Shown piece after piece: positions 1 through 41,066 of a DNA stretch of 41,066 bases. Under the pieces are notes generated by a model. The model worked only from the letters and a program-made list of their open reading frames with translations. It was not told the origin of the DNA and ran no database searches. The first letter of the stretch is position 1, and the number at the start of each line of letters is the position of its first letter. This DNA is from a virus: positions 1 to 41,066 of the IMG/VR virus record IMGVR_UViG_3300010371_000454. The stretch is one strand, 5' to 3'. Both the position numbers and the translations under genes were made by a program.

Positions 1-101
1 AGCGGCCGAGGCGACGCCTGGTTTCAGGCATCAAAAAGGACGTTAGCCCTTATGTCGTATCGATAGTTCGCTATCGAAGGTGAAGTATCTTGCGCCGCGG
101 C
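1..101. other. Host intergenic region left of gloA
   Basis: This stretch follows the gloA stop codon. It contains a perfect 6-bp inverted repeat (CGATAG at 61-66, CTATCG at 71-76) around a TTCG tetraloop, a possible stem-loop at the 3' end of the gloA transcript, although no T-run follows it on either strand. On the minus strand an ATG at 31-29 opens a reading frame that runs off the window edge (first residues MPETRRRLGR). No clear ribosome binding site precedes it, so whether it is a gene cannot be judged here. Confidence 0.3.
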
Positions 102-512
102 TCAGCGCAATCCGCCACCGCCCGCGGCCTCTGAACGCTGGATCAATTCAATCTTGTAGCCGTCCGGGTCGGTGACGAACGCGATCACGGTGCTGCCGCC
201 CTTGACGGGACCGGCCTCGCGCGTGACGTTGCCGCCGGCCGCGCGGATTTTTTCGCAGGCCGCGTACGCGTCGGGCACGCCGAGCGCGATGTGGCCGTAG
301 GCGCTGCCCATGTCGTAGTGATCCACGCCGTGGTTGTAGGTCAGCTCGATCTCCGCGTGCTCGGGGTTGTTCCCGTAGCCCACGAACGCGAGCGAATACT
401 TGTACTCGGGGTTCTCGGAGGTGCGCAGCAGTTTCATGCCGAGCACCTGGGTGTAGAAGTCGATAGCGCGTTGCAGGTTGCCGACGCGCAGCATGGTGTG
501 AAGAAGTCTCAT
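102..512 (-). CDS. gloA: Lactoylglutathione lyase (glyoxalase I)
   Basis: Host gene. Glyoxalase I converts the hemithioacetal of methylglyoxal and glutathione to S-lactoylglutathione in the cytoplasm. The 136-residue protein matches the usual bacterial length (about 135). The metal ligands of the E. coli Ni enzyme are all present at the same numbers: H5, E56, H74 and E122. The start MRLLHTM is chosen because the frame can be extended upstream only by reading through the tRNA stub at attL, which adds 53 non-homologous residues. The start lies 32 bp from attL. In the uninfected chromosome the tRNA-Leu gene would sit directly upstream on the same strand, so the prophage has replaced the upstream region of gloA. 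Confidence 0.96.
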
Positions 513-544
513 GGCGGGATTGGATACGTCCAATGACGAGCATC

Positions 545-602
545 TGGTGCCCGGGGCCGGAATCGAACCGGCACGCCTTGCGGCGGGGGATTTTGAGTCC
601 CC
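545..602 (-). repeat. attL core: displaced 3' end of tRNA-Leu
   Basis: These 58 bases are identical to 40373-40430. They equal the tRNA-Leu(CAA) sequence from the 5' strand of the anticodon stem through the variable arm, T arm, acceptor 3' strand and encoded CCA. Identity stops abruptly at 603, where phage sequence begins. The stub lacks the 5' acceptor strand and D arm and cannot make a tRNA. In the uninfected host this would have been the real 3' end of the tRNA, next to gloA. Confidence 0.95.
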
Positions 603-710
603 GTAAATTTTTAGGATTGGCGCTGATTTTTGGCCTGTTTGTTCCGCGTCAATTGTGCGTTTTGGGCTCATTTTCTCGCTCTTGGAGACTCGGATGCGGA
701 AACGAAAAAA
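603..710. other. Phage arm of the attachment site (P arm), non-coding
   Basis: This AT-richer stretch lies between the attL core and the integrase stop codon. It has runs of T and A, consistent with a bent att arm carrying integrase, IHF or Xis sites, but I could not define a repeated arm-site motif. No convincing hairpin terminator follows int on the minus strand, so leftward transcription from the prophage could continue into gloA. Confidence 0.4.
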
Positions 711-1787
711 TCATCGCACCGGCCTCAGTTTCGTCGCCCGGGTCCGGTAGTGCTTGAGCGTCAGCGCTACCGACGAATGCTGTAGCAGCGCGGACGCTTC
801 CTCCGCTGACCCGGCAAGGTCTGCCGAGCGCTTGCGCATGTCCCGAAGCACCATCGCCTCGATCTCCTCGGCAAACGCCTCCCGGCCGCGTTCCCGGGCT
901 CTGGCAGCCGCTTTCCTGCGCGCCTTGTTGTATTCCCGGCGCAAGTCTTTCTCAAAGACCGGGTAGCCGTCTTCCGTGGACAGCAGCATCAGGTGGCTCA
1001 CGTCCATCGCCCGGCGCCGCGCCAGCAGCTCGGGCAGCACCTGCGACAACTCCAGATCAAAATCCGCATCCTTGCCGGTTTTGCCAGCCTTCAGGTGCAG
1101 GATATTGTCGGACGGGAGCAGGATGGTGCGGCAGTCGGTCAAGCGCATGCCGGTCGCCGTGCTCAGATCCATGCAGTCGCGCAGCATCTTCCCCGCCTCG
1201 GCATAGACCGCATCAAACAGCGCGTCGGTAACCTCGAACATGCGGGGGTTCTCCTTGTTTTTCCAGCGGCTGCGCTCCATGCCGGCAGCCGGCCAGGGTA
1301 GCGTCGTGTACGCTGTGCTGCGCCCCGGGGCTGCGTTCTGCCGCGCCCAACTCCAAACGATCTGAAACACTGCCATTTCCCGGTTTGCCTGCGTGGCGGC
1401 CGGTTTGGTCATGTCTCTCTTGTTGCGCCGGTCGGTCAGGTACTTTTTGATGACTACCAGCGTGACCTCATCCCACGGCAGCATGCCGAGCACCCCGTTT
1501 ACCCGCCTGATCTGCCGCAAATAGTTGCGCCTTGTCTCGGCATTGGTGTAGATGGGTAGCTGATCCTCGATCCACTGGTCTATCGCCTCGGCTACGCGCC
1601 CTTTCGTGCGCGGCTTTTTCAGGTGCAACTCTTCCCACTTGGCTACCGCCTCAGCGTGGTCTTTGCCCAGCGCAATATCGGGTGTACCCTCGGGCCGCAT
1701 GTCGTAAAAATAATAGACATGCCGCTTGCCACCCGCGCCCTTGCGGACGTGGCTTCGCAGCCGTGGGTACTTGGTCAGCTTAGGCAT
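711..1787 (-). CDS. int: Tyrosine recombinase integrase
   Basis: The 358-residue site-specific recombinase catalyses integration and excision at the tRNA-Leu att site. The N-terminal 60 residues form an arm-binding-like segment, about 60-165 a SAM-like core-binding domain, and 180-358 the catalytic domain. Visible active-site residues are R215 (GMRLTD), a lysine in the beta-hairpin (K233 or K236), R318, H337 (LLQHSS) and the nucleophile Y347 (KHYRT). The position usually held by His in the HxxR box is Arg (R315, RDMR). It is the last gene of the leftward operon and sits next to attL, as expected. Its start overlaps the upstream DUF4224 gene by 8 bp. Confidence 0.95.
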   Translation of the reverse strand: MPKLTKYPRLRSHVRKGAGGKRHVYYFYDMRPEGTPDIALGKDHAEAVAKWEELHLKKPRTKGRVAEAIDQWIEDQLPIYTNAETRRNYLRQIRRVNGVLGMLPWDEVTLVVIKKYLTDRRNKRDMTKPAATQANREMAVFQIVWSWARQNAAPGRSTAYTTLPWPAAGMERSRWKNKENPRMFEVTDALFDAVYAEAGKMLRDCMDLSTATGMRLTDCRTILLPSDNILHLKAGKTGKDADFDLELSQVLPELLARRRAMDVSHLMLLSTEDGYPVFEKDLRREYNKARRKAAARARERGREAFAEEIEAMVLRDMRKRSADLAGSAEEASALLQHSSVALTLKHYRTRATKLRPVR

Positions 1788-1995
1788 TGAGTGCGGCCCA
1801 GTTCGGACCGTTTGAGGTTACAACTTCCTTGCCCTCAAGCCAAGCCCGGGCGTGAAAGCGGGACACGATCACACGTCGCCCATCGCGCTGGTGCGGGATG
1901 CCGTGTGCTTTCAGCCACTCCTGCTGTTCGGCAGCACGGGCGAACCCGGTCAGATCGTGCAACGCGGCAGGCTTCAGGAATTCGTCGTCGCTCAT
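1780..1995 (-). CDS. DUF4224 protein, likely excisionase-like
   Basis: This 71-residue basic protein fits the DUF4224 family: an N-terminal segment FLKPAALHDLTGFARAA followed by a helix pair with WLKAHGIPHQRDGRRVIV. The pattern resembles a small winged-helix DNA-binding fold. DUF4224 genes are commonly placed directly before phage integrases, and here the gene overlaps int by 8 bp. An excisionase or directionality role is therefore likely but inferred from position and fold. Confidence 0.75.
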   Translation of the reverse strand: MSDDEFLKPAALHDLTGFARAAEQQEWLKAHGIPHQRDGRRVIVSRFHARAWLEGKEVVTSNGPNWAALNA

Positions 1996-2249
1996 GGCGC
2001 GTCACCTTCATATGCCGGACCGGGAATCTCCCGAGTTTCGCCCGTCTCCTTGATCGTCAAGATAACGCTGTGGATTTCTCCCATCTTTCCATCATCGACC
2101 CATGTGAATCTTTGCGACATGGCGCCAATATCCGCAAGGCTCTTCGAGAAGTTGTAATGCGCGACCAAGTCAGGGATCATGCGTGCGAATTTCTCCGGGG
2201 AGAGCGCCAGCATCTGGCTAACGGTCTCAATTTCATAGCGATCGCTCAT
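1992..2249 (-). CDS. Hypothetical phage protein (85 aa)
   Basis: I do not recognise a family. The first half is helical and acidic (SDRYEIETVSQMLALSPEKFARMIPDL is split by hydrophobic positions typical of a helical bundle), followed by a beta-rich half with a VDDGKMGEIHSVILTIK segment. It joins its neighbours through a 4-bp ATGA overlap on each side, which supports translation. It is expected to be expressed early from PL. Confidence 0.7.
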   Translation of the reverse strand: MSDRYEIETVSQMLALSPEKFARMIPDLVAHYNFSKSLADIGAMSQRFTWVDDGKMGEIHSVILTIKETGETREIPGPAYEGDAP

Positions 2250-2644
2250 GGCGTCCTGCCTCCAATCTTGGCCGCGGCATAGAGGACGGCGCGCGGCAGC
2301 GGCTTTAGACCAGGGTGCATAAAGAAATCTGGATAGACCACCATCTGCCCGTTGTGCGCGTAGGTGGGCTTCTTGCTCTCGTGGCGATGCACGATAGTCT
2401 TAGGGATGGACTGAAAAATCTCAACTTTGGGCGCAGGAAGTTGAAAAATCAAGCCGCGTTGTTTCGATGATTCCTCGCGCACCATCCGATTCAAATCCCC
2501 GATCGCTCTGATCGCGCCATCCATAGCGTTGTAGGCGCGAGTCATCCACGCAATCGCGGTTGCCTGGGTATCACACTTGCGAAGACTGCGCATCAACTCG
2601 TCCATTTCTGACACCAGCAATTGTTGTTTTTCTTCTGTGTTCAT
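2246..2644 (-). CDS. Hypothetical phage protein (132 aa)
   Basis: Unrecognised. Residues 1-65 are strongly helical with heptad-like spacing, and the C-terminal half is rich in Pro, Lys and His with a HNGQMVVYPDFF strand-like motif. It starts inside an ATGA overlap with the short DUF1643-like stub upstream and ends in an ATGA overlap with the next gene, so it is coupled in the leftward operon. Confidence 0.7.
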   Translation of the reverse strand: MNTEEKQQLLVSEMDELMRSLRKCDTQATAIAWMTRAYNAMDGAIRAIGDLNRMVREESSKQRGLIFQLPAPKVEIFQSIPKTIVHRHESKKPTYAHNGQMVVYPDFFMHPGLKPLPRAVLYAAAKIGGRTP

Positions 2645-2703
2645 GGAACCGCGCGCTCCAGCCGGTAGCGGTACTGGCCGCGGTCGGAGATGATGGCGCT
2701 CAT
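2641..2703 (-). pseudogene. N-terminal stub of a DUF1643-like gene
   Basis: A 20-codon frame reads AIISDRGQYRYRLER near its start and stops after four more residues. This resembles the beginning of DUF1643 proteins, which are normally about 150-200 residues. The stub keeps overlapping start and stop codons with both neighbours (ATGA at 2641-2644, and its ATG overlaps the TGA at 2700-2702). The simplest reading is an internal deletion of a former accessory gene with the translational coupling preserved. Assignment rests on about 16 residues of remembered similarity. Confidence 0.5.
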
Positions 2704-2930
2704 GATCGTTTTGCTTCCATCACCACGCGGGGATCGTAGTAGCCCGATGTGTCAATAAACAGGGCGCGAGCGCGGTGATAACCCTTCATGCGGGCCGCCG
2801 CCAGCGACATGGCGCGCTCTGCCGTTTTGAGCTTCCCAGTCACGTCTTTCCATCGGCGTGCTCCGTGGCGACGCACCTGGCCGATGTAGTAGCCGGTAGG
2901 CCGATTGATGTGGATGTGAATTTCGCTCAT
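2700..2930 (-). CDS. Hypothetical phage protein (76 aa)
   Basis: This small basic protein has an N-terminal beta segment (EIHIHINRPTGYYIGQVRR), a central helix (KTAERAMSLAAARM) and a C-terminal segment containing YDPRVVMEA. It looks like a compact alpha/beta DNA- or RNA-associated fold, but no family is assigned. It is coupled by ATGA to the upstream gene. Confidence 0.7.
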   Translation of the reverse strand: MSEIHIHINRPTGYYIGQVRRHGARRWKDVTGKLKTAERAMSLAAARMKGYHRARALFIDTSGYYDPRVVMEAKRS

Positions 2931-3634
2931 GGTGCCTCCTTGCTGGCGGCAATGGCTGTGTCGATGGCTTCACGCAACGTGCGCACCATGTTTCCAGGGC
3001 GCAGACCGAGACCGTGAGCGCTCGGGTTGGCACCATCATGCAGATGGATGGCCCCGTTCTGGTTGATCTGCAGCTCCAGCCAATCAATCCGCGTCACGTC
3101 CTCCTCAAGCTCGGCGATGCGGTCTTTGAGTACATCGATCTCATTGACCACGGTATAAAACGCCAGGCTGGCGTCGTCCCGCTCCTGTACGAGGGCGGTG
3201 ATAGCTTGCTCAACATCACTCCTATATACCAATTGCGCAGGGTTAATCCAATCTGGCCTTTGCTTCGCGGTGCACCGATATGACCCGTTATCTCGCCACG
3301 CAACCGTTTCAATTCCCTGCATCACCTCCGCCACTCCCTGCGGCGCTGGCGCTGCTTTGTCGGCTTTGAGCACATCACGCTCTTGCACGAGGGCGGTGAT
3401 GGCTACTCTGGCGTCGTCGCGCAACTGGCTCAAAAATGCCATCCTGTGTTCATTGTCAAGGACTTGATCCTCGAACTGGAGCCTGCGCATCAATTCCGCC
3501 AATCCCAGTGGCGCGGGCTGGGAGAGGGCGGCTTGCCAGCCCTTTTCAAACGCCTCCAAGAGCGACATCTTGCCGTGCGCAAGTGCAACCAGGCCAAGGT
3601 GTTCAATGACTGCCAGTTTGAGTGCTTCGCTCAT
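2927..3634 (-). CDS. Hypothetical coiled-coil phage protein (235 aa)
   Basis: The start at 3634 (MSEALKLAV) is preferred over an upstream one because it forms an ATGA overlap with the preceding gene. Residues about 55-165 contain repeated ITALVQERD segments (at least two copies), suggesting internal duplication in a helical region. The C-terminal part (RIDWLEL ... IHLHDGA ... LREAIDTAIAA) is a module I recognise from many small phage accessory proteins, without known function. Confidence 0.7.
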   Translation of the reverse strand: MSEALKLAVIEHLGLVALAHGKMSLLEAFEKGWQAALSQPAPLGLAELMRRLQFEDQVLDNEHRMAFLSQLRDDARVAITALVQERDVLKADKAAPAPQGVAEVMQGIETVAWRDNGSYRCTAKQRPDWINPAQLVYRSDVEQAITALVQERDDASLAFYTVVNEIDVLKDRIAELEEDVTRIDWLELQINQNGAIHLHDGANPSAHGLGLRPGNMVRTLREAIDTAIAASKEAP

Positions 3635-4659
3635 ACCCTGCCTCCCAGCTTGTCGATTTCTGCCAGCACGGCGGATCTGACTACGTATGCGGGTGAGACG
3701 CCGTAACCTGCTGTCGGCAGCGCCTCCACCTTGGCCCGCAGGGTGGCGAGAACTTTTGCCCTCGCGAATGTGCATCCTTCCACAAAGGCTTTCATGGCTG
3801 GCTGCGTGCGCAACCCGCTACCATGCTCGGCTATCTGCGCCACGACCGGATCGCTCACGAGCCCACCGCACCTGGCGCACACTTGGCCGTCCTGCTGCTC
3901 GGGCCTGACCGCCTGATCTATGGTGGCCGCGTGTTCGGCCAAGCATTCTTCGGAGTGCGACACACCGTCGGTACACCCGCAATTTTTGCCTTTGCACCCA
4001 CGCTGCTCAGCCGATTTGATGGCATCCCACCGCTTTGCCTCTGCGATCTGATGCGGCATCAGGTGATCGTCTCTCCCCATGCCAAGCGCGAAGCGTATCG
4101 GCTGGCCAACCGGACTATTGGCGCCTTGGTGATGCCACAACACCCACAATAGCGCGGCCCGCGCCGTGTCGGTGAACTCTGGCGACATCTCCACGGGCTG
4201 CTGCTCGGCTGGTGATGTGGGCGATGCGGCGAGCGCGTAGCGTGCCCGACTCTGCGCCCAGATTTTGAAGGTTGAGTCTTCGCGCATTGACTTATCCCAG
4301 TCGCTCTGATTTGCGTTGGCGATGCCCTCCAGGGTCTGCCGCATCACATCCTGGCCAGCCGCGTTGAGGGCGTGACCGGCGCGAGATTGGAGCGCCTCAC
4401 CAAAGCGAATTTCATACGCTTCTGGGTCATCTCCCCAGTTCAGTAGGCACTCCTCGCCCGGCTCGCCATCATCGTCGTCACCCGGGGGCGTAGGTACTGT
4501 AAAATACCGGCGCTCAATGCGAGAGAGGCATGCTGAACGACGTGTAGCGTTCTCGATGCAGTGCAGGATCGTGCTGTCATTTTTTCGAGCCTCAGAACCA
4601 ATTCCAAGTATGTCAGCGATCTTGTTCAAGATCGTGTGTTCGTCCGTCAGTTCTTTCAT
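3631..4659 (-). CDS. Hypothetical phage protein with Cys clusters (342 aa)
   Basis: The start MKELTDEHT at 4659 gives an ATGA overlap with the upstream gene; a longer frame to 4815 adds Arg-rich residues read from the overlapping gene. There is an acidic stretch (DDDDGEPGEE, about 60-70), then a CxxxxCxC cluster near 225-230 (GCKGKNCGC) and a CARCGG zinc-ribbon-like motif near 270. The C-terminal 65 residues are helical. It looks like a mosaic of small modules. Function unknown. Confidence 0.65.
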   Translation of the reverse strand: MKELTDEHTILNKIADILGIGSEARKNDSTILHCIENATRRSACLSRIERRYFTVPTPPGDDDDGEPGEECLLNWGDDPEAYEIRFGEALQSRAGHALNAAGQDVMRQTLEGIANANQSDWDKSMREDSTFKIWAQSRARYALAASPTSPAEQQPVEMSPEFTDTARAALLWVLWHHQGANSPVGQPIRFALGMGRDDHLMPHQIAEAKRWDAIKSAEQRGCKGKNCGCTDGVSHSEECLAEHAATIDQAVRPEQQDGQVCARCGGLVSDPVVAQIAEHGSGLRTQPAMKAFVEGCTFARAKVLATLRAKVEALPTAGYGVSPAYVVRSAVLAEIDKLGGRV

Positions 4660-5126
4660 TCGTCTTCGGCTGTTTCCAGGCCGCCTCCTTCGTGTACGAC
4701 CATCAATTTCTTTCCGCAACTTCCGTGCGTTGCCACCCACAACGGGGTTAGCGCCCCCATCACGAATTCCCCGCCCTTGTAGCCCGAGTAAACTCGGCCC
4801 ATTGCAGCTTTGCAATCGCTGAGCAAGCCAGACGCTAGGCGGGTGCCATGACCTTCTTCAAAGTAAAGGTCTGTGTAATAGCCTCGGTAGCTGCCTGGGT
4901 TGCAAAGATTCGCTACGCAGGCGCCGCTAGGCATTCCCTCCAGCGCTGCGATTAGCTTGCCAAGCGTGAGCTGCGTTTCTGCTCGCTCGCGCTGCCATTG
5001 GGCGGAAAGCCCATCAACGAGTGCCTGCATGTTCATCTCATCCTCCGATTTGTAGTGGTATCCATCCGCCCGCATGACAAGTTCGGGCGCGTCTGGCTGC
5101 GGGCAGCCTTTGATGGGCTCGCTCAT
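4656..5126 (-). CDS. Hypothetical phage protein (156 aa)
   Basis: The start MSEPIKGC is chosen at the ATGA overlap with the upstream gene. The protein carries a helical segment (about 25-55) and a conserved-looking GSYRGYYTDLYFE motif near residues 80-92, seen in other phage accessory proteins as I recall them. Function is unknown. The C-terminus is acidic (ETAEDE). Confidence 0.7.
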   Translation of the reverse strand: MSEPIKGCPQPDAPELVMRADGYHYKSEDEMNMQALVDGLSAQWQRERAETQLTLGKLIAALEGMPSGACVANLCNPGSYRGYYTDLYFEEGHGTRLASGLLSDCKAAMGRVYSGYKGGEFVMGALTPLWVATHGSCGKKLMVVHEGGGLETAEDE

Positions 5127-5581
5127 GCTGCTTCCTTTGCCGGCGCCGCGATGGTCAGCAGGTTCGAGCTGATGGCTGTCTCCAGGACGGTCTTGCCGGT
5201 GCTGAGCAAAATCTGGCCAAGGAACGCGCCCTCGAATGTGAGCACGCCCGTCTCGATCGCCATGACCTGGCCCTTTATCCAGTCGCGCAAGATGCTGCAC
5301 ACGCTGATTTCTGCCTGCTTCATGGCCTTGGCCTCGTGTGCTGTCCTGGTGCCGCGCGTGCGGGCGCCGTAGGGGTGCTCCTTGAGCCACGCGGCGGCGT
5401 AGCCGCGGTAACTCGCCTTGGCGGTCACGTCATGGCCGCGGTAGGTGAACTGCACGACCATTTCGCCGTTTTCGGCGTCGGTCATGGTGCCGAACCGTGC
5501 GCAACCGAATTTGGTCAGCAGCTTGCGGATGTCTTCGAGGGCCGCGCCGCCGCTGGTGGCGTTTTCGTAGGGGAGGCTCAT
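5123..5581 (-). CDS. Hypothetical phage protein (152 aa)
   Basis: An alpha/beta N-terminal half (LTKFGCARFGTM ... MVVQFTYRGHDV) is followed by a helical half (KAMKQAEISVCSILRDWIKGQ). It resembles a conserved phage protein often found beside exonuclease/RecT genes, so a role near recombination is possible. Function unknown. It lies 91 bp downstream of the exonuclease gene, the largest gap in this operon after the leader. Confidence 0.7.
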   Translation of the reverse strand: MSLPYENATSGGAALEDIRKLLTKFGCARFGTMTDAENGEMVVQFTYRGHDVTAKASYRGYAAAWLKEHPYGARTRGTRTAHEAKAMKQAEISVCSILRDWIKGQVMAIETGVLTFEGAFLGQILLSTGKTVLETAISSNLLTIAAPAKEAA

Positions 5582-5598
5582 GGTTTCTTTCGTTGGGT

Positions 5599-5666
5599 GG
5601 CCCCGCTAACTGCAGCCGGTGCGCTCCCCCTGGAATCCCATGGGGCCGACCATCCGCTGCGGGGCC
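5599..5666 (-). other. Inverted repeat with tiny ORF between exonuclease gene and next gene
   Basis: GGCCCCGC (5599-5606) and GCGGGGCC (5659-5666) form a perfect 8-bp inverted repeat in an otherwise tightly packed operon. On the minus strand the enclosed 52 nt hold a 15-codon frame (5653-5606, starting MVGPMGFQGE) without a good ribosome binding site. It may be an RNA processing or attenuation hairpin, or a gene remnant. Confidence 0.3.
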
Positions 5667-5672
5667 GTAAAA

Positions 5673-6716
5673 TTAGGCGACTCGTTTCGTTTGTACGCCT
5701 TGAATGTGCGCGACAAGCCGGGCGCAGATCAGCTGGAAATCTTCGCTGTGATACAGGCAAGACGCCTTGACCTTGGTCGCCTCGAAGCCCAGTCCCTTGA
5801 GAAAATCGGCGGTCAGGTTGAAGCCCAGCCGCGTGCCAATCGCGCCCAGCGTCAGGGTCGGCGGCGTGGCTGGTGCTGGCTGCGCGTGGCGCATCGGGAC
5901 GACATTGGCGGCCACATCAAGCTCGCGGTGCGTTGCGGCAAACCGTTGCGCGCCTTCTGCCTCGTTCAGCGCATGCGCGGCTGGTGACAATTCGGCGCCT
6001 GCGGGGTTTTGCTTCGCTGTCGCCAGTTCGGCCTGGTCCTGTTCCTCGGCAACATCCAGTTCCAGCATTTCGACTTTGCCGAAAATCGACTCGTACATCA
6101 GCACCATGGCGCGGAACTCAATCAGGTCCTTTTCCATCTGCTCAATGAAATTCTCATCACGAAAGACGCGCTTCACGAACAGTTCATTCCCGACGGTCTC
6201 AAGCTCCGGAACGAATAGTACGAAATCGCACCAAGCGCGACCCGTGATCCACAGGCCCCCCTGCATCTGGTGCTCGTAGTCCGACACATCCCCATTCTTG
6301 AGAATTCCGACAATCTTGTCACTGGCAGTCAGGCACTTGATTTCGACCATGCCGTCGCTGTCCACAAAGCCATCGGTTGAATAGCCAAACCAACGGTCAT
6401 CCGTGAACACGATGCCGGACTCTTCGGCCATCAATCCGGTCTTCATTTCGTAGGCGCGCCGTGCTGCTGCTTCGCGCTCGTGGCCACGTCGCATGGCGAA
6501 CGTCTCAAATGTGTCGCCGTAGGGCTGGCCGCTGATGCGCTCGATGGCAATATCGCCCGCGTACTTTTCGGCGGCGTTGCTGGGATCGCCGGCCTTCTTG
6601 TCTCCAGACGTTCGCTTGAGTTTTTCGCAGGCGATGTGGAACATGCTGGCGGTGCAGGCCCCGGCGCGCGCGGCGTGCCATTCCGGCGAGCCCTGGACGT
6701 GGTTCTCGAAGATCAT
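5673..6716 (-). CDS. YqaJ/lambda-exonuclease family recombinase
   Basis: This 347-residue protein should be the 5'-3' double-strand exonuclease of the phage recombination pair, producing 3' tails for the RecT-like partner encoded immediately downstream. Visible family motifs are GSPEWHAARAG (9-19), GHEREAAARRAYE (78-90), STDGFVDSDGMVEIKC (113-128) with acidic/Lys active-site residues D115, E125 and K127, and the QMQGGLW motif after it. Residues about 285-345 form a separate C-terminal module (LGAIGTRLGF ... LKGLGFEA) seen on several phage proteins, probably winged-helix-like. Confidence 0.9.
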   Translation of the reverse strand: MIFENHVQGSPEWHAARAGACTASMFHIACEKLKRTSGDKKAGDPSNAAEKYAGDIAIERISGQPYGDTFETFAMRRGHEREAAARRAYEMKTGLMAEESGIVFTDDRWFGYSTDGFVDSDGMVEIKCLTASDKIVGILKNGDVSDYEHQMQGGLWITGRAWCDFVLFVPELETVGNELFVKRVFRDENFIEQMEKDLIEFRAMVLMYESIFGKVEMLELDVAEEQDQAELATAKQNPAGAELSPAAHALNEAEGAQRFAATHRELDVAANVVPMRHAQPAPATPPTLTLGAIGTRLGFNLTADFLKGLGFEATKVKASCLYHSEDFQLICARLVAHIQGVQTKRVA

Positions 6717-6718
6717 GA

Positions 6719-7693
6719 TTATTCTCCAAACTTGGTTTTCAATTCATCGAATTTGGTTTGCAGTTCGGCCTTTTGCTGCGGATCTGCAATCTCCGAAATC
6801 CAGTCAGCGGCGACGAACAGCGCATCCAGGTTCGACGCCTTCAACATGCGATCCATGACGCTGGCAAAGGTCACCGTGGGGCGCTCTTCGGGTAATGGCT
6901 TGGGCGCCTCGGCGAGCGCCCTGCGACGTGCAATGACGGCCTCTTTCAGCGCCTGATAGTCGGCTGGTTGGTGCGCGAACAAGACGGCCTTGGCTTTCCA
7001 GTAGGCAGCAGCCTCGGGGTCGGTATTGAGGGATTGCACCGCAGCGATGATGGGCGCCGGGTCTTGGTAGTCGAAGGTGGGCGCGGGCGCATCCTCGGCG
7101 CGCATGGATTTGCCTTCCATTTCCTCAGCGGTGGGCTGGCTGGCGATCTCGGGGAACGCCTTGCGCAGCGCCTGGGCCTCGGCACACTTGGCAATCTGAC
7201 CGTAGGGCCGCTTGGTCCACATCGCGTTCGGCGCCACGGATTTTTCCTTGCCGCCCTTGACCGCGTAGTTTTCTTTCCAGAACTCGCGCGCCGTGAATTC
7301 CACAATCTCACTGGTGGGCAGTCGGCGCTTCACCGTGACGCGACACCAGACCGGGAAGGTGATTTGCTGACCGCCGACGCTCTCTGTCACATCAGGACCG
7401 AATTCCGGCTCTGACACGCCAGCGCACTCGCCGCCGCGCATGGCCTGCGTGCGGTACAGGTTGACGCCCGGCATCACCACATCGCGCATGGCGCCAGCTT
7501 TGCCGTCCCACATTGGCACGATATGCACCGGCTTTTGCATCGGGTCCAGGCCAGCGGCCCGACAATATCCCAACACCATTTTGATGCTGTCAGGGTTCGC
7601 TCCAGGGTACAGGCTCGATTGCAAGACCTTCATCAAGTCTTGTTCGTTCATCACAGACAGCGCCGTGGTCTCCATTTTTGCAAGTGCATTCAT
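6719..7693 (-). CDS. RecT/Bet-family single-strand annealing protein
   Basis: The 324-residue protein fits phage Bet/RecT: it anneals complementary single strands and invades at replication forks. Typical motifs are YPGANPDSIKMVLGYCRAAG, the KPVHIVPMWD strand, the MPGVNLYRTQAMR segment and the YGQIAKCAEAQALRKAFPE helix (about 165-183). The C-terminal 120 residues are helical and family-variable. It lies 2 bp upstream of the exonuclease gene, the classic two-gene recombination cassette. Confidence 0.92.
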   Translation of the reverse strand: MNALAKMETTALSVMNEQDLMKVLQSSLYPGANPDSIKMVLGYCRAAGLDPMQKPVHIVPMWDGKAGAMRDVVMPGVNLYRTQAMRGGECAGVSEPEFGPDVTESVGGQQITFPVWCRVTVKRRLPTSEIVEFTAREFWKENYAVKGGKEKSVAPNAMWTKRPYGQIAKCAEAQALRKAFPEIASQPTAEEMEGKSMRAEDAPAPTFDYQDPAPIIAAVQSLNTDPEAAAYWKAKAVLFAHQPADYQALKEAVIARRRALAEAPKPLPEERPTVTFASVMDRMLKASNLDALFVAADWISEIADPQQKAELQTKFDELKTKFGE

Positions 7694-7705
7694 GATCTTC
7701 TTTCG

Positions 7706-7990
7706 TTATCGGTAAAAGTACAGTGCCGCCATGCCCAGCAAGTCACATAGAGCGAGAAAAATGAGAAACCCAACTACCACGAGCTCTGTTCTCAAATGCA
7801 TCGGCTGATCGGTTGTTTCTGGCGCGCGCCCGCCACTGTTCGCTGTGTTGAACAGGAACATGCCCGGCCCGAACTCGTAGGGCTCCAGCTCGGGCAACGG
7901 TTCGCCAGCCAGCAATTTGGTGGCGACGATGCTGCCGGCGGGGCATCCGGGGCCGCGCTCGCACTTACCATAGGAGTTGCAGCAGTTCAT
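7706..7990 (-). CDS. Small Cys-rich membrane protein
   Basis: The start at 7990 is supported by a GGGAG Shine-Dalgarno sequence about 8 nt upstream; longer frames read through the neighbouring gene. The N-terminus has a compact Cys motif (CCNSYGKCERGPGCP). The C-terminal 25 residues form one hydrophobic segment (VVVGFLIFLALCDLLGMAAL) ending in YFYR, a likely tail anchor with the Cys domain in the cytoplasm or N-out. Similar Cys-motif membrane proteins occur in related phages; function unknown. Confidence 0.75.
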   Translation of the reverse strand: MNCCNSYGKCERGPGCPAGSIVATKLLAGEPLPELEPYEFGPGMFLFNTANSGGRAPETTDQPMHLRTELVVVGFLIFLALCDLLGMAALYFYR

Positions 7991-7991
7991 G

Positions 7992-8468
7992 TCACGCGCT
8001 CCCGAAGTTGAGGCGTGCGAACTCGCCGTATCGTTGCGCGGCTTCGTCGTCATAGGCGTGCGCCGCTTCCACGTCCGTACCAAAGGAGCCGAGGTATCTC
8101 TTGCCACACTGGGCTTGATAGCGGCCGTGCGGGAGGCGCGTCACACCTTTGAACTTGCCTCGCGGCTTAGAGTTTTGCTGATTGCGCGCGTTATCGCAAA
8201 CACGCAAATTGCTCGGCAGATTATTCTCTCGGCGGCCGTCCTTGTGGTCCAGCATTCCGGGAGGCCATTCGCCATGCGTGAGAAGCCAGACTACGCGATG
8301 CGCCTGCAGATCGATCCCCATGAATTGCAGGACGATGTACCCCTGCTTGTCCATTCGACCAGCGCGCACGCCGGCGCGGGCTTTACCGCGTGTCACGCGC
8401 CAAACCAAGTTCGCGCCATCAATCCGCAAGACGGCCGCGATTTCAGCGTAGGTGATCGGCTCAGCCAT
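7992..8468 (-). CDS. HNH endonuclease with C-terminal AP2 domain
   Basis: Residues about 15-100 form an HNH_3-type nuclease: LVWRVTRG, then H57 (AHRVVW), D74-H75 (LDHKDGRR) and N83/N87 (NNLPSNLRV). Residues about 107-155 (KGVTRLPHGRYQAQ ... GSFGTDVEAAHAYDDEA) form an AP2/ERF DNA-binding domain. This architecture is typical of free-standing homing endonucleases in phages. It overlaps the following small gene by 8 bp in the operon and interrupts no recognisable gene. Confidence 0.92.
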   Translation of the reverse strand: MAEPITYAEIAAVLRIDGANLVWRVTRGKARAGVRAGRMDKQGYIVLQFMGIDLQAHRVVWLLTHGEWPPGMLDHKDGRRENNLPSNLRVCDNARNQQNSKPRGKFKGVTRLPHGRYQAQCGKRYLGSFGTDVEAAHAYDDEAAQRYGEFARLNFGSA

Positions 8469-8712
8469 GCTCGTTCCCGGTGGCTTTGGCGATGGCGGCG
8501 CTTAGAGAGTCAGCGTCGGATGTTTCTTGGTGTGCTCGGTGGTGCTCCGGAATGAACCGAGGAAAGCCGGATTGATGCGCGCGCAGCTTCACGGTCTTTC
8601 CGCAAAGTGGGCACGGGACTTTTCTGTCGTTGCCCACTTTGATGCCGCCGCCGTAGTCGTAGTAACTGGTCCCACCCGCAAAACAGTTGAAACGCAGGGA
8701 TTTGAAACTCAT
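8461..8712 (-). CDS. Small zinc-finger-like phage protein (83 aa)
   Basis: The start MSFKSLRFN at 8712 creates an ATGA overlap with the upstream gene. A CPLC motif (about 34-37) followed by His residues (H45, and the EHHRAH cluster near 56-61) suggests a Cys2-His2 type zinc site. Function unknown; possibly nucleic-acid binding. Confidence 0.65.
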   Translation of the reverse strand: MSFKSLRFNCFAGGTSYYDYGGGIKVGNDRKVPCPLCGKTVKLRAHQSGFPRFIPEHHRAHQETSDADSLSAAIAKATGNEHG

Positions 8713-8990
8713 ACCTTGCCTCCCAGTGCTTTGGCAATGGCGTCTTCGGCCTTCTTTTCGGAATCCGACTTGGGATAACCATGAGGCTTCAGACGCGCAT
8801 AGCTTTCGCACATGCCGACCAACGCGGCGAGCAGATCATGGGCTGCGGCAATCAGGGTGGCATTGTCAAATGCATTCCCCATGGGCGGTAGAAAAACTGT
8901 TGCAATCGTGATTGGGCCGGCCACTACGATAGGCACCATGTGACGATCAATGGTCGCCCGCCATGGTCCTGGCGTTGGCTGCGCGCTCAT
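8709..8990 (-). CDS. Conserved phage accessory protein (93 aa)
   Basis: The start MSAQPTPGPW is a recognisable beginning of a widespread phage protein type, followed by NAFDNATLIAAAHDLLAAL, the characteristic helix of this group. The biological role is unknown. It is coupled at both ends by ATGA overlaps. Confidence 0.75.
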   Translation of the reverse strand: MSAQPTPGPWRATIDRHMVPIVVAGPITIATVFLPPMGNAFDNATLIAAAHDLLAALVGMCESYARLKPHGYPKSDSEKKAEDAIAKALGGKV

Positions 8991-9085
8991 GCCACCCCCA
9001 CGATCACGACGATGGCGAGCAGTGCAGCCAGTGCGAGCGCCACGTCTGCCCACAGCCGACGCGGGTGTTGCTGATACTCAGTCAT
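8987..9085 (-). CDS. Single-span small membrane protein (32 aa)
   Basis: The 32-codon gene begins MTEYQQHPRRLWADV and continues into one hydrophobic helix (ALALAALLAIVVIVGVA) that reaches the C-terminus. Its start overlaps the end of the 55-residue gene upstream, and its end overlaps the next start by ATGA. Size and charge pattern suggest an inner-membrane peptide with a cytoplasmic N-terminus; function unknown. Confidence 0.65.
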   Translation of the reverse strand: MTEYQQHPRRLWADVALALAALLAIVVIVGVA

Positions 9086-9245
9086 GGCGCGTCTCCCTGG
9101 TGATGGGTTTTGCAAGCAGCCAGCGGTCACCCAGCCGCTGCACAGCTGCAATCCACTTGCGCTGGTTCGCACGGCGGATTTCCTTGGACATGTAGCCGCC
9201 GCGGTACAGTCGACAGGCACGTCGTGCTAGAGCGAAGGTGCTCAT
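9078..9245 (-). CDS. Small basic protein (55 aa)
   Basis: The frame encodes 55 residues beginning MSTFALARRACRLYRGG and continuing with KEIRRANQRKWIAAVQRLG, a strongly basic amphipathic helix. ATGA overlap with the preceding gene and an 8-bp overlap with the next make it part of the coupled operon. It may bind nucleic acid; that is inferred only from charge. Confidence 0.65.
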   Translation of the reverse strand: MSTFALARRACRLYRGGYMSKEIRRANQRKWIAAVQRLGDRWLLAKPITRETRHD

Positions 9246-9448
9246 GCGGCCTCCCGTGCGGCGAGCATGGCGTCTGCCTGCTTGTATGCCCAGCTGGCAC
9301 GATCATCGAATGAAAATTCGGCGCCAAACGGATTTATTGCTGCAGCTTCCATCGCCTTCGCGGCGAAGTAATCTCGCAGGTCAACCGGCAGCATGACGGG
9401 CGCCGCGGCAGTGTGCAGTTGGCTGCTGCTTTTCGTTGTAGTGTTCAT
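9242..9448 (-). CDS. Conserved small phage protein (68 aa)
   Basis: The start MNTTTKSSS is chosen because the frame upstream overlaps the neighbouring gene. The core LRDYFAAKAMEAAAI ... ASWAYKQADAMLAARE is a pattern I recognise from many phage and prophage small proteins: DYFA segment followed by a Y..AD.ML.AR helix. Function unknown. Confidence 0.75.
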   Translation of the reverse strand: MNTTTKSSSQLHTAAAPVMLPVDLRDYFAAKAMEAAAINPFGAEFSFDDRASWAYKQADAMLAAREAA

Positions 9449-9450
9449 GC

Positions 9451-9708
9451 TCACGCTCCCCGCGCAACAGCTGCATTGCGCATGTCTTGCCGGTAGGTTG
9501 GAGACGCGCGGTACGCTTCTTCTGCAGCTTCGAGCGCATCGTTTTCGATGATGGCCGTCAGCGATTCGCACAAGTCCAGCAGCGCCTCACCAGCCGGCGT
9601 ATTGGCACTGATGCGAACCAGCATGGCGCGGGCAATGTCCAATGCATCCTGCTCGTTGAAACCAGCGGTCAACCTGATTGCGTTGATCGCGTCCTGTGCG
9701 GTTTTCAT
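9451..9708 (-). CDS. First gene of the PL operon, small helical protein (85 aa)
   Basis: An all-helical 85-residue protein (TAQDAINAIRLTAGFNEQDALD ... is followed by LLDLCESLTAIIENDALEAAEEAYR). A strong Shine-Dalgarno sequence AGGAG lies 8 nt before the ATG. In lambdoid phages the first PL gene is often the antiterminator N, but this protein lacks an obvious Arg-rich N-terminal motif, so no such role is claimed. Confidence 0.7.
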   Translation of the reverse strand: MKTAQDAINAIRLTAGFNEQDALDIARAMLVRISANTPAGEALLDLCESLTAIIENDALEAAEEAYRASPTYRQDMRNAAVARGA

Positions 9709-9733
9709 GGCTGTTCTCCTGTTGTTGCACACG

Positions 9734-9857
9734 GAGCGATTGGGTGGAGTGCCGGGGCTGCGTTCAGCTTTCAGGCTGCGCCACTAAATACGGGCTAGGC
9801 CACTGGATGGGTTCGAGCCATCACATCCCGCCATGCCAGCACTCCACTCAATCGCTC
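9734..9857 (-). promoter_or_regulatory. Structured leader of the PL transcript
   Basis: Two 22-base arms (9734-9755 and 9836-9857) pair with one wobble and one mismatch, closing an 80-nt loop. The loop contains a 5-bp hairpin (GATGG/CCATC). The stem ends 13 nt before the AGGAG ribosome binding site of the first operon gene. A further hairpin, AAGGCC/GGCCTT, lies upstream at 9923-9942. The PL start site would be near 9971, so all of this is in a roughly 260-nt untranslated leader. Structure is read from sequence; a regulatory function is inferred. Confidence 0.55.
9784..9834 (-). CDS. Possible leader peptide in PL leader (16 aa)
   Basis: A 16-codon frame (MAGCDGSNPSSGLARI) starts at 9834. A GGAG sequence 7 nt upstream would serve as ribosome binding site, but it lies inside the 22-bp stem and would be masked when the stem forms. 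That arrangement is what a translation-sensitive switch would need. There is no independent support that it is translated. Confidence 0.25.
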   Translation of the reverse strand: MAGCDGSNPSSGLARI

Positions 9858-9976
9858 ATTTCCTCGCCCACCAGCTGCGATCAACTTGATCTGGAACCCC
9901 CTCGCGCCTCCGGTTGGCTAAGAAGGCCGGTTGCGGGGCCTTCGGGTTCGTGTCGCTGGTTTTGTACGAGTGAATG

Positions 9977-10022
9977 AATAGTAGCGGCACTGCTATTAAA
10001 TGTCAACAGTGCCACTGCTATT
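9977..10022. promoter_or_regulatory. Left operators OL1 and OL2
   Basis: Two pseudo-palindromes lie with centres at 9987 and 10012, exactly 25 bp apart. Site 1 (9977-9997) pairs AATAGTAGCG with CACTGCTATT around a central G, 8 of 10 positions symmetrical. Site 2 (10002-10022) shares the half-site CACTGCTATT. The same half-sites and the same 25-bp spacing occur at PR. They overlap the -10 and -35 elements of PL, so they are the expected CI/Cro binding sites. Confidence 0.75.
9978..10006 (-). promoter_or_regulatory. Promoter PL (leftward early)
   Basis: On the minus strand TTGACA (10006-10001) is followed after exactly 17 bp by TACTAT (9983-9978). Transcription would start near 9971 and run into the recombination/integration operon. 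The -35 is perfect and the -10 matches four of six. The element shares 23 of 30 bases with PR. Confidence 0.8.
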
Positions 10023-10071
10023 TCCTCAGAAATATTTCCACACCTAGGGAAATCACCTACCCGCAGGCAAC

Positions 10072-10093
10072 AAAAAACCGCCCGAAGGCGGTT
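10072..10093 (-). terminator. Terminator of the cI-lipoprotein transcript
   Basis: On the minus strand AACCGCC-TTCG-GGCGGTT forms a 7-bp stem with a UUCG loop, followed by a short T-run. It ends leftward transcripts from cI and the lipoprotein gene before they enter PL. Confidence 0.85.
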
Positions 10094-10114
10094 GGTAGCG
10101 GAGCGTCAAGTGAT

Positions 10115-10411
10115 TCAACTGCCCGTCGGCTTGCACTCAATCAGAAGAGTGCGAGAGATAACCGGCCCAAAGAAGGCGGACGCACCCACTGCGCCGCCGG
10201 CAACGGAAGACGCGCCGTTCTGCGTGATCACGCGATAGCCAGCGGTTCCGCACACGTCGCCCGCTTTTTCGTAGCATGCATTCCAGGTGAGAGCACTTCC
10301 GCTGCAGTTGATGCTGTGTGCTGCGTGGCCGCTAGGGCCATAGGTGGGTCTGTCCACGGCGCAGCCAGCCAAGGCACTCGCTACAAAGGCCACAGCGATC
10401 AGGTTTCTCAT
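10115..10411 (-). CDS. Prophage lipoprotein next to cI
   Basis: The 98-residue precursor starts MRNLIAVAFVASALAGC: a basic start, hydrophobic segment and lipobox with Cys17, so it should be a membrane-anchored lipoprotein. Mature sequence contains four further Cys (for example INCSGSALTWNACYEKAGDVCG), consistent with disulfides in the periplasm. The start is supported by AGGGGA just upstream. It lies 95 bp downstream of cI on the same strand and before a terminator, the place of rexAB in lambda, so it may be expressed in the lysogen. Function (for example exclusion of other phages) is only a possibility. Confidence 0.75.
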   Translation of the reverse strand: MRNLIAVAFVASALAGCAVDRPTYGPSGHAAHSINCSGSALTWNACYEKAGDVCGTAGYRVITQNGASSVAGGAVGASAFFGPVISRTLLIECKPTGS

Positions 10412-10506
10412 GATTTCCCCTATTATTTTCTGCACGGCTTAAGTAGTAAACCTAATACATCTTTTGTTGCGTTCGGCCATAAAGTCATAGATTCTGGCCG
10501 GACGTG

Positions 10507-10983
10507 TTACTCGGAGCCACCGCTTTCCTGTGCGGGCGTCTCGCTCATGATGTCGATGTCCATGATCTTCGCGGCCATGAGCAGGGCGTCTCCGAGCTTT
10601 AGCTGTATGCGCGGCTCCAACCGCGACAGCTTCTCGAGCGAGATGGACCGGAAGGGCCACGCGGCACGGGCCTTCCTTTTTGTGGCGTGCGCAAACGTCA
10701 GCGTAACTACTGGATCACCGGTCGCAATTCGCGCCAAACGCGGGCTGAATTCTGCAATCGGGTGACCGAGCCCACGCTCGAAGCCAAGGGCGGCTTTCAA
10801 GCTTAACGCTACGTCTCCCCTCAGAAATTGGCCTACCGCGCTTTGGCCCCCAATTTTATATTTCTCGCCAAAAACGGCCTGTGAATCGCGCGGCTCCAGA
10901 TCCCAAATCTCCTTTAGACGCGCCGCTTCCCGCCGATTTTCGTCAGTGACGGGCGCCTTCTTCGGGGCTGTCTTCTTTTTCAT
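10507..10983 (-). CDS. cI: CI-like lysogeny repressor without peptidase domain
   Basis: The 158-residue protein has a basic N-terminal tail (MKKKTAPKKAP) and a helix-turn-helix domain of the XRE/LexA-like phage repressor type (about 15-85; recognition region QAVFGEKYKIGGQSAVGQFL, then ALGFERGLGHPIAEFSP). The C-terminal part (90-158) is short and helical and lacks the Ser-Lys S24 peptidase fold of CI/LexA. The start at 10983 is chosen because a 20-codon extension would run through the operators. It is divergent from cro, across the operator region it should bind. Confidence 0.85.
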   Translation of the reverse strand: MKKKTAPKKAPVTDENRREAARLKEIWDLEPRDSQAVFGEKYKIGGQSAVGQFLRGDVALSLKAALGFERGLGHPIAEFSPRLARIATGDPVVTLTFAHATKRKARAAWPFRSISLEKLSRLEPRIQLKLGDALLMAAKIMDIDIMSETPAQESGGSE

Positions 10984-10988
10984 CGCGA

Positions 10989-11060
10989 AACAATAGCGCC
11001 GCTGCTCAGAAAAACGAAACAGCGCCACTGTTGACAAATGCAAGCAGTGGCACTACTATT
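10989..11060. promoter_or_regulatory. Right operators (OR1, OR2, possible OR3)
   Basis: OR1 (11040-11060, centre 11050) has right half CACTACTATT and left half ending AGCAGTG. OR2 (11015-11035, centre 11025) has AACAGCG and CACTGTTGAC. They are 25 bp apart, exactly as at OL. A weaker third copy (10989-11009, AATAGCG/CGCTGCT) overlaps the region just before the cI start. OR1 and OR2 cover the -10 and -35 of PR. This is a lambda-like genetic switch layout. Confidence 0.75.
11031..11059 (+). promoter_or_regulatory. Promoter PR (rightward early)
   Basis: TTGACA (11031-11036), 17-bp spacer, TACTAT (11054-11059). The predicted start site is about 7 bp further, at or next to the A of the cro ATG (11066). 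The cro mRNA would therefore be leaderless. Confidence 0.8.
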
Positions 11061-11065
11061 TCGCC

Positions 11066-11314
11066 ATGAACTCGATCAAATCCATTCGCGAAAGATTGGG
11101 GGCGACCCAAGCCGCACTTGCCGAGGGCATCGGTTGCACGCAGGGAAATGTAGGCCACTACGAGCGGGGCCAGACCATCCCGCCGGACGCGGCTAAGCGC
11201 CTGATCGCCTACGCAAAGACCTTGGGCCACGACCTCACCTTTGATGACATCTACGGCGCGCCAGACGCGTCCGCAGCGCCCACACAGGACGCAAGGGGGG
11301 TATCCCATGCCTAA
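11066..11314 (+). CDS. cro: Cro-like XRE-family regulator
   Basis: The 82-residue protein has an XRE helix-turn-helix in residues 3-37 (ERLGATQAALAEGIGCTQGN, then VGHYERGQTIPP), which is the typical Cro/CI DNA-binding fold. It is the first gene of the PR transcript and divergent from cI. No ribosome binding site precedes the ATG; the start coincides with the predicted transcription start. It should bind the same operators as CI and favour lytic growth. Confidence 0.88.
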   Translation: MNSIKSIRERLGATQAALAEGIGCTQGNVGHYERGQTIPPDAAKRLIAYAKTLGHDLTFDDIYGAPDASAAPTQDARGVSHA

Positions 11315-11435
11315 GCCTCGCGTGCGCCAAACCTCGCTCGGTGAGGTAACAGAGTATTTCGACGATCCCGCTGAGCATGGGTTCGAGGCTGAGCCGCCCG
11401 TCAATCCTGACGACTTGGGAGCGGCGGGGGAATGA
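11307..11435 (+). CDS. Small acidic early protein (42 aa)
   Basis: A GGGGGG-rich ribosome binding site at 11295-11300 precedes the ATG inside cro, and the gene overlaps cro by 8 bp. The 42 residues start basic (MPKPRVRQTSLGE) and end acidic (PPVNPDDLGAAGE). No family recognised. Confidence 0.6.
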   Translation: MPKPRVRQTSLGEVTEYFDDPAEHGFEAEPPVNPDDLGAAGE

Positions 11436-11554
11436 GCGCGCATCCAGTCGGGCAGGGCGTCGGAAACATGGATCCAAGGAGATTGGCTTTTCATACCTCC
11501 ATTGTTTTTCGTTCGCCCATTTTTGAGATGGCAACAGACGGCAAGACGACATGA
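11432..11554 (+). CDS. Possible small early protein (40 aa)
   Basis: The 40-codon frame (starting MSAHPVGQGVGNMD) fills the interval between two better-supported genes and has ATGA overlaps at both ends. A GGGAG/GGGGGA stretch precedes the start. The sequence has no recognisable family, and codon composition is less GC-biased than neighbours, so it may be either a real peptide or a spacer. Confidence 0.5.
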   Translation: MSAHPVGQGVGNMDPRRLAFHTSIVFRSPIFEMATDGKTT

Positions 11555-11934
11555 CATCTGTTGCGCCGCCCCAGCTCACGTTCAATTTCGAGCCTTCGCT
11601 GCCTGAGCGTTTCCCGACGCTGCGCAGGTATCTCGCCCACCGTGCCGACCAGCACCCGAGCAAATCTGCCAAGACGATTGCGGCCGATATGGACATGGCG
11701 CCATCGACCCTCTCGCGCAAGCTCAATCCCGGCGACGGCGACACCCAACGCTTCAATCTGGACGACCTTGAGGGCTACCTGCAATCGACGGGTGACGTGT
11801 CCGCGGTGATCGAGTACCTGGCCGCGAAGTACATGGACAGCGACGAATCACGCCGAGCGCGCGTCCTATCAAAAGTCGAGGGGCTTGTCCCTGAATTGCT
11901 CGCGGCCATAGCCGCACTTAAAGCGTCTGCATGA
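11551..11934 (+). CDS. CII-like regulatory protein (Phage_CP76 type)
   Basis: The 127-residue protein resembles the CP76/CII regulator family: an N-terminal region (LPERFPTLRRYLAHRADQH), a helix-turn-helix with KTIAADMDMAPSTLSRKL (about 40-58) and the conserved QRFNLDDLEGYLQSTGD block (about 66-82). In related phages such proteins sit directly after cro and are thought to control the lysis-lysogeny choice. A C-terminal helical tail may support oligomerisation. Confidence 0.75.
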   Translation: MTSVAPPQLTFNFEPSLPERFPTLRRYLAHRADQHPSKSAKTIAADMDMAPSTLSRKLNPGDGDTQRFNLDDLEGYLQSTGDVSAVIEYLAAKYMDSDESRRARVLSKVEGLVPELLAAIAALKASA

Positions 11935-12269
11935 GCCAACAATTGAGCATCGATTTCACAGCCGCCCGCGAGCTTGGAGAACAGGCTGCCAACGCTTGTT
12001 TAGCCAAGGCCCGCAAGGCAGACCCCGAGTTCTCCGAAAAGGCCGCTGCGGCGATTCTGGCGCATCTGAAAGCCGTTCGCCAGGCCAGCGGGGAAAAACT
12101 GGTTGATGTGGCGATTGCGCATGGGGCGCGCCCGCACGATTCGCGTGCATTCGGCGGCGTGTTTCAGGGACTGGCGCGCAAGGGGTTGATCGAGTGCCTG
12201 CGTTCTGACTTGCCACGCGCCCGTGGTCACGGTACTAGCGGCGGAAGACTGTGGAGCATCTGCCAATGA
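11931..12269 (+). CDS. Winged-helix-like early phage protein (112 aa)
   Basis: This protein type is common upstream of phage replication genes. The stretch AIAHGARPHDSRAFGGVFQ followed by LARKGLIE and the basic SDLPRARGHGTSGGRLW end fits a winged helix in which the C-terminal wing is Arg/Gly-rich. It is coupled by ATGA to both neighbours. A DNA-binding role in replication is inferred. Confidence 0.7.
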   Translation: MSQQLSIDFTAARELGEQAANACLAKARKADPEFSEKAAAAILAHLKAVRQASGEKLVDVAIAHGARPHDSRAFGGVFQGLARKGLIECLRSDLPRARGHGTSGGRLWSICQ

Positions 12270-13081
12270 CCGACCCCAAGACAGATGTGTGGATGCCTTT
12301 ATGGATCGGCTCCTACCTGGCCGACACCATGAAGCTGACCACGATTCAGCATGGGGCCTATCTGTTGCTTCTGATGTCGTACTGGCGCGAGCGCGCTCCG
12401 CTCATTGATAGCGACGACGAGCTGCGCAGCATCACGAAAACAGACAAGTCCGAATGGAAGCGCCTGCGCCCGGTTCTTGAGAAGTTCTTCAAGGTGGCAG
12501 ATGGCGTCTGGTGGCACAAGCGCGTAGAGCAAGAAATGGTTGCGGCAGATGCTCGCGCTAAGAAGGCATCGGAGAAGGCGGAAAAGGCTGCACAAGCACG
12601 ATGGGGAGTAAAGCCCAAGGATGCTACTGGCAATGCTTCAAGCATTCCACAAGCATTGCCAAAGGATAAGCATGATGAATGCCCTCCACCATCACCTATA
12701 CCTTCCTCACTACGTTCGGAAAGGGAGCAGCGCGCTTCGCGCCTGCCTGCCGACTGGATTCTGCCGGACGAATGGAGGGTTTGGGCGATAGCCGAACGGC
12801 CAGAACTCGACCCCGATCGGACAGCAGAAAAGTTCGCGGACTACTGGCGCGGCGTCGGTGGCGCAAAGGGCCGAAAGCTGGACTGGCTGGCGACATGGCG
12901 CAACTGGGTCCGTGAAGAGCGCGCAGCGCCACGCGCCAATCCGCAAGCATCCGAGCCCACCTGGCGCACGGAGCAGCGCGAGCGCACACAGCAGGCCGCG
13001 CCCGGCGTAGCGGTCAAAAACCCGAAAGATTTTTTCTTCGATTCGGAGGCGAAAAATGCCATTCCCCACCTCGTGGACTGA
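12266..13081 (+). CDS. DUF1376 (YdaU-like) replication protein
   Basis: Residues 1-110 form a DUF1376 domain: MPLWIGSYLADTMKLTTIQHGAY, split here as the start of the domain, LLLLMSYWRE, then a winged-helix-like part with WKRLRPVLEKFF and WWHKRVEQEM. A Lys/Ala-rich linker follows, and a C-terminal domain (about 170-225) with LPADWILPDEW ... FADYWRG ... DWLATWRNWVREE, typical of phage O-like replication initiators. The gene begins in an ATGA overlap (start at 12266) and ends 26 bp inside the next gene. Confidence 0.82.
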   Translation: MTDPKTDVWMPLWIGSYLADTMKLTTIQHGAYLLLLMSYWRERAPLIDSDDELRSITKTDKSEWKRLRPVLEKFFKVADGVWWHKRVEQEMVAADARAKKASEKAEKAAQARWGVKPKDATGNASSIPQALPKDKHDECPPPSPIPSSLRSEREQRASRLPADWILPDEWRVWAIAERPELDPDRTAEKFADYWRGVGGAKGRKLDWLATWRNWVREERAAPRANPQASEPTWRTEQRERTQQAAPGVAVKNPKDFFFDSEAKNAIPHLVD

Positions 13082-13523
13082 CCGGATTTTTGACAAGCTG
13101 ACGCTGGTATACGGGCAGGCGTTCCTGCGCCGCTGGCAGGACATCGACCTGAACGCGGTGAAGTCGGATTGGTGCCATGAGCTCGATGGCTTTGAGAACC
13201 ACCCCAAGGCCATCGCCTACGCGCTGCAAAACCTGCCAACCGACAAGCCGCCGACCGTGCTGGAATTCCGCGCCATGGCGCGCCGCGCGCCGGCCGATGA
13301 GGTGCCGCGGCTGCCAGAGCCCAAAGCCGATCCCGGCCGCATTGCCGCTGAACTGGCAAAGCTGGCGCCGTTGCGCAAGCGCACGTCAGTGGACGGACGG
13401 GATTGGGCTCGGCGCATCCTGCAGCGCCACGAAAACGGATTGCAGGTTTACGCGCCGTACAGCGTCAAGCTGGCGAAGGCTTTCATGAGTCGCAACCTTG
13501 CGGCGGAAATGGAGCTCGCATGA
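13056..13523 (+). CDS. Putative replication accessory protein (155 aa)
   Basis: This protein follows the initiator-like gene and overlaps it by 26 bp, which is the place of helicase-loader genes in lambdoid phages. The segment RIFDKLTLVYGQAFLRRW and the HELDGFENHPKAIAYALQNLP region are conserved in similarly placed phage proteins as I recall. No ATPase motif is present. A helicase-loading or initiator-partner role is inferred from position. Confidence 0.6.
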   Translation: MPFPTSWTDRIFDKLTLVYGQAFLRRWQDIDLNAVKSDWCHELDGFENHPKAIAYALQNLPTDKPPTVLEFRAMARRAPADEVPRLPEPKADPGRIAAELAKLAPLRKRTSVDGRDWARRILQRHENGLQVYAPYSVKLAKAFMSRNLAAEMELA

Positions 13524-14020
13524 AACACCGCACCGTCAAACCGATTTTTACGCGGCTGATCGAAAAAACCGTCGAGGAAGGCGATTGCCTGATCTGGACC
13601 GGCTGCTGCGCGAATGGCAAATGGCCGCAGTGGAACATCGATTACAGGCCGACGCCTGTGCGCCGCACGCTATGGGAGCAGGTGCACGAACGTTCAGCTA
13701 AGCGGCTTGAAGTCGGCACATCGTGCGGAACGCCAAAATGCGTGCATCCGGATCATCTGGTCGCGCGCAGCCGCTCGCAGCGGATGAAAGGCATTCCGCT
13801 GAGCCCGGCGAACGTCGCGCGGGTCGCGCTCGGGCGCCGGCGCAAGTCGAAGCTGAACATCGATCTGGTGCGCCAGATTCGCGCCAGCGATGAGCCCGGC
13901 AATGTCGTTGAGGAGCGGCTTGGACTCAAGGCCGGCTACGCGTCGCGCATCCGGTCGGGGCGCGTCTGGCGCGATCATGCGAGCCCGTTTGCGGGGTTGG
14001 GCGAGAGGGTGGCTGCATGA
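13520..14020 (+). CDS. HNH-like endonuclease with HTH tail
   Basis: Residues 10-90 resemble phage HNH enzymes: CLIWTG (23-28), and SCGTPKCVHPDHLVA (68-82) with C69, C74, H76 and H79. The usual AHRL helix with the first His is replaced here by RRTLWEQ, so nuclease activity is uncertain. Residues 108-153 (SKLNIDLVRQIRA ... EERLGLKAGYASRIRSGRVW) form the HTH module that follows HNH domains in this group. ATGA overlaps link it to both neighbours. Confidence 0.75.
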   Translation: MKHRTVKPIFTRLIEKTVEEGDCLIWTGCCANGKWPQWNIDYRPTPVRRTLWEQVHERSAKRLEVGTSCGTPKCVHPDHLVARSRSQRMKGIPLSPANVARVALGRRRKSKLNIDLVRQIRASDEPGNVVEERLGLKAGYASRIRSGRVWRDHASPFAGLGERVAA

Positions 14021-14262
14021 CCTGCACAGACTGCCAACACCTCAGATCCACCGGCGAACTCGGCGCAACGATGGCACGTCTTGGCTTTGGCGGCTGCACC
14101 AAGCATCCGGCCTATGTTTTCCAAAGCATGACGCGCGAGCGTGAATGCGCATGGTTCGTGCGTGCCGACGATGCGCGGATTGCGCGGGTGAGGCAGCACC
14201 TTGGGAAAGCGAAGGGGAAGCGTGAAACAAAGCTGCAAAACGTGCGCGCTGTGGGATATTGA
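14017..14262 (+). CDS. Small Cys-containing protein (81 aa)
   Basis: The N-terminus CTDCQHL and the later FGGCTKHP and RECAWF residues make a four-Cys pattern typical of small zinc-binding phage proteins. The C-terminal third is basic (HLGKAKGKRETK). Function unknown. It overlaps the following GTG-initiated gene. Confidence 0.7.
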   Translation: MTCTDCQHLRSTGELGATMARLGFGGCTKHPAYVFQSMTRERECAWFVRADDARIARVRQHLGKAKGKRETKLQNVRAVGY

Positions 14263-14455
14263 AAAAGCTCAGGATAAGGCCGGTCGAGTTCGGAAGGACC
14301 GTGTAGCGCATTGCTTGTGGGTAAGTGTTGAGGTTTACCCAAAAAGCGTTTCATCTTTCAGTCGAAGGGCCGTTGCTGGTTACATGAGCCACGACCAGGG
14401 TGTCGATTGCGAACGCTGGATCGAGCGAAAAGAGAAGCCGAAAGGCAGCGCATGA
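14222..14455 (+). CDS. Small Cys-containing protein (77 aa, GTG start)
   Basis: The GTG at 14222 is preferred because AGGGGAA lies 6 nt upstream; an ATG at 14201 in the same frame is possible. The start (KQSCKTCALWDIEK), HCLWV and DCERWIE give the same four-Cys layout as the gene before it, so the two may be diverged duplicates. Confidence 0.65.
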   Translation: MKQSCKTCALWDIEKAQDKAGRVRKDRVAHCLWVSVEVYPKSVSSFSRRAVAGYMSHDQGVDCERWIERKEKPKGSA

Positions 14456-14598
14456 AAGTCATCCGCAAAACCATCGCCAGCATCGGCAGCGCCATCATCT
14501 TCGTGCTTGACACGGTGGCCTTCATGCTGCTGGGTGTGCTGTTCGGCATCGTGTTCATCGGCGTCCAGGTGGCGAGCTGGACGGGGAGTGAGAAGTGA
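14452..14598 (+). CDS. Single-span small membrane protein (48 aa)
   Basis: A short basic N-terminus (MKVIRKTIASIG) is followed by a hydrophobic region of about 30 residues (IIFVLDTVAFMLLGVLFGIV, then FIGVQVASW), enough for one or two membrane spans. ATGA and GTGA overlaps join it to its neighbours. Function unknown. Confidence 0.65.
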   Translation: MKVIRKTIASIGSAIIFVLDTVAFMLLGVLFGIVFIGVQVASWTGSEK

Positions 14599-14936
14599 GC
14601 AAATACGGAGCCAAGAAAACGACCGTGGCCGGTATCGAGTTCGACTCGAAAGCAGAGGCGCGCAGGTACGGCGAGCTGGTCATTCTGGAGCGGGCCGGAT
14701 ACATCAAGAATCTGGAACGGCAGCCAGTTTATATATTGCTGCCCGCGGTCGTGGTCGGTGGCCGCAAAAAACCCGCGTTGCGCTACAAAGCCGACTTTCG
14801 CTATTACGACACGAAAGCCAGGGAAACCGTGGTAGAGGACGTGAAATCCCCGGCTACCGCGAAGCTCGCCGCGTTCAGGATTAAGCGGCACGCAATGAAG
14901 CACATTCACGGCATTGAAGTGGCGGTGATCGCATGA
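14595..14936 (+). CDS. DUF1064 putative nuclease/resolvase
   Basis: The 113-residue protein starts with GTG in a GTGA overlap. It has the DUF1064 pattern FDSKAEARRYGELV (16-29), QPVYIL, LRYKADFRYYD (63-73) and VVEDVKSPATAKLAAFRIKR, with acidic and Lys residues arranged as in the PD-(D/E)xK fold (E in the first helix, D in ADFRY, ED-VK). DUF1064 proteins resemble T7 endonuclease I and may resolve replication or recombination intermediates. Confidence 0.85.
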   Translation: MSKYGAKKTTVAGIEFDSKAEARRYGELVILERAGYIKNLERQPVYILLPAVVVGGRKKPALRYKADFRYYDTKARETVVEDVKSPATAKLAAFRIKRHAMKHIHGIEVAVIA

Positions 14937-15229
14937 AGGTCTACATCGCAGGGGCAATGTCCGGCTTGCCAGATTTCAATTTTCCTGCGTTCCACGCTGA
15001 GGCATCGCGCCTACGCGGCGAAGGCTACACGGTGCTCAACCCCGCCGAAAACCCCGAGCCCCCATGTAAATCATGGGAGGGCTACATGCGCATGGCAATT
15101 GCGCAGGTGGTTCAGTGTGACGGCATTTTCATGCTGTCTGGCTGGGAGTACTCACGCGGCGCGCGGCTTGAACACCGGATCGCCAAAGCGCTGGGACTGA
15201 CGATTGCTTATCAGCGGGTGGCTGCATGA
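14933..15229 (+). CDS. DUF4406 protein (nucleoside deoxyribosyltransferase-like)
   Basis: MKVYIAGAMSGLPDFNFPAF is the hallmark start of DUF4406, followed by GYTVLNPAE, the MRMAIAQVVQCDGIFML strand-helix and WEYSRGARLEHRIAKALG. The fold is related to nucleoside 2-deoxyribosyltransferases. Whether it modifies nucleotides in the phage is unknown. Confidence 0.85.
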   Translation: MKVYIAGAMSGLPDFNFPAFHAEASRLRGEGYTVLNPAENPEPPCKSWEGYMRMAIAQVVQCDGIFMLSGWEYSRGARLEHRIAKALGLTIAYQRVAA

Positions 15230-15618
15230 CCAAGCGCACTTTCATCCTCGCCCACGCCGCCGCTCGCGCCAATGCGTTGCAGGCCGTCAAGGAGGCGCCT
15301 GATGGGTTCTCCGTGACGATCAAGGAGCCGACGCGCAACCTCGATCAAAACGCGAAGTTTCACGCAATCTGCTCTGACATCGCATGCGCCGGCATTGAAT
15401 GGGGCGGCAAAACGCGCACCGCCGAACAGTGGAAGGTGCTGCTGGTGTCTGGGCATGCCGTCGCCACCAAGGCCGGCAGCGAGATGGTGCCGGGCATTGA
15501 AGGCGAATTTGTCAATCTCAGGGAATCAACGGCGCTCATGAGCAAATCTCGCAGTTCCAGCTTGATCGAGTATGCGCTGGCGTTTCAGGCGATGCATGCA
15601 ACGGAGGTGTGCGCATGA
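15226..15618 (+). CDS. ninB: NinB/YbcN-like recombination protein
   Basis: The 130-residue protein has the NinB features: a start region RTFILAHAAARANAL, TIKEPTRNLDQNAKFHAICSD, and EQWKVLLVSGHAVATK. NinB (Orf of lambda) is a RecFOR-like recombination mediator that binds SSB and single-stranded DNA. It sits in the nin-like part of the early operon, before the Ref nuclease and the Q-like gene. Confidence 0.88.
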   Translation: MTKRTFILAHAAARANALQAVKEAPDGFSVTIKEPTRNLDQNAKFHAICSDIACAGIEWGGKTRTAEQWKVLLVSGHAVATKAGSEMVPGIEGEFVNLRESTALMSKSRSSSLIEYALAFQAMHATEVCA

Positions 15619-15833
15619 AATTCAAAGTCTACAGCTCCACCATGCATGCTCCCGATGGCCGTCTCTACAGCGTGCGCTACCTGCTCGATCCCGAGGAGCT
15701 GGCCGGGCTGCAAGCGGCAGGGCTTGTGATGGATAACGTGTGTGAGGTCATTGGCTTGCAGGAATGTGCCGACATCATCGCGGCGGACTTCGAGCGGCAG
15801 GAAGTGTGGGCTCAAGGAGGCTACACGCAATGA
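15615..15833 (+). CDS. Hypothetical early protein (72 aa)
   Basis: An alpha/beta protein with KFKVYSSTMHAPDGRLYSV at its start and the acidic helix LQECADIIAADFERQEVW near its end. The start at 15615 is set by the ATGA overlap with ninB. No family assigned. Confidence 0.65.
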   Translation: MKFKVYSSTMHAPDGRLYSVRYLLDPEELAGLQAAGLVMDNVCEVIGLQECADIIAADFERQEVWAQGGYTQ

Positions 15834-16294
15834 CCATGCTCGCGCGCACCGGCTTCAAACGCACGCCCTACGCGCGCGCGCCGCGCAGTGCGCTGGTGCC
15901 GGTCACGCGCGGGGTGCGCACGGCGTGCGTCGATGTGGCCCGGGCCCACCCCAAAGGCGAAAAGGCGCGACCCGGCAAGCGCGCTCCGACCATCGAGGAA
16001 ACGCGCTGGCTGGACGCGATCGTGCGCTACGGCTGCATCGCCTGTCGCCTCGACGGCATGCAGCCGCGCCCAACAGCGGTGCATCACATCGTTGACGGCG
16101 GCCGCCGACTGGGGCATCTGTTCTCGCTGGGCCTATGCGATCCGGGCCACCACCAAGGTGGCGAGTCGTTGGGTCTGGTCAGCCGCCATCCGTGGAAAGC
16201 CAGATTCGAGCAGCGGTACGGAACCGAAATGGATCTGCTTGCGTTTTTGCGCAGAGAAATTGCAGAAAAACAGCGAAAGGATGGGTTATTTTGA
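15830..16294 (+). CDS. Ref-like RecA-dependent nuclease
   Basis: The 154-residue protein has a basic unstructured N-terminus (residues 1-50) and a C-terminal HNH-type domain with CIACRLDG, AVHHIVDGGRRLGH and the LCDPGHHQGGE ... GLVSRHPWKARFEQRYGTE block, the signature of the P1 Ref family. Ref nucleases bind RecA filaments and cut displaced strands. The upstream extension in the frame is discarded because the start at 15830 has an ATGA overlap. Confidence 0.85.
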   Translation: MTMLARTGFKRTPYARAPRSALVPVTRGVRTACVDVARAHPKGEKARPGKRAPTIEETRWLDAIVRYGCIACRLDGMQPRPTAVHHIVDGGRRLGHLFSLGLCDPGHHQGGESLGLVSRHPWKARFEQRYGTEMDLLAFLRREIAEKQRKDGLF

Positions 16295-16472
16295 GCGATG
16301 TCAAGAAAATCTGGATGCACATTTTGGAAAACGGGCGCTGCACGGTTAACGAGATTGTGGGGACACAAAAATATCTCCCGATAGCGTGCGAAACCACATC
16401 AAGCACATGTACGACGCGGGCAACTTGTTCAACACGCGACTCGACCATCCCGCTGCATGTGACCATCCGTGA
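16291..16472 (+). pseudogene. Frameshifted small HTH gene
   Basis: A TTG start at 16291 (in a TTGA overlap, with AAGGATGGG upstream) begins SDVKKIWMHILENGRCTVNEI. At about 16354-16357 the frame shifts: the continuation in the next frame is ISPDSVRNHIKHMYDAGNLF, a clear second half of a winged-helix/HTH domain, up to the stop at 16470. One missing T in GAGATT(T)GTGGGG would restore the frame and give CGDTK at the junction. It is a recent frameshift, a programmed shift or a sequencing error. Confidence 0.65.
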
Positions 16473-16528
16473 TCTGGATGTGGGAGGAGTGCGAGTAGAA
16501 GGGGCGACATCTTGATGGGCGAACTCGA

Positions 16529-16951
16529 ATGACGCGCATCAGTCCCGTCGAGCGTGCGGTCATTGCCGCCCAGTGGCGCAGCACGAATACCAGCGCGCGC
16601 ATCCATGCGCTGATCGGGGAAAACAGCCACGCCATGGTCAACCAGGCGGGGAGGGTGCTGTTTGTCATCCTCGGGGCTGCGCTCGCGCAGGGTATGCGCT
16701 CTGACGATCCAGATATTCGTATCGTGCGCGGCGCCGTGAACGCGCTGCACGACCAAGCCGGCGAGCCCGAGATCCCCGAATCGCGCCGGGCTGCGATCGT
16801 GAGTGGCCTGTATGCCTGCGACCGACTGCGCTGGCAGCTTGACCGCAAGTGCATCAACGACGCCATCTGCGACCTGGAGCTCAAGCTGCGCGGCGGTGAT
16901 GTGCGGCTTGAGGATTTTCAGGGTCTTGTTTCTAAGGAAATGCATGCTTGA
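16529..16951 (+). CDS. Hypothetical phage protein before the Q-like gene (140 aa)
   Basis: A mostly helical protein (SPVERAVIAAQWRSTNTSA, then ARIHALIGEN and a hydrophobic segment VLFVILGAALAQGM) with a C-terminal region DRKCINDAICDLELKLR. Similar proteins precede late regulators in related prophages in my recollection. A 5-codon mini-frame (16514-16531) preceded by AAGGGG ends on its ATG and could couple its translation. Function unknown. Confidence 0.65.
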   Translation: MTRISPVERAVIAAQWRSTNTSARIHALIGENSHAMVNQAGRVLFVILGAALAQGMRSDDPDIRIVRGAVNALHDQAGEPEIPESRRAAIVSGLYACDRLRWQLDRKCINDAICDLELKLRGGDVRLEDFQGLVSKEMHA

Positions 16952-17591
16952 CAATACCGAACGGCCGAACGTGGAGGAAGCGTACACCTCAGCCGGCAAC
17001 ACCAGCGACCTGACCGTTGAGGCCGAGCGCCGTGGGGACGGGGATGTGCTGATCGCGGCCGGCTGGAGCTCATCCCGGCTGGGCGCCGCGCTCTTGCGCC
17101 TGCATTCGGAGTGGGACGCCGCAGAGAAACCGAAAAAGCCGACACCACAGGCGATTGAGGCGCTGGCCTACACGCTGCCGCGCATCGACAAGACTGATGC
17201 GCTGGACATCAAGGCAGCCATGGCTCTGGCCAACGCCTGGCACCTGCACGAGCTCAAGATGCTGCTGGGCAAGCTCAAGGCGCTGCCGGACGTGCGCCGC
17301 GAGGTGGCGATGCAGGCCGCGCGCTGGCGCATGACCGATTGCCAGAACAAGGCCGGCGCAGTCATCAAATACTGGCTCGACCCGACCTGTCATGCCTGCG
17401 AAGGGCGCAAATGGAAGCTGATCCGGGACACTCCGGCGCTGTCAAGCCGACCTTGCCACGTCTGCCATGCGAGCGGGGTTGCGCCGGTTCCAGCGGGGCA
17501 GGAAGGGCGCCGGCTGGCGAATTATCTGGACGATTGCGTGAGCCGAGCGCGCAGCTCGATCAAAAGCCGCTTGCAAAATCTGCAAAAGTAG
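16944..17591 (+). CDS. Q-like late antitermination protein
   Basis: The 215-residue protein has a helical N-terminal and middle part and a zinc finger with CHAC (149-152) and CHVC (171-174), the DnaJ-like pattern of P22/phi21-type Q proteins (CxxCEGRKW ... CxxCxASG). The C-terminal helix (YLDDCVSRARSSIKSRL) is basic. It is the last gene of the early operon, directly followed by a promoter, a structured leader and a terminator, exactly where a Q protein acts. The assignment rests on the finger and this context. Confidence 0.7.
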   Translation: MLDNTERPNVEEAYTSAGNTSDLTVEAERRGDGDVLIAAGWSSSRLGAALLRLHSEWDAAEKPKKPTPQAIEALAYTLPRIDKTDALDIKAAMALANAWHLHELKMLLGKLKALPDVRREVAMQAARWRMTDCQNKAGAVIKYWLDPTCHACEGRKWKLIRDTPALSSRPCHVCHASGVAPVPAGQEGRRLANYLDDCVSRARSSIKSRLQNLQK

Positions 17592-17600
17592 GGTTAGAAT
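17571..17600 (+). promoter_or_regulatory. Candidate late promoter pR'
   Basis: TTGCAA (17571-17576), 18-bp spacer, TAGAAT (17595-17600; five of six). The -35 lies within the last codons of the Q-like gene. Transcription would start near 17607. A Q-binding element would be expected between or around the two boxes; I see no defined motif. Confidence 0.6.
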
Positions 17601-17606
17601 TGCGGT

Positions 17607-17741
17607 AGATGGCCGCAGAGAATGCTGATTCTCTCGCGCCTCGACAGTCCATCGAGCGCCCAATCAGGCCCGTCCTGAGCGGTAGAAGCCGATGGATAGG
17701 CGTCCCCAGAATTTGCCAAGCCACCACAGCGATGGCTTTTT
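17607..17741 (+). ncRNA. Structured late leader RNA, 6S-like (about 135 nt)
   Basis: From the predicted pR' start to the terminator the RNA can form a 7-bp hairpin (AGAGAAT/ATTCTCT, 17617-17634) and a longer stem (TCCATCG 17648-17654 with CGATGGA 17690-17696) that encloses TCAGG/CCTGA. In lambda the comparable short transcript from pR' is a stable terminated RNA. No coding frame is convincing here. Confidence 0.5.
17718..17741 (+). terminator. Candidate late terminator tR'
   Basis: AAGCCA (17718-17723) pairs with TGGCTT (17733-17738) around a 9-nt loop, followed by T residues to 17741. Its place between pR' and the terminase genes fits the target of a Q-type antiterminator. Confidence 0.65.
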
Positions 17742-17798
17742 CGTTTGGGCTGATTCCCTTAGCGCACCCAACAATCCGGCAATATCACCGGGCCTTTA

Positions 17799-17859
17799 GG
17801 GTGGTGAATACACGAATGCGCTTTGGGTTTGCCGGGTTCGAGTCCCGGTCAGCCACCCC
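17799..17859 (+). other. tRNA-like fold lacking D and anticodon arms
   Basis: A perfect T arm (CCGGG 17832-17836, loop TTCGAGT, CCCGG 17844-17848) is followed without a gap by TCAGCCACCC, which pairs with GGGTGGTGA (17799-17807) with one bulged G. The geometry of stacked acceptor and T arms is that of a tRNA, but only 24 nt lie where D and anticodon arms should be. It cannot be a normal tRNA. GGGCTGA at 17747-17753 and TCACC at 17785-17789 offer competing pairings. Confidence 0.5.
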
Positions 17860-18168
17860 TCTAGCCCCCCAGTTGTCCAAGAGTTAGGGGCAAACCGCGG
17901 CGCGACAACGGCGACCGCACCCTTTTCCGCCGCCGCGATCACGCTTTCGCACACGACAAGTTCAAGAGGTGCTGCATCGTGGCGGCGAATCTCTCGCCAC
18001 CTCTACAACCAGCAGTTGCCATCCTGCCCGACAGGGCGCGGCACAGGTGTATGTGGCACCGCCAGCGTGCCTCTAGTGGCGCAAAACAGGCACAGCCCAG
18101 TACGAGCAAAGGCGCAATCCGCTGTCTCCCGGCCCATTGCGCGCGGGGCTGGGCAATCCATTCCGACC
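17860..18168 (+). other. Non-coding interval before terS
   Basis: About 310 bp without a supported gene. It includes a GTGGCG/CGCCAC hairpin near 17979-18000 and several GC-rich inverted stretches. The region between the late leader and the small terminase gene is a reasonable place for the packaging start site, but I cannot point to a pac or cos sequence. Confidence 0.35.
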
Positions 18169-18657
18169 ATGACAAACGCAAAGACGCCCTCCCTGAAAAA
18201 ACAAGGGGGGCAGAGCAAATACACCAGCGACATTGCCAACGCAATTTGTGAGCGCATCGCGGAAGGTGAGCCTTTGTATGCGATTTGCCGCGAGAAAGGC
18301 ATGCCAGCGTGGCGCACGGTCTACGACTGGATCGCGGCGCGGCCAGAGTTCGCCGCAGGGTTCGCGCGCGCGCGGGAGGTGGGTTTTGATGCCATCGCTG
18401 CCCAGGCGCTGCAGATCGCCGACACGCCGCAAGAGGGTGTGCGCCACGAGGTCACTGATGACGGCAAGACCAAAGAGGTGCGTGAAGACATGTTGGGCCA
18501 TCGCAAGCTGCAGATCGAGACGCGACTGAAGCTGCTGGCCAAGTGGTCGCCGAAGCGCTACGGCGAAAAGATCGAGCAGACGCTGCAAGGCCCCGACGGC
18601 AACGGCCTGCGCATCGAGATCGTCAACTACGCGGCCATTCCGCAGGAGAAACCATGA
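18169..18657 (+). CDS. terS: Terminase small subunit
   Basis: The 162-residue protein begins with a short basic region and a helix-turn-helix (YTSDIANAICERIAEGE, LYAICREKGMPAWRTVYDWI) that should recognise the packaging site. The central helices (ARAREVGFDAIAAQAL) should form the oligomer, and a C-terminal region (HRKLQIETRLKLLAKWSPKR, then YGEKI) is characteristic of the terminase small-subunit family with this architecture. The upstream frame to 18016 is rejected because it is low-complexity and has no start support. Confidence 0.88.
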   Translation: MTNAKTPSLKKQGGQSKYTSDIANAICERIAEGEPLYAICREKGMPAWRTVYDWIAARPEFAAGFARAREVGFDAIAAQALQIADTPQEGVRHEVTDDGKTKEVREDMLGHRKLQIETRLKLLAKWSPKRYGEKIEQTLQGPDGNGLRIEIVNYAAIPQEKP

Positions 18658-18923
18658 AACTCAACGCTGCTGCCCGCAAAGCCATGCCCAAATCCGAATT
18701 TGCCGGCCCCGGCAAGTCCTTCCCGGTCAACGACAAGGCCCATGCAAAGCTGGCGATCCCGATGGCCACGCGCTCCGAGCGCGCCGGCAATATCAGCGCC
18801 GGCACAGCCGACAAGATCAAGGCGACGGCCCGCGCCAGGCTTGGTGAGGGCAAGACCGAACGGCGTGGCGGGGTGCGCCATCCGGCATCCCACGCGGAAT
18901 TCGAGGCGCTCGGCAGCGATTGA
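18654..18923 (+). CDS. Small phage protein between terminase subunits (89 aa)
   Basis: The protein contains GPGKSFPVNDKAHAKLAI ... ATRSERAGNIS and a basic helix (ADKIKATARARLGEG). I recognise this pattern from small proteins encoded near phage terminases or heads (it resembles a module found in phage putative head/maturation proteins). Role unknown. ATGA overlap with terS, 1-bp TGATG overlap with terL. Confidence 0.7.
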   Translation: MKLNAAARKAMPKSEFAGPGKSFPVNDKAHAKLAIPMATRSERAGNISAGTADKIKATARARLGEGKTERRGGVRHPASHAEFEALGSD

Positions 18924-20200
18924 TGCGCATACCGCACGACTGGGAGCCACGCCCTCACCAGTTGCCACTGTTGCAGGCGCTCGGCAGCGGGAAAAAACGT
19001 GCGGTTTGCGTGTGGCATCGCCGCGCCGGCAAGGACAGCGCCAGCCTGAACTACACGGCCACAGCGGCGCTGCAGCGTGTGGGGGTGTATTGGCACATGC
19101 TGCCCACCGCGGCCCAGGCTCGTAAGGTCGTGTGGGACGGCATCGACAGCGCCGGGCGTCGCATCGTTGATCAGGTGTTCCCGGCTGAACTCCGAAAGAC
19201 CTCGCACACAAACGAAATGCGCATCGAGTTGATCAACGGCTCGATCTGGCAGTGCGTGGGCAGCGACAACTACAACTCGCTGGTGGGAGCGAACCCGGTC
19301 GGTGTGATCTTCAGCGAGTACAGCGTGGCCGACCCGCGTGCGTGGGACTACATCCGGCCCATCTTGGCAGAGAACGGCGGATGGGCCGTGTTCATCTACA
19401 CGCCACGCGGCAAAAATCACGGCTACACGCTGTGGAAGATGGCGCAGCAGCAGCCCGACTGGTTTTGCCAGGTGCTCACTGTGGATGACACGGCCATATT
19501 GAGCAAGGCGGACATCGATGGCGAGCGGCGCTCAGGCATGTCGCATGCCATGCTGCAGCAAGAGTACTACTGCAGCTTCGAAGCGGCGCTGGAGGGCGCT
19601 TACTACGGTGCATTGATGGACAAGGCGCTGGTCGACAAGCACATCGGCCGCGTTCCCTACGACGCGGCGATGGGCGTCGATACCGCGTGGGACTTGGGGA
19701 TCGGCGACGCCACTGCGATCTGGTTCTTTCAGCGCACGGGGCTTGAGGTGCGCTTGATCGACTACTACGAGGCGTCTGGCGAGGGCTTTGCGCACTACGC
19801 CAAGGTCTTGAATGAGCGCAGCTATACGTACAACAAGCACTGGGCGCCGCACGATATCGAGGTCCGCGAGCTGGGTACCGGCAAGAGCCGCAAAGAGGTG
19901 GCCGGCAATCACGGCATCCGGTTCGAGGTGGTACCGAAGCTGAGCGTCGAGGACGGTATCGAGGCGGCTCGCGTGCTGATTCCGCGCTGCTGGTTCGACG
20001 CGGAGAAATGCGACCGCGGCATCGAAGCGCTCAAGAGCTACCGCAAGGCCTACAACGAAAAGCTGCAGACGTGGAGCAGCTCGCCCATTCACGACTGGGC
20101 CAGCCACGGCGCTGACGCATTCCGTTATCTCGCCATCGTGGCCGACCGCAAGAGCATGGATCTGGCGCCGCTGAAATACGGTCCTTCTGGAGTAATTTGA
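18923..20200 (+). CDS. terL: Terminase large subunit
   Basis: The 425-residue DNA-packaging ATPase-nuclease. The ATPase domain shows a Walker-A-like WHRRAGKDS (31-39), Walker B VGVIFSE (126-132) and the coupling region YTPRG (160-164). The RNase-H-like nuclease domain starts at about 250 with GVDTAWDLGIGDATA (catalytic D253) and continues with HDIEVRE and, near the C-terminus, HDWASHGADAFRYL. The ATG at 18923 is used (TGATG with the previous stop); a TTG three bases upstream is possible. Confidence 0.93.
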   Translation: MRIPHDWEPRPHQLPLLQALGSGKKRAVCVWHRRAGKDSASLNYTATAALQRVGVYWHMLPTAAQARKVVWDGIDSAGRRIVDQVFPAELRKTSHTNEMRIELINGSIWQCVGSDNYNSLVGANPVGVIFSEYSVADPRAWDYIRPILAENGGWAVFIYTPRGKNHGYTLWKMAQQQPDWFCQVLTVDDTAILSKADIDGERRSGMSHAMLQQEYYCSFEAALEGAYYGALMDKALVDKHIGRVPYDAAMGVDTAWDLGIGDATAIWFFQRTGLEVRLIDYYEASGEGFAHYAKVLNERSYTYNKHWAPHDIEVRELGTGKSRKEVAGNHGIRFEVVPKLSVEDGIEAARVLIPRCWFDAEKCDRGIEALKSYRKAYNEKLQTWSSSPIHDWASHGADAFRYLAIVADRKSMDLAPLKYGPSGVI

Positions 20201-20201
20201 A

Positions 20202-20456
20202 ATGACAACCTACAACACCATCAGTTCCTCAGTCCCGGCTGATTACGCGCAGGCCGTGACACCCAGCGACACCGTTGACCTATCGAACGCATGTCGTGGG
20301 ATTTTCGTTGGTGGAGGCGGAACGCTTGTCGTACATATGATGGATGGTGCACAGGTCACTTTCACCGGCCTTGTGTCTGGCCAAATACTGCCGATTCGTT
20401 GCACCCGAATTCTTGCCACAGGCACGACCGCAACAAATATCGTGGCGCTGTACTGA
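20202..20456 (+). CDS. Spike-base/head-decoration-like protein (84 aa)
   Basis: The small beta-rich protein contains SSVPADYAQAVTPSDTVDL, IFVGGGGTLVV, GQILPIRCTRILATGT and IVALY. The sequence type is shared with small phage surface proteins annotated as spike-base (RCAP_Rcc01079-like) proteins. Direct placement after terL, 1 bp from its stop, suggests it is made with the head genes; a decoration or spike-attachment role is inferred. Confidence 0.7.
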   Translation: MTTYNTISSSVPADYAQAVTPSDTVDLSNACRGIFVGGGGTLVVHMMDGAQVTFTGLVSGQILPIRCTRILATGTTATNIVALY

Positions 20457-20457
20457 A

Positions 20458-21132
20458 ATGATGGGCTTAGGCGTCGCGCAGGATTTGTCTGCGTTGGGCG
20501 GGTACGCTCGATCGTTCGTCTCTCGCGCCAGCACCGCCACCTACATCGACCCCAACGGCGTGCTGCAAACCGCAGGCGTCAACGTGCCGAGGTATCAGAA
20601 CGGGGCGCTGCTGGTGGAGGGGGCGGCGACGAATGCACTCGTTCCTTCATCAGACCTGACAAACGCCGCGTGGCTTAATCAGGCGAATGCGACAACCGTC
20701 CTGATGACGGATGGGAATAATGAGATTTTCACCCGCGTCACGAGTGCCGGCTATAGCGGCAATCTTCGGCTTGTGAACATCTGCACTGCGGGCTATGTGC
20801 CGCCGAATAATGGGCCGGCGACCTACGCATTGCAGATAAGAGGAGCCCCCGCACTCCTACAAATTTCGGCGTATGCGTTAGGGTACACCGACCTTATCTA
20901 TGCGCAAGCAAGCTTCGCAGGCTCCGTAGATTGGGTGCTACTTTACTGCACGATACCAAACTGCGGCGCAGCCCGAACAAACTGGGAGGCTGATATTTAT
21001 TTTCCGACCGGCGGTACTGGGCCTACGGACATTAGACGCACACAGCTTACGGCTGAGCTTGCCCCCTCCAGCTACATCCCCACCACCAGCGCCCCAGTTA
21101 CGCGGGCGGCGGATATCACGGCGCAGATTTGA
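20458..21132 (+). CDS. Phage structural protein with LamG/CBM-like domain
   Basis: The 224-residue protein (start at 20458 or 20461) opens with FVSRASTATYIDPNGVLQTA and LLVEGAATNALVPSSDLTNA, then a beta-sandwich region, and ends with TAELAPSSYIPTTSAPVTRA. These blocks are typical of phage tail-fibre or surface proteins with a concanavalin-like sandwich. Its place between terminase and portal genes is unusual. AT content is higher than in neighbouring genes, which hints at separate acquisition. Confidence 0.7.
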   Translation: MMGLGVAQDLSALGGYARSFVSRASTATYIDPNGVLQTAGVNVPRYQNGALLVEGAATNALVPSSDLTNAAWLNQANATTVLMTDGNNEIFTRVTSAGYSGNLRLVNICTAGYVPPNNGPATYALQIRGAPALLQISAYALGYTDLIYAQASFAGSVDWVLLYCTIPNCGAARTNWEADIYFPTGGTGPTDIRRTQLTAELAPSSYIPTTSAPVTRAADITAQI

Positions 21133-21133
21133 T

Positions 21134-21319
21134 ATGAGCATTGCACTGTGGGCCGAAATGGAAACCCTGAAACGCCGCGTGGCGCAGCTTGAACGCCGCA
21201 ACGACAGGGACTACGCCGAATTGCTGCTGCGCATGGGTGAGCGCCTGACAGCACTGGAGCAGCGTCCGGAGCCCCGCAAGGCAGGGCGCCCCGCAAAAAC
21301 CAAAGAACATCCTCAATGA
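21134..21319 (+). CDS. Short coiled-coil protein (61 aa)
   Basis: A 61-residue charged protein with heptad-like spacing (LWAEMETLKRRVAQLERR ... LLLRMGERLTALEQR), predicted to be a short coiled coil, and a basic tail (GRPAKTKE). It is coupled by ATGA to the portal gene. Function unknown. Confidence 0.7.
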   Translation: MSIALWAEMETLKRRVAQLERRNDRDYAELLLRMGERLTALEQRPEPRKAGRPAKTKEHPQ

Positions 21320-23511
21320 CCGAAGCAGAACTCCTGGGCATCATCGGGCAGTACGAAAAGAGCGCGATCGGCTCCAGTGTGGCTGCCGGTCCATCCGTGG
21401 GCGGCCAGATCAAGCCCGCGGGCCAGCAGATGACCACGCTGGAGGTTGATCGCTACAACGCGCTCAACGCATATTACGGGCGCCCGCTCGGCAACGAGAT
21501 CCCGGATCGCTCGCAAGTCGTGATGCCGGAGCTGCGCGATACCGTTGAATGGATCATGCCGCAACTCATGCGCATGTTCGCCGCGGGAAACCCGTGTCAG
21601 TTCGACCCTGAAGGCCCACAAGACGAAAACCAGTCGGAGATCGAGTCCCAGACCGTCAACTACGTCTTCATGAAGCAAAACGACGGTTTCATGGTGCTGC
21701 ACGATTTTTTCAAGGACGCGCTCCTCCTGCGCAATGGTTACGCCAATACCTACTGGCTGAAAGAAAACAAGAGCAGCGTCGAGAACTACTCAGGCATCAC
21801 CGAAATCGAGCTGGCGATGCTGCTGCAGACCGACGATGACATAGAGGTGATGGATCAGTCCGAGAAGACTGAGATCATCATGTCTCCAACCGGCCCACAG
21901 CAGATCAGCACGTTCGACGTGCGGCTGCGCAGAAAGCGCAAGGTCGGCCGCGCGAAGGTCGAGTGCATCCCTCCCGAAGAAATGCTGGTATCGCCGCAGG
22001 CCCGGCACAGTCTGGAAGACGCACCATTCATCGAGCACTCGCGCGACGCGTCGCGCTCAGAATTGATCGAGATGGGCTACTCGCGCGATGAGATTGCGGG
22101 CATCACGCAGTCGCGCCCAGACTGGTTGAATCTGATCAGCCTCGCGCGCAACGAGGTGACGGATCAACTGGGTGCCGACGATCCCACCGACCCAGCCAGC
22201 CAACTGGTGCGCCTGCGCGTGGCTTACCTGCGCGTGGACTGGGACGATGATGGAGTGGCAGAACTGCGCCGCGTGCTGGTGGCCGGCGACCGAATTCTCG
22301 ACAATGATGAAGTCGAGGAAATGTCGATATGCTACTGCTCGCCGGTGCGCATGCCGCATCGGCATGTCGGCATCAGTTACTACGATCTGCTGTACGACCT
22401 GCAGGTGATCAAGACCACGCTCTGGCGCCAAGGTCTGGACAATCTGTACATCAGCAACAACCAACGTATCGCCGTTGACTACAACCGCGCGAATCTGCAA
22501 GACCTACTGACCTCGCGCCCCGGCGGCGTCGTGCGCACAAATGGGCCGCCTGGTGACGTTCTAATGCCTCTTTCGGCGCAATCCGGTTTGATGCAGCAGA
22601 TTATCCCGGCGCTGGAATACTGCGACCTGCAGCGCGAAATGCGCACCGGCATCGGCAAGGACACCATGGGCGTGGATGCCGACTCGTTGCAGGATGTGAC
22701 CAAGGGCGGCCAGCTCGCGGCCATGTCTGCCGCCGCGCTCAAAGTGGAGTTGGTCGCGCGCATGCTGGCCGAGGGCGTCAAAGACATTTTCGGCAAGATT
22801 CATTCACTATTGCTGCGACATCAGGACAAGCCGCTCACGGTCAACCTCACGGGGCGCTGGGTCGATGTCAACCCCGCTCAGTGGCGCGAGCGCACGCAGA
22901 TCAGCATCAACGTCGGGCTCGGCTCAGGCAACCGCGAGGAAGCACGCGCCAACCTGCAGATGCTGGCGCAGATGCAAGGCCAGATTGCGCAGTTTGGGCT
23001 GGTGGGGCCGAAAGAGGCTTACGAGACGTTCAAGGCCGGCTGCCACCTGTTGGGCTACGAGAATCCCTCCCAGTTCGCCATGGACCCCGACGGCCAGGAA
23101 TACCAGCAAAAGCTGCAGCAGCAACAGCATCAGCCGCCCGACCCGCGGCTGCAAGTGGCCCAACTCAAGGCGCAGACCGACATGCAGCGCGCGCAGCTCG
23201 ATGCCAGAACCACCCAGATGCAGACGCAGAGCCAGCAGGCGCTGGAAAACTCCCGGCTGCAATCGCAGCTGGTGCAGGCACAGTCAGGCGAGCGCAGAGC
23301 GCAGTTTCAGGCGCAGACCGAGCTGCTGCACAGCGCCCAGCAGGGGGGCATGGATCGCGACGTGCAGGCCGCGCAGATGCAGAGCGCGGAATTCCAGACC
23401 GTGTTCAAGGCGCTGGCGCAGATCGTGGCGCAGCAACTCAAGCAAGACCCCGCCGCCGATGCCGGCCAGGTCATGAACCGCGACGTTTCAGAGGTACAGG
23501 ATGGCCGATAA
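21316..23511 (+). CDS. Portal protein (P22 gp1-like)
   Basis: The 731-residue protein forms the dodecameric DNA channel at one head vertex. Its length is close to P22 gp1 (725). Recognisable parts are the N-terminal VDRYNALNAYYGRPLGNEIP and RSQVVMPELRDTVEW, a middle YYDLLYDLQVIKTTLWRQGLDN and RTGIGKDTMGVD, and a long Gln/Ala-rich C-terminal coiled coil (about 600-725) like the P22 portal barrel. It comes after terL and before scaffold and coat. Confidence 0.9.
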   Translation: MTEAELLGIIGQYEKSAIGSSVAAGPSVGGQIKPAGQQMTTLEVDRYNALNAYYGRPLGNEIPDRSQVVMPELRDTVEWIMPQLMRMFAAGNPCQFDPEGPQDENQSEIESQTVNYVFMKQNDGFMVLHDFFKDALLLRNGYANTYWLKENKSSVENYSGITEIELAMLLQTDDDIEVMDQSEKTEIIMSPTGPQQISTFDVRLRRKRKVGRAKVECIPPEEMLVSPQARHSLEDAPFIEHSRDASRSELIEMGYSRDEIAGITQSRPDWLNLISLARNEVTDQLGADDPTDPASQLVRLRVAYLRVDWDDDGVAELRRVLVAGDRILDNDEVEEMSICYCSPVRMPHRHVGISYYDLLYDLQVIKTTLWRQGLDNLYISNNQRIAVDYNRANLQDLLTSRPGGVVRTNGPPGDVLMPLSAQSGLMQQIIPALEYCDLQREMRTGIGKDTMGVDADSLQDVTKGGQLAAMSAAALKVELVARMLAEGVKDIFGKIHSLLLRHQDKPLTVNLTGRWVDVNPAQWRERTQISINVGLGSGNREEARANLQMLAQMQGQIAQFGLVGPKEAYETFKAGCHLLGYENPSQFAMDPDGQEYQQKLQQQQHQPPDPRLQVAQLKAQTDMQRAQLDARTTQMQTQSQQALENSRLQSQLVQAQSGERRAQFQAQTELLHSAQQGGMDRDVQAAQMQSAEFQTVFKALAQIVAQQLKQDPAADAGQVMNRDVSEVQDGR

Positions 23512-23779
23512 CGAAATCGTCCGCGCCGGGCACGCGCGCGAAGTGCTGGATTCCGCGATCTTCAAGGAGGCCGCGCAGGCCGTGCGCTCGGGTATCGACG
23601 CCCACATGCTGCGCGTGCCTGTGGCCGATCAGACGATGCATACACGCCTGATCCTGCTGCGCCAATGCTGGGATCAGCTCGAGCGCTACCTTGATCAGGT
23701 GCGCCAGACGGGCGAAATCAAGGCGTTCGAGCTGCAGCAGGAAGAGCAGCGCAAGCGCATGTTTGGGCTGTTCGGCTGA
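23501..23779 (+). CDS. Small protein after portal (92 aa)
   Basis: It overlaps the portal gene by 11 bp. It is helical and charged (HAREVLDSAIFKEAAQAVRS, RLILLRQCWDQLERYLDQVR). Similar small proteins follow portal genes in related phages and may assist head assembly, but no function is known to me. Confidence 0.7.
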   Translation: MADNEIVRAGHAREVLDSAIFKEAAQAVRSGIDAHMLRVPVADQTMHTRLILLRQCWDQLERYLDQVRQTGEIKAFELQQEEQRKRMFGLFG

Positions 23780-23802
23780 GCGCCGCAGCGATTGGTAAGT
23801 AG

Positions 23803-23822
23803 CCGCCTGAGGGCGGTTTTTT
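23803..23822 (+). terminator. Intrinsic terminator after portal cluster
   Basis: CCGCC-TGAG-GGCGG is followed by six T residues. It lies between the portal-linked genes and the scaffold. In a Q-modified late transcript it should be read through, so it may set the stoichiometry of head proteins or act before induction. Confidence 0.8.
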
Positions 23823-23835
23823 CATGGAGCTTTAA

Positions 23836-24867
23836 ATGGCAGATGCAGTAGGGACCACCCAAGTGGGCGCCCCGGTCGATACCGAGGCGCATTTCGACAA
23901 TCTTTGGGATGCGGGCAATCCACCGCCCAAGGAGGATGCGGGCTCAGCGGCTGCTGCCGCTGAGCAGACTGTCGGCCCCAACGCGCAAGCGCAGGAGGGT
24001 CAGCAGTCGGGCGCAGCGGGCGACGCGGAAGCGCAGCAGGCCGAGACGTACGAAAACCTCGACGCGCTGCTGAAAGCCAAAGGCATCGATTCGGAGTCGG
24101 TGCGCTCGTTGCCCGTGACCGTCAAGATCGACGGCATCGAAAAGAGTGTGCCGCTCGCCGAGGTGCTCAAGAGCTACCAGCTTGAAGGCCATGTCAACAA
24201 CAAGAGCATCGAGTTGTCGAACCAGCAGCGCGCGCTCGAGCAGGAGCGCGTGGCCGCGCAGACGCTGGCGCAGCAGATGCTCCAGCGCAATACCGATCTC
24301 GGAAACATTGCCCTGCAGATGGTCAATTCGGACTACCAGCGCGTTGACTGGAACGCCTTGCGCGCGCAAGACCCGGCCCAGTACGCGGCCCTGCACGCCG
24401 ATTTCCAGCAGCGCAGCGGCGCGGTGCAGCAGTACCTGCAGACACTGGAGCAGCAGCGCATGCAGGTAGTGCAGGAGCAGCAGCAAAAATCCGCCCAAAC
24501 GCTGCAGGAACAGCAGCAAAGAATGTACGAGGCGCGCCCGCAGTGGCGCGACGATGCGGTCTTCAAGCAGGACCGCGAACAGATGGTGAAGTACGCCCAT
24601 GGCCTGGGCTTCAACGATGCCGAGATCGGCGCGCTTTCCGACCACCGCAACATGCTGGTTTTGCATGACGCGGCGCGGTATGCGGCACTCCAAGCGTCGG
24701 CGCCTCAGGCGGCCAAGCGTGTCCGGGAAGCACCTATTCAGGTGAAACCGGGAGCGCGCGTGAATACCAATCCCCAGGACGCCAATCGCCAGCAGGCGAT
24801 CGAACGTTTCAACCGAAATCCACGGGATCAGGACGCCGCAGCAGCGGTCTTTGAGTTCCTGTCCTGA
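23836..24867 (+). CDS. Scaffolding protein
   Basis: The 343-residue protein is acidic, Gln/Ala-rich and mainly helical with long coiled coils (about 125-235), preceded by a low-complexity N-terminus and a VKIDGIEKSVPLAEVLKSYQ segment (about 95-115) seen in phage scaffold proteins. It stands between portal and major capsid genes, the usual place. The basic C-terminal part (RQQAIERFNRNPRDQ) could bind coat protein, as in P22 gp8. Confidence 0.82.
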   Translation: MADAVGTTQVGAPVDTEAHFDNLWDAGNPPPKEDAGSAAAAAEQTVGPNAQAQEGQQSGAAGDAEAQQAETYENLDALLKAKGIDSESVRSLPVTVKIDGIEKSVPLAEVLKSYQLEGHVNNKSIELSNQQRALEQERVAAQTLAQQMLQRNTDLGNIALQMVNSDYQRVDWNALRAQDPAQYAALHADFQQRSGAVQQYLQTLEQQRMQVVQEQQQKSAQTLQEQQQRMYEARPQWRDDAVFKQDREQMVKYAHGLGFNDAEIGALSDHRNMLVLHDAARYAALQASAPQAAKRVREAPIQVKPGARVNTNPQDANRQQAIERFNRNPRDQDAAAAVFEFLS

Positions 24868-24885
24868 CATCGAAAGGAATCAATC

Positions 24886-25866
24886 ATGGCCGTTCCTACC
24901 GGAACCCTTCAGGTCTACACGCAGACGAACATCCGCGAAGACCTGATCAACGCGATCTACAACGTAGATCCATTCAAGACGCCGTTCTTGAACATGTGCA
25001 AGAAGACCGAGGCGAAACAGACCTACCACGAGTGGGACACCGACAGCCTCGCGGCCCAGAACCTGGGCAATGCGGCGGTGGAAGGCGACAACCCCACCAA
25101 CATCACGCTGTCTCCTACCGCGCGCATGGGCAACACCTGCCAGATCAGCACCAAAACCATCCAGATTTCGGGCACGTCGCAGGCCGTCGTAGCGGCGGGT
25201 GGCACGAACAAGATGGGCTACCAACTGCTGAAGAAGAGCAAGGAGCTCAAGCGTGACATGGAGGGTATCCTGACGCACAACCAGGCGCGCGCGGCCGGTA
25301 CGTCGAGCACCCCGCGCAATCTGGCCGGCCTGCCCGCATGGCTGGCCAGCAACACGGTGTTCCAGACGGGGGGCACGCCATCAGGTGCCAACCCGACGCT
25401 GAACGCGAACGGCTGGACCGACGGTACGGCCGCGCGGGTCTACAACAGCGCCACCGTGGCAGTGACCGAGGCCGAAGTCAAGACGATGCTGCAGAAGGTG
25501 TACACCGCATCCGGCGAGTCGCCGGAATATATGCTGGTGTCGCCGGTCAACAAGCAGATCATCTCCGGCTTCGCAGGCCCCGGTACGCGTTTCATTGAGG
25601 TTGAGGACAAGACTCTCAAGACGGCGGTGGACGTGTACCAGAGCGACTTCGGGGAAGTGAAAATCATCCCCGACATCTTCCTGGCGCACTCCGGCGACGT
25701 GTTCGCGCTCAACCCCGATTACGCGCGCGTCGCGTACCTGCGGCCGTTCGCGACCGTGCCGCTGGCCAAAACCGGCGACTCGGACCAGAAGATGTTGACC
25801 GTGGAATATACGCTGGAGTTGGGCAACGAGCACGCGCACGGCGCGATTTTCGACACCACGGGCTAG
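24886..25866 (+). CDS. Major capsid protein (SU10/DUF5309-like)
   Basis: The 326-residue protein has the start VYTQTNIREDLINAIYNVDP and FKTPFLNM, and DTDSLAAQ, NTCQISTKTIQISGTSQAV and GYQLLKKSKELKRDMEG, features of the DUF5309/SU10 major head group with HK97 fold. The C-terminal AHSGDVFALNPDYARVAYL and TVEYTLELGNEHAHG match the same group. It is shorter than P22 gp5 and not of that family. An AAGGAATCAATC region supplies the ribosome binding site. Confidence 0.88.
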   Translation: MAVPTGTLQVYTQTNIREDLINAIYNVDPFKTPFLNMCKKTEAKQTYHEWDTDSLAAQNLGNAAVEGDNPTNITLSPTARMGNTCQISTKTIQISGTSQAVVAAGGTNKMGYQLLKKSKELKRDMEGILTHNQARAAGTSSTPRNLAGLPAWLASNTVFQTGGTPSGANPTLNANGWTDGTAARVYNSATVAVTEAEVKTMLQKVYTASGESPEYMLVSPVNKQIISGFAGPGTRFIEVEDKTLKTAVDVYQSDFGEVKIIPDIFLAHSGDVFALNPDYARVAYLRPFATVPLAKTGDSDQKMLTVEYTLELGNEHAHGAIFDTTG

Positions 25867-25890
25867 AGCTTTTTCGCAGTCAAGCCTTCG

Positions 25891-25917
25891 GGGCGCCTTC
25901 GGGCGCCCTTTCTTTTT
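25891..25917 (+). terminator. Strong terminator after the capsid gene
   Basis: GGGCGCC-TTCG-GGCGCCC forms a perfect 7-bp stem with a UUCG tetraloop, followed by a T-rich run. It probably limits expression of downstream genes relative to coat protein. Confidence 0.9.
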
Positions 25918-25930
25918 CTGGAGAATAAAT

Positions 25931-26230
25931 ATGCCCTGGACGGTAGTCTCTCCCCCGCGTCCGATTGCCGGCAGCGGCCAAAACCTCGCCATCGGCGCCG
26001 CCTCGGTGGCGTCCGCAGCCTTCGGCGCTGGCGTGCAGATGATCATGGTGTCAGCGCTGGGCAATTGCCACATCGCGCTGGGCAATGCGCCCGTGGCCAC
26101 GGCCACCGACCTGCTGGTGAAGGCCACCGATCCGCCTTTGCTGCTCACGATTGCCGCCGGCCAGAAGATCGCCGTGATCCAGGATGGTGCGGCGACGGGC
26201 AATCTCAACGTGGTTCAGGTCACGCACTGA
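25931..26230 (+). CDS. Small virion protein (99 aa)
   Basis: A beta-rich protein with repeated Ala/Gly/Val strands (SVASAAFGAGVQMIMVSALG, then CHIALGNAPVATATD and LLLTIAAGQKIAVIQDG). It resembles small head-decoration or fibre-base proteins. It follows the capsid terminator at 14 bp. Specific role unknown. Confidence 0.65.
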   Translation: MPWTVVSPPRPIAGSGQNLAIGAASVASAAFGAGVQMIMVSALGNCHIALGNAPVATATDLLVKATDPPLLLTIAAGQKIAVIQDGAATGNLNVVQVTH

Positions 26231-26231
26231 A

Positions 26232-26549
26232 ATGGGTTCGGTTCTCGATCAGTCGCCCGATGGCACCGTCACGCGCTACCACGAGGATGGCGAGCGCGTG
26301 ATTCTGCAGCACCAGCATCCCGATGTGGGAGCCGTGGAGCGTGCGAATGCCGAATTGCGCAACACACGCTCTACGGTCGAGCGTAAGGGCGACCTGCATC
26401 ACGTCATGCGCGTGCCCGCCGCGATCCTGACCAAGATCTGTGCTGAAACGGGCCTCGACTTCTTCAACCGGGACGACGCCAAAGAGATCATGAAGATTCT
26501 CAAGCGCCCCGAGTACGCGGCCTTCCGCACCTACAGCGGGAATATCTGA
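26232..26549 (+). CDS. Conserved virion-cluster protein (105 aa)
   Basis: The protein opens with DGTVTRYHEDGERVILQHQ and has a C-terminal helix-rich region (RVPAAILTKICAETGLDFF, DDAKEIMKILKRPEYAAFRT). This C-terminal arrangement is common in small proteins encoded near phage capsid genes. No function is known. It begins 1 bp after the preceding stop. Confidence 0.68.
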   Translation: MGSVLDQSPDGTVTRYHEDGERVILQHQHPDVGAVERANAELRNTRSTVERKGDLHHVMRVPAAILTKICAETGLDFFNRDDAKEIMKILKRPEYAAFRTYSGNI

Positions 26550-26550
26550 A

Positions 26551-27195
26551 ATGGCTCAAGTCACCGATTACCCATCGCTGGTGCAGGCGGTGCAGGACTG
26601 GCTATCGCGCTCCGACATGACTGGCCCGGGACCGGTGGATTACTTCATCCAATCGGCCGAGGAGCGCATCTATCACGACATCCTGGCGCAGAACCTGCAG
26701 CGCGGCACCCAGGCGATGGAAACGGTACTGGCCGGAACGATCGCAAACGGTGTGCTGGCACTCCCGGCCGGCTATCTGGCCATGAAGCACCTCATTCTGC
26801 TGGCAGGCAGCAATAGCTTCGAGCTCGAGCGCAAAAATGCGGAGTTCATTTACACGCAGTTTCCCAACCGCACGGCAGACGATGCACCGGCCTACTTCGC
26901 GCGCGAGGGCCAGAACTTCATCTTCGGGCCATACCCGGATTCGGATTACACGCTGGCCGGCATTTACTGGCAGCGCAGCATCGGGTTGTCGTCGGCGAAT
27001 CCGACGACATGGATGATCACCACGATCCCAAGCACGCTGCTTGCTGCGGTGCTTGCGGGCGCGGGCGGCTACCTGCAGGACTCGGACAAACAGCAGTACT
27101 GGGAACAGCAATACACGTCCAAGCTGGGTAGCTACCTCCTGGCCGACCGAGCCGAAGAAGTGTCCGGCTCGGCTCTCTCCATCACGGTGGCATGA
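26551..27195 (+). CDS. Head-to-tail adaptor protein (gp4-like position)
   Basis: The 214-residue protein has SLVQAVQDWLSRSDMTG ... YFIQSAEERIYHDIL at its start, a repeated YLAMKHLIL and an FIFGPYPDSDYTLAGIYWQR segment, features of the adaptor family found in SU10-like and related podoviruses. The C-terminal helices (AAVLAGAGGYLQDSDKQQYW) fit the helical bundle that docks on the portal. It stands between capsid and hub genes. Confidence 0.78.
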   Translation: MAQVTDYPSLVQAVQDWLSRSDMTGPGPVDYFIQSAEERIYHDILAQNLQRGTQAMETVLAGTIANGVLALPAGYLAMKHLILLAGSNSFELERKNAEFIYTQFPNRTADDAPAYFAREGQNFIFGPYPDSDYTLAGIYWQRSIGLSSANPTTWMITTIPSTLLAAVLAGAGGYLQDSDKQQYWEQQYTSKLGSYLLADRAEEVSGSALSITVA

Positions 27196-28728
27196 ATGCA
27201 AGTTCTCATCGCCGATTTCACGCCGGACCTCCCTCCCAACAATAATGCGCAGGGCTCGCCGAATCTGGTCAATCTGTACCCGGCGACCAATCAAAGCTAC
27301 GCGCCGATGAATTCGCTGGCACCCTACAGCTCGAACTCACTCGCGGGCCAATGCATGGGCGCCATCACGGTGCCGGATACCGGTGGCAATCAATACACGT
27401 TCGCCGGCGATGCGGGCAATCTGTGGGAACTCGATCCGGGCAACCCGAAGTGGCAAAACGTGGGATCTGGCTACACGTTGCCGAAACAGGAAATATGGAG
27501 CTTCGCGCTCTTCGGCTCGCGCGTGATTGCGGTAGGACAGGCGCAAGCAATCCAGAGTTTCACGCTGGGGAGCAGTTCATCGTTCAGTGCGTTGTCGGCG
27601 TCAGCGCCTCAGGGGCGCTATTGCGCCGTCGTGAAAGACTGGTTCGTCGTGGCCAACACCTACGATTCCGTCAATGGCGATCAGCCTCAGCGAATCCAGT
27701 GGTGTGCGATTGATGACCCCACGACATGGCCGGTGGAAGGCAGTAACGAAGAAGCCGAGTTGATGTCGGGCTCGCAGATTTTCCCGGGCGATCAGGGCTG
27801 GATCATGGGCATCGTGGGGAATCTCGGCACTTCCGATGGCGCGATCTTCTTCGAGCGCGCGATCTGGCGCATGGTCTACAGCGGCTCACCGACGATCTTC
27901 AGCTTTTACCCTTGCGAAGGCGTGCGCGGTACACCGGCTCCACGCTCCATCGCGCATTTCGGCGCCAATGTGTTCTATCTCGGCGAAGACGGGTTCTACG
28001 TCTTTGATGGCTCGAACAGCACACCCATCGGCGTCAACCGAGTGGACAAGACGTTCTGGAACAGCGTCAACAAGGCCTACCTGAGCAACGTAGTGGGGAC
28101 CATCGACCCGATCAACAAGCTGGCGATATGGGCCTACCCATCTGGGTCATCATCGAACGGCCTGTGCGATTCGCTTCTGGTCTACAACTGGGCGGTCGAT
28201 AAATGGGGCTTCGTTCAACTCAGTACTGAATACATTTTCCGGGCACTCAGCGAAGGTTATTCGCTGGAGGGTCTGGATGGGGTTGTGACACCGCCAAACC
28301 TTGATGCGTTGCCCTATAGCCTGGACTCGCGCGCGTGGACGGGCGGCAGCATCCTGATAGGCGCGTTTGATGGAGATCACACCCTTAACTACTTCACCGG
28401 GGTGGCGCTTGACACGACGGCTGATACGGTGGAGGTCGAGCCTTATGCTCAGACTGAGATCTTCACCCGGATGAACCTGCCGTCCCGCCGCGCGTTCGTG
28501 TCGCAGGCAGAGCCAATGATCGATGGTGGCAGTCCCGCCGTAAGCATTGGCACGCGCAACAGGCTTGTCGATTCGACAGGATGGACTGCAGCTGGCGCTC
28601 AGGATGGAACCGGCCGCTGCCCGGTGCGCGCCGATGGCCGATACGTTCGCGGGCGAATTCAAACCACCGGCAGCTTTACCCAGCTGCAGGGCATGAACCT
28701 GTACGTCAGACCGAGCGGCGAGCGATGA
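27196..28728 (+). CDS. Packaged DNA stabilisation protein (P22 gp10-like tail hub)
   Basis: The 510-residue protein is a beta-propeller-like tail hub. The start FTPDLPPNNNAQGSPNLVNL and ATNQSYAPM, QPQRIQWCAIDDPTTW, SGSQIFPGDQGWIMG and CEGVRGTPAPRSIAHFGANV and YLGEDGFYVFDG all match P22 gp10-type hub proteins as I recall them. It should plug the portal after packaging and attach the spike. It follows the adaptor gene with no gap. Confidence 0.85.
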   Translation: MQVLIADFTPDLPPNNNAQGSPNLVNLYPATNQSYAPMNSLAPYSSNSLAGQCMGAITVPDTGGNQYTFAGDAGNLWELDPGNPKWQNVGSGYTLPKQEIWSFALFGSRVIAVGQAQAIQSFTLGSSSSFSALSASAPQGRYCAVVKDWFVVANTYDSVNGDQPQRIQWCAIDDPTTWPVEGSNEEAELMSGSQIFPGDQGWIMGIVGNLGTSDGAIFFERAIWRMVYSGSPTIFSFYPCEGVRGTPAPRSIAHFGANVFYLGEDGFYVFDGSNSTPIGVNRVDKTFWNSVNKAYLSNVVGTIDPINKLAIWAYPSGSSSNGLCDSLLVYNWAVDKWGFVQLSTEYIFRALSEGYSLEGLDGVVTPPNLDALPYSLDSRAWTGGSILIGAFDGDHTLNYFTGVALDTTADTVEVEPYAQTEIFTRMNLPSRRAFVSQAEPMIDGGSPAVSIGTRNRLVDSTGWTAAGAQDGTGRCPVRADGRYVRGRIQTTGSFTQLQGMNLYVRPSGER

Positions 28729-29054
28729 CGACGAAAGGCTATCAGCCGCCCCCGCAGTACCTTCCGAACTCGAAGGAACATCGGCGCCAGCTTGCGCAAG
28801 CCATCGCGCTGGTGATGGCCGGGAAGATGAATGCCACAAGCCAGATCACGCTCGTGGCGAATGTCACTTCCACCACGGTTGTCGACTCGCGCATCGGTGC
28901 GTTCACCTGGATTGGGCTGTCGCCGTTGACCGCTGATGCGGCTGGAGCCATTGCAACGACCTACGTGAGCGTGCAGCAAAAAGGACAAGCGACTCTCACG
29001 CACGCGAACACCGCCAGCGCTGATCGCACCTTTGCTCTTTTGCTGATCGGGTAG
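28725..29054 (+). CDS. Small virion protein after the hub (109 aa)
   Basis: The start at 28725 is defined by an ATGA overlap. The N-terminal KGYQPPPQYLPNSKEHRRQL and the beta-rich rest (NATSQITLVANVTSTTVVD, then RIGAFTWIGLSPLTADAAG) occur in similarly placed podovirus proteins. Possibly a tail or spike accessory protein. Confidence 0.68.
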   Translation: MTTKGYQPPPQYLPNSKEHRRQLAQAIALVMAGKMNATSQITLVANVTSTTVVDSRIGAFTWIGLSPLTADAAGAIATTYVSVQQKGQATLTHANTASADRTFALLLIG

Positions 29055-29056
29055 CC

Positions 29057-29476
29057 ATGCTGTATGGCATTCAACCGGACCAGATCAAAGTAGTCTGGCC
29101 CGAGGTAGAGCCGTGGATCAGCGCCGCATGCAAGCGCAACCGCGGCAAATACGACGCGCAAGACATTCTCGCGGGGCTGCTGTCGGGCACAGATCAGCTC
29201 TGGATATGGCGCTCGCCCACGGCCTACGCGGTGGGGATTACACGCTTGTCGAACTACCCGAGATGCAAGGTCTGCGCCGTGCGCATTGTGACCGGCACGA
29301 ATTCGGCGGAGTGGCGGCTGCAAACGCTGGCAACGATTGAACAGTGGGCGCGCACGAACGGCTGTGCATCGATGGAACTGGTCGCTCGCAAAGGATGGGC
29401 GCGACATTTGAAGGACTACGACATGACGCATGTAATGCTTGAAAAACATCTCTCCAAGGAGCTTGAGTATGTCTAG
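29057..29476 (+). CDS. GNAT-like phage protein (139 aa)
   Basis: The 139 residues fit a small acetyltransferase-like fold: IWRSPTAYAVGITRLSNYP as strands, CKVCAVRIVTG, then LATIEQWARTNGCASMELVA, RKGWARHLKDYD. Such GNAT-like proteins are found in the tail-gene cluster of many podoviruses. Acceptor and role are unknown, and the acetyl-CoA-binding loop is weak. Confidence 0.65.
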   Translation: MLYGIQPDQIKVVWPEVEPWISAACKRNRGKYDAQDILAGLLSGTDQLWIWRSPTAYAVGITRLSNYPRCKVCAVRIVTGTNSAEWRLQTLATIEQWARTNGCASMELVARKGWARHLKDYDMTHVMLEKHLSKELEYV

Positions 29477-30578
29477 CGGCGGCGGCAATACCACCAGCAC
29501 CTCGGTCTCCACACCGTGGGCTGGGCAACAACCCTACCTGGCCCAGATGTTCAATCAGGCCGGGAATGTGTACGGCCAATTTTCCGGCAACCCGCAAAGC
29601 TCAGTTGCGGGATTCACGCCGATGCAGCAGCAGGCGATGGGCATGCAGCAGAACCCAGCGGCCAACGGCATGCAGCTTAACGGCACAGCGGGGAGTTACG
29701 CACAGAACCTGATGGGCGGTCAGTATCTGAACTCGAATCCGGGAAACTCCTCGTTCGGCGCCTTTGCCAACGGCGAAATGCTGAACAACCCCTATATGCA
29801 GGGCATGGCGAACGCGGCCAATACCAACATCATCAACGCATATCAGACCGCGACCGCGCCGCAGACCACCTCCGAATTCGAGGGCGCGGGCCGCTACGGC
29901 TCGGGCGCGATGACCAACGCGCAGGACATGGCGCAGCAGGGCCTCGCAACGCAGCTCGCCAACGCGCAGAACAACCTGTACGGCAGCATGTACCAGTCGA
30001 ATCTTGGCAACATGCTCGCCGGTGCGCAGGGACTCTCGGGGAACTACAACACGGCGGCACAGCAACAGGTGCAGGGACTCGGCTTGTCGCCGGGCATCTC
30101 CCAGCAGTCGCAAAACCAGATCAGCAACCTGTACAACATGGGCGGCAATCAGCAGGCCCTCAACCAGCAGATGCTCGATGCGCCGTGGAATCAACTCAAC
30201 AAATATGCGGGGCTGGTGGGCGGCGTCGGCTATGGCTCCAGTGGTAGTACCACGCAGCCGTATTTCCAGAATCAAGCCATGGGCGCGCTGGGCGGCGCAG
30301 CTTCGGGCGCGATGATGGGCTCCATGATCATGCCCGGCATCGGCACCGGCATCGGCGCGGCCGCCGGCGGCTTGCTGGGCTTGATGTCCGACCGTCGCCT
30401 GAAACAGAACATCAAGCGAGTCGGCACGATGGACAACGGACTCCCGCTGTACAGCTACCGCTACAAGTGGGGCGGTCCGACCATGATCGGCGTGATGGCC
30501 GATGAAGCCAAGCAGGTCAAGCCCGCGGCTGTGTTCAACGTCGGCGGCTTTGATGCCGTGGATTACGGAGCGCTGTGA
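29469..30578 (+). CDS. Virion protein with C-terminal S74-like chaperone end
   Basis: The 369-residue protein is Gln/Asn/Gly-rich with long helical repeats (TPWAGQQPYLAQMFNQAGN, ANTNIINAYQTATAPQT) and a Gly-rich hydrophobic segment (GAASGAMMGSMIMPGIGTG), a plausible membrane-inserting part. The C-terminus SDRRLKQNIKRVG ... YSYRYKW ... GVMADEAK resembles the beginning of the Peptidase_S74 (intramolecular chaperone) motif. It takes the place of P22 gp7 in the ejection-protein cluster. Confidence 0.75.
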   Translation: MSSGGGNTTSTSVSTPWAGQQPYLAQMFNQAGNVYGQFSGNPQSSVAGFTPMQQQAMGMQQNPAANGMQLNGTAGSYAQNLMGGQYLNSNPGNSSFGAFANGEMLNNPYMQGMANAANTNIINAYQTATAPQTTSEFEGAGRYGSGAMTNAQDMAQQGLATQLANAQNNLYGSMYQSNLGNMLAGAQGLSGNYNTAAQQQVQGLGLSPGISQQSQNQISNLYNMGGNQQALNQQMLDAPWNQLNKYAGLVGGVGYGSSGSTTQPYFQNQAMGALGGAASGAMMGSMIMPGIGTGIGAAAGGLLGLMSDRRLKQNIKRVGTMDNGLPLYSYRYKWGGPTMIGVMADEAKQVKPAAVFNVGGFDAVDYGAL

Positions 30579-30907
30579 TGTTCGGACTTTTCAATCCATC
30601 GCTCGGAAGCGGCCTTGTTCCGGGTGCGTCTGGCATGGGCATGCAGATGCCACAGCAGCAGAACCCGGCCATGGGGCTAGGCATGGGCCTGATGGCCCCG
30701 CAAACAGCGATGAATCCGCAGTTTCAGCAACCGCAGTTCAACCCGCAGATGTTGCACGCGGCCATGGGCCTGATGCAGATGGGACAACCGCAGCAGGCGC
30801 CAACGGGGCCGATGCAGTTCCCGACGCCGCAAGGTGGGCACCCCATGCAACTCGCCAACCTGAACCCGGCGCAACTGTTGTCTTACATGAGGCTCGGCAA
30901 TGGCTGA
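30578..30907 (+). CDS. Met/Gln/Pro-rich small protein (109 aa)
   Basis: The start is the ATG at 30578 (TGATG with the previous stop), or GTG at 30575. Composition is extreme: Met, Gln, Pro and Gly make up most of it (for example QMPQQQNPAMGLGMGLMAP). It is probably disordered or amphipathic. Context makes it a virion or ejection accessory protein; no family is recognised. Confidence 0.65.
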   Translation: MFGLFNPSLGSGLVPGASGMGMQMPQQQNPAMGLGMGLMAPQTAMNPQFQQPQFNPQMLHAAMGLMQMGQPQQAPTGPMQFPTPQGGHPMQLANLNPAQLLSYMRLGNG

Positions 30908-32732
30908 TCTATCTTCAAGCTTCGGCGGTTTGCTGGCCGATCCCAACAGCGCATCCATGCTCGGGCTGGCGCAAGGGCTGCTGGCCGCGTCGGGAGCATC
31001 ACGGCTACCGGTGACCATGGGCGCGGGATTAGGAATGGGCCTGCAGGGCATGCAGGCGGGGCGCCAGGCCGCGTTGCAGCAGCAGGGCATGGGCATCCAG
31101 AACCAGTCGAACCTGTTCAATTTGCAGCGTCAGCAACTCACGCTGAAAGCGCTTATGGACATGATTAACGGCGGAGCGTCTGGCGCCGGTACTGGCCAGC
31201 CACCAATGCAGCCGCTTTCCTACGGACAGTTGCCGACTCTGGATAATGGTCAAGGGCCGGCCCCCGTATCCCCCTACAACGTTGATCCGCAATCGCTGGC
31301 GCAGTTGCGGATACCGGGCGCGCCGATTGCCACGCCCGTAACGCAGAGCCAGATCACGCCGCAACCGCTGGCGCCGCTGGATCAGGCGCCGCAGGGCGGA
31401 TTGATGGGACCGCAGGATCAAGCACCCACGCAGGGCGTGCCGCAGGGCGGTCTAATGGCGCCACAGGGGCAAGCGCCATTGGCGCCGTCTGCACCTTCGT
31501 CGCAAGGAGGCGCGCCATCTAACCCATACACGGCGTTTATTCCTCCGAACATGACGCAGCGGCAGTTCGGGCTTGGAATGTTGCTGTTTCCACAAGCCAT
31601 GAACAGCATCATCGCCGCGAACGCAACACCGACCAACAACATGCGCGATGCGCTCTACGCTGCTGGCGGAAACCCCGTGCAGGCGCGAGCCATGGTCGGC
31701 GGAATCGTTGGCAAACAGGGCTACATTCCTCCGGTGCGCATCAACGCTGGTGGGGGCGCCGTGATGCCAGGTGGCCAAATCGTGACGATGCCGGCGGCCG
31801 CTCCTCCAGGTTTCCAGAATGTGCAACTCGCCAATGGCGGCTGGGCCACTATCCCGGTCGGTGGTGGCACACAGGCCGTGCAAAGCAGCAATGCTGCGAC
31901 AGCTTCGGGGCATGAGGCCGGCAAGCTTGCCTTCACGCCGCAGACAGTCTACAACCCTGCAACAGGACAGCAAGGAAGTGCTCTCGGTGGGTCGCTGTAC
32001 GGCATTCAAGCGGGTGCCGATGGCGTCACGGCTGGCGCACCGGGGGCCGCTCCCGGTGGCTTCGTCCCTACACAGGCTCCAATCGGAACGCAGCAGGCAA
32101 CGCAGGACCTGTCCAAAGAGTACGCCAATCAGGGCCTCCAGCTGCCCGGCATCAAAAACTCGATGGATGGTCTCACCAAAGCGCTTGACCTCGTGCAGTC
32201 GGGTATTTCAACGGGTCCCGGCTCGGAAGAAAAATACAACCTCACGGGGCTGATGAACACATGGGGCCTGCCGGTCAACCAGAACAACACGACCAATTAC
32301 CAGACCGCGTACAAGTATCTGGCCAACGCGAACAACAATGCCTTAGGTGCCATGGGCATGTCGGGATCGGACGCGCGCATGGAGCAGTTCCTGCACGGCA
32401 ACCCGAACCCCGACACGATGAACCCGCAGGCGCTCACCAGCGCTATCCAGTACGTGCGCGGCCAGCAGGCTGGAGTCATGGCGAACTACAACGCCAAGAC
32501 TGCATGGCTGAATCAGCATGGGGGCAACTACACCACCCTCCCGCAGTTCAACGCCGCGTGGGGGAAGGCCTACGACCCGAACGTGATGGTGCTCAATTCG
32601 CTGCAGGAAAACAACCCCGCGGCGGTCGCCGGCTGGATCAAGGCAAACGCCCCGAAGGGCACCGATCCGAAGGCGTGGACTGCGCAACTTAACCAGCGCT
32701 GGCAGCAATTGAACGCGATGGGGGCCTTCTGA
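30900..32732 (+). CDS. Ejection protein (gp20-like position)
   Basis: The 610-residue protein starts with a Gly/Ala/Met-rich helical part (LGLAQGLLAASGASRL), then a Gln/Pro-rich region with imperfect repeats of PQGGLM (about 160-195), a Gly-rich middle, and a helical C-terminal 220 residues (MDGLTKALDLVQSG, LTSAIQYVRGQQAGVMANYN). Together with its neighbours it fits the set of proteins injected with the DNA in P22-like phages. The assignment is by position and composition. Confidence 0.7.
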   Translation: MADLSSSFGGLLADPNSASMLGLAQGLLAASGASRLPVTMGAGLGMGLQGMQAGRQAALQQQGMGIQNQSNLFNLQRQQLTLKALMDMINGGASGAGTGQPPMQPLSYGQLPTLDNGQGPAPVSPYNVDPQSLAQLRIPGAPIATPVTQSQITPQPLAPLDQAPQGGLMGPQDQAPTQGVPQGGLMAPQGQAPLAPSAPSSQGGAPSNPYTAFIPPNMTQRQFGLGMLLFPQAMNSIIAANATPTNNMRDALYAAGGNPVQARAMVGGIVGKQGYIPPVRINAGGGAVMPGGQIVTMPAAAPPGFQNVQLANGGWATIPVGGGTQAVQSSNAATASGHEAGKLAFTPQTVYNPATGQQGSALGGSLYGIQAGADGVTAGAPGAAPGGFVPTQAPIGTQQATQDLSKEYANQGLQLPGIKNSMDGLTKALDLVQSGISTGPGSEEKYNLTGLMNTWGLPVNQNNTTNYQTAYKYLANANNNALGAMGMSGSDARMEQFLHGNPNPDTMNPQALTSAIQYVRGQQAGVMANYNAKTAWLNQHGGNYTTLPQFNAAWGKAYDPNVMVLNSLQENNPAAVAGWIKANAPKGTDPKAWTAQLNQRWQQLNAMGAF

Positions 32733-34915
32733 TGGACTGGGGGCCACTCGTCGCGCAGGCCGCGCAGCAGAACGGTGTGCCGTTTCCGCTCGCCATGAGC
32801 GTGCTGAACGCCGAAAGCGGCGGCAATCCGCAGGCCGTGTCTCCTGCCGGTGCGCAAGGACTGATGCAACTCATGCCCGGCACGTCCGCAGAAATGGGCG
32901 TGAAAAATCCACTCGACCCGGCGCAGAACATCGCGGGGGGGGTGAGTTACCTCGGCAAGATGCTGCATCAGTTCGGCAGCCCGCAAGCGGCGCTGGCTGC
33001 CTACAACTGGGGCCCCGGCAACGTTGCCAAACAGGGAGCGGCCGCGGCCCCGGCCTCGACACAGGCGTATGTCTCCAAAGTGATGGCAGCCGCAACACCG
33101 GGCGCCCAGACGAACGAAACTGCGCCGCAGCAAAACATCAGCGCGACCGCATCGGCTCCGTGGGCGAACGCGCTAGCGGACAACGCAGCATCCAACAACC
33201 CCCAAGTCGCGCCGTCGGCACCGTGGGCAAATGCCCTTGCCGCCCAACCGCAACAGGACACGCCTGCAGTGCCTGCTTCCCCCTCGTCTGCACCTACGCA
33301 GCCAACATCTACAGGTACATCCTTTGGCGGCTCCGTGCTGCAGGGGCTACGCGATGGCGTGAACGCGGCCGAACAGCTCGGCGTTCATTCCGTGCAGGCG
33401 CTCCCGTCGAACGCCGCCACCTTTGTGAGCCACATGCCATTGATAGGTCCAGCCGTCAAGATGCTTGGGATGGTGCCAGCCGCAGCAGTTGACAACAAGA
33501 TATCGCAACAGGAACAGCAGTATGCGGCATCGCGCGCAGGCCAGACCGGCATCGATTGGGGGCGCGCTCTTGGCAATGCGATCAGTACCGTTCCGCTGTC
33601 GCTTGCCGCGCCAGAAACTGCGGGTCTGGGGCTGCTTGGCAAAACTGGGGTCGGGGCCGCTATTGGCGGCACGATGGGCGCGCTGTCGCCCGTCACGTCA
33701 GGGAATGACTTTTGGACGCAAAAGTTAAAGCAGACTGGTCTCGGGGCCGCTGTAGGCGGTGTCGCAACTCCGATTACGAGTGCCATCGGCAGCGCTCTAT
33801 CTGGCGCGCAGGGTGTCGCACAGCAAGCGCTCCAAAAGGCCGGCGTGACTATGACGCCGGGGCAAATCTTGGGCGGCGCATGGAAAAACACGGAAGACAA
33901 GCTGACGAGCATTCCGGTCCTAGGCGACCTCATCAAAGGCGCCCAACAACGCTCAGTGCAGAGTTTCAATAACGCCACCTACAACCAGGTACTTGCCCCA
34001 TTGGGGCAAACGTATTCCGGCCCAGTCGGGTCGGATGGCGTGGCCGCGGTGCAAAAAACCATCGGCAACGCCTACGACAACGCCCTATCGAAAATGACGT
34101 TCAACGCCACGGATCCGGGATTTCAGGCGCACCTCGCTAATGTCTCTCAGCTTGCGCAGGGGCTCCCGGATTCTCAGCGCCAGCAGTTCCTGAACATCGT
34201 GCAAAACCAGGTGGCATCGAAACTCGGGCCGCAGGGCGTCATGACTGGCGAGACGCTCAAGGGCGTACAGAGCGAGCTTGGGCGACTCTCGCGCGGTTAC
34301 TCAATTGATGCGTCTTTCGATACGCGGCAGCTCGGGTCCGCCGTGGGCGCTCTTAAGGATGCCATCGATAACTCACTGCCGAACTACAACGCGCCTGCGG
34401 CCGTGCAAGGATTACAGGCAGCAAATGCAGCCTATGCGAACTTTGTGCGCCTTCGGACCGCAGCCGCGTCACAAGGTGCGATGAATAACGGTGGCGTGTT
34501 CACTGGCGCGCAGTTGAGCCACGCGGTGCGAGGCGCCGACAAGTCAGTCGGCAAGGGCGCGTCCGCCACAGGAAAAGCGTTGATGCAAGACTTTTCCACG
34601 GCCGGTCAATCGGTGCTTGGGAATACCTACCCGGACAGCGGGACTGCAGGGCGCAGCTTGTTGGCGACCATCGGTGGGCTTGGTGTAGCTGGGCTCGCTG
34701 GACACGATCTATTGCCGCCACAGCTTCTGCTGCCTGCCGCTGGGGCGGTCACGCTCGGCGCGCTCCCCTACACAGGAATCGGGCAGAGGTTTACGCAGGG
34801 CCTATTGATGAACCGTCCGCAACTCGCGCAATCGCTCGGAAATGCGATCTCGCGCTACGGCGCGCCGTTAGCTCCTGCTCTTGGCGCGTCGCTCCTTAAT
34901 GGCGCGAATCGTTGA
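32732..34915 (+). CDS. Lytic transglycosylase-ejection protein fusion (gp16-like position)
   Basis: Residues 1-105 form a soluble lytic transglycosylase domain: catalytic E28 in VLNAESGGNP, GLMQLMPG (43-50) and YNWGPGNV (91-98). The other 620 residues are Ala/Gly-rich with helical and hydrophobic segments (for example GLGLLGKTGVGAAIGGTMG) and a conserved-looking RGYSIDASFDTRQLGSAVGAL region. The enzyme domain should open the peptidoglycan during DNA injection, and the rest should form the conduit. P22 gp16 holds this map position but lacks such a clear SLT domain. Confidence 0.88.
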   Translation: MDWGPLVAQAAQQNGVPFPLAMSVLNAESGGNPQAVSPAGAQGLMQLMPGTSAEMGVKNPLDPAQNIAGGVSYLGKMLHQFGSPQAALAAYNWGPGNVAKQGAAAAPASTQAYVSKVMAAATPGAQTNETAPQQNISATASAPWANALADNAASNNPQVAPSAPWANALAAQPQQDTPAVPASPSSAPTQPTSTGTSFGGSVLQGLRDGVNAAEQLGVHSVQALPSNAATFVSHMPLIGPAVKMLGMVPAAAVDNKISQQEQQYAASRAGQTGIDWGRALGNAISTVPLSLAAPETAGLGLLGKTGVGAAIGGTMGALSPVTSGNDFWTQKLKQTGLGAAVGGVATPITSAIGSALSGAQGVAQQALQKAGVTMTPGQILGGAWKNTEDKLTSIPVLGDLIKGAQQRSVQSFNNATYNQVLAPLGQTYSGPVGSDGVAAVQKTIGNAYDNALSKMTFNATDPGFQAHLANVSQLAQGLPDSQRQQFLNIVQNQVASKLGPQGVMTGETLKGVQSELGRLSRGYSIDASFDTRQLGSAVGALKDAIDNSLPNYNAPAAVQGLQAANAAYANFVRLRTAAASQGAMNNGGVFTGAQLSHAVRGADKSVGKGASATGKALMQDFSTAGQSVLGNTYPDSGTAGRSLLATIGGLGVAGLAGHDLLPPQLLLPAAGAVTLGALPYTGIGQRFTQGLLMNRPQLAQSLGNAISRYGAPLAPALGASLLNGANR

Positions 34916-34984
34916 CCTGATTGCAGGAACGGCGGCAGCAATCGCAGACACCATGACCAAACGCCAAAACTGATCGGAAGTCAT
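34868..34984 (-). CDS. Possible minus-strand small membrane protein (38 aa)
   Basis: On the minus strand an exact AGGAGG sits 7 nt before an ATG at 34984. The encoded peptide begins MTSDQFWRLVMVSAIAAAVP and ends in a strongly basic tail (IRAIKERRAKSRS), as in single-span membrane peptides with a cytoplasmic C-terminus. It lies between the ejection protein and the spike, where P22 carries its immI and sieA genes, and is antisense to the late operon. Translation is unproven; no promoter was recognised. Confidence 0.45.
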   Translation of the reverse strand: MTSDQFWRLVMVSAIAAAVPAIRSTIRAIKERRAKSRS

Positions 34985-35010
34985 TCCTATCCCTCCTAAG
35001 GACTTACCCC

Positions 35011-37044
35011 ATGGGACTCCAAAACTGGTCCACCACCCCTGCGAATAACGCGAACGCCGCGCCAAATATCAATATGGCGACCGGCTCGGCACCTTCCACT
35101 GTACACCCGTCCGTGCGCCAGATGATGGCCGATGTCGCCAGCTGGTATGCAGACCCGGAATGGGTGTTGCAGGCCGATACGCCGACCTACATCAGCGCGA
35201 CCTCTTTCACGGTGCCGACGAATCGCACCGCGACCTATTCGGTGGGGCGCCGCATCCAGATGGCCGGACCCGGCATCGGTACGCCCTACACGATCAATGG
35301 CACCATCACGGCAAGCGCCTTCGGGACGGTGACCACGGTGACCGTTCAGTGGGACTCGGGCTCGCTTGACAACACGGTGAGTAGTGTCGGGGTCGGCATT
35401 CTGCAGAATCAGCTATCGAAGCTACTCTCCGACCTCGCCAACACCACCGACCTCGCCAACAACACCGACATGACCAAGGGCGTTGCGTTCGTCGGTGGCG
35501 CCGCTCGAGTCGTTGCCAGCATCTCCGCGCTGCGCACGCTGCCGAAGACCGGCTCGCCCGAGGTATTCGTGACCGGGTACTACACCCAAGGCGATGGCGG
35601 CGGCGGTGCCTACTGGTACGACGCCACCGACACAACGACCGCGGACAACGGAGTCACTGTCATTGTGGCCTCCGATGGTGGTCGCTGGAAACTTGCATCG
35701 CAAGCGGAACTGAGCCTCAAGCAGGTGGGCGCAAAAGGCGACTGGGCCACCGATGACAGCGCTGCGTTCCAGTTCATGGCGACGAACACTTTGCAGCGCG
35801 GTTGGGTTATTCCCGAAAGTCTCTACAAATTCAACACCGCCATTAATTTCGATTACTCGGCTGGCGGATTTCCGACTCCAGGCACAAGGAGCGCCCGCGC
35901 CTGGATTCGTGGGGCCTCTCGCGCCAATACGATTCTTGGCTACAACGGGTTGAACTTCGCCATCAACATGACGGGCTCTCCCGCGGGGCTGGCTGGCCAG
36001 GGCATTTATTCGCTGGACAAGCTGTCCGATTTCACGCTGGAAGACAACTCGTTTACCCAGAAGAATTCAGGTATTTACCTGCTACGCAAGGAGTTCTTCA
36101 AGCTTGAAAACCTGCTGATCTCCGGTATGCAGGACGCCGTGCGAATCGACAGCTGCTTCAGCTCTGCGATTAACAATCTGACCGTGATGGGTTGTCAGAA
36201 TGGCCTGGACTTACGGGATTCAGGAGACGGGGCGCCCAATGCAATATGGGTCAGTGAGGCCGAATTCCAAAGCTGCTCTTTGGTGGGGATTACAGCAGCT
36301 CAGATGGGGGGTGCGAATCGGTTCTCCGCAGTTAATTGCGAAGCCTGCGGAACCCAAGGCAATGCCGCAACGGGCGGCATCTACCTGAACTTCACCGGAA
36401 CCACGGCGGCTGGTCCGATTCGCTTCGACTCCTGCCACTTCGAGCAAAACGCCGGTGGCTTTGACGTGTCGATCATCAACGCAGCCACCACTGCGGGAAC
36501 CGAATTGGTTGTGATTTTTGATCACTGTTCTTTCAACAGGGCATCATCCACAGATTACACGACATACAACATCCTGCTGCGAAATAACACCGGGATGAAG
36601 ATCAAGTGCATTCTGATTGGATGCAGTTTCACCTCGACGGGTAGCTATGTCCCCAGCGCAGCGCGGCCATTTATATCGGGCGATGCTTTCACCGAGATTA
36701 TTGACTATGGCAGCACATATAACGAGGCAACATCTTTAGGTCACAGCAACACACACGGTCGGACAATGGCCGGGCAGGTTAGCGCAACGGGCGTTCTATC
36801 TTCGGGTCCGCCGCAAATTTCAGTGGTGCACACCGGAACGGGCGTGTATGACGTTACGCACAACTCGCAGTTTGCTTTTGACACGCTAAGTTATTTCGTA
36901 ACCGCCCTGGCGAACGACGGAGCCGGAATCAAGGTCGAGCGCATCGCGTACATCTCAAAGTCACACTTTACCGTGGTGGTTTCAAACACAGCGGGAACAT
37001 TGACAGATGGCGCCTTCACTTTCATGGTCATGCAGGTGAATTGA
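35011..37044 (+). CDS. Tailspike with pectate-lyase-like beta-helix
   Basis: The 677-residue protein has an N-terminal attachment domain (residues 1-150, with TTPANNANAAPNINMATGSA and VHPSVRQMMADVASWYADPE), a linker with TGYYTQGDGGGGAYWYDATD and the typical LKQVGAKGDWATDDSAAFQF start of a pectate-lyase-3 beta-helix (about 235-540), and a C-terminal beta-rich trimerisation domain. It should recognise and perhaps cleave surface polysaccharide. The N-terminal domain does not resemble P22 gp9. AAGGAC precedes the ATG. Confidence 0.88.
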   Translation: MGLQNWSTTPANNANAAPNINMATGSAPSTVHPSVRQMMADVASWYADPEWVLQADTPTYISATSFTVPTNRTATYSVGRRIQMAGPGIGTPYTINGTITASAFGTVTTVTVQWDSGSLDNTVSSVGVGILQNQLSKLLSDLANTTDLANNTDMTKGVAFVGGAARVVASISALRTLPKTGSPEVFVTGYYTQGDGGGGAYWYDATDTTTADNGVTVIVASDGGRWKLASQAELSLKQVGAKGDWATDDSAAFQFMATNTLQRGWVIPESLYKFNTAINFDYSAGGFPTPGTRSARAWIRGASRANTILGYNGLNFAINMTGSPAGLAGQGIYSLDKLSDFTLEDNSFTQKNSGIYLLRKEFFKLENLLISGMQDAVRIDSCFSSAINNLTVMGCQNGLDLRDSGDGAPNAIWVSEAEFQSCSLVGITAAQMGGANRFSAVNCEACGTQGNAATGGIYLNFTGTTAAGPIRFDSCHFEQNAGGFDVSIINAATTAGTELVVIFDHCSFNRASSTDYTTYNILLRNNTGMKIKCILIGCSFTSTGSYVPSAARPFISGDAFTEIIDYGSTYNEATSLGHSNTHGRTMAGQVSATGVLSSGPPQISVVHTGTGVYDVTHNSQFAFDTLSYFVTALANDGAGIKVERIAYISKSHFTVVVSNTAGTLTDGAFTFMVMQVN

Positions 37045-37328
37045 TGGAACCAACCCACGAAGAACTGGCCGCGATGGTTCGCGGCGCTGTCTCCAGCGGC
37101 ATCAAAGATGCACTGCATGACCGTGCAGCGCTTGACCAATTCTGGAATTCTGCCTTTGCCCAGCTCCAGAGCCGAGCGACAAAAGAGACTGGCAGATTCG
37201 TGCTGGGCGGCCTGCGCGGAATCGCATCCAAGGTGCTGATGTTTCTGGTGCTTGGCATGGCGGTCTACAGCATCGGCGGCTGGGCTGCGGTGCACAAGAT
37301 TTGGCATGCGATTTGGGGTGTGCAATGA
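37044..37328 (+). CDS. Membrane protein before endolysin (94 aa)
   Basis: An amphipathic N-terminal 60 residues (THEELAAMVRGAVSSGIKDA, FAQLQSRATKETGRFVLGG) is followed by one transmembrane segment (VLMFLVLGMAVYSIGGWAAV) and a short tail. It overlaps the spike and the endolysin genes (TGATG and ATGA). The place suggests a lysis role such as a class-III holin-like or antiholin protein, but the sequence alone does not show it. Confidence 0.65.
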   Translation: MEPTHEELAAMVRGAVSSGIKDALHDRAALDQFWNSAFAQLQSRATKETGRFVLGGLRGIASKVLMFLVLGMAVYSIGGWAAVHKIWHAIWGVQ

Positions 37329-37969
37329 ACGCGCAAATCACCATTCAGGTCTTGATTGCCGCCGGAATCCATCCTACTCAGGCAAAGCAGTTCGCCGACC
37401 CGCTCAGCGCCGCGATGGCCCTGTTTGCCATTGATACCCCGGCGCGCATCGCCCCGTTCATCGGCCAGACGGCGGTGGAGTCGAATTTGTTTCAAGCGCT
37501 TGAGGAAAACCTGCACTACTCGTCTGCGCAGCGGCTGTGCGAAGTCTGGCCCAGCCACTTCACGTCGCTCGCGGCCGCCGTTCCCTACTTGGGCAACCCG
37601 CGCTTGCTTGCGAACTATGTCTATGCGAACAAAAACGGGAATGGCGACATTGCCAGTGGGGACGGATGGGTGTTTCACGGGCGCGGTCTGATAGACATCA
37701 CGGGACGCGCTAATTACTTGCGGATCGCGCAGATTGCGCAGCGTCCCTACATCGATCACCCCGAGCTGCTGGCGCAGCCATCTGACGCCTGTCTGAGCGC
37801 GGCGGCATTCTGGACATCGCGCAACCTGAACGCGCTGGCCGACGCGGGGAGCATAGACGCCATTACGCGCGTCGTGAACGGCCCCGCGATGCTTCAGGCC
37901 GATCGTCGCCGCACGATTGCGGAAGCAGTGAATCGGGCTCTGACCGAGCAACTCGGAGCACTCGCCTGA
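37325..37969 (+). CDS. GH19 endolysin
   Basis: The 214-residue protein belongs to glycoside hydrolase family 19, phage lysozyme-like chitinase fold: catalytic Glu in GQTAVESNLF (E52), a second Glu in LEENLHYSS (E60 or E61), and FHGRGLIDITGRANY (118-132), then HPELLAQPSDACLSAAAFW. It should cut the peptidoglycan glycan strands at lysis. There is no clear signal peptide, so a holin is needed for release. Confidence 0.92.
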   Translation: MNAQITIQVLIAAGIHPTQAKQFADPLSAAMALFAIDTPARIAPFIGQTAVESNLFQALEENLHYSSAQRLCEVWPSHFTSLAAAVPYLGNPRLLANYVYANKNGNGDIASGDGWVFHGRGLIDITGRANYLRIAQIAQRPYIDHPELLAQPSDACLSAAAFWTSRNLNALADAGSIDAITRVVNGPAMLQADRRRTIAEAVNRALTEQLGALA

Positions 37970-37993
37970 TCCACTCCCGCCACTCCAAACAGG

Positions 37994-38016
37994 CCGCCCA
38001 TTGAGGCGGTTTTTTT
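37994..38016 (+). terminator. Terminator after endolysin
   Basis: CCGCC-CATTGA-GGCGG followed by seven T residues. The ATG of the HNH gene follows at once, so that gene would need readthrough of this terminator. Confidence 0.85.
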
Positions 38017-38373
38017 ATGCCCATCTTCAAACACTTGATCGATGTCGCCCAAGGCAAGCATCCGATCACCGCGAAACGGTCTGGCGAATGGCCGCGTGTG
38101 CGCAAGGAACACCTGGCACTGCACCCTGTATGCGAGATGTGCGGTGGCTCTGAAAAGCTGGAAGTGCATCACATCCGGCCTTTCCATCTGCACCCCGATC
38201 TGGAATTGAGCCCGGACAACCTGATCACGCTGTGCGAAGCCGACCGGGATGGCGCGAACTGTCACCTGTTGTTCGGACATTTGGGCAATTTCAAGAGCTT
38301 CAACGTCAACGTGAAAGCCGACGCGGCGCTGTGGCATGAAAAGGTCACGCATCGCCCGCTGGCTGACGCCTGA
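38017..38373 (+). CDS. HNH endonuclease
   Basis: The 118-residue protein has CEMC (39-42), LEVHHIRPFH (49-57, with H51-H52), N68 in SPDNLITLCE, C73 and CH (82-83) and GHLGNF: a zinc-supported HNH domain as in phage packaging-associated HNH proteins. Such genes usually lie next to the terminase; here it sits inside the lysis module directly behind a terminator. It may be a packaging nuclease or a mobile endonuclease. Confidence 0.9.
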   Translation: MPIFKHLIDVAQGKHPITAKRSGEWPRVRKEHLALHPVCEMCGGSEKLEVHHIRPFHLHPDLELSPDNLITLCEADRDGANCHLLFGHLGNFKSFNVNVKADAALWHEKVTHRPLADA

Positions 38374-38399
38374 ACCATCATCAACCTCAAAGGCAAACC

Positions 38400-38630
38400 A
38401 TGAACCTCAAGCTCGCCATCATCATCGTTATGGGTACCGTCGGCTACATCGCATGGGGCCTGCTCGCGTACTTCGTTGACCGCTCCCAGATGGGCGGATT
38501 CATCGCAATCAATATCTCGATGGTGAGCGGCACCATCGGCCTCGCACTGCGCGACCTGCAGTATCCGAACGAGCCGCCCGCAGGTCAAGCAGCACCACCC
38601 ACGCCGTCTGTCACGCCGCCTCAGTCCTGA
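38400..38630 (+). CDS. Putative holin (two membrane spans)
   Basis: The 76-residue protein has two hydrophobic segments (LAIIIVMGTVGYIAWGLLAY and GGFIAINISMVSGTIGLAL) separated by a short charged turn (FVDRSQM), and a Pro-rich hydrophilic C-terminus. Size and topology fit a class-II holin that permits endolysin release. It lies between the HNH and a lipoprotein gene in the lysis module. Confidence 0.75.
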   Translation: MNLKLAIIIVMGTVGYIAWGLLAYFVDRSQMGGFIAINISMVSGTIGLALRDLQYPNEPPAGQAAPPTPSVTPPQS

Positions 38631-38704
38631 TTCCCATCGCGTTCCTGCTGCGCCGCACCGGCGCGGATTTCCCCTGCCTGTTTCTCAACCCACCGGAGTT
38701 TCAC

Positions 38705-39157
38705 ATGAAACATTTCCTCTATGCCTTCATCGCCTCCCTGATCGTCATGTTGCCGGCCTGCACCACCACCGGCGCGCAGCCGAATCTGGCGCAAGTCCGG
38801 CAAGTCGTCACCAGCTTTTGCCCCACGGTCAACACGGATCTGAGCGTCTTGTCCACATCGCCCACTGTGGCTCCTGCGCTCCAGGCTCAATTTAAGCAGA
38901 TGCTGACCATCAATCAGGGCATCTGCGCCGCTGGAGCGGGCATTACCTCGGCCGACCTGCAGACGCTGAACACCCAGGTCGTTCAGGCCGCGATCACGGT
39001 GCTGCTGGCGAATCCGGCGATCCCAAATCAGCCCGCGATTTTGCTTGCGCTGCAGCTCGGCCAGCCGCTGGTCACTCAAGCGATTACGCAGCTTCAGGCT
39101 ACTACCCCTGCAGTAGCTCCCGCCGCGCCTGTTGTGGCTGTTCCTGCTGCGAAATGA
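38705..39157 (+). CDS. Lipoprotein of the lysis module (150 aa)
   Basis: The precursor start MKHFLYAFIASLIVMLPAC has a lipobox ending at Cys19, so the mature protein should be lipid-anchored. It continues with mostly helical sequence (VVTSFCPTVNTDL ... LQAQFKQMLTI ... AAITVLLANPAI) and ends in a Val/Pro/Ala-rich tail. GGAG lies 7 nt upstream of the ATG. It may span or tether membranes like a spanin subunit, but its sequence is not that of Rz1. Confidence 0.7.
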   Translation: MKHFLYAFIASLIVMLPACTTTGAQPNLAQVRQVVTSFCPTVNTDLSVLSTSPTVAPALQAQFKQMLTINQGICAAGAGITSADLQTLNTQVVQAAITVLLANPAIPNQPAILLALQLGQPLVTQAITQLQATTPAVAPAAPVVAVPAAK

Positions 39158-39504
39158 AGCGACTTGCGGCCATCCTGGCGCTCTGCGTGAGCCTGCCCGC
39201 TTTCGCTGCATCGTGCATCGGTGGGCCTGCCATCAGCACCGACAAGACGCTGCACTTTGTCGGGACGGCCGCCGTCAGCGCAGGGGTATCTGCTCTGACG
39301 CAAAACTCCGATATTGGCTTTTGGGCCGGCATTCTGGCCGGAACTGCACGCGAGTTCTACAAGGAGACGCACGGCGGCCGCTGCGAATACAGCTCGATGG
39401 CCTACGACCTGGCAGGCGCAGCAGCGGGAAGTTACGCCGCGCAGCACTGGTACATCCTGCCCAAGCGGGGGGGCGTCGAGATCGGCTACGTGAGGGTGTT
39501 TTGA
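39154..39504 (+). CDS. YfiM-like exported protein (116 aa)
   Basis: It starts with an 18-19-residue signal peptide (MKRLAAILALCVSLPAFA, cut near AASC). The rest resembles the YfiM/DUF2279 group: DKTLHFVGTAAVSAGVSAL, FWAGILAGTAREFYKE, YSSMAYDLAGAAAG. Phages with this gene carry it in the lysis region. Exact role is unknown. Confidence 0.75.
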   Translation: MKRLAAILALCVSLPAFAASCIGGPAISTDKTLHFVGTAAVSAGVSALTQNSDIGFWAGILAGTAREFYKETHGGRCEYSSMAYDLAGAAAGSYAAQHWYILPKRGGVEIGYVRVF

Positions 39505-40142
39505 TGATCCGGCTCGTCGACATGGCCTACTGGGCTTGCATTTGCATCTATCGGCCCATCACTCCGAAGGTATTCCAGAAAGTCATCCAGGTGGGCAATA
39601 TCACCGTGGGTATCGTGTATCAAAACGGTTGCACCGCAATCGTGCTGCCCGGCTCCGAATCGTTGACCGACTGGCTGGCGGACCTGGACGCGCTTCCGCG
39701 CGAGGTGCCTCAGCTCGGCATGGTGCATCGGGGGCTGTGGGAGGGCATGGAAGCCGTCTATGCGGCCGTCAAGCCCCTGATCGTGGGCGACCTGTACCTG
39801 ACAGGCCACTCGAAGGGCGCCGCGCAGGCGGCGAATCTGGCGGCGCTGTGCCTGCTCCATTCTGTGCCGGTGCGCTACCTCGCACTGTTCGAGTCGCCAC
39901 GCGCCGGCGGTCAGCAGTATGCCGATTTCCTCAAGCGCAGCATCAACTCCTATTTTTCATCGCGCAATGGGCTCGATCCAGTGCCTGCCGTGCCGCTGGC
40001 GCCATTCGTCGCGCCGCTGCCGACGACCGATCTCAATATGCCGCCAGCGGGGCTAGAGCGCGCTGTTCCGACCAGCTGGCACCTAGGACCACTGATCTAT
40101 GCTGGGGTGCAGCGCTATGTCGCCAAGGACGCGCCGGCATGA
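39504..40142 (+). CDS. Class-3 lipase-like alpha/beta hydrolase
   Basis: The 212-residue protein shows a full lipase triad: S103 in LTGHSKGAA (99-107), D158 in RNGLDPVPAVPL (154-165) and H193 in SWHLGP (191-196). The oxyanion strand TAIVLPGSESLTDWLADLD (44-62) and YLALFESPRAGG (125-136) match fungal/bacterial class-3 lipases. There is no signal peptide, so it is cytoplasmic until lysis. The start at 39504 follows the preceding stop (TGATG). It could hydrolyse membrane lipids at lysis, comparable in idea to mycobacteriophage LysB, but the substrate is unknown. Confidence 0.82.
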   Translation: MIRLVDMAYWACICIYRPITPKVFQKVIQVGNITVGIVYQNGCTAIVLPGSESLTDWLADLDALPREVPQLGMVHRGLWEGMEAVYAAVKPLIVGDLYLTGHSKGAAQAANLAALCLLHSVPVRYLALFESPRAGGQQYADFLKRSINSYFSSRNGLDPVPAVPLAPFVAPLPTTDLNMPPAGLERAVPTSWHLGPLIYAGVQRYVAKDAPA

Positions 40143-40366
40143 AACGTTTTGAGCACATTTATATCCGTTTGGATAACATCGAGCGCTATCTGGCCGAGCT
40201 GGCGCGCTTTCACGCCGACGCGGGACGGCCTGCGCATGTCGCTGGGGTGCGGTCTGCGCTGTCTAAGATTCGGCGGGAGGTGGCGCGGTCGGATAGGGTC
40301 AAACCGGCTCTTTGCGGAATTGATGCGGAAAAGGTTGCGGAACAAGCTACCGAAACCATAGCATAG
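40139..40366 (+). CDS. Last prophage gene, small helical protein (75 aa)
   Basis: The 75-residue protein, coupled by ATGA to the lipase gene, is helical and charged (HIYIRLDNIERYLAELARF, SALSKIRREVARSDRVK). No family is recognised. It ends 6 bp before the attR core and is the last gene of the late operon. Confidence 0.65.
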   Translation: MKRFEHIYIRLDNIERYLAELARFHADAGRPAHVAGVRSALSKIRREVARSDRVKPALCGIDAEKVAEQATETIA

Positions 40367-40372
40367 AATCTA

Positions 40373-40430
40373 TGGTGCCCGGGGCCGGAATCGAACCGGC
40401 ACGCCTTGCGGCGGGGGATTTTGAGTCCCC
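40373..40430 (-). repeat. attR core within tRNA-Leu
   Basis: Perfect copy of 545-602, containing the tRNA 3' part from the anticodon stem to CCA. The phage-supplied half restores the host tRNA after integration, so the gene at 40373-40457 is a hybrid of host 5' and phage-derived 3' sequence. Confidence 0.95.
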
Positions 40431-40457
40431 TGCGTCTACCAATTTCACCACCCGGGC
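40373..40457 (-). tRNA. tRNA-Leu (anticodon CAA)
   Basis: The minus strand folds as a leucine tRNA: acceptor GCCCGGG with CCCGGGC, a D arm with GGTGAAATTGGTAGAC, anticodon stem GGGGA/TCCCC with loop CTCAAAA (anticodon CAA), a long class-II variable arm, T arm with GGTTCGATTCC and an encoded CCA. It decodes UUG. It is the integration site, restored by the prophage. Confidence 0.96.
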
Positions 40458-40476
40458 GGCAGGAAGGAAGTCGGAA

Positions 40477-40482
40477 ATTATG
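40477..40482 (-). promoter_or_regulatory. Possible -10 element of the tRNA-Leu promoter
   Basis: On the minus strand CATAAT (five of six matches to the -10 consensus) lies 20 bp before the tRNA 5' end. The -35 region would lie inside the start of cysM and is poorly conserved. It is host sequence upstream of the integration point and therefore intact in the lysogen. Confidence 0.4.
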
Positions 40483-40496
40483 GCACAGTGCGAAGG

Positions 40497-41066
40497 ATGA
40501 ACTACCCGACCATTGAAGACGCCATCGGCAAAACGCCGCTGGTGCGGCTGCAGCGCATCAACGCATCCGGCAACGCCCAGCGCGGCAACGTCGTCCTCGG
40601 CAAGCTTGAAGGCAACAATCCGGCCGGCTCGGTGAAGGACCGCCCGGCCCTCTCGATGATCCGGCGCGCCGAGGAGCGCGGCGAGATCAAGCCCGGCGAC
40701 ACGCTGATCGAGGCGACATCGGGCAACACCGGCATTGCGCTGGCCATGGCCGCCGCCGTGCGCGGCTACCGTATGGTGCTGATCATGCCGGAGGACCTGT
40801 CGGTCGAGCGCGCGCAAACCATGAAGGCGTTCGGCGCCGAGCTGATCCTCACGCCCAAGAGCGGCGGCATCGAGTACTCGCGCGATCTGGCGGAAAACAT
40901 GCAAAAGGACGGCAAAGGCCATGTGCTCGACCAGTTCGCCAACATGGACAACCCTCGCATCCACTACGAAACCACGGGCCCGGAAATCTGGGCGGACACG
41001 CACGGCAAGGTGACCCATTTTGTCAGCGCCATGGGCACCACCGGCACCATCACCGGCGTGTCGCGC
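40497..41066 (+). CDS. cysM: Cysteine synthase B (partial)
   Basis: Host gene, 190 codons visible before the window ends. CysM makes cysteine from O-acetylserine and sulfide or thiosulfate with PLP. The PLP-lysine motif NPAGSVKDRPA, the phosphate/substrate loop EATSGNTGIALA and the later VSAMGTTGTITG are all present in the order of the family. The gene diverges from tRNA-Leu with about 40 bp between them, so its promoter overlaps the tRNA promoter region. It is unaffected by the prophage. Confidence 0.95.
   Translation, partial: MNYPTIEDAIGKTPLVRLQRINASGNAQRGNVVLGKLEGNNPAGSVKDRPALSMIRRAEERGEIKPGDTLIEATSGNTGIALAMAAAVRGYRMVLIMPEDLSVERAQTMKAFGAELILTPKSGGIEYSRDLAENMQKDGKGHVLDQFANMDNPRIHYETTGPEIWADTHGKVTHFVSAMGTTGTITGVSR

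Follow-up and report, generated by a model that had tools for sequence, protein, structure and literature searches.

Prophage setting and layout of the late genes

The window, i.e. the whole 41,066-nucleotide stretch of DNA analyzed here (IMG/VR virus record IMGVR_UViG_3300010371_000454), is a temperate, podovirus-like prophage with both of its ends included. The att sites consist of a 58-bp exact direct repeat (100% identity) at positions 545-602 (attL, + strand) and 40373-40430 (attR, + strand); attR lies inside a tRNA-Leu(CAA) gene (40373-40457, - strand), and attL is a copy of this tRNA-Leu sequence. An integrase gene (711-1787, - strand; PHROG 1, 3e-16) adjoins attL, and recognisable portal, scaffold, head and lytic tail proteins are also encoded. 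The portal is a distant relative of portals from LUZ24-type podoviruses, e.g. Pseudomonas phage TL, and near-DNA relatives of the structural region were not found among annotated phages. The tail spike (35011-37044) is a pectate-lyase-like beta-helix protein (PF12708, 2e-6) and likely a polysaccharide depolymerase.

The late end of the prophage (all features on the + strand) runs in the order transmembrane protein, endolysin, HNH endonuclease, small transmembrane protein, lipoprotein, YfiM-like protein, lipase, 75-aa open reading frame and attR. The first gene (37041-37328), immediately 5' of the endolysin gene, encodes a putatively holin-like protein of 95 aa with one predicted transmembrane helix (residues 53-71). 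The endolysin (37325-37969) is GH19/chitinase-like (PHROG 181 endolysin, 8.7e-62); its start was read from the sequence, and no signal peptide was apparent. A terminator-like hairpin with a T run (37991-38016) follows directly and immediately precedes the start of an HNH endonuclease gene (38017-38373), homologues of which sit among the lysis genes in several relatives. A 76-aa protein (38400-38630), holin-like by position, has one predicted transmembrane helix (residues 5-23); another, less pronounced hydrophobic stretch is visible by eye. Between this gene and the class-3 lipase gene (39504-40142) are encoded a 150-aa lipoprotein (38705-39157) and a 116-aa exported, weakly YfiM-like protein (39154-39504) whose score falls under the YfiM cut-off. 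The lipase is the last recognised gene of the prophage, ~230 bp from attR, and its end is overlapped by 4 nt by the 75-aa open reading frame (40139-40366), for which no family match was found. The initial annotation had named the endolysin, the holin-like protein and both exported proteins, all of which were recovered as described; it had overlooked the HNH gene, the 75-aa open reading frame and the att sites.

The lipase open reading frame encodes 212 aa, its ATG overlaps the upstream stop codon by 1 nt, and the chance of its being spurious is negligible. Its designation as class-3 lipase-like was borne out by Pfam Lipase_3 (PF01764; 2.5e-10, 40.8 bits, curated cut-off 22), by PHROG 21992 'esterase/lipase' (4e-23) and by a sequence search of solved structures, in which fungal class-3 lipases were matched (best 2.9e-5). 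Structure prediction, which had been suggested as a check, recovered the class-3 lipase core fold: the AlphaFold2 model (mean pLDDT 64; core residues ~61-150 mostly >80) matched fungal class-3 lipases of the PDB by Foldseek (best 3.5e-4). Lipase_3 and PHROG 21992 were the only families reported from Pfam and PHROG at E up to 1, with no match to LysB or cutinase, and NCBIfam yielded none. A single-sequence query found no close relatives in viral contigs, a weak match to BgManors32 alone among annotated phages and, among genomes, only a weak hit that spans about 52 residues of an Anaerolineae sequence. As previously stated, no signal peptide is apparent by eye.

The catalytic triad had been described as complete. 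Its first two members are well founded, since all 40 aligned homologues share G101-H102-S103 and D158; position 105, which completes the GHSKG nucleophile motif around S103, is glycine in 39/40. The third is a candidate, H193, arrived at by elimination as the sole histidine after D158. It lies in a poorly modelled segment (residues 173-199, pLDDT <50), and the likely family histidine belongs to a DH motif near the C-terminus, where aligners do not place H193.

The hairpin at 37991-38016 separates the endolysin gene from the distal genes, and a similar one lies inside the structural genes (23799-23822). Compact GC hairpins with a T run were also seen at many late-gene boundaries of the relatives, often just 5' of the next start (L060, L002, L103 and others), and such elements occur in most lipase-bearing phages. 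These recurrent hairpins resemble terminators inside operons and may be module-boundary markers. A reading of the hairpin after the endolysin as the end of the operon was not adopted, since like hairpins recur inside late operons.

This layout bears on lysogenic conversion, the main rival to a role in lysis, under which the lipoprotein and lipase genes would form a portable pair (a moron) expressed in the lysogen. In that case the lipase might alter envelope lipids, exclude superinfecting phages or serve bacterial competition, with the lipoprotein as its anchor or as a protective inhibitor. The closeness of the lipase to attR, the terminator-like hairpin between the endolysin and the distal genes, and the position of the pair in Shewanella phage QDWS, where it adjoins the integrase gene, are consistent with such a role. 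However, a crude sigma-70 scan yielded no + strand promoter-like site between endolysin and lipase, and hairpins like this one occur inside the structural genes as well as at numerous late-gene boundaries of relatives. We regard conversion as unlikely, although it deserves more weight than any other alternative considered here.

A lipoprotein gene paired with lipid hydrolases

The lipase genes of Burkholderia phage BgManors32 and Shewanella phage vB_Sb_QDWS are each directly preceded by a homologue of the lipoprotein gene of the window (38705-39157) and not of the YfiM-like gene. Two viral-contig scans each yielded ~55 lipase relatives, mostly on identical contigs; removal of identical lipases left 50 non-redundant loci, the window included, from a family that was gathered by sequence motifs and is thus biased towards one branch. 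A homologue of the lipoprotein was found upstream of the lipase in 50/50 of these loci. The initial annotation was right that two exported proteins precede the lipase, but one of them is a conserved partner, and the view of an isolated lipase was incomplete. No homologue clustered with the other, the YfiM-like protein (39154-39504), across the 50 loci.

The lipoprotein overlaps or abuts the lipase in 42/50 loci (28 overlaps of 4 nt, 11 overlaps of 1 nt and 3 abutting junctions), and the window is among the 8 loci with an insert. Clustering relied on BLAST with the low-complexity filter off, to which signal peptides contribute; the family is nevertheless recognisable because Cys19 (of the lipobox), Cys39 and Cys74 are invariant in 31 aligned members. 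In the window lipoprotein Thr occupies the +2 position, and the mature protein retains Cys39 and Cys74. Asp at +2 was found in 0/50 lipoproteins and exactly two mature cysteines in 46/50. The lipobox, together with a +2 residue other than Asp, predicts sorting to the outer membrane.

A model of the lipoprotein predicts a bundle of four long helices (pLDDT 80), which had no significant relative in the PDB (best E 0.83); weak likenesses, for example to pectin methylesterase inhibitor (E about 4), were set aside. The lipoprotein was not found in annotated phages by single-sequence tblastn, and no description of the lipoprotein-lipase pair was found in the open-licence literature. Two further small proteins were observed near the pair. 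Five lipase loci (L074, L076, L078, L088 and L101) and patatin loci L229-L231 and L237 encode an additional small lipoprotein, which has a CC motif, just upstream of the lipoprotein or enzyme. In L064, L094 and L107 a small protein with the pattern FECPGC..H...W.FNG...PT is encoded between lipoprotein and lipase, and a similar protein precedes the holin-like gene in L122.

Locus L122 contains the same holin-like gene and lipoprotein, with a patatin-like phospholipase in the place of the lipase. Using this patatin as query, 17 patatin loci were collected; the lipoprotein lies directly 5' of the patatin phospholipase (PF01734, e.g. 3.4e-28) in 10/17 of them, and a class-3 lipase was detected in none. 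Furthermore, in a single locus (L177) the gene directly after that of the lipoprotein encodes a DUF1353 protein (9306-9674; PF07087, 3.1e-26). Phospholipase A2 activity has been demonstrated for one DUF1353 protein, and the authors expect it of others and mention prophage homologues (PMC11525133). Three unrelated lipid-hydrolase families thus occupy one position inside holin-endolysin cassettes. We consider this interchange, of which the DUF1353 part represents one locus, the strongest evidence that the position serves lipid hydrolysis. L177 suggests a role in lysis for some phage DUF1353 proteins and, if the function of the pair is confirmed, some phage-borne patatins may share such a role.

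The lipase could instead act elsewhere in infection (virion delivery, host lipid metabolism or as an abortive-infection effector), its linkage to lysis genes reflecting descent only. Class-3 lipases do vary in substrate and patatins also serve as defence effectors, with P0008 weakly matching models of that kind. This explanation is considered very improbable, as the lipase sits after holin and endolysin rather than among tail or defence genes, and neither the lipase nor the lipoprotein matches any PADLOC model; a reading of the two as a defence system was rejected for the same lack of a match.

More credible, though still improbable, is that the lipoprotein is an unrecognised spanin, acting alone or with the transmembrane protein 5' of the endolysin, and that the lipase is an accessory that aids release or modifies debris. 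The lipoprotein is always present and carries a lipobox, a u-spanin-like C-terminal hydrophobic segment occurs in 7/50 lipoproteins (that of the window not among them), and relatives encode, 5' of the endolysin, transmembrane proteins whose N-terminus is charged and whose membrane-spanning segment is C-terminal. In the window and in most loci, however, the lipoprotein ends in a helix followed by an Ala/Ser/Pro tail with no transmembrane segment, and the model consists of four long helices. Moreover, an unrecognised spanin would leave the succession of three different lipid hydrolases unexplained.

Rz/Rz1-type spanins in loci with and without the pair

Most surveyed phages use spanins, and phages that lack them are an acknowledged open problem (PMC6139136). 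Loci were scanned for a charged i-spanin candidate with one transmembrane segment whose gene is overlapped out of frame, or directly followed, by an open reading frame with a lipobox; the scan covers embedded or closely overlapping two-component pairs, and other spanin types may escape it. The 97 controls comprised 80 loci collected by endolysin homology, the rest being relatives of the window tail protein or endolysin without a lipase. Rz/Rz1-like pairs were detected in 1/53 lipase loci and 0/17 patatin loci compared to 46/97 controls (Fisher p=1.8e-12, with loci treated as independent despite their relatedness). Antisense false positives numbered 2/53, 0/17 and 0/97, respectively. A stricter version of the scan gave 0/61 lipase loci (not dereplicated), 0/17 patatin loci and 28/97 controls; it was relaxed because the strict lipobox pattern missed a Pfam-supported Rz/Rz1 pair in L098. 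Applied to annotated Burkholderia phages, the scan detected the pairs of KS9 and BcepC6B, in both of which Rz/Rz1 lies directly 3' of the endolysin, and missed that of KL3. With this limited sensitivity, no Rz/Rz1-type pair was found on either strand of the window, and a scan for u-spanins (lipobox plus C-terminal transmembrane segment) was likewise negative there.

The loci are related, and the contrast has to be read accordingly. In a tree built from the endolysins of 117 loci, 6 changes of the lipase label are required, at least 4 of them imposed by well-supported branches; in two clades lipase and patatin loci are intermixed. The endolysin of the window is placed apart from other lipase-bearing endolysins, near the Rz-bearing L111 and L148. 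A phylogeny-corrected comparison of lipase and Rz contained only 3 independent pairs, which were always tied or pointed the expected way (median p=1), and had no power; with so few pairs, significance cannot be claimed for the contrast once descent is taken into account. Among 19 viral contigs related to the window by its lytic tail protein, 3 carry lipase and lipoprotein, and another, L138, carries a typical Rz/Rz1.

Pfam Rz (PF03245) was found in 1/36 whole records, namely L098, which contains a complete lysis cassette with Rz/Rz1 (1832-3118) and, 2.3 kb further, the lipoprotein-lipase pair (5459-6612). This arrangement possibly represents two neighbouring prophages or true coexistence of both systems. 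A pair standing apart from a lysis cassette that has its own Rz/Rz1 would suit a conversion gene, but lysogenic conversion leaves unexplained the near-absence of Rz/Rz1 from pair-bearing loci, most of which retain the link to an endolysin.

Both Rz/Rz1 and the lipase system were missing from 36 control endolysin loci. In addition, no lipase could be recognised at the late end of spanin-less phage BPP-1, where the end-of-operon gene was examined and rejected as a lipase; the pair therefore cannot explain all spanin-less phages. It is nonetheless a concrete candidate for some of them, with interchangeable enzymes and a conserved partner gene that aids recognition.

Proposed role in lysis and comparison with known systems

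The initial annotation had placed the lipase in the lysis module, with lysogenic conversion as the alternative. The first reading is strengthened by the invariant pair beside holin and endolysin genes, the occurrence of patatin or DUF1353 proteins in place of the lipase, and the near-absence of Rz/Rz1-type spanins, while the second retains the low probability given above. We put at about even the chance that lysis by this phage is finished by a lipid hydrolase that the holin sets free, that acts with the help of the lipoprotein and that disrupts the outer membrane, a task otherwise performed by spanins. Synthesis and export of the lipoprotein would precede lysis, and its predicted destination is the outer membrane, on the inner face. 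The lipase, presumably expressed late, has no apparent signal peptide; like the endolysin, it would be confined to the cytoplasm and depend for its release on the opening of the inner membrane by the holin. While the endolysin cuts the wall, the lipase would deacylate membrane phospholipids, and the outer membrane would fail; the lipoprotein may recruit or activate the enzyme, or may instead restrain it. The same route may replace Rz/Rz1 spanins in the lipase- or patatin-bearing relatives. Somewhat more tentatively, at a little under even confidence, we propose that many spanin-less phages of Gram-negative hosts finish lysis through an outer-membrane lipoprotein and one of three interchangeable hydrolases (class-3 lipase, patatin or DUF1353), a route distinct from spanins and disruptins. 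Such a unit would be a variant of the phage lysis cassette and not a wholly new kind of system.

Spanins are a counterpart in position and proposed effect. Rz/Rz1 pairs and u-spanins disrupt the outer membrane in most surveyed phages (PMC6139136) and take the position after the endolysin in KS9, KL3 and BcepC6B, but they link membranes and are non-enzymatic, and the scans found none in the window. A cassette proposed for phage WO contains a patatin phospholipase beside a holin-like gene, which was suggested to replace canonical lysis proteins; however, phage WO infects Wolbachia, lacks endolysin and spanins, and no such lipoprotein was mentioned (PMC9203015).

The annotated phages with members of PHROG 21992 (Burkholderia BgManors32 and Shewanella vB_Sb_QDWS) encode a homologous lipoprotein and lipase in the order seen in the window, while the window lipase is divergent (26-33% identity) and differs in its podovirus-like backbone and YfiM-like insert. 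The named relatives are phages of Gram-negative hosts. Two records, OK094664.1 and OP650936.1, are equal in length (47902 bp) and gave identical match statistics, although their hosts are listed as Shewanella baltica and Tenericutes, of which at least one is doubtful. With fungal class-3 lipases (PF01764; 3ngm, 1tic, 1tgl) the window lipase shares the profile, the GxSxG nucleophile, D158 and the core fold found by Foldseek; it differs in being just 212 aa long, in having no apparent secretion signal and a histidine that is a candidate, and in having a lipoprotein partner within phage lysis cassettes.

For LysB, with which the lipase had been compared initially, no lipoprotein partner is known to us. 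LysB cuts mycolic-acid esters in mycobacteria, whereas the window lipase matches neither the LysB nor the cutinase family, and the comparison holds for a functional analogue and, by the searches made here, not for a homologue. Like the proposed enzyme, LysB is a lipid-ester hydrolase of the alpha/beta-hydrolase fold that belongs to a lysis module and acts on the last barrier (PMC6116114). If the proposed role is confirmed, phages of Gram-negative hosts would gain an enzymatic counterpart of LysB.
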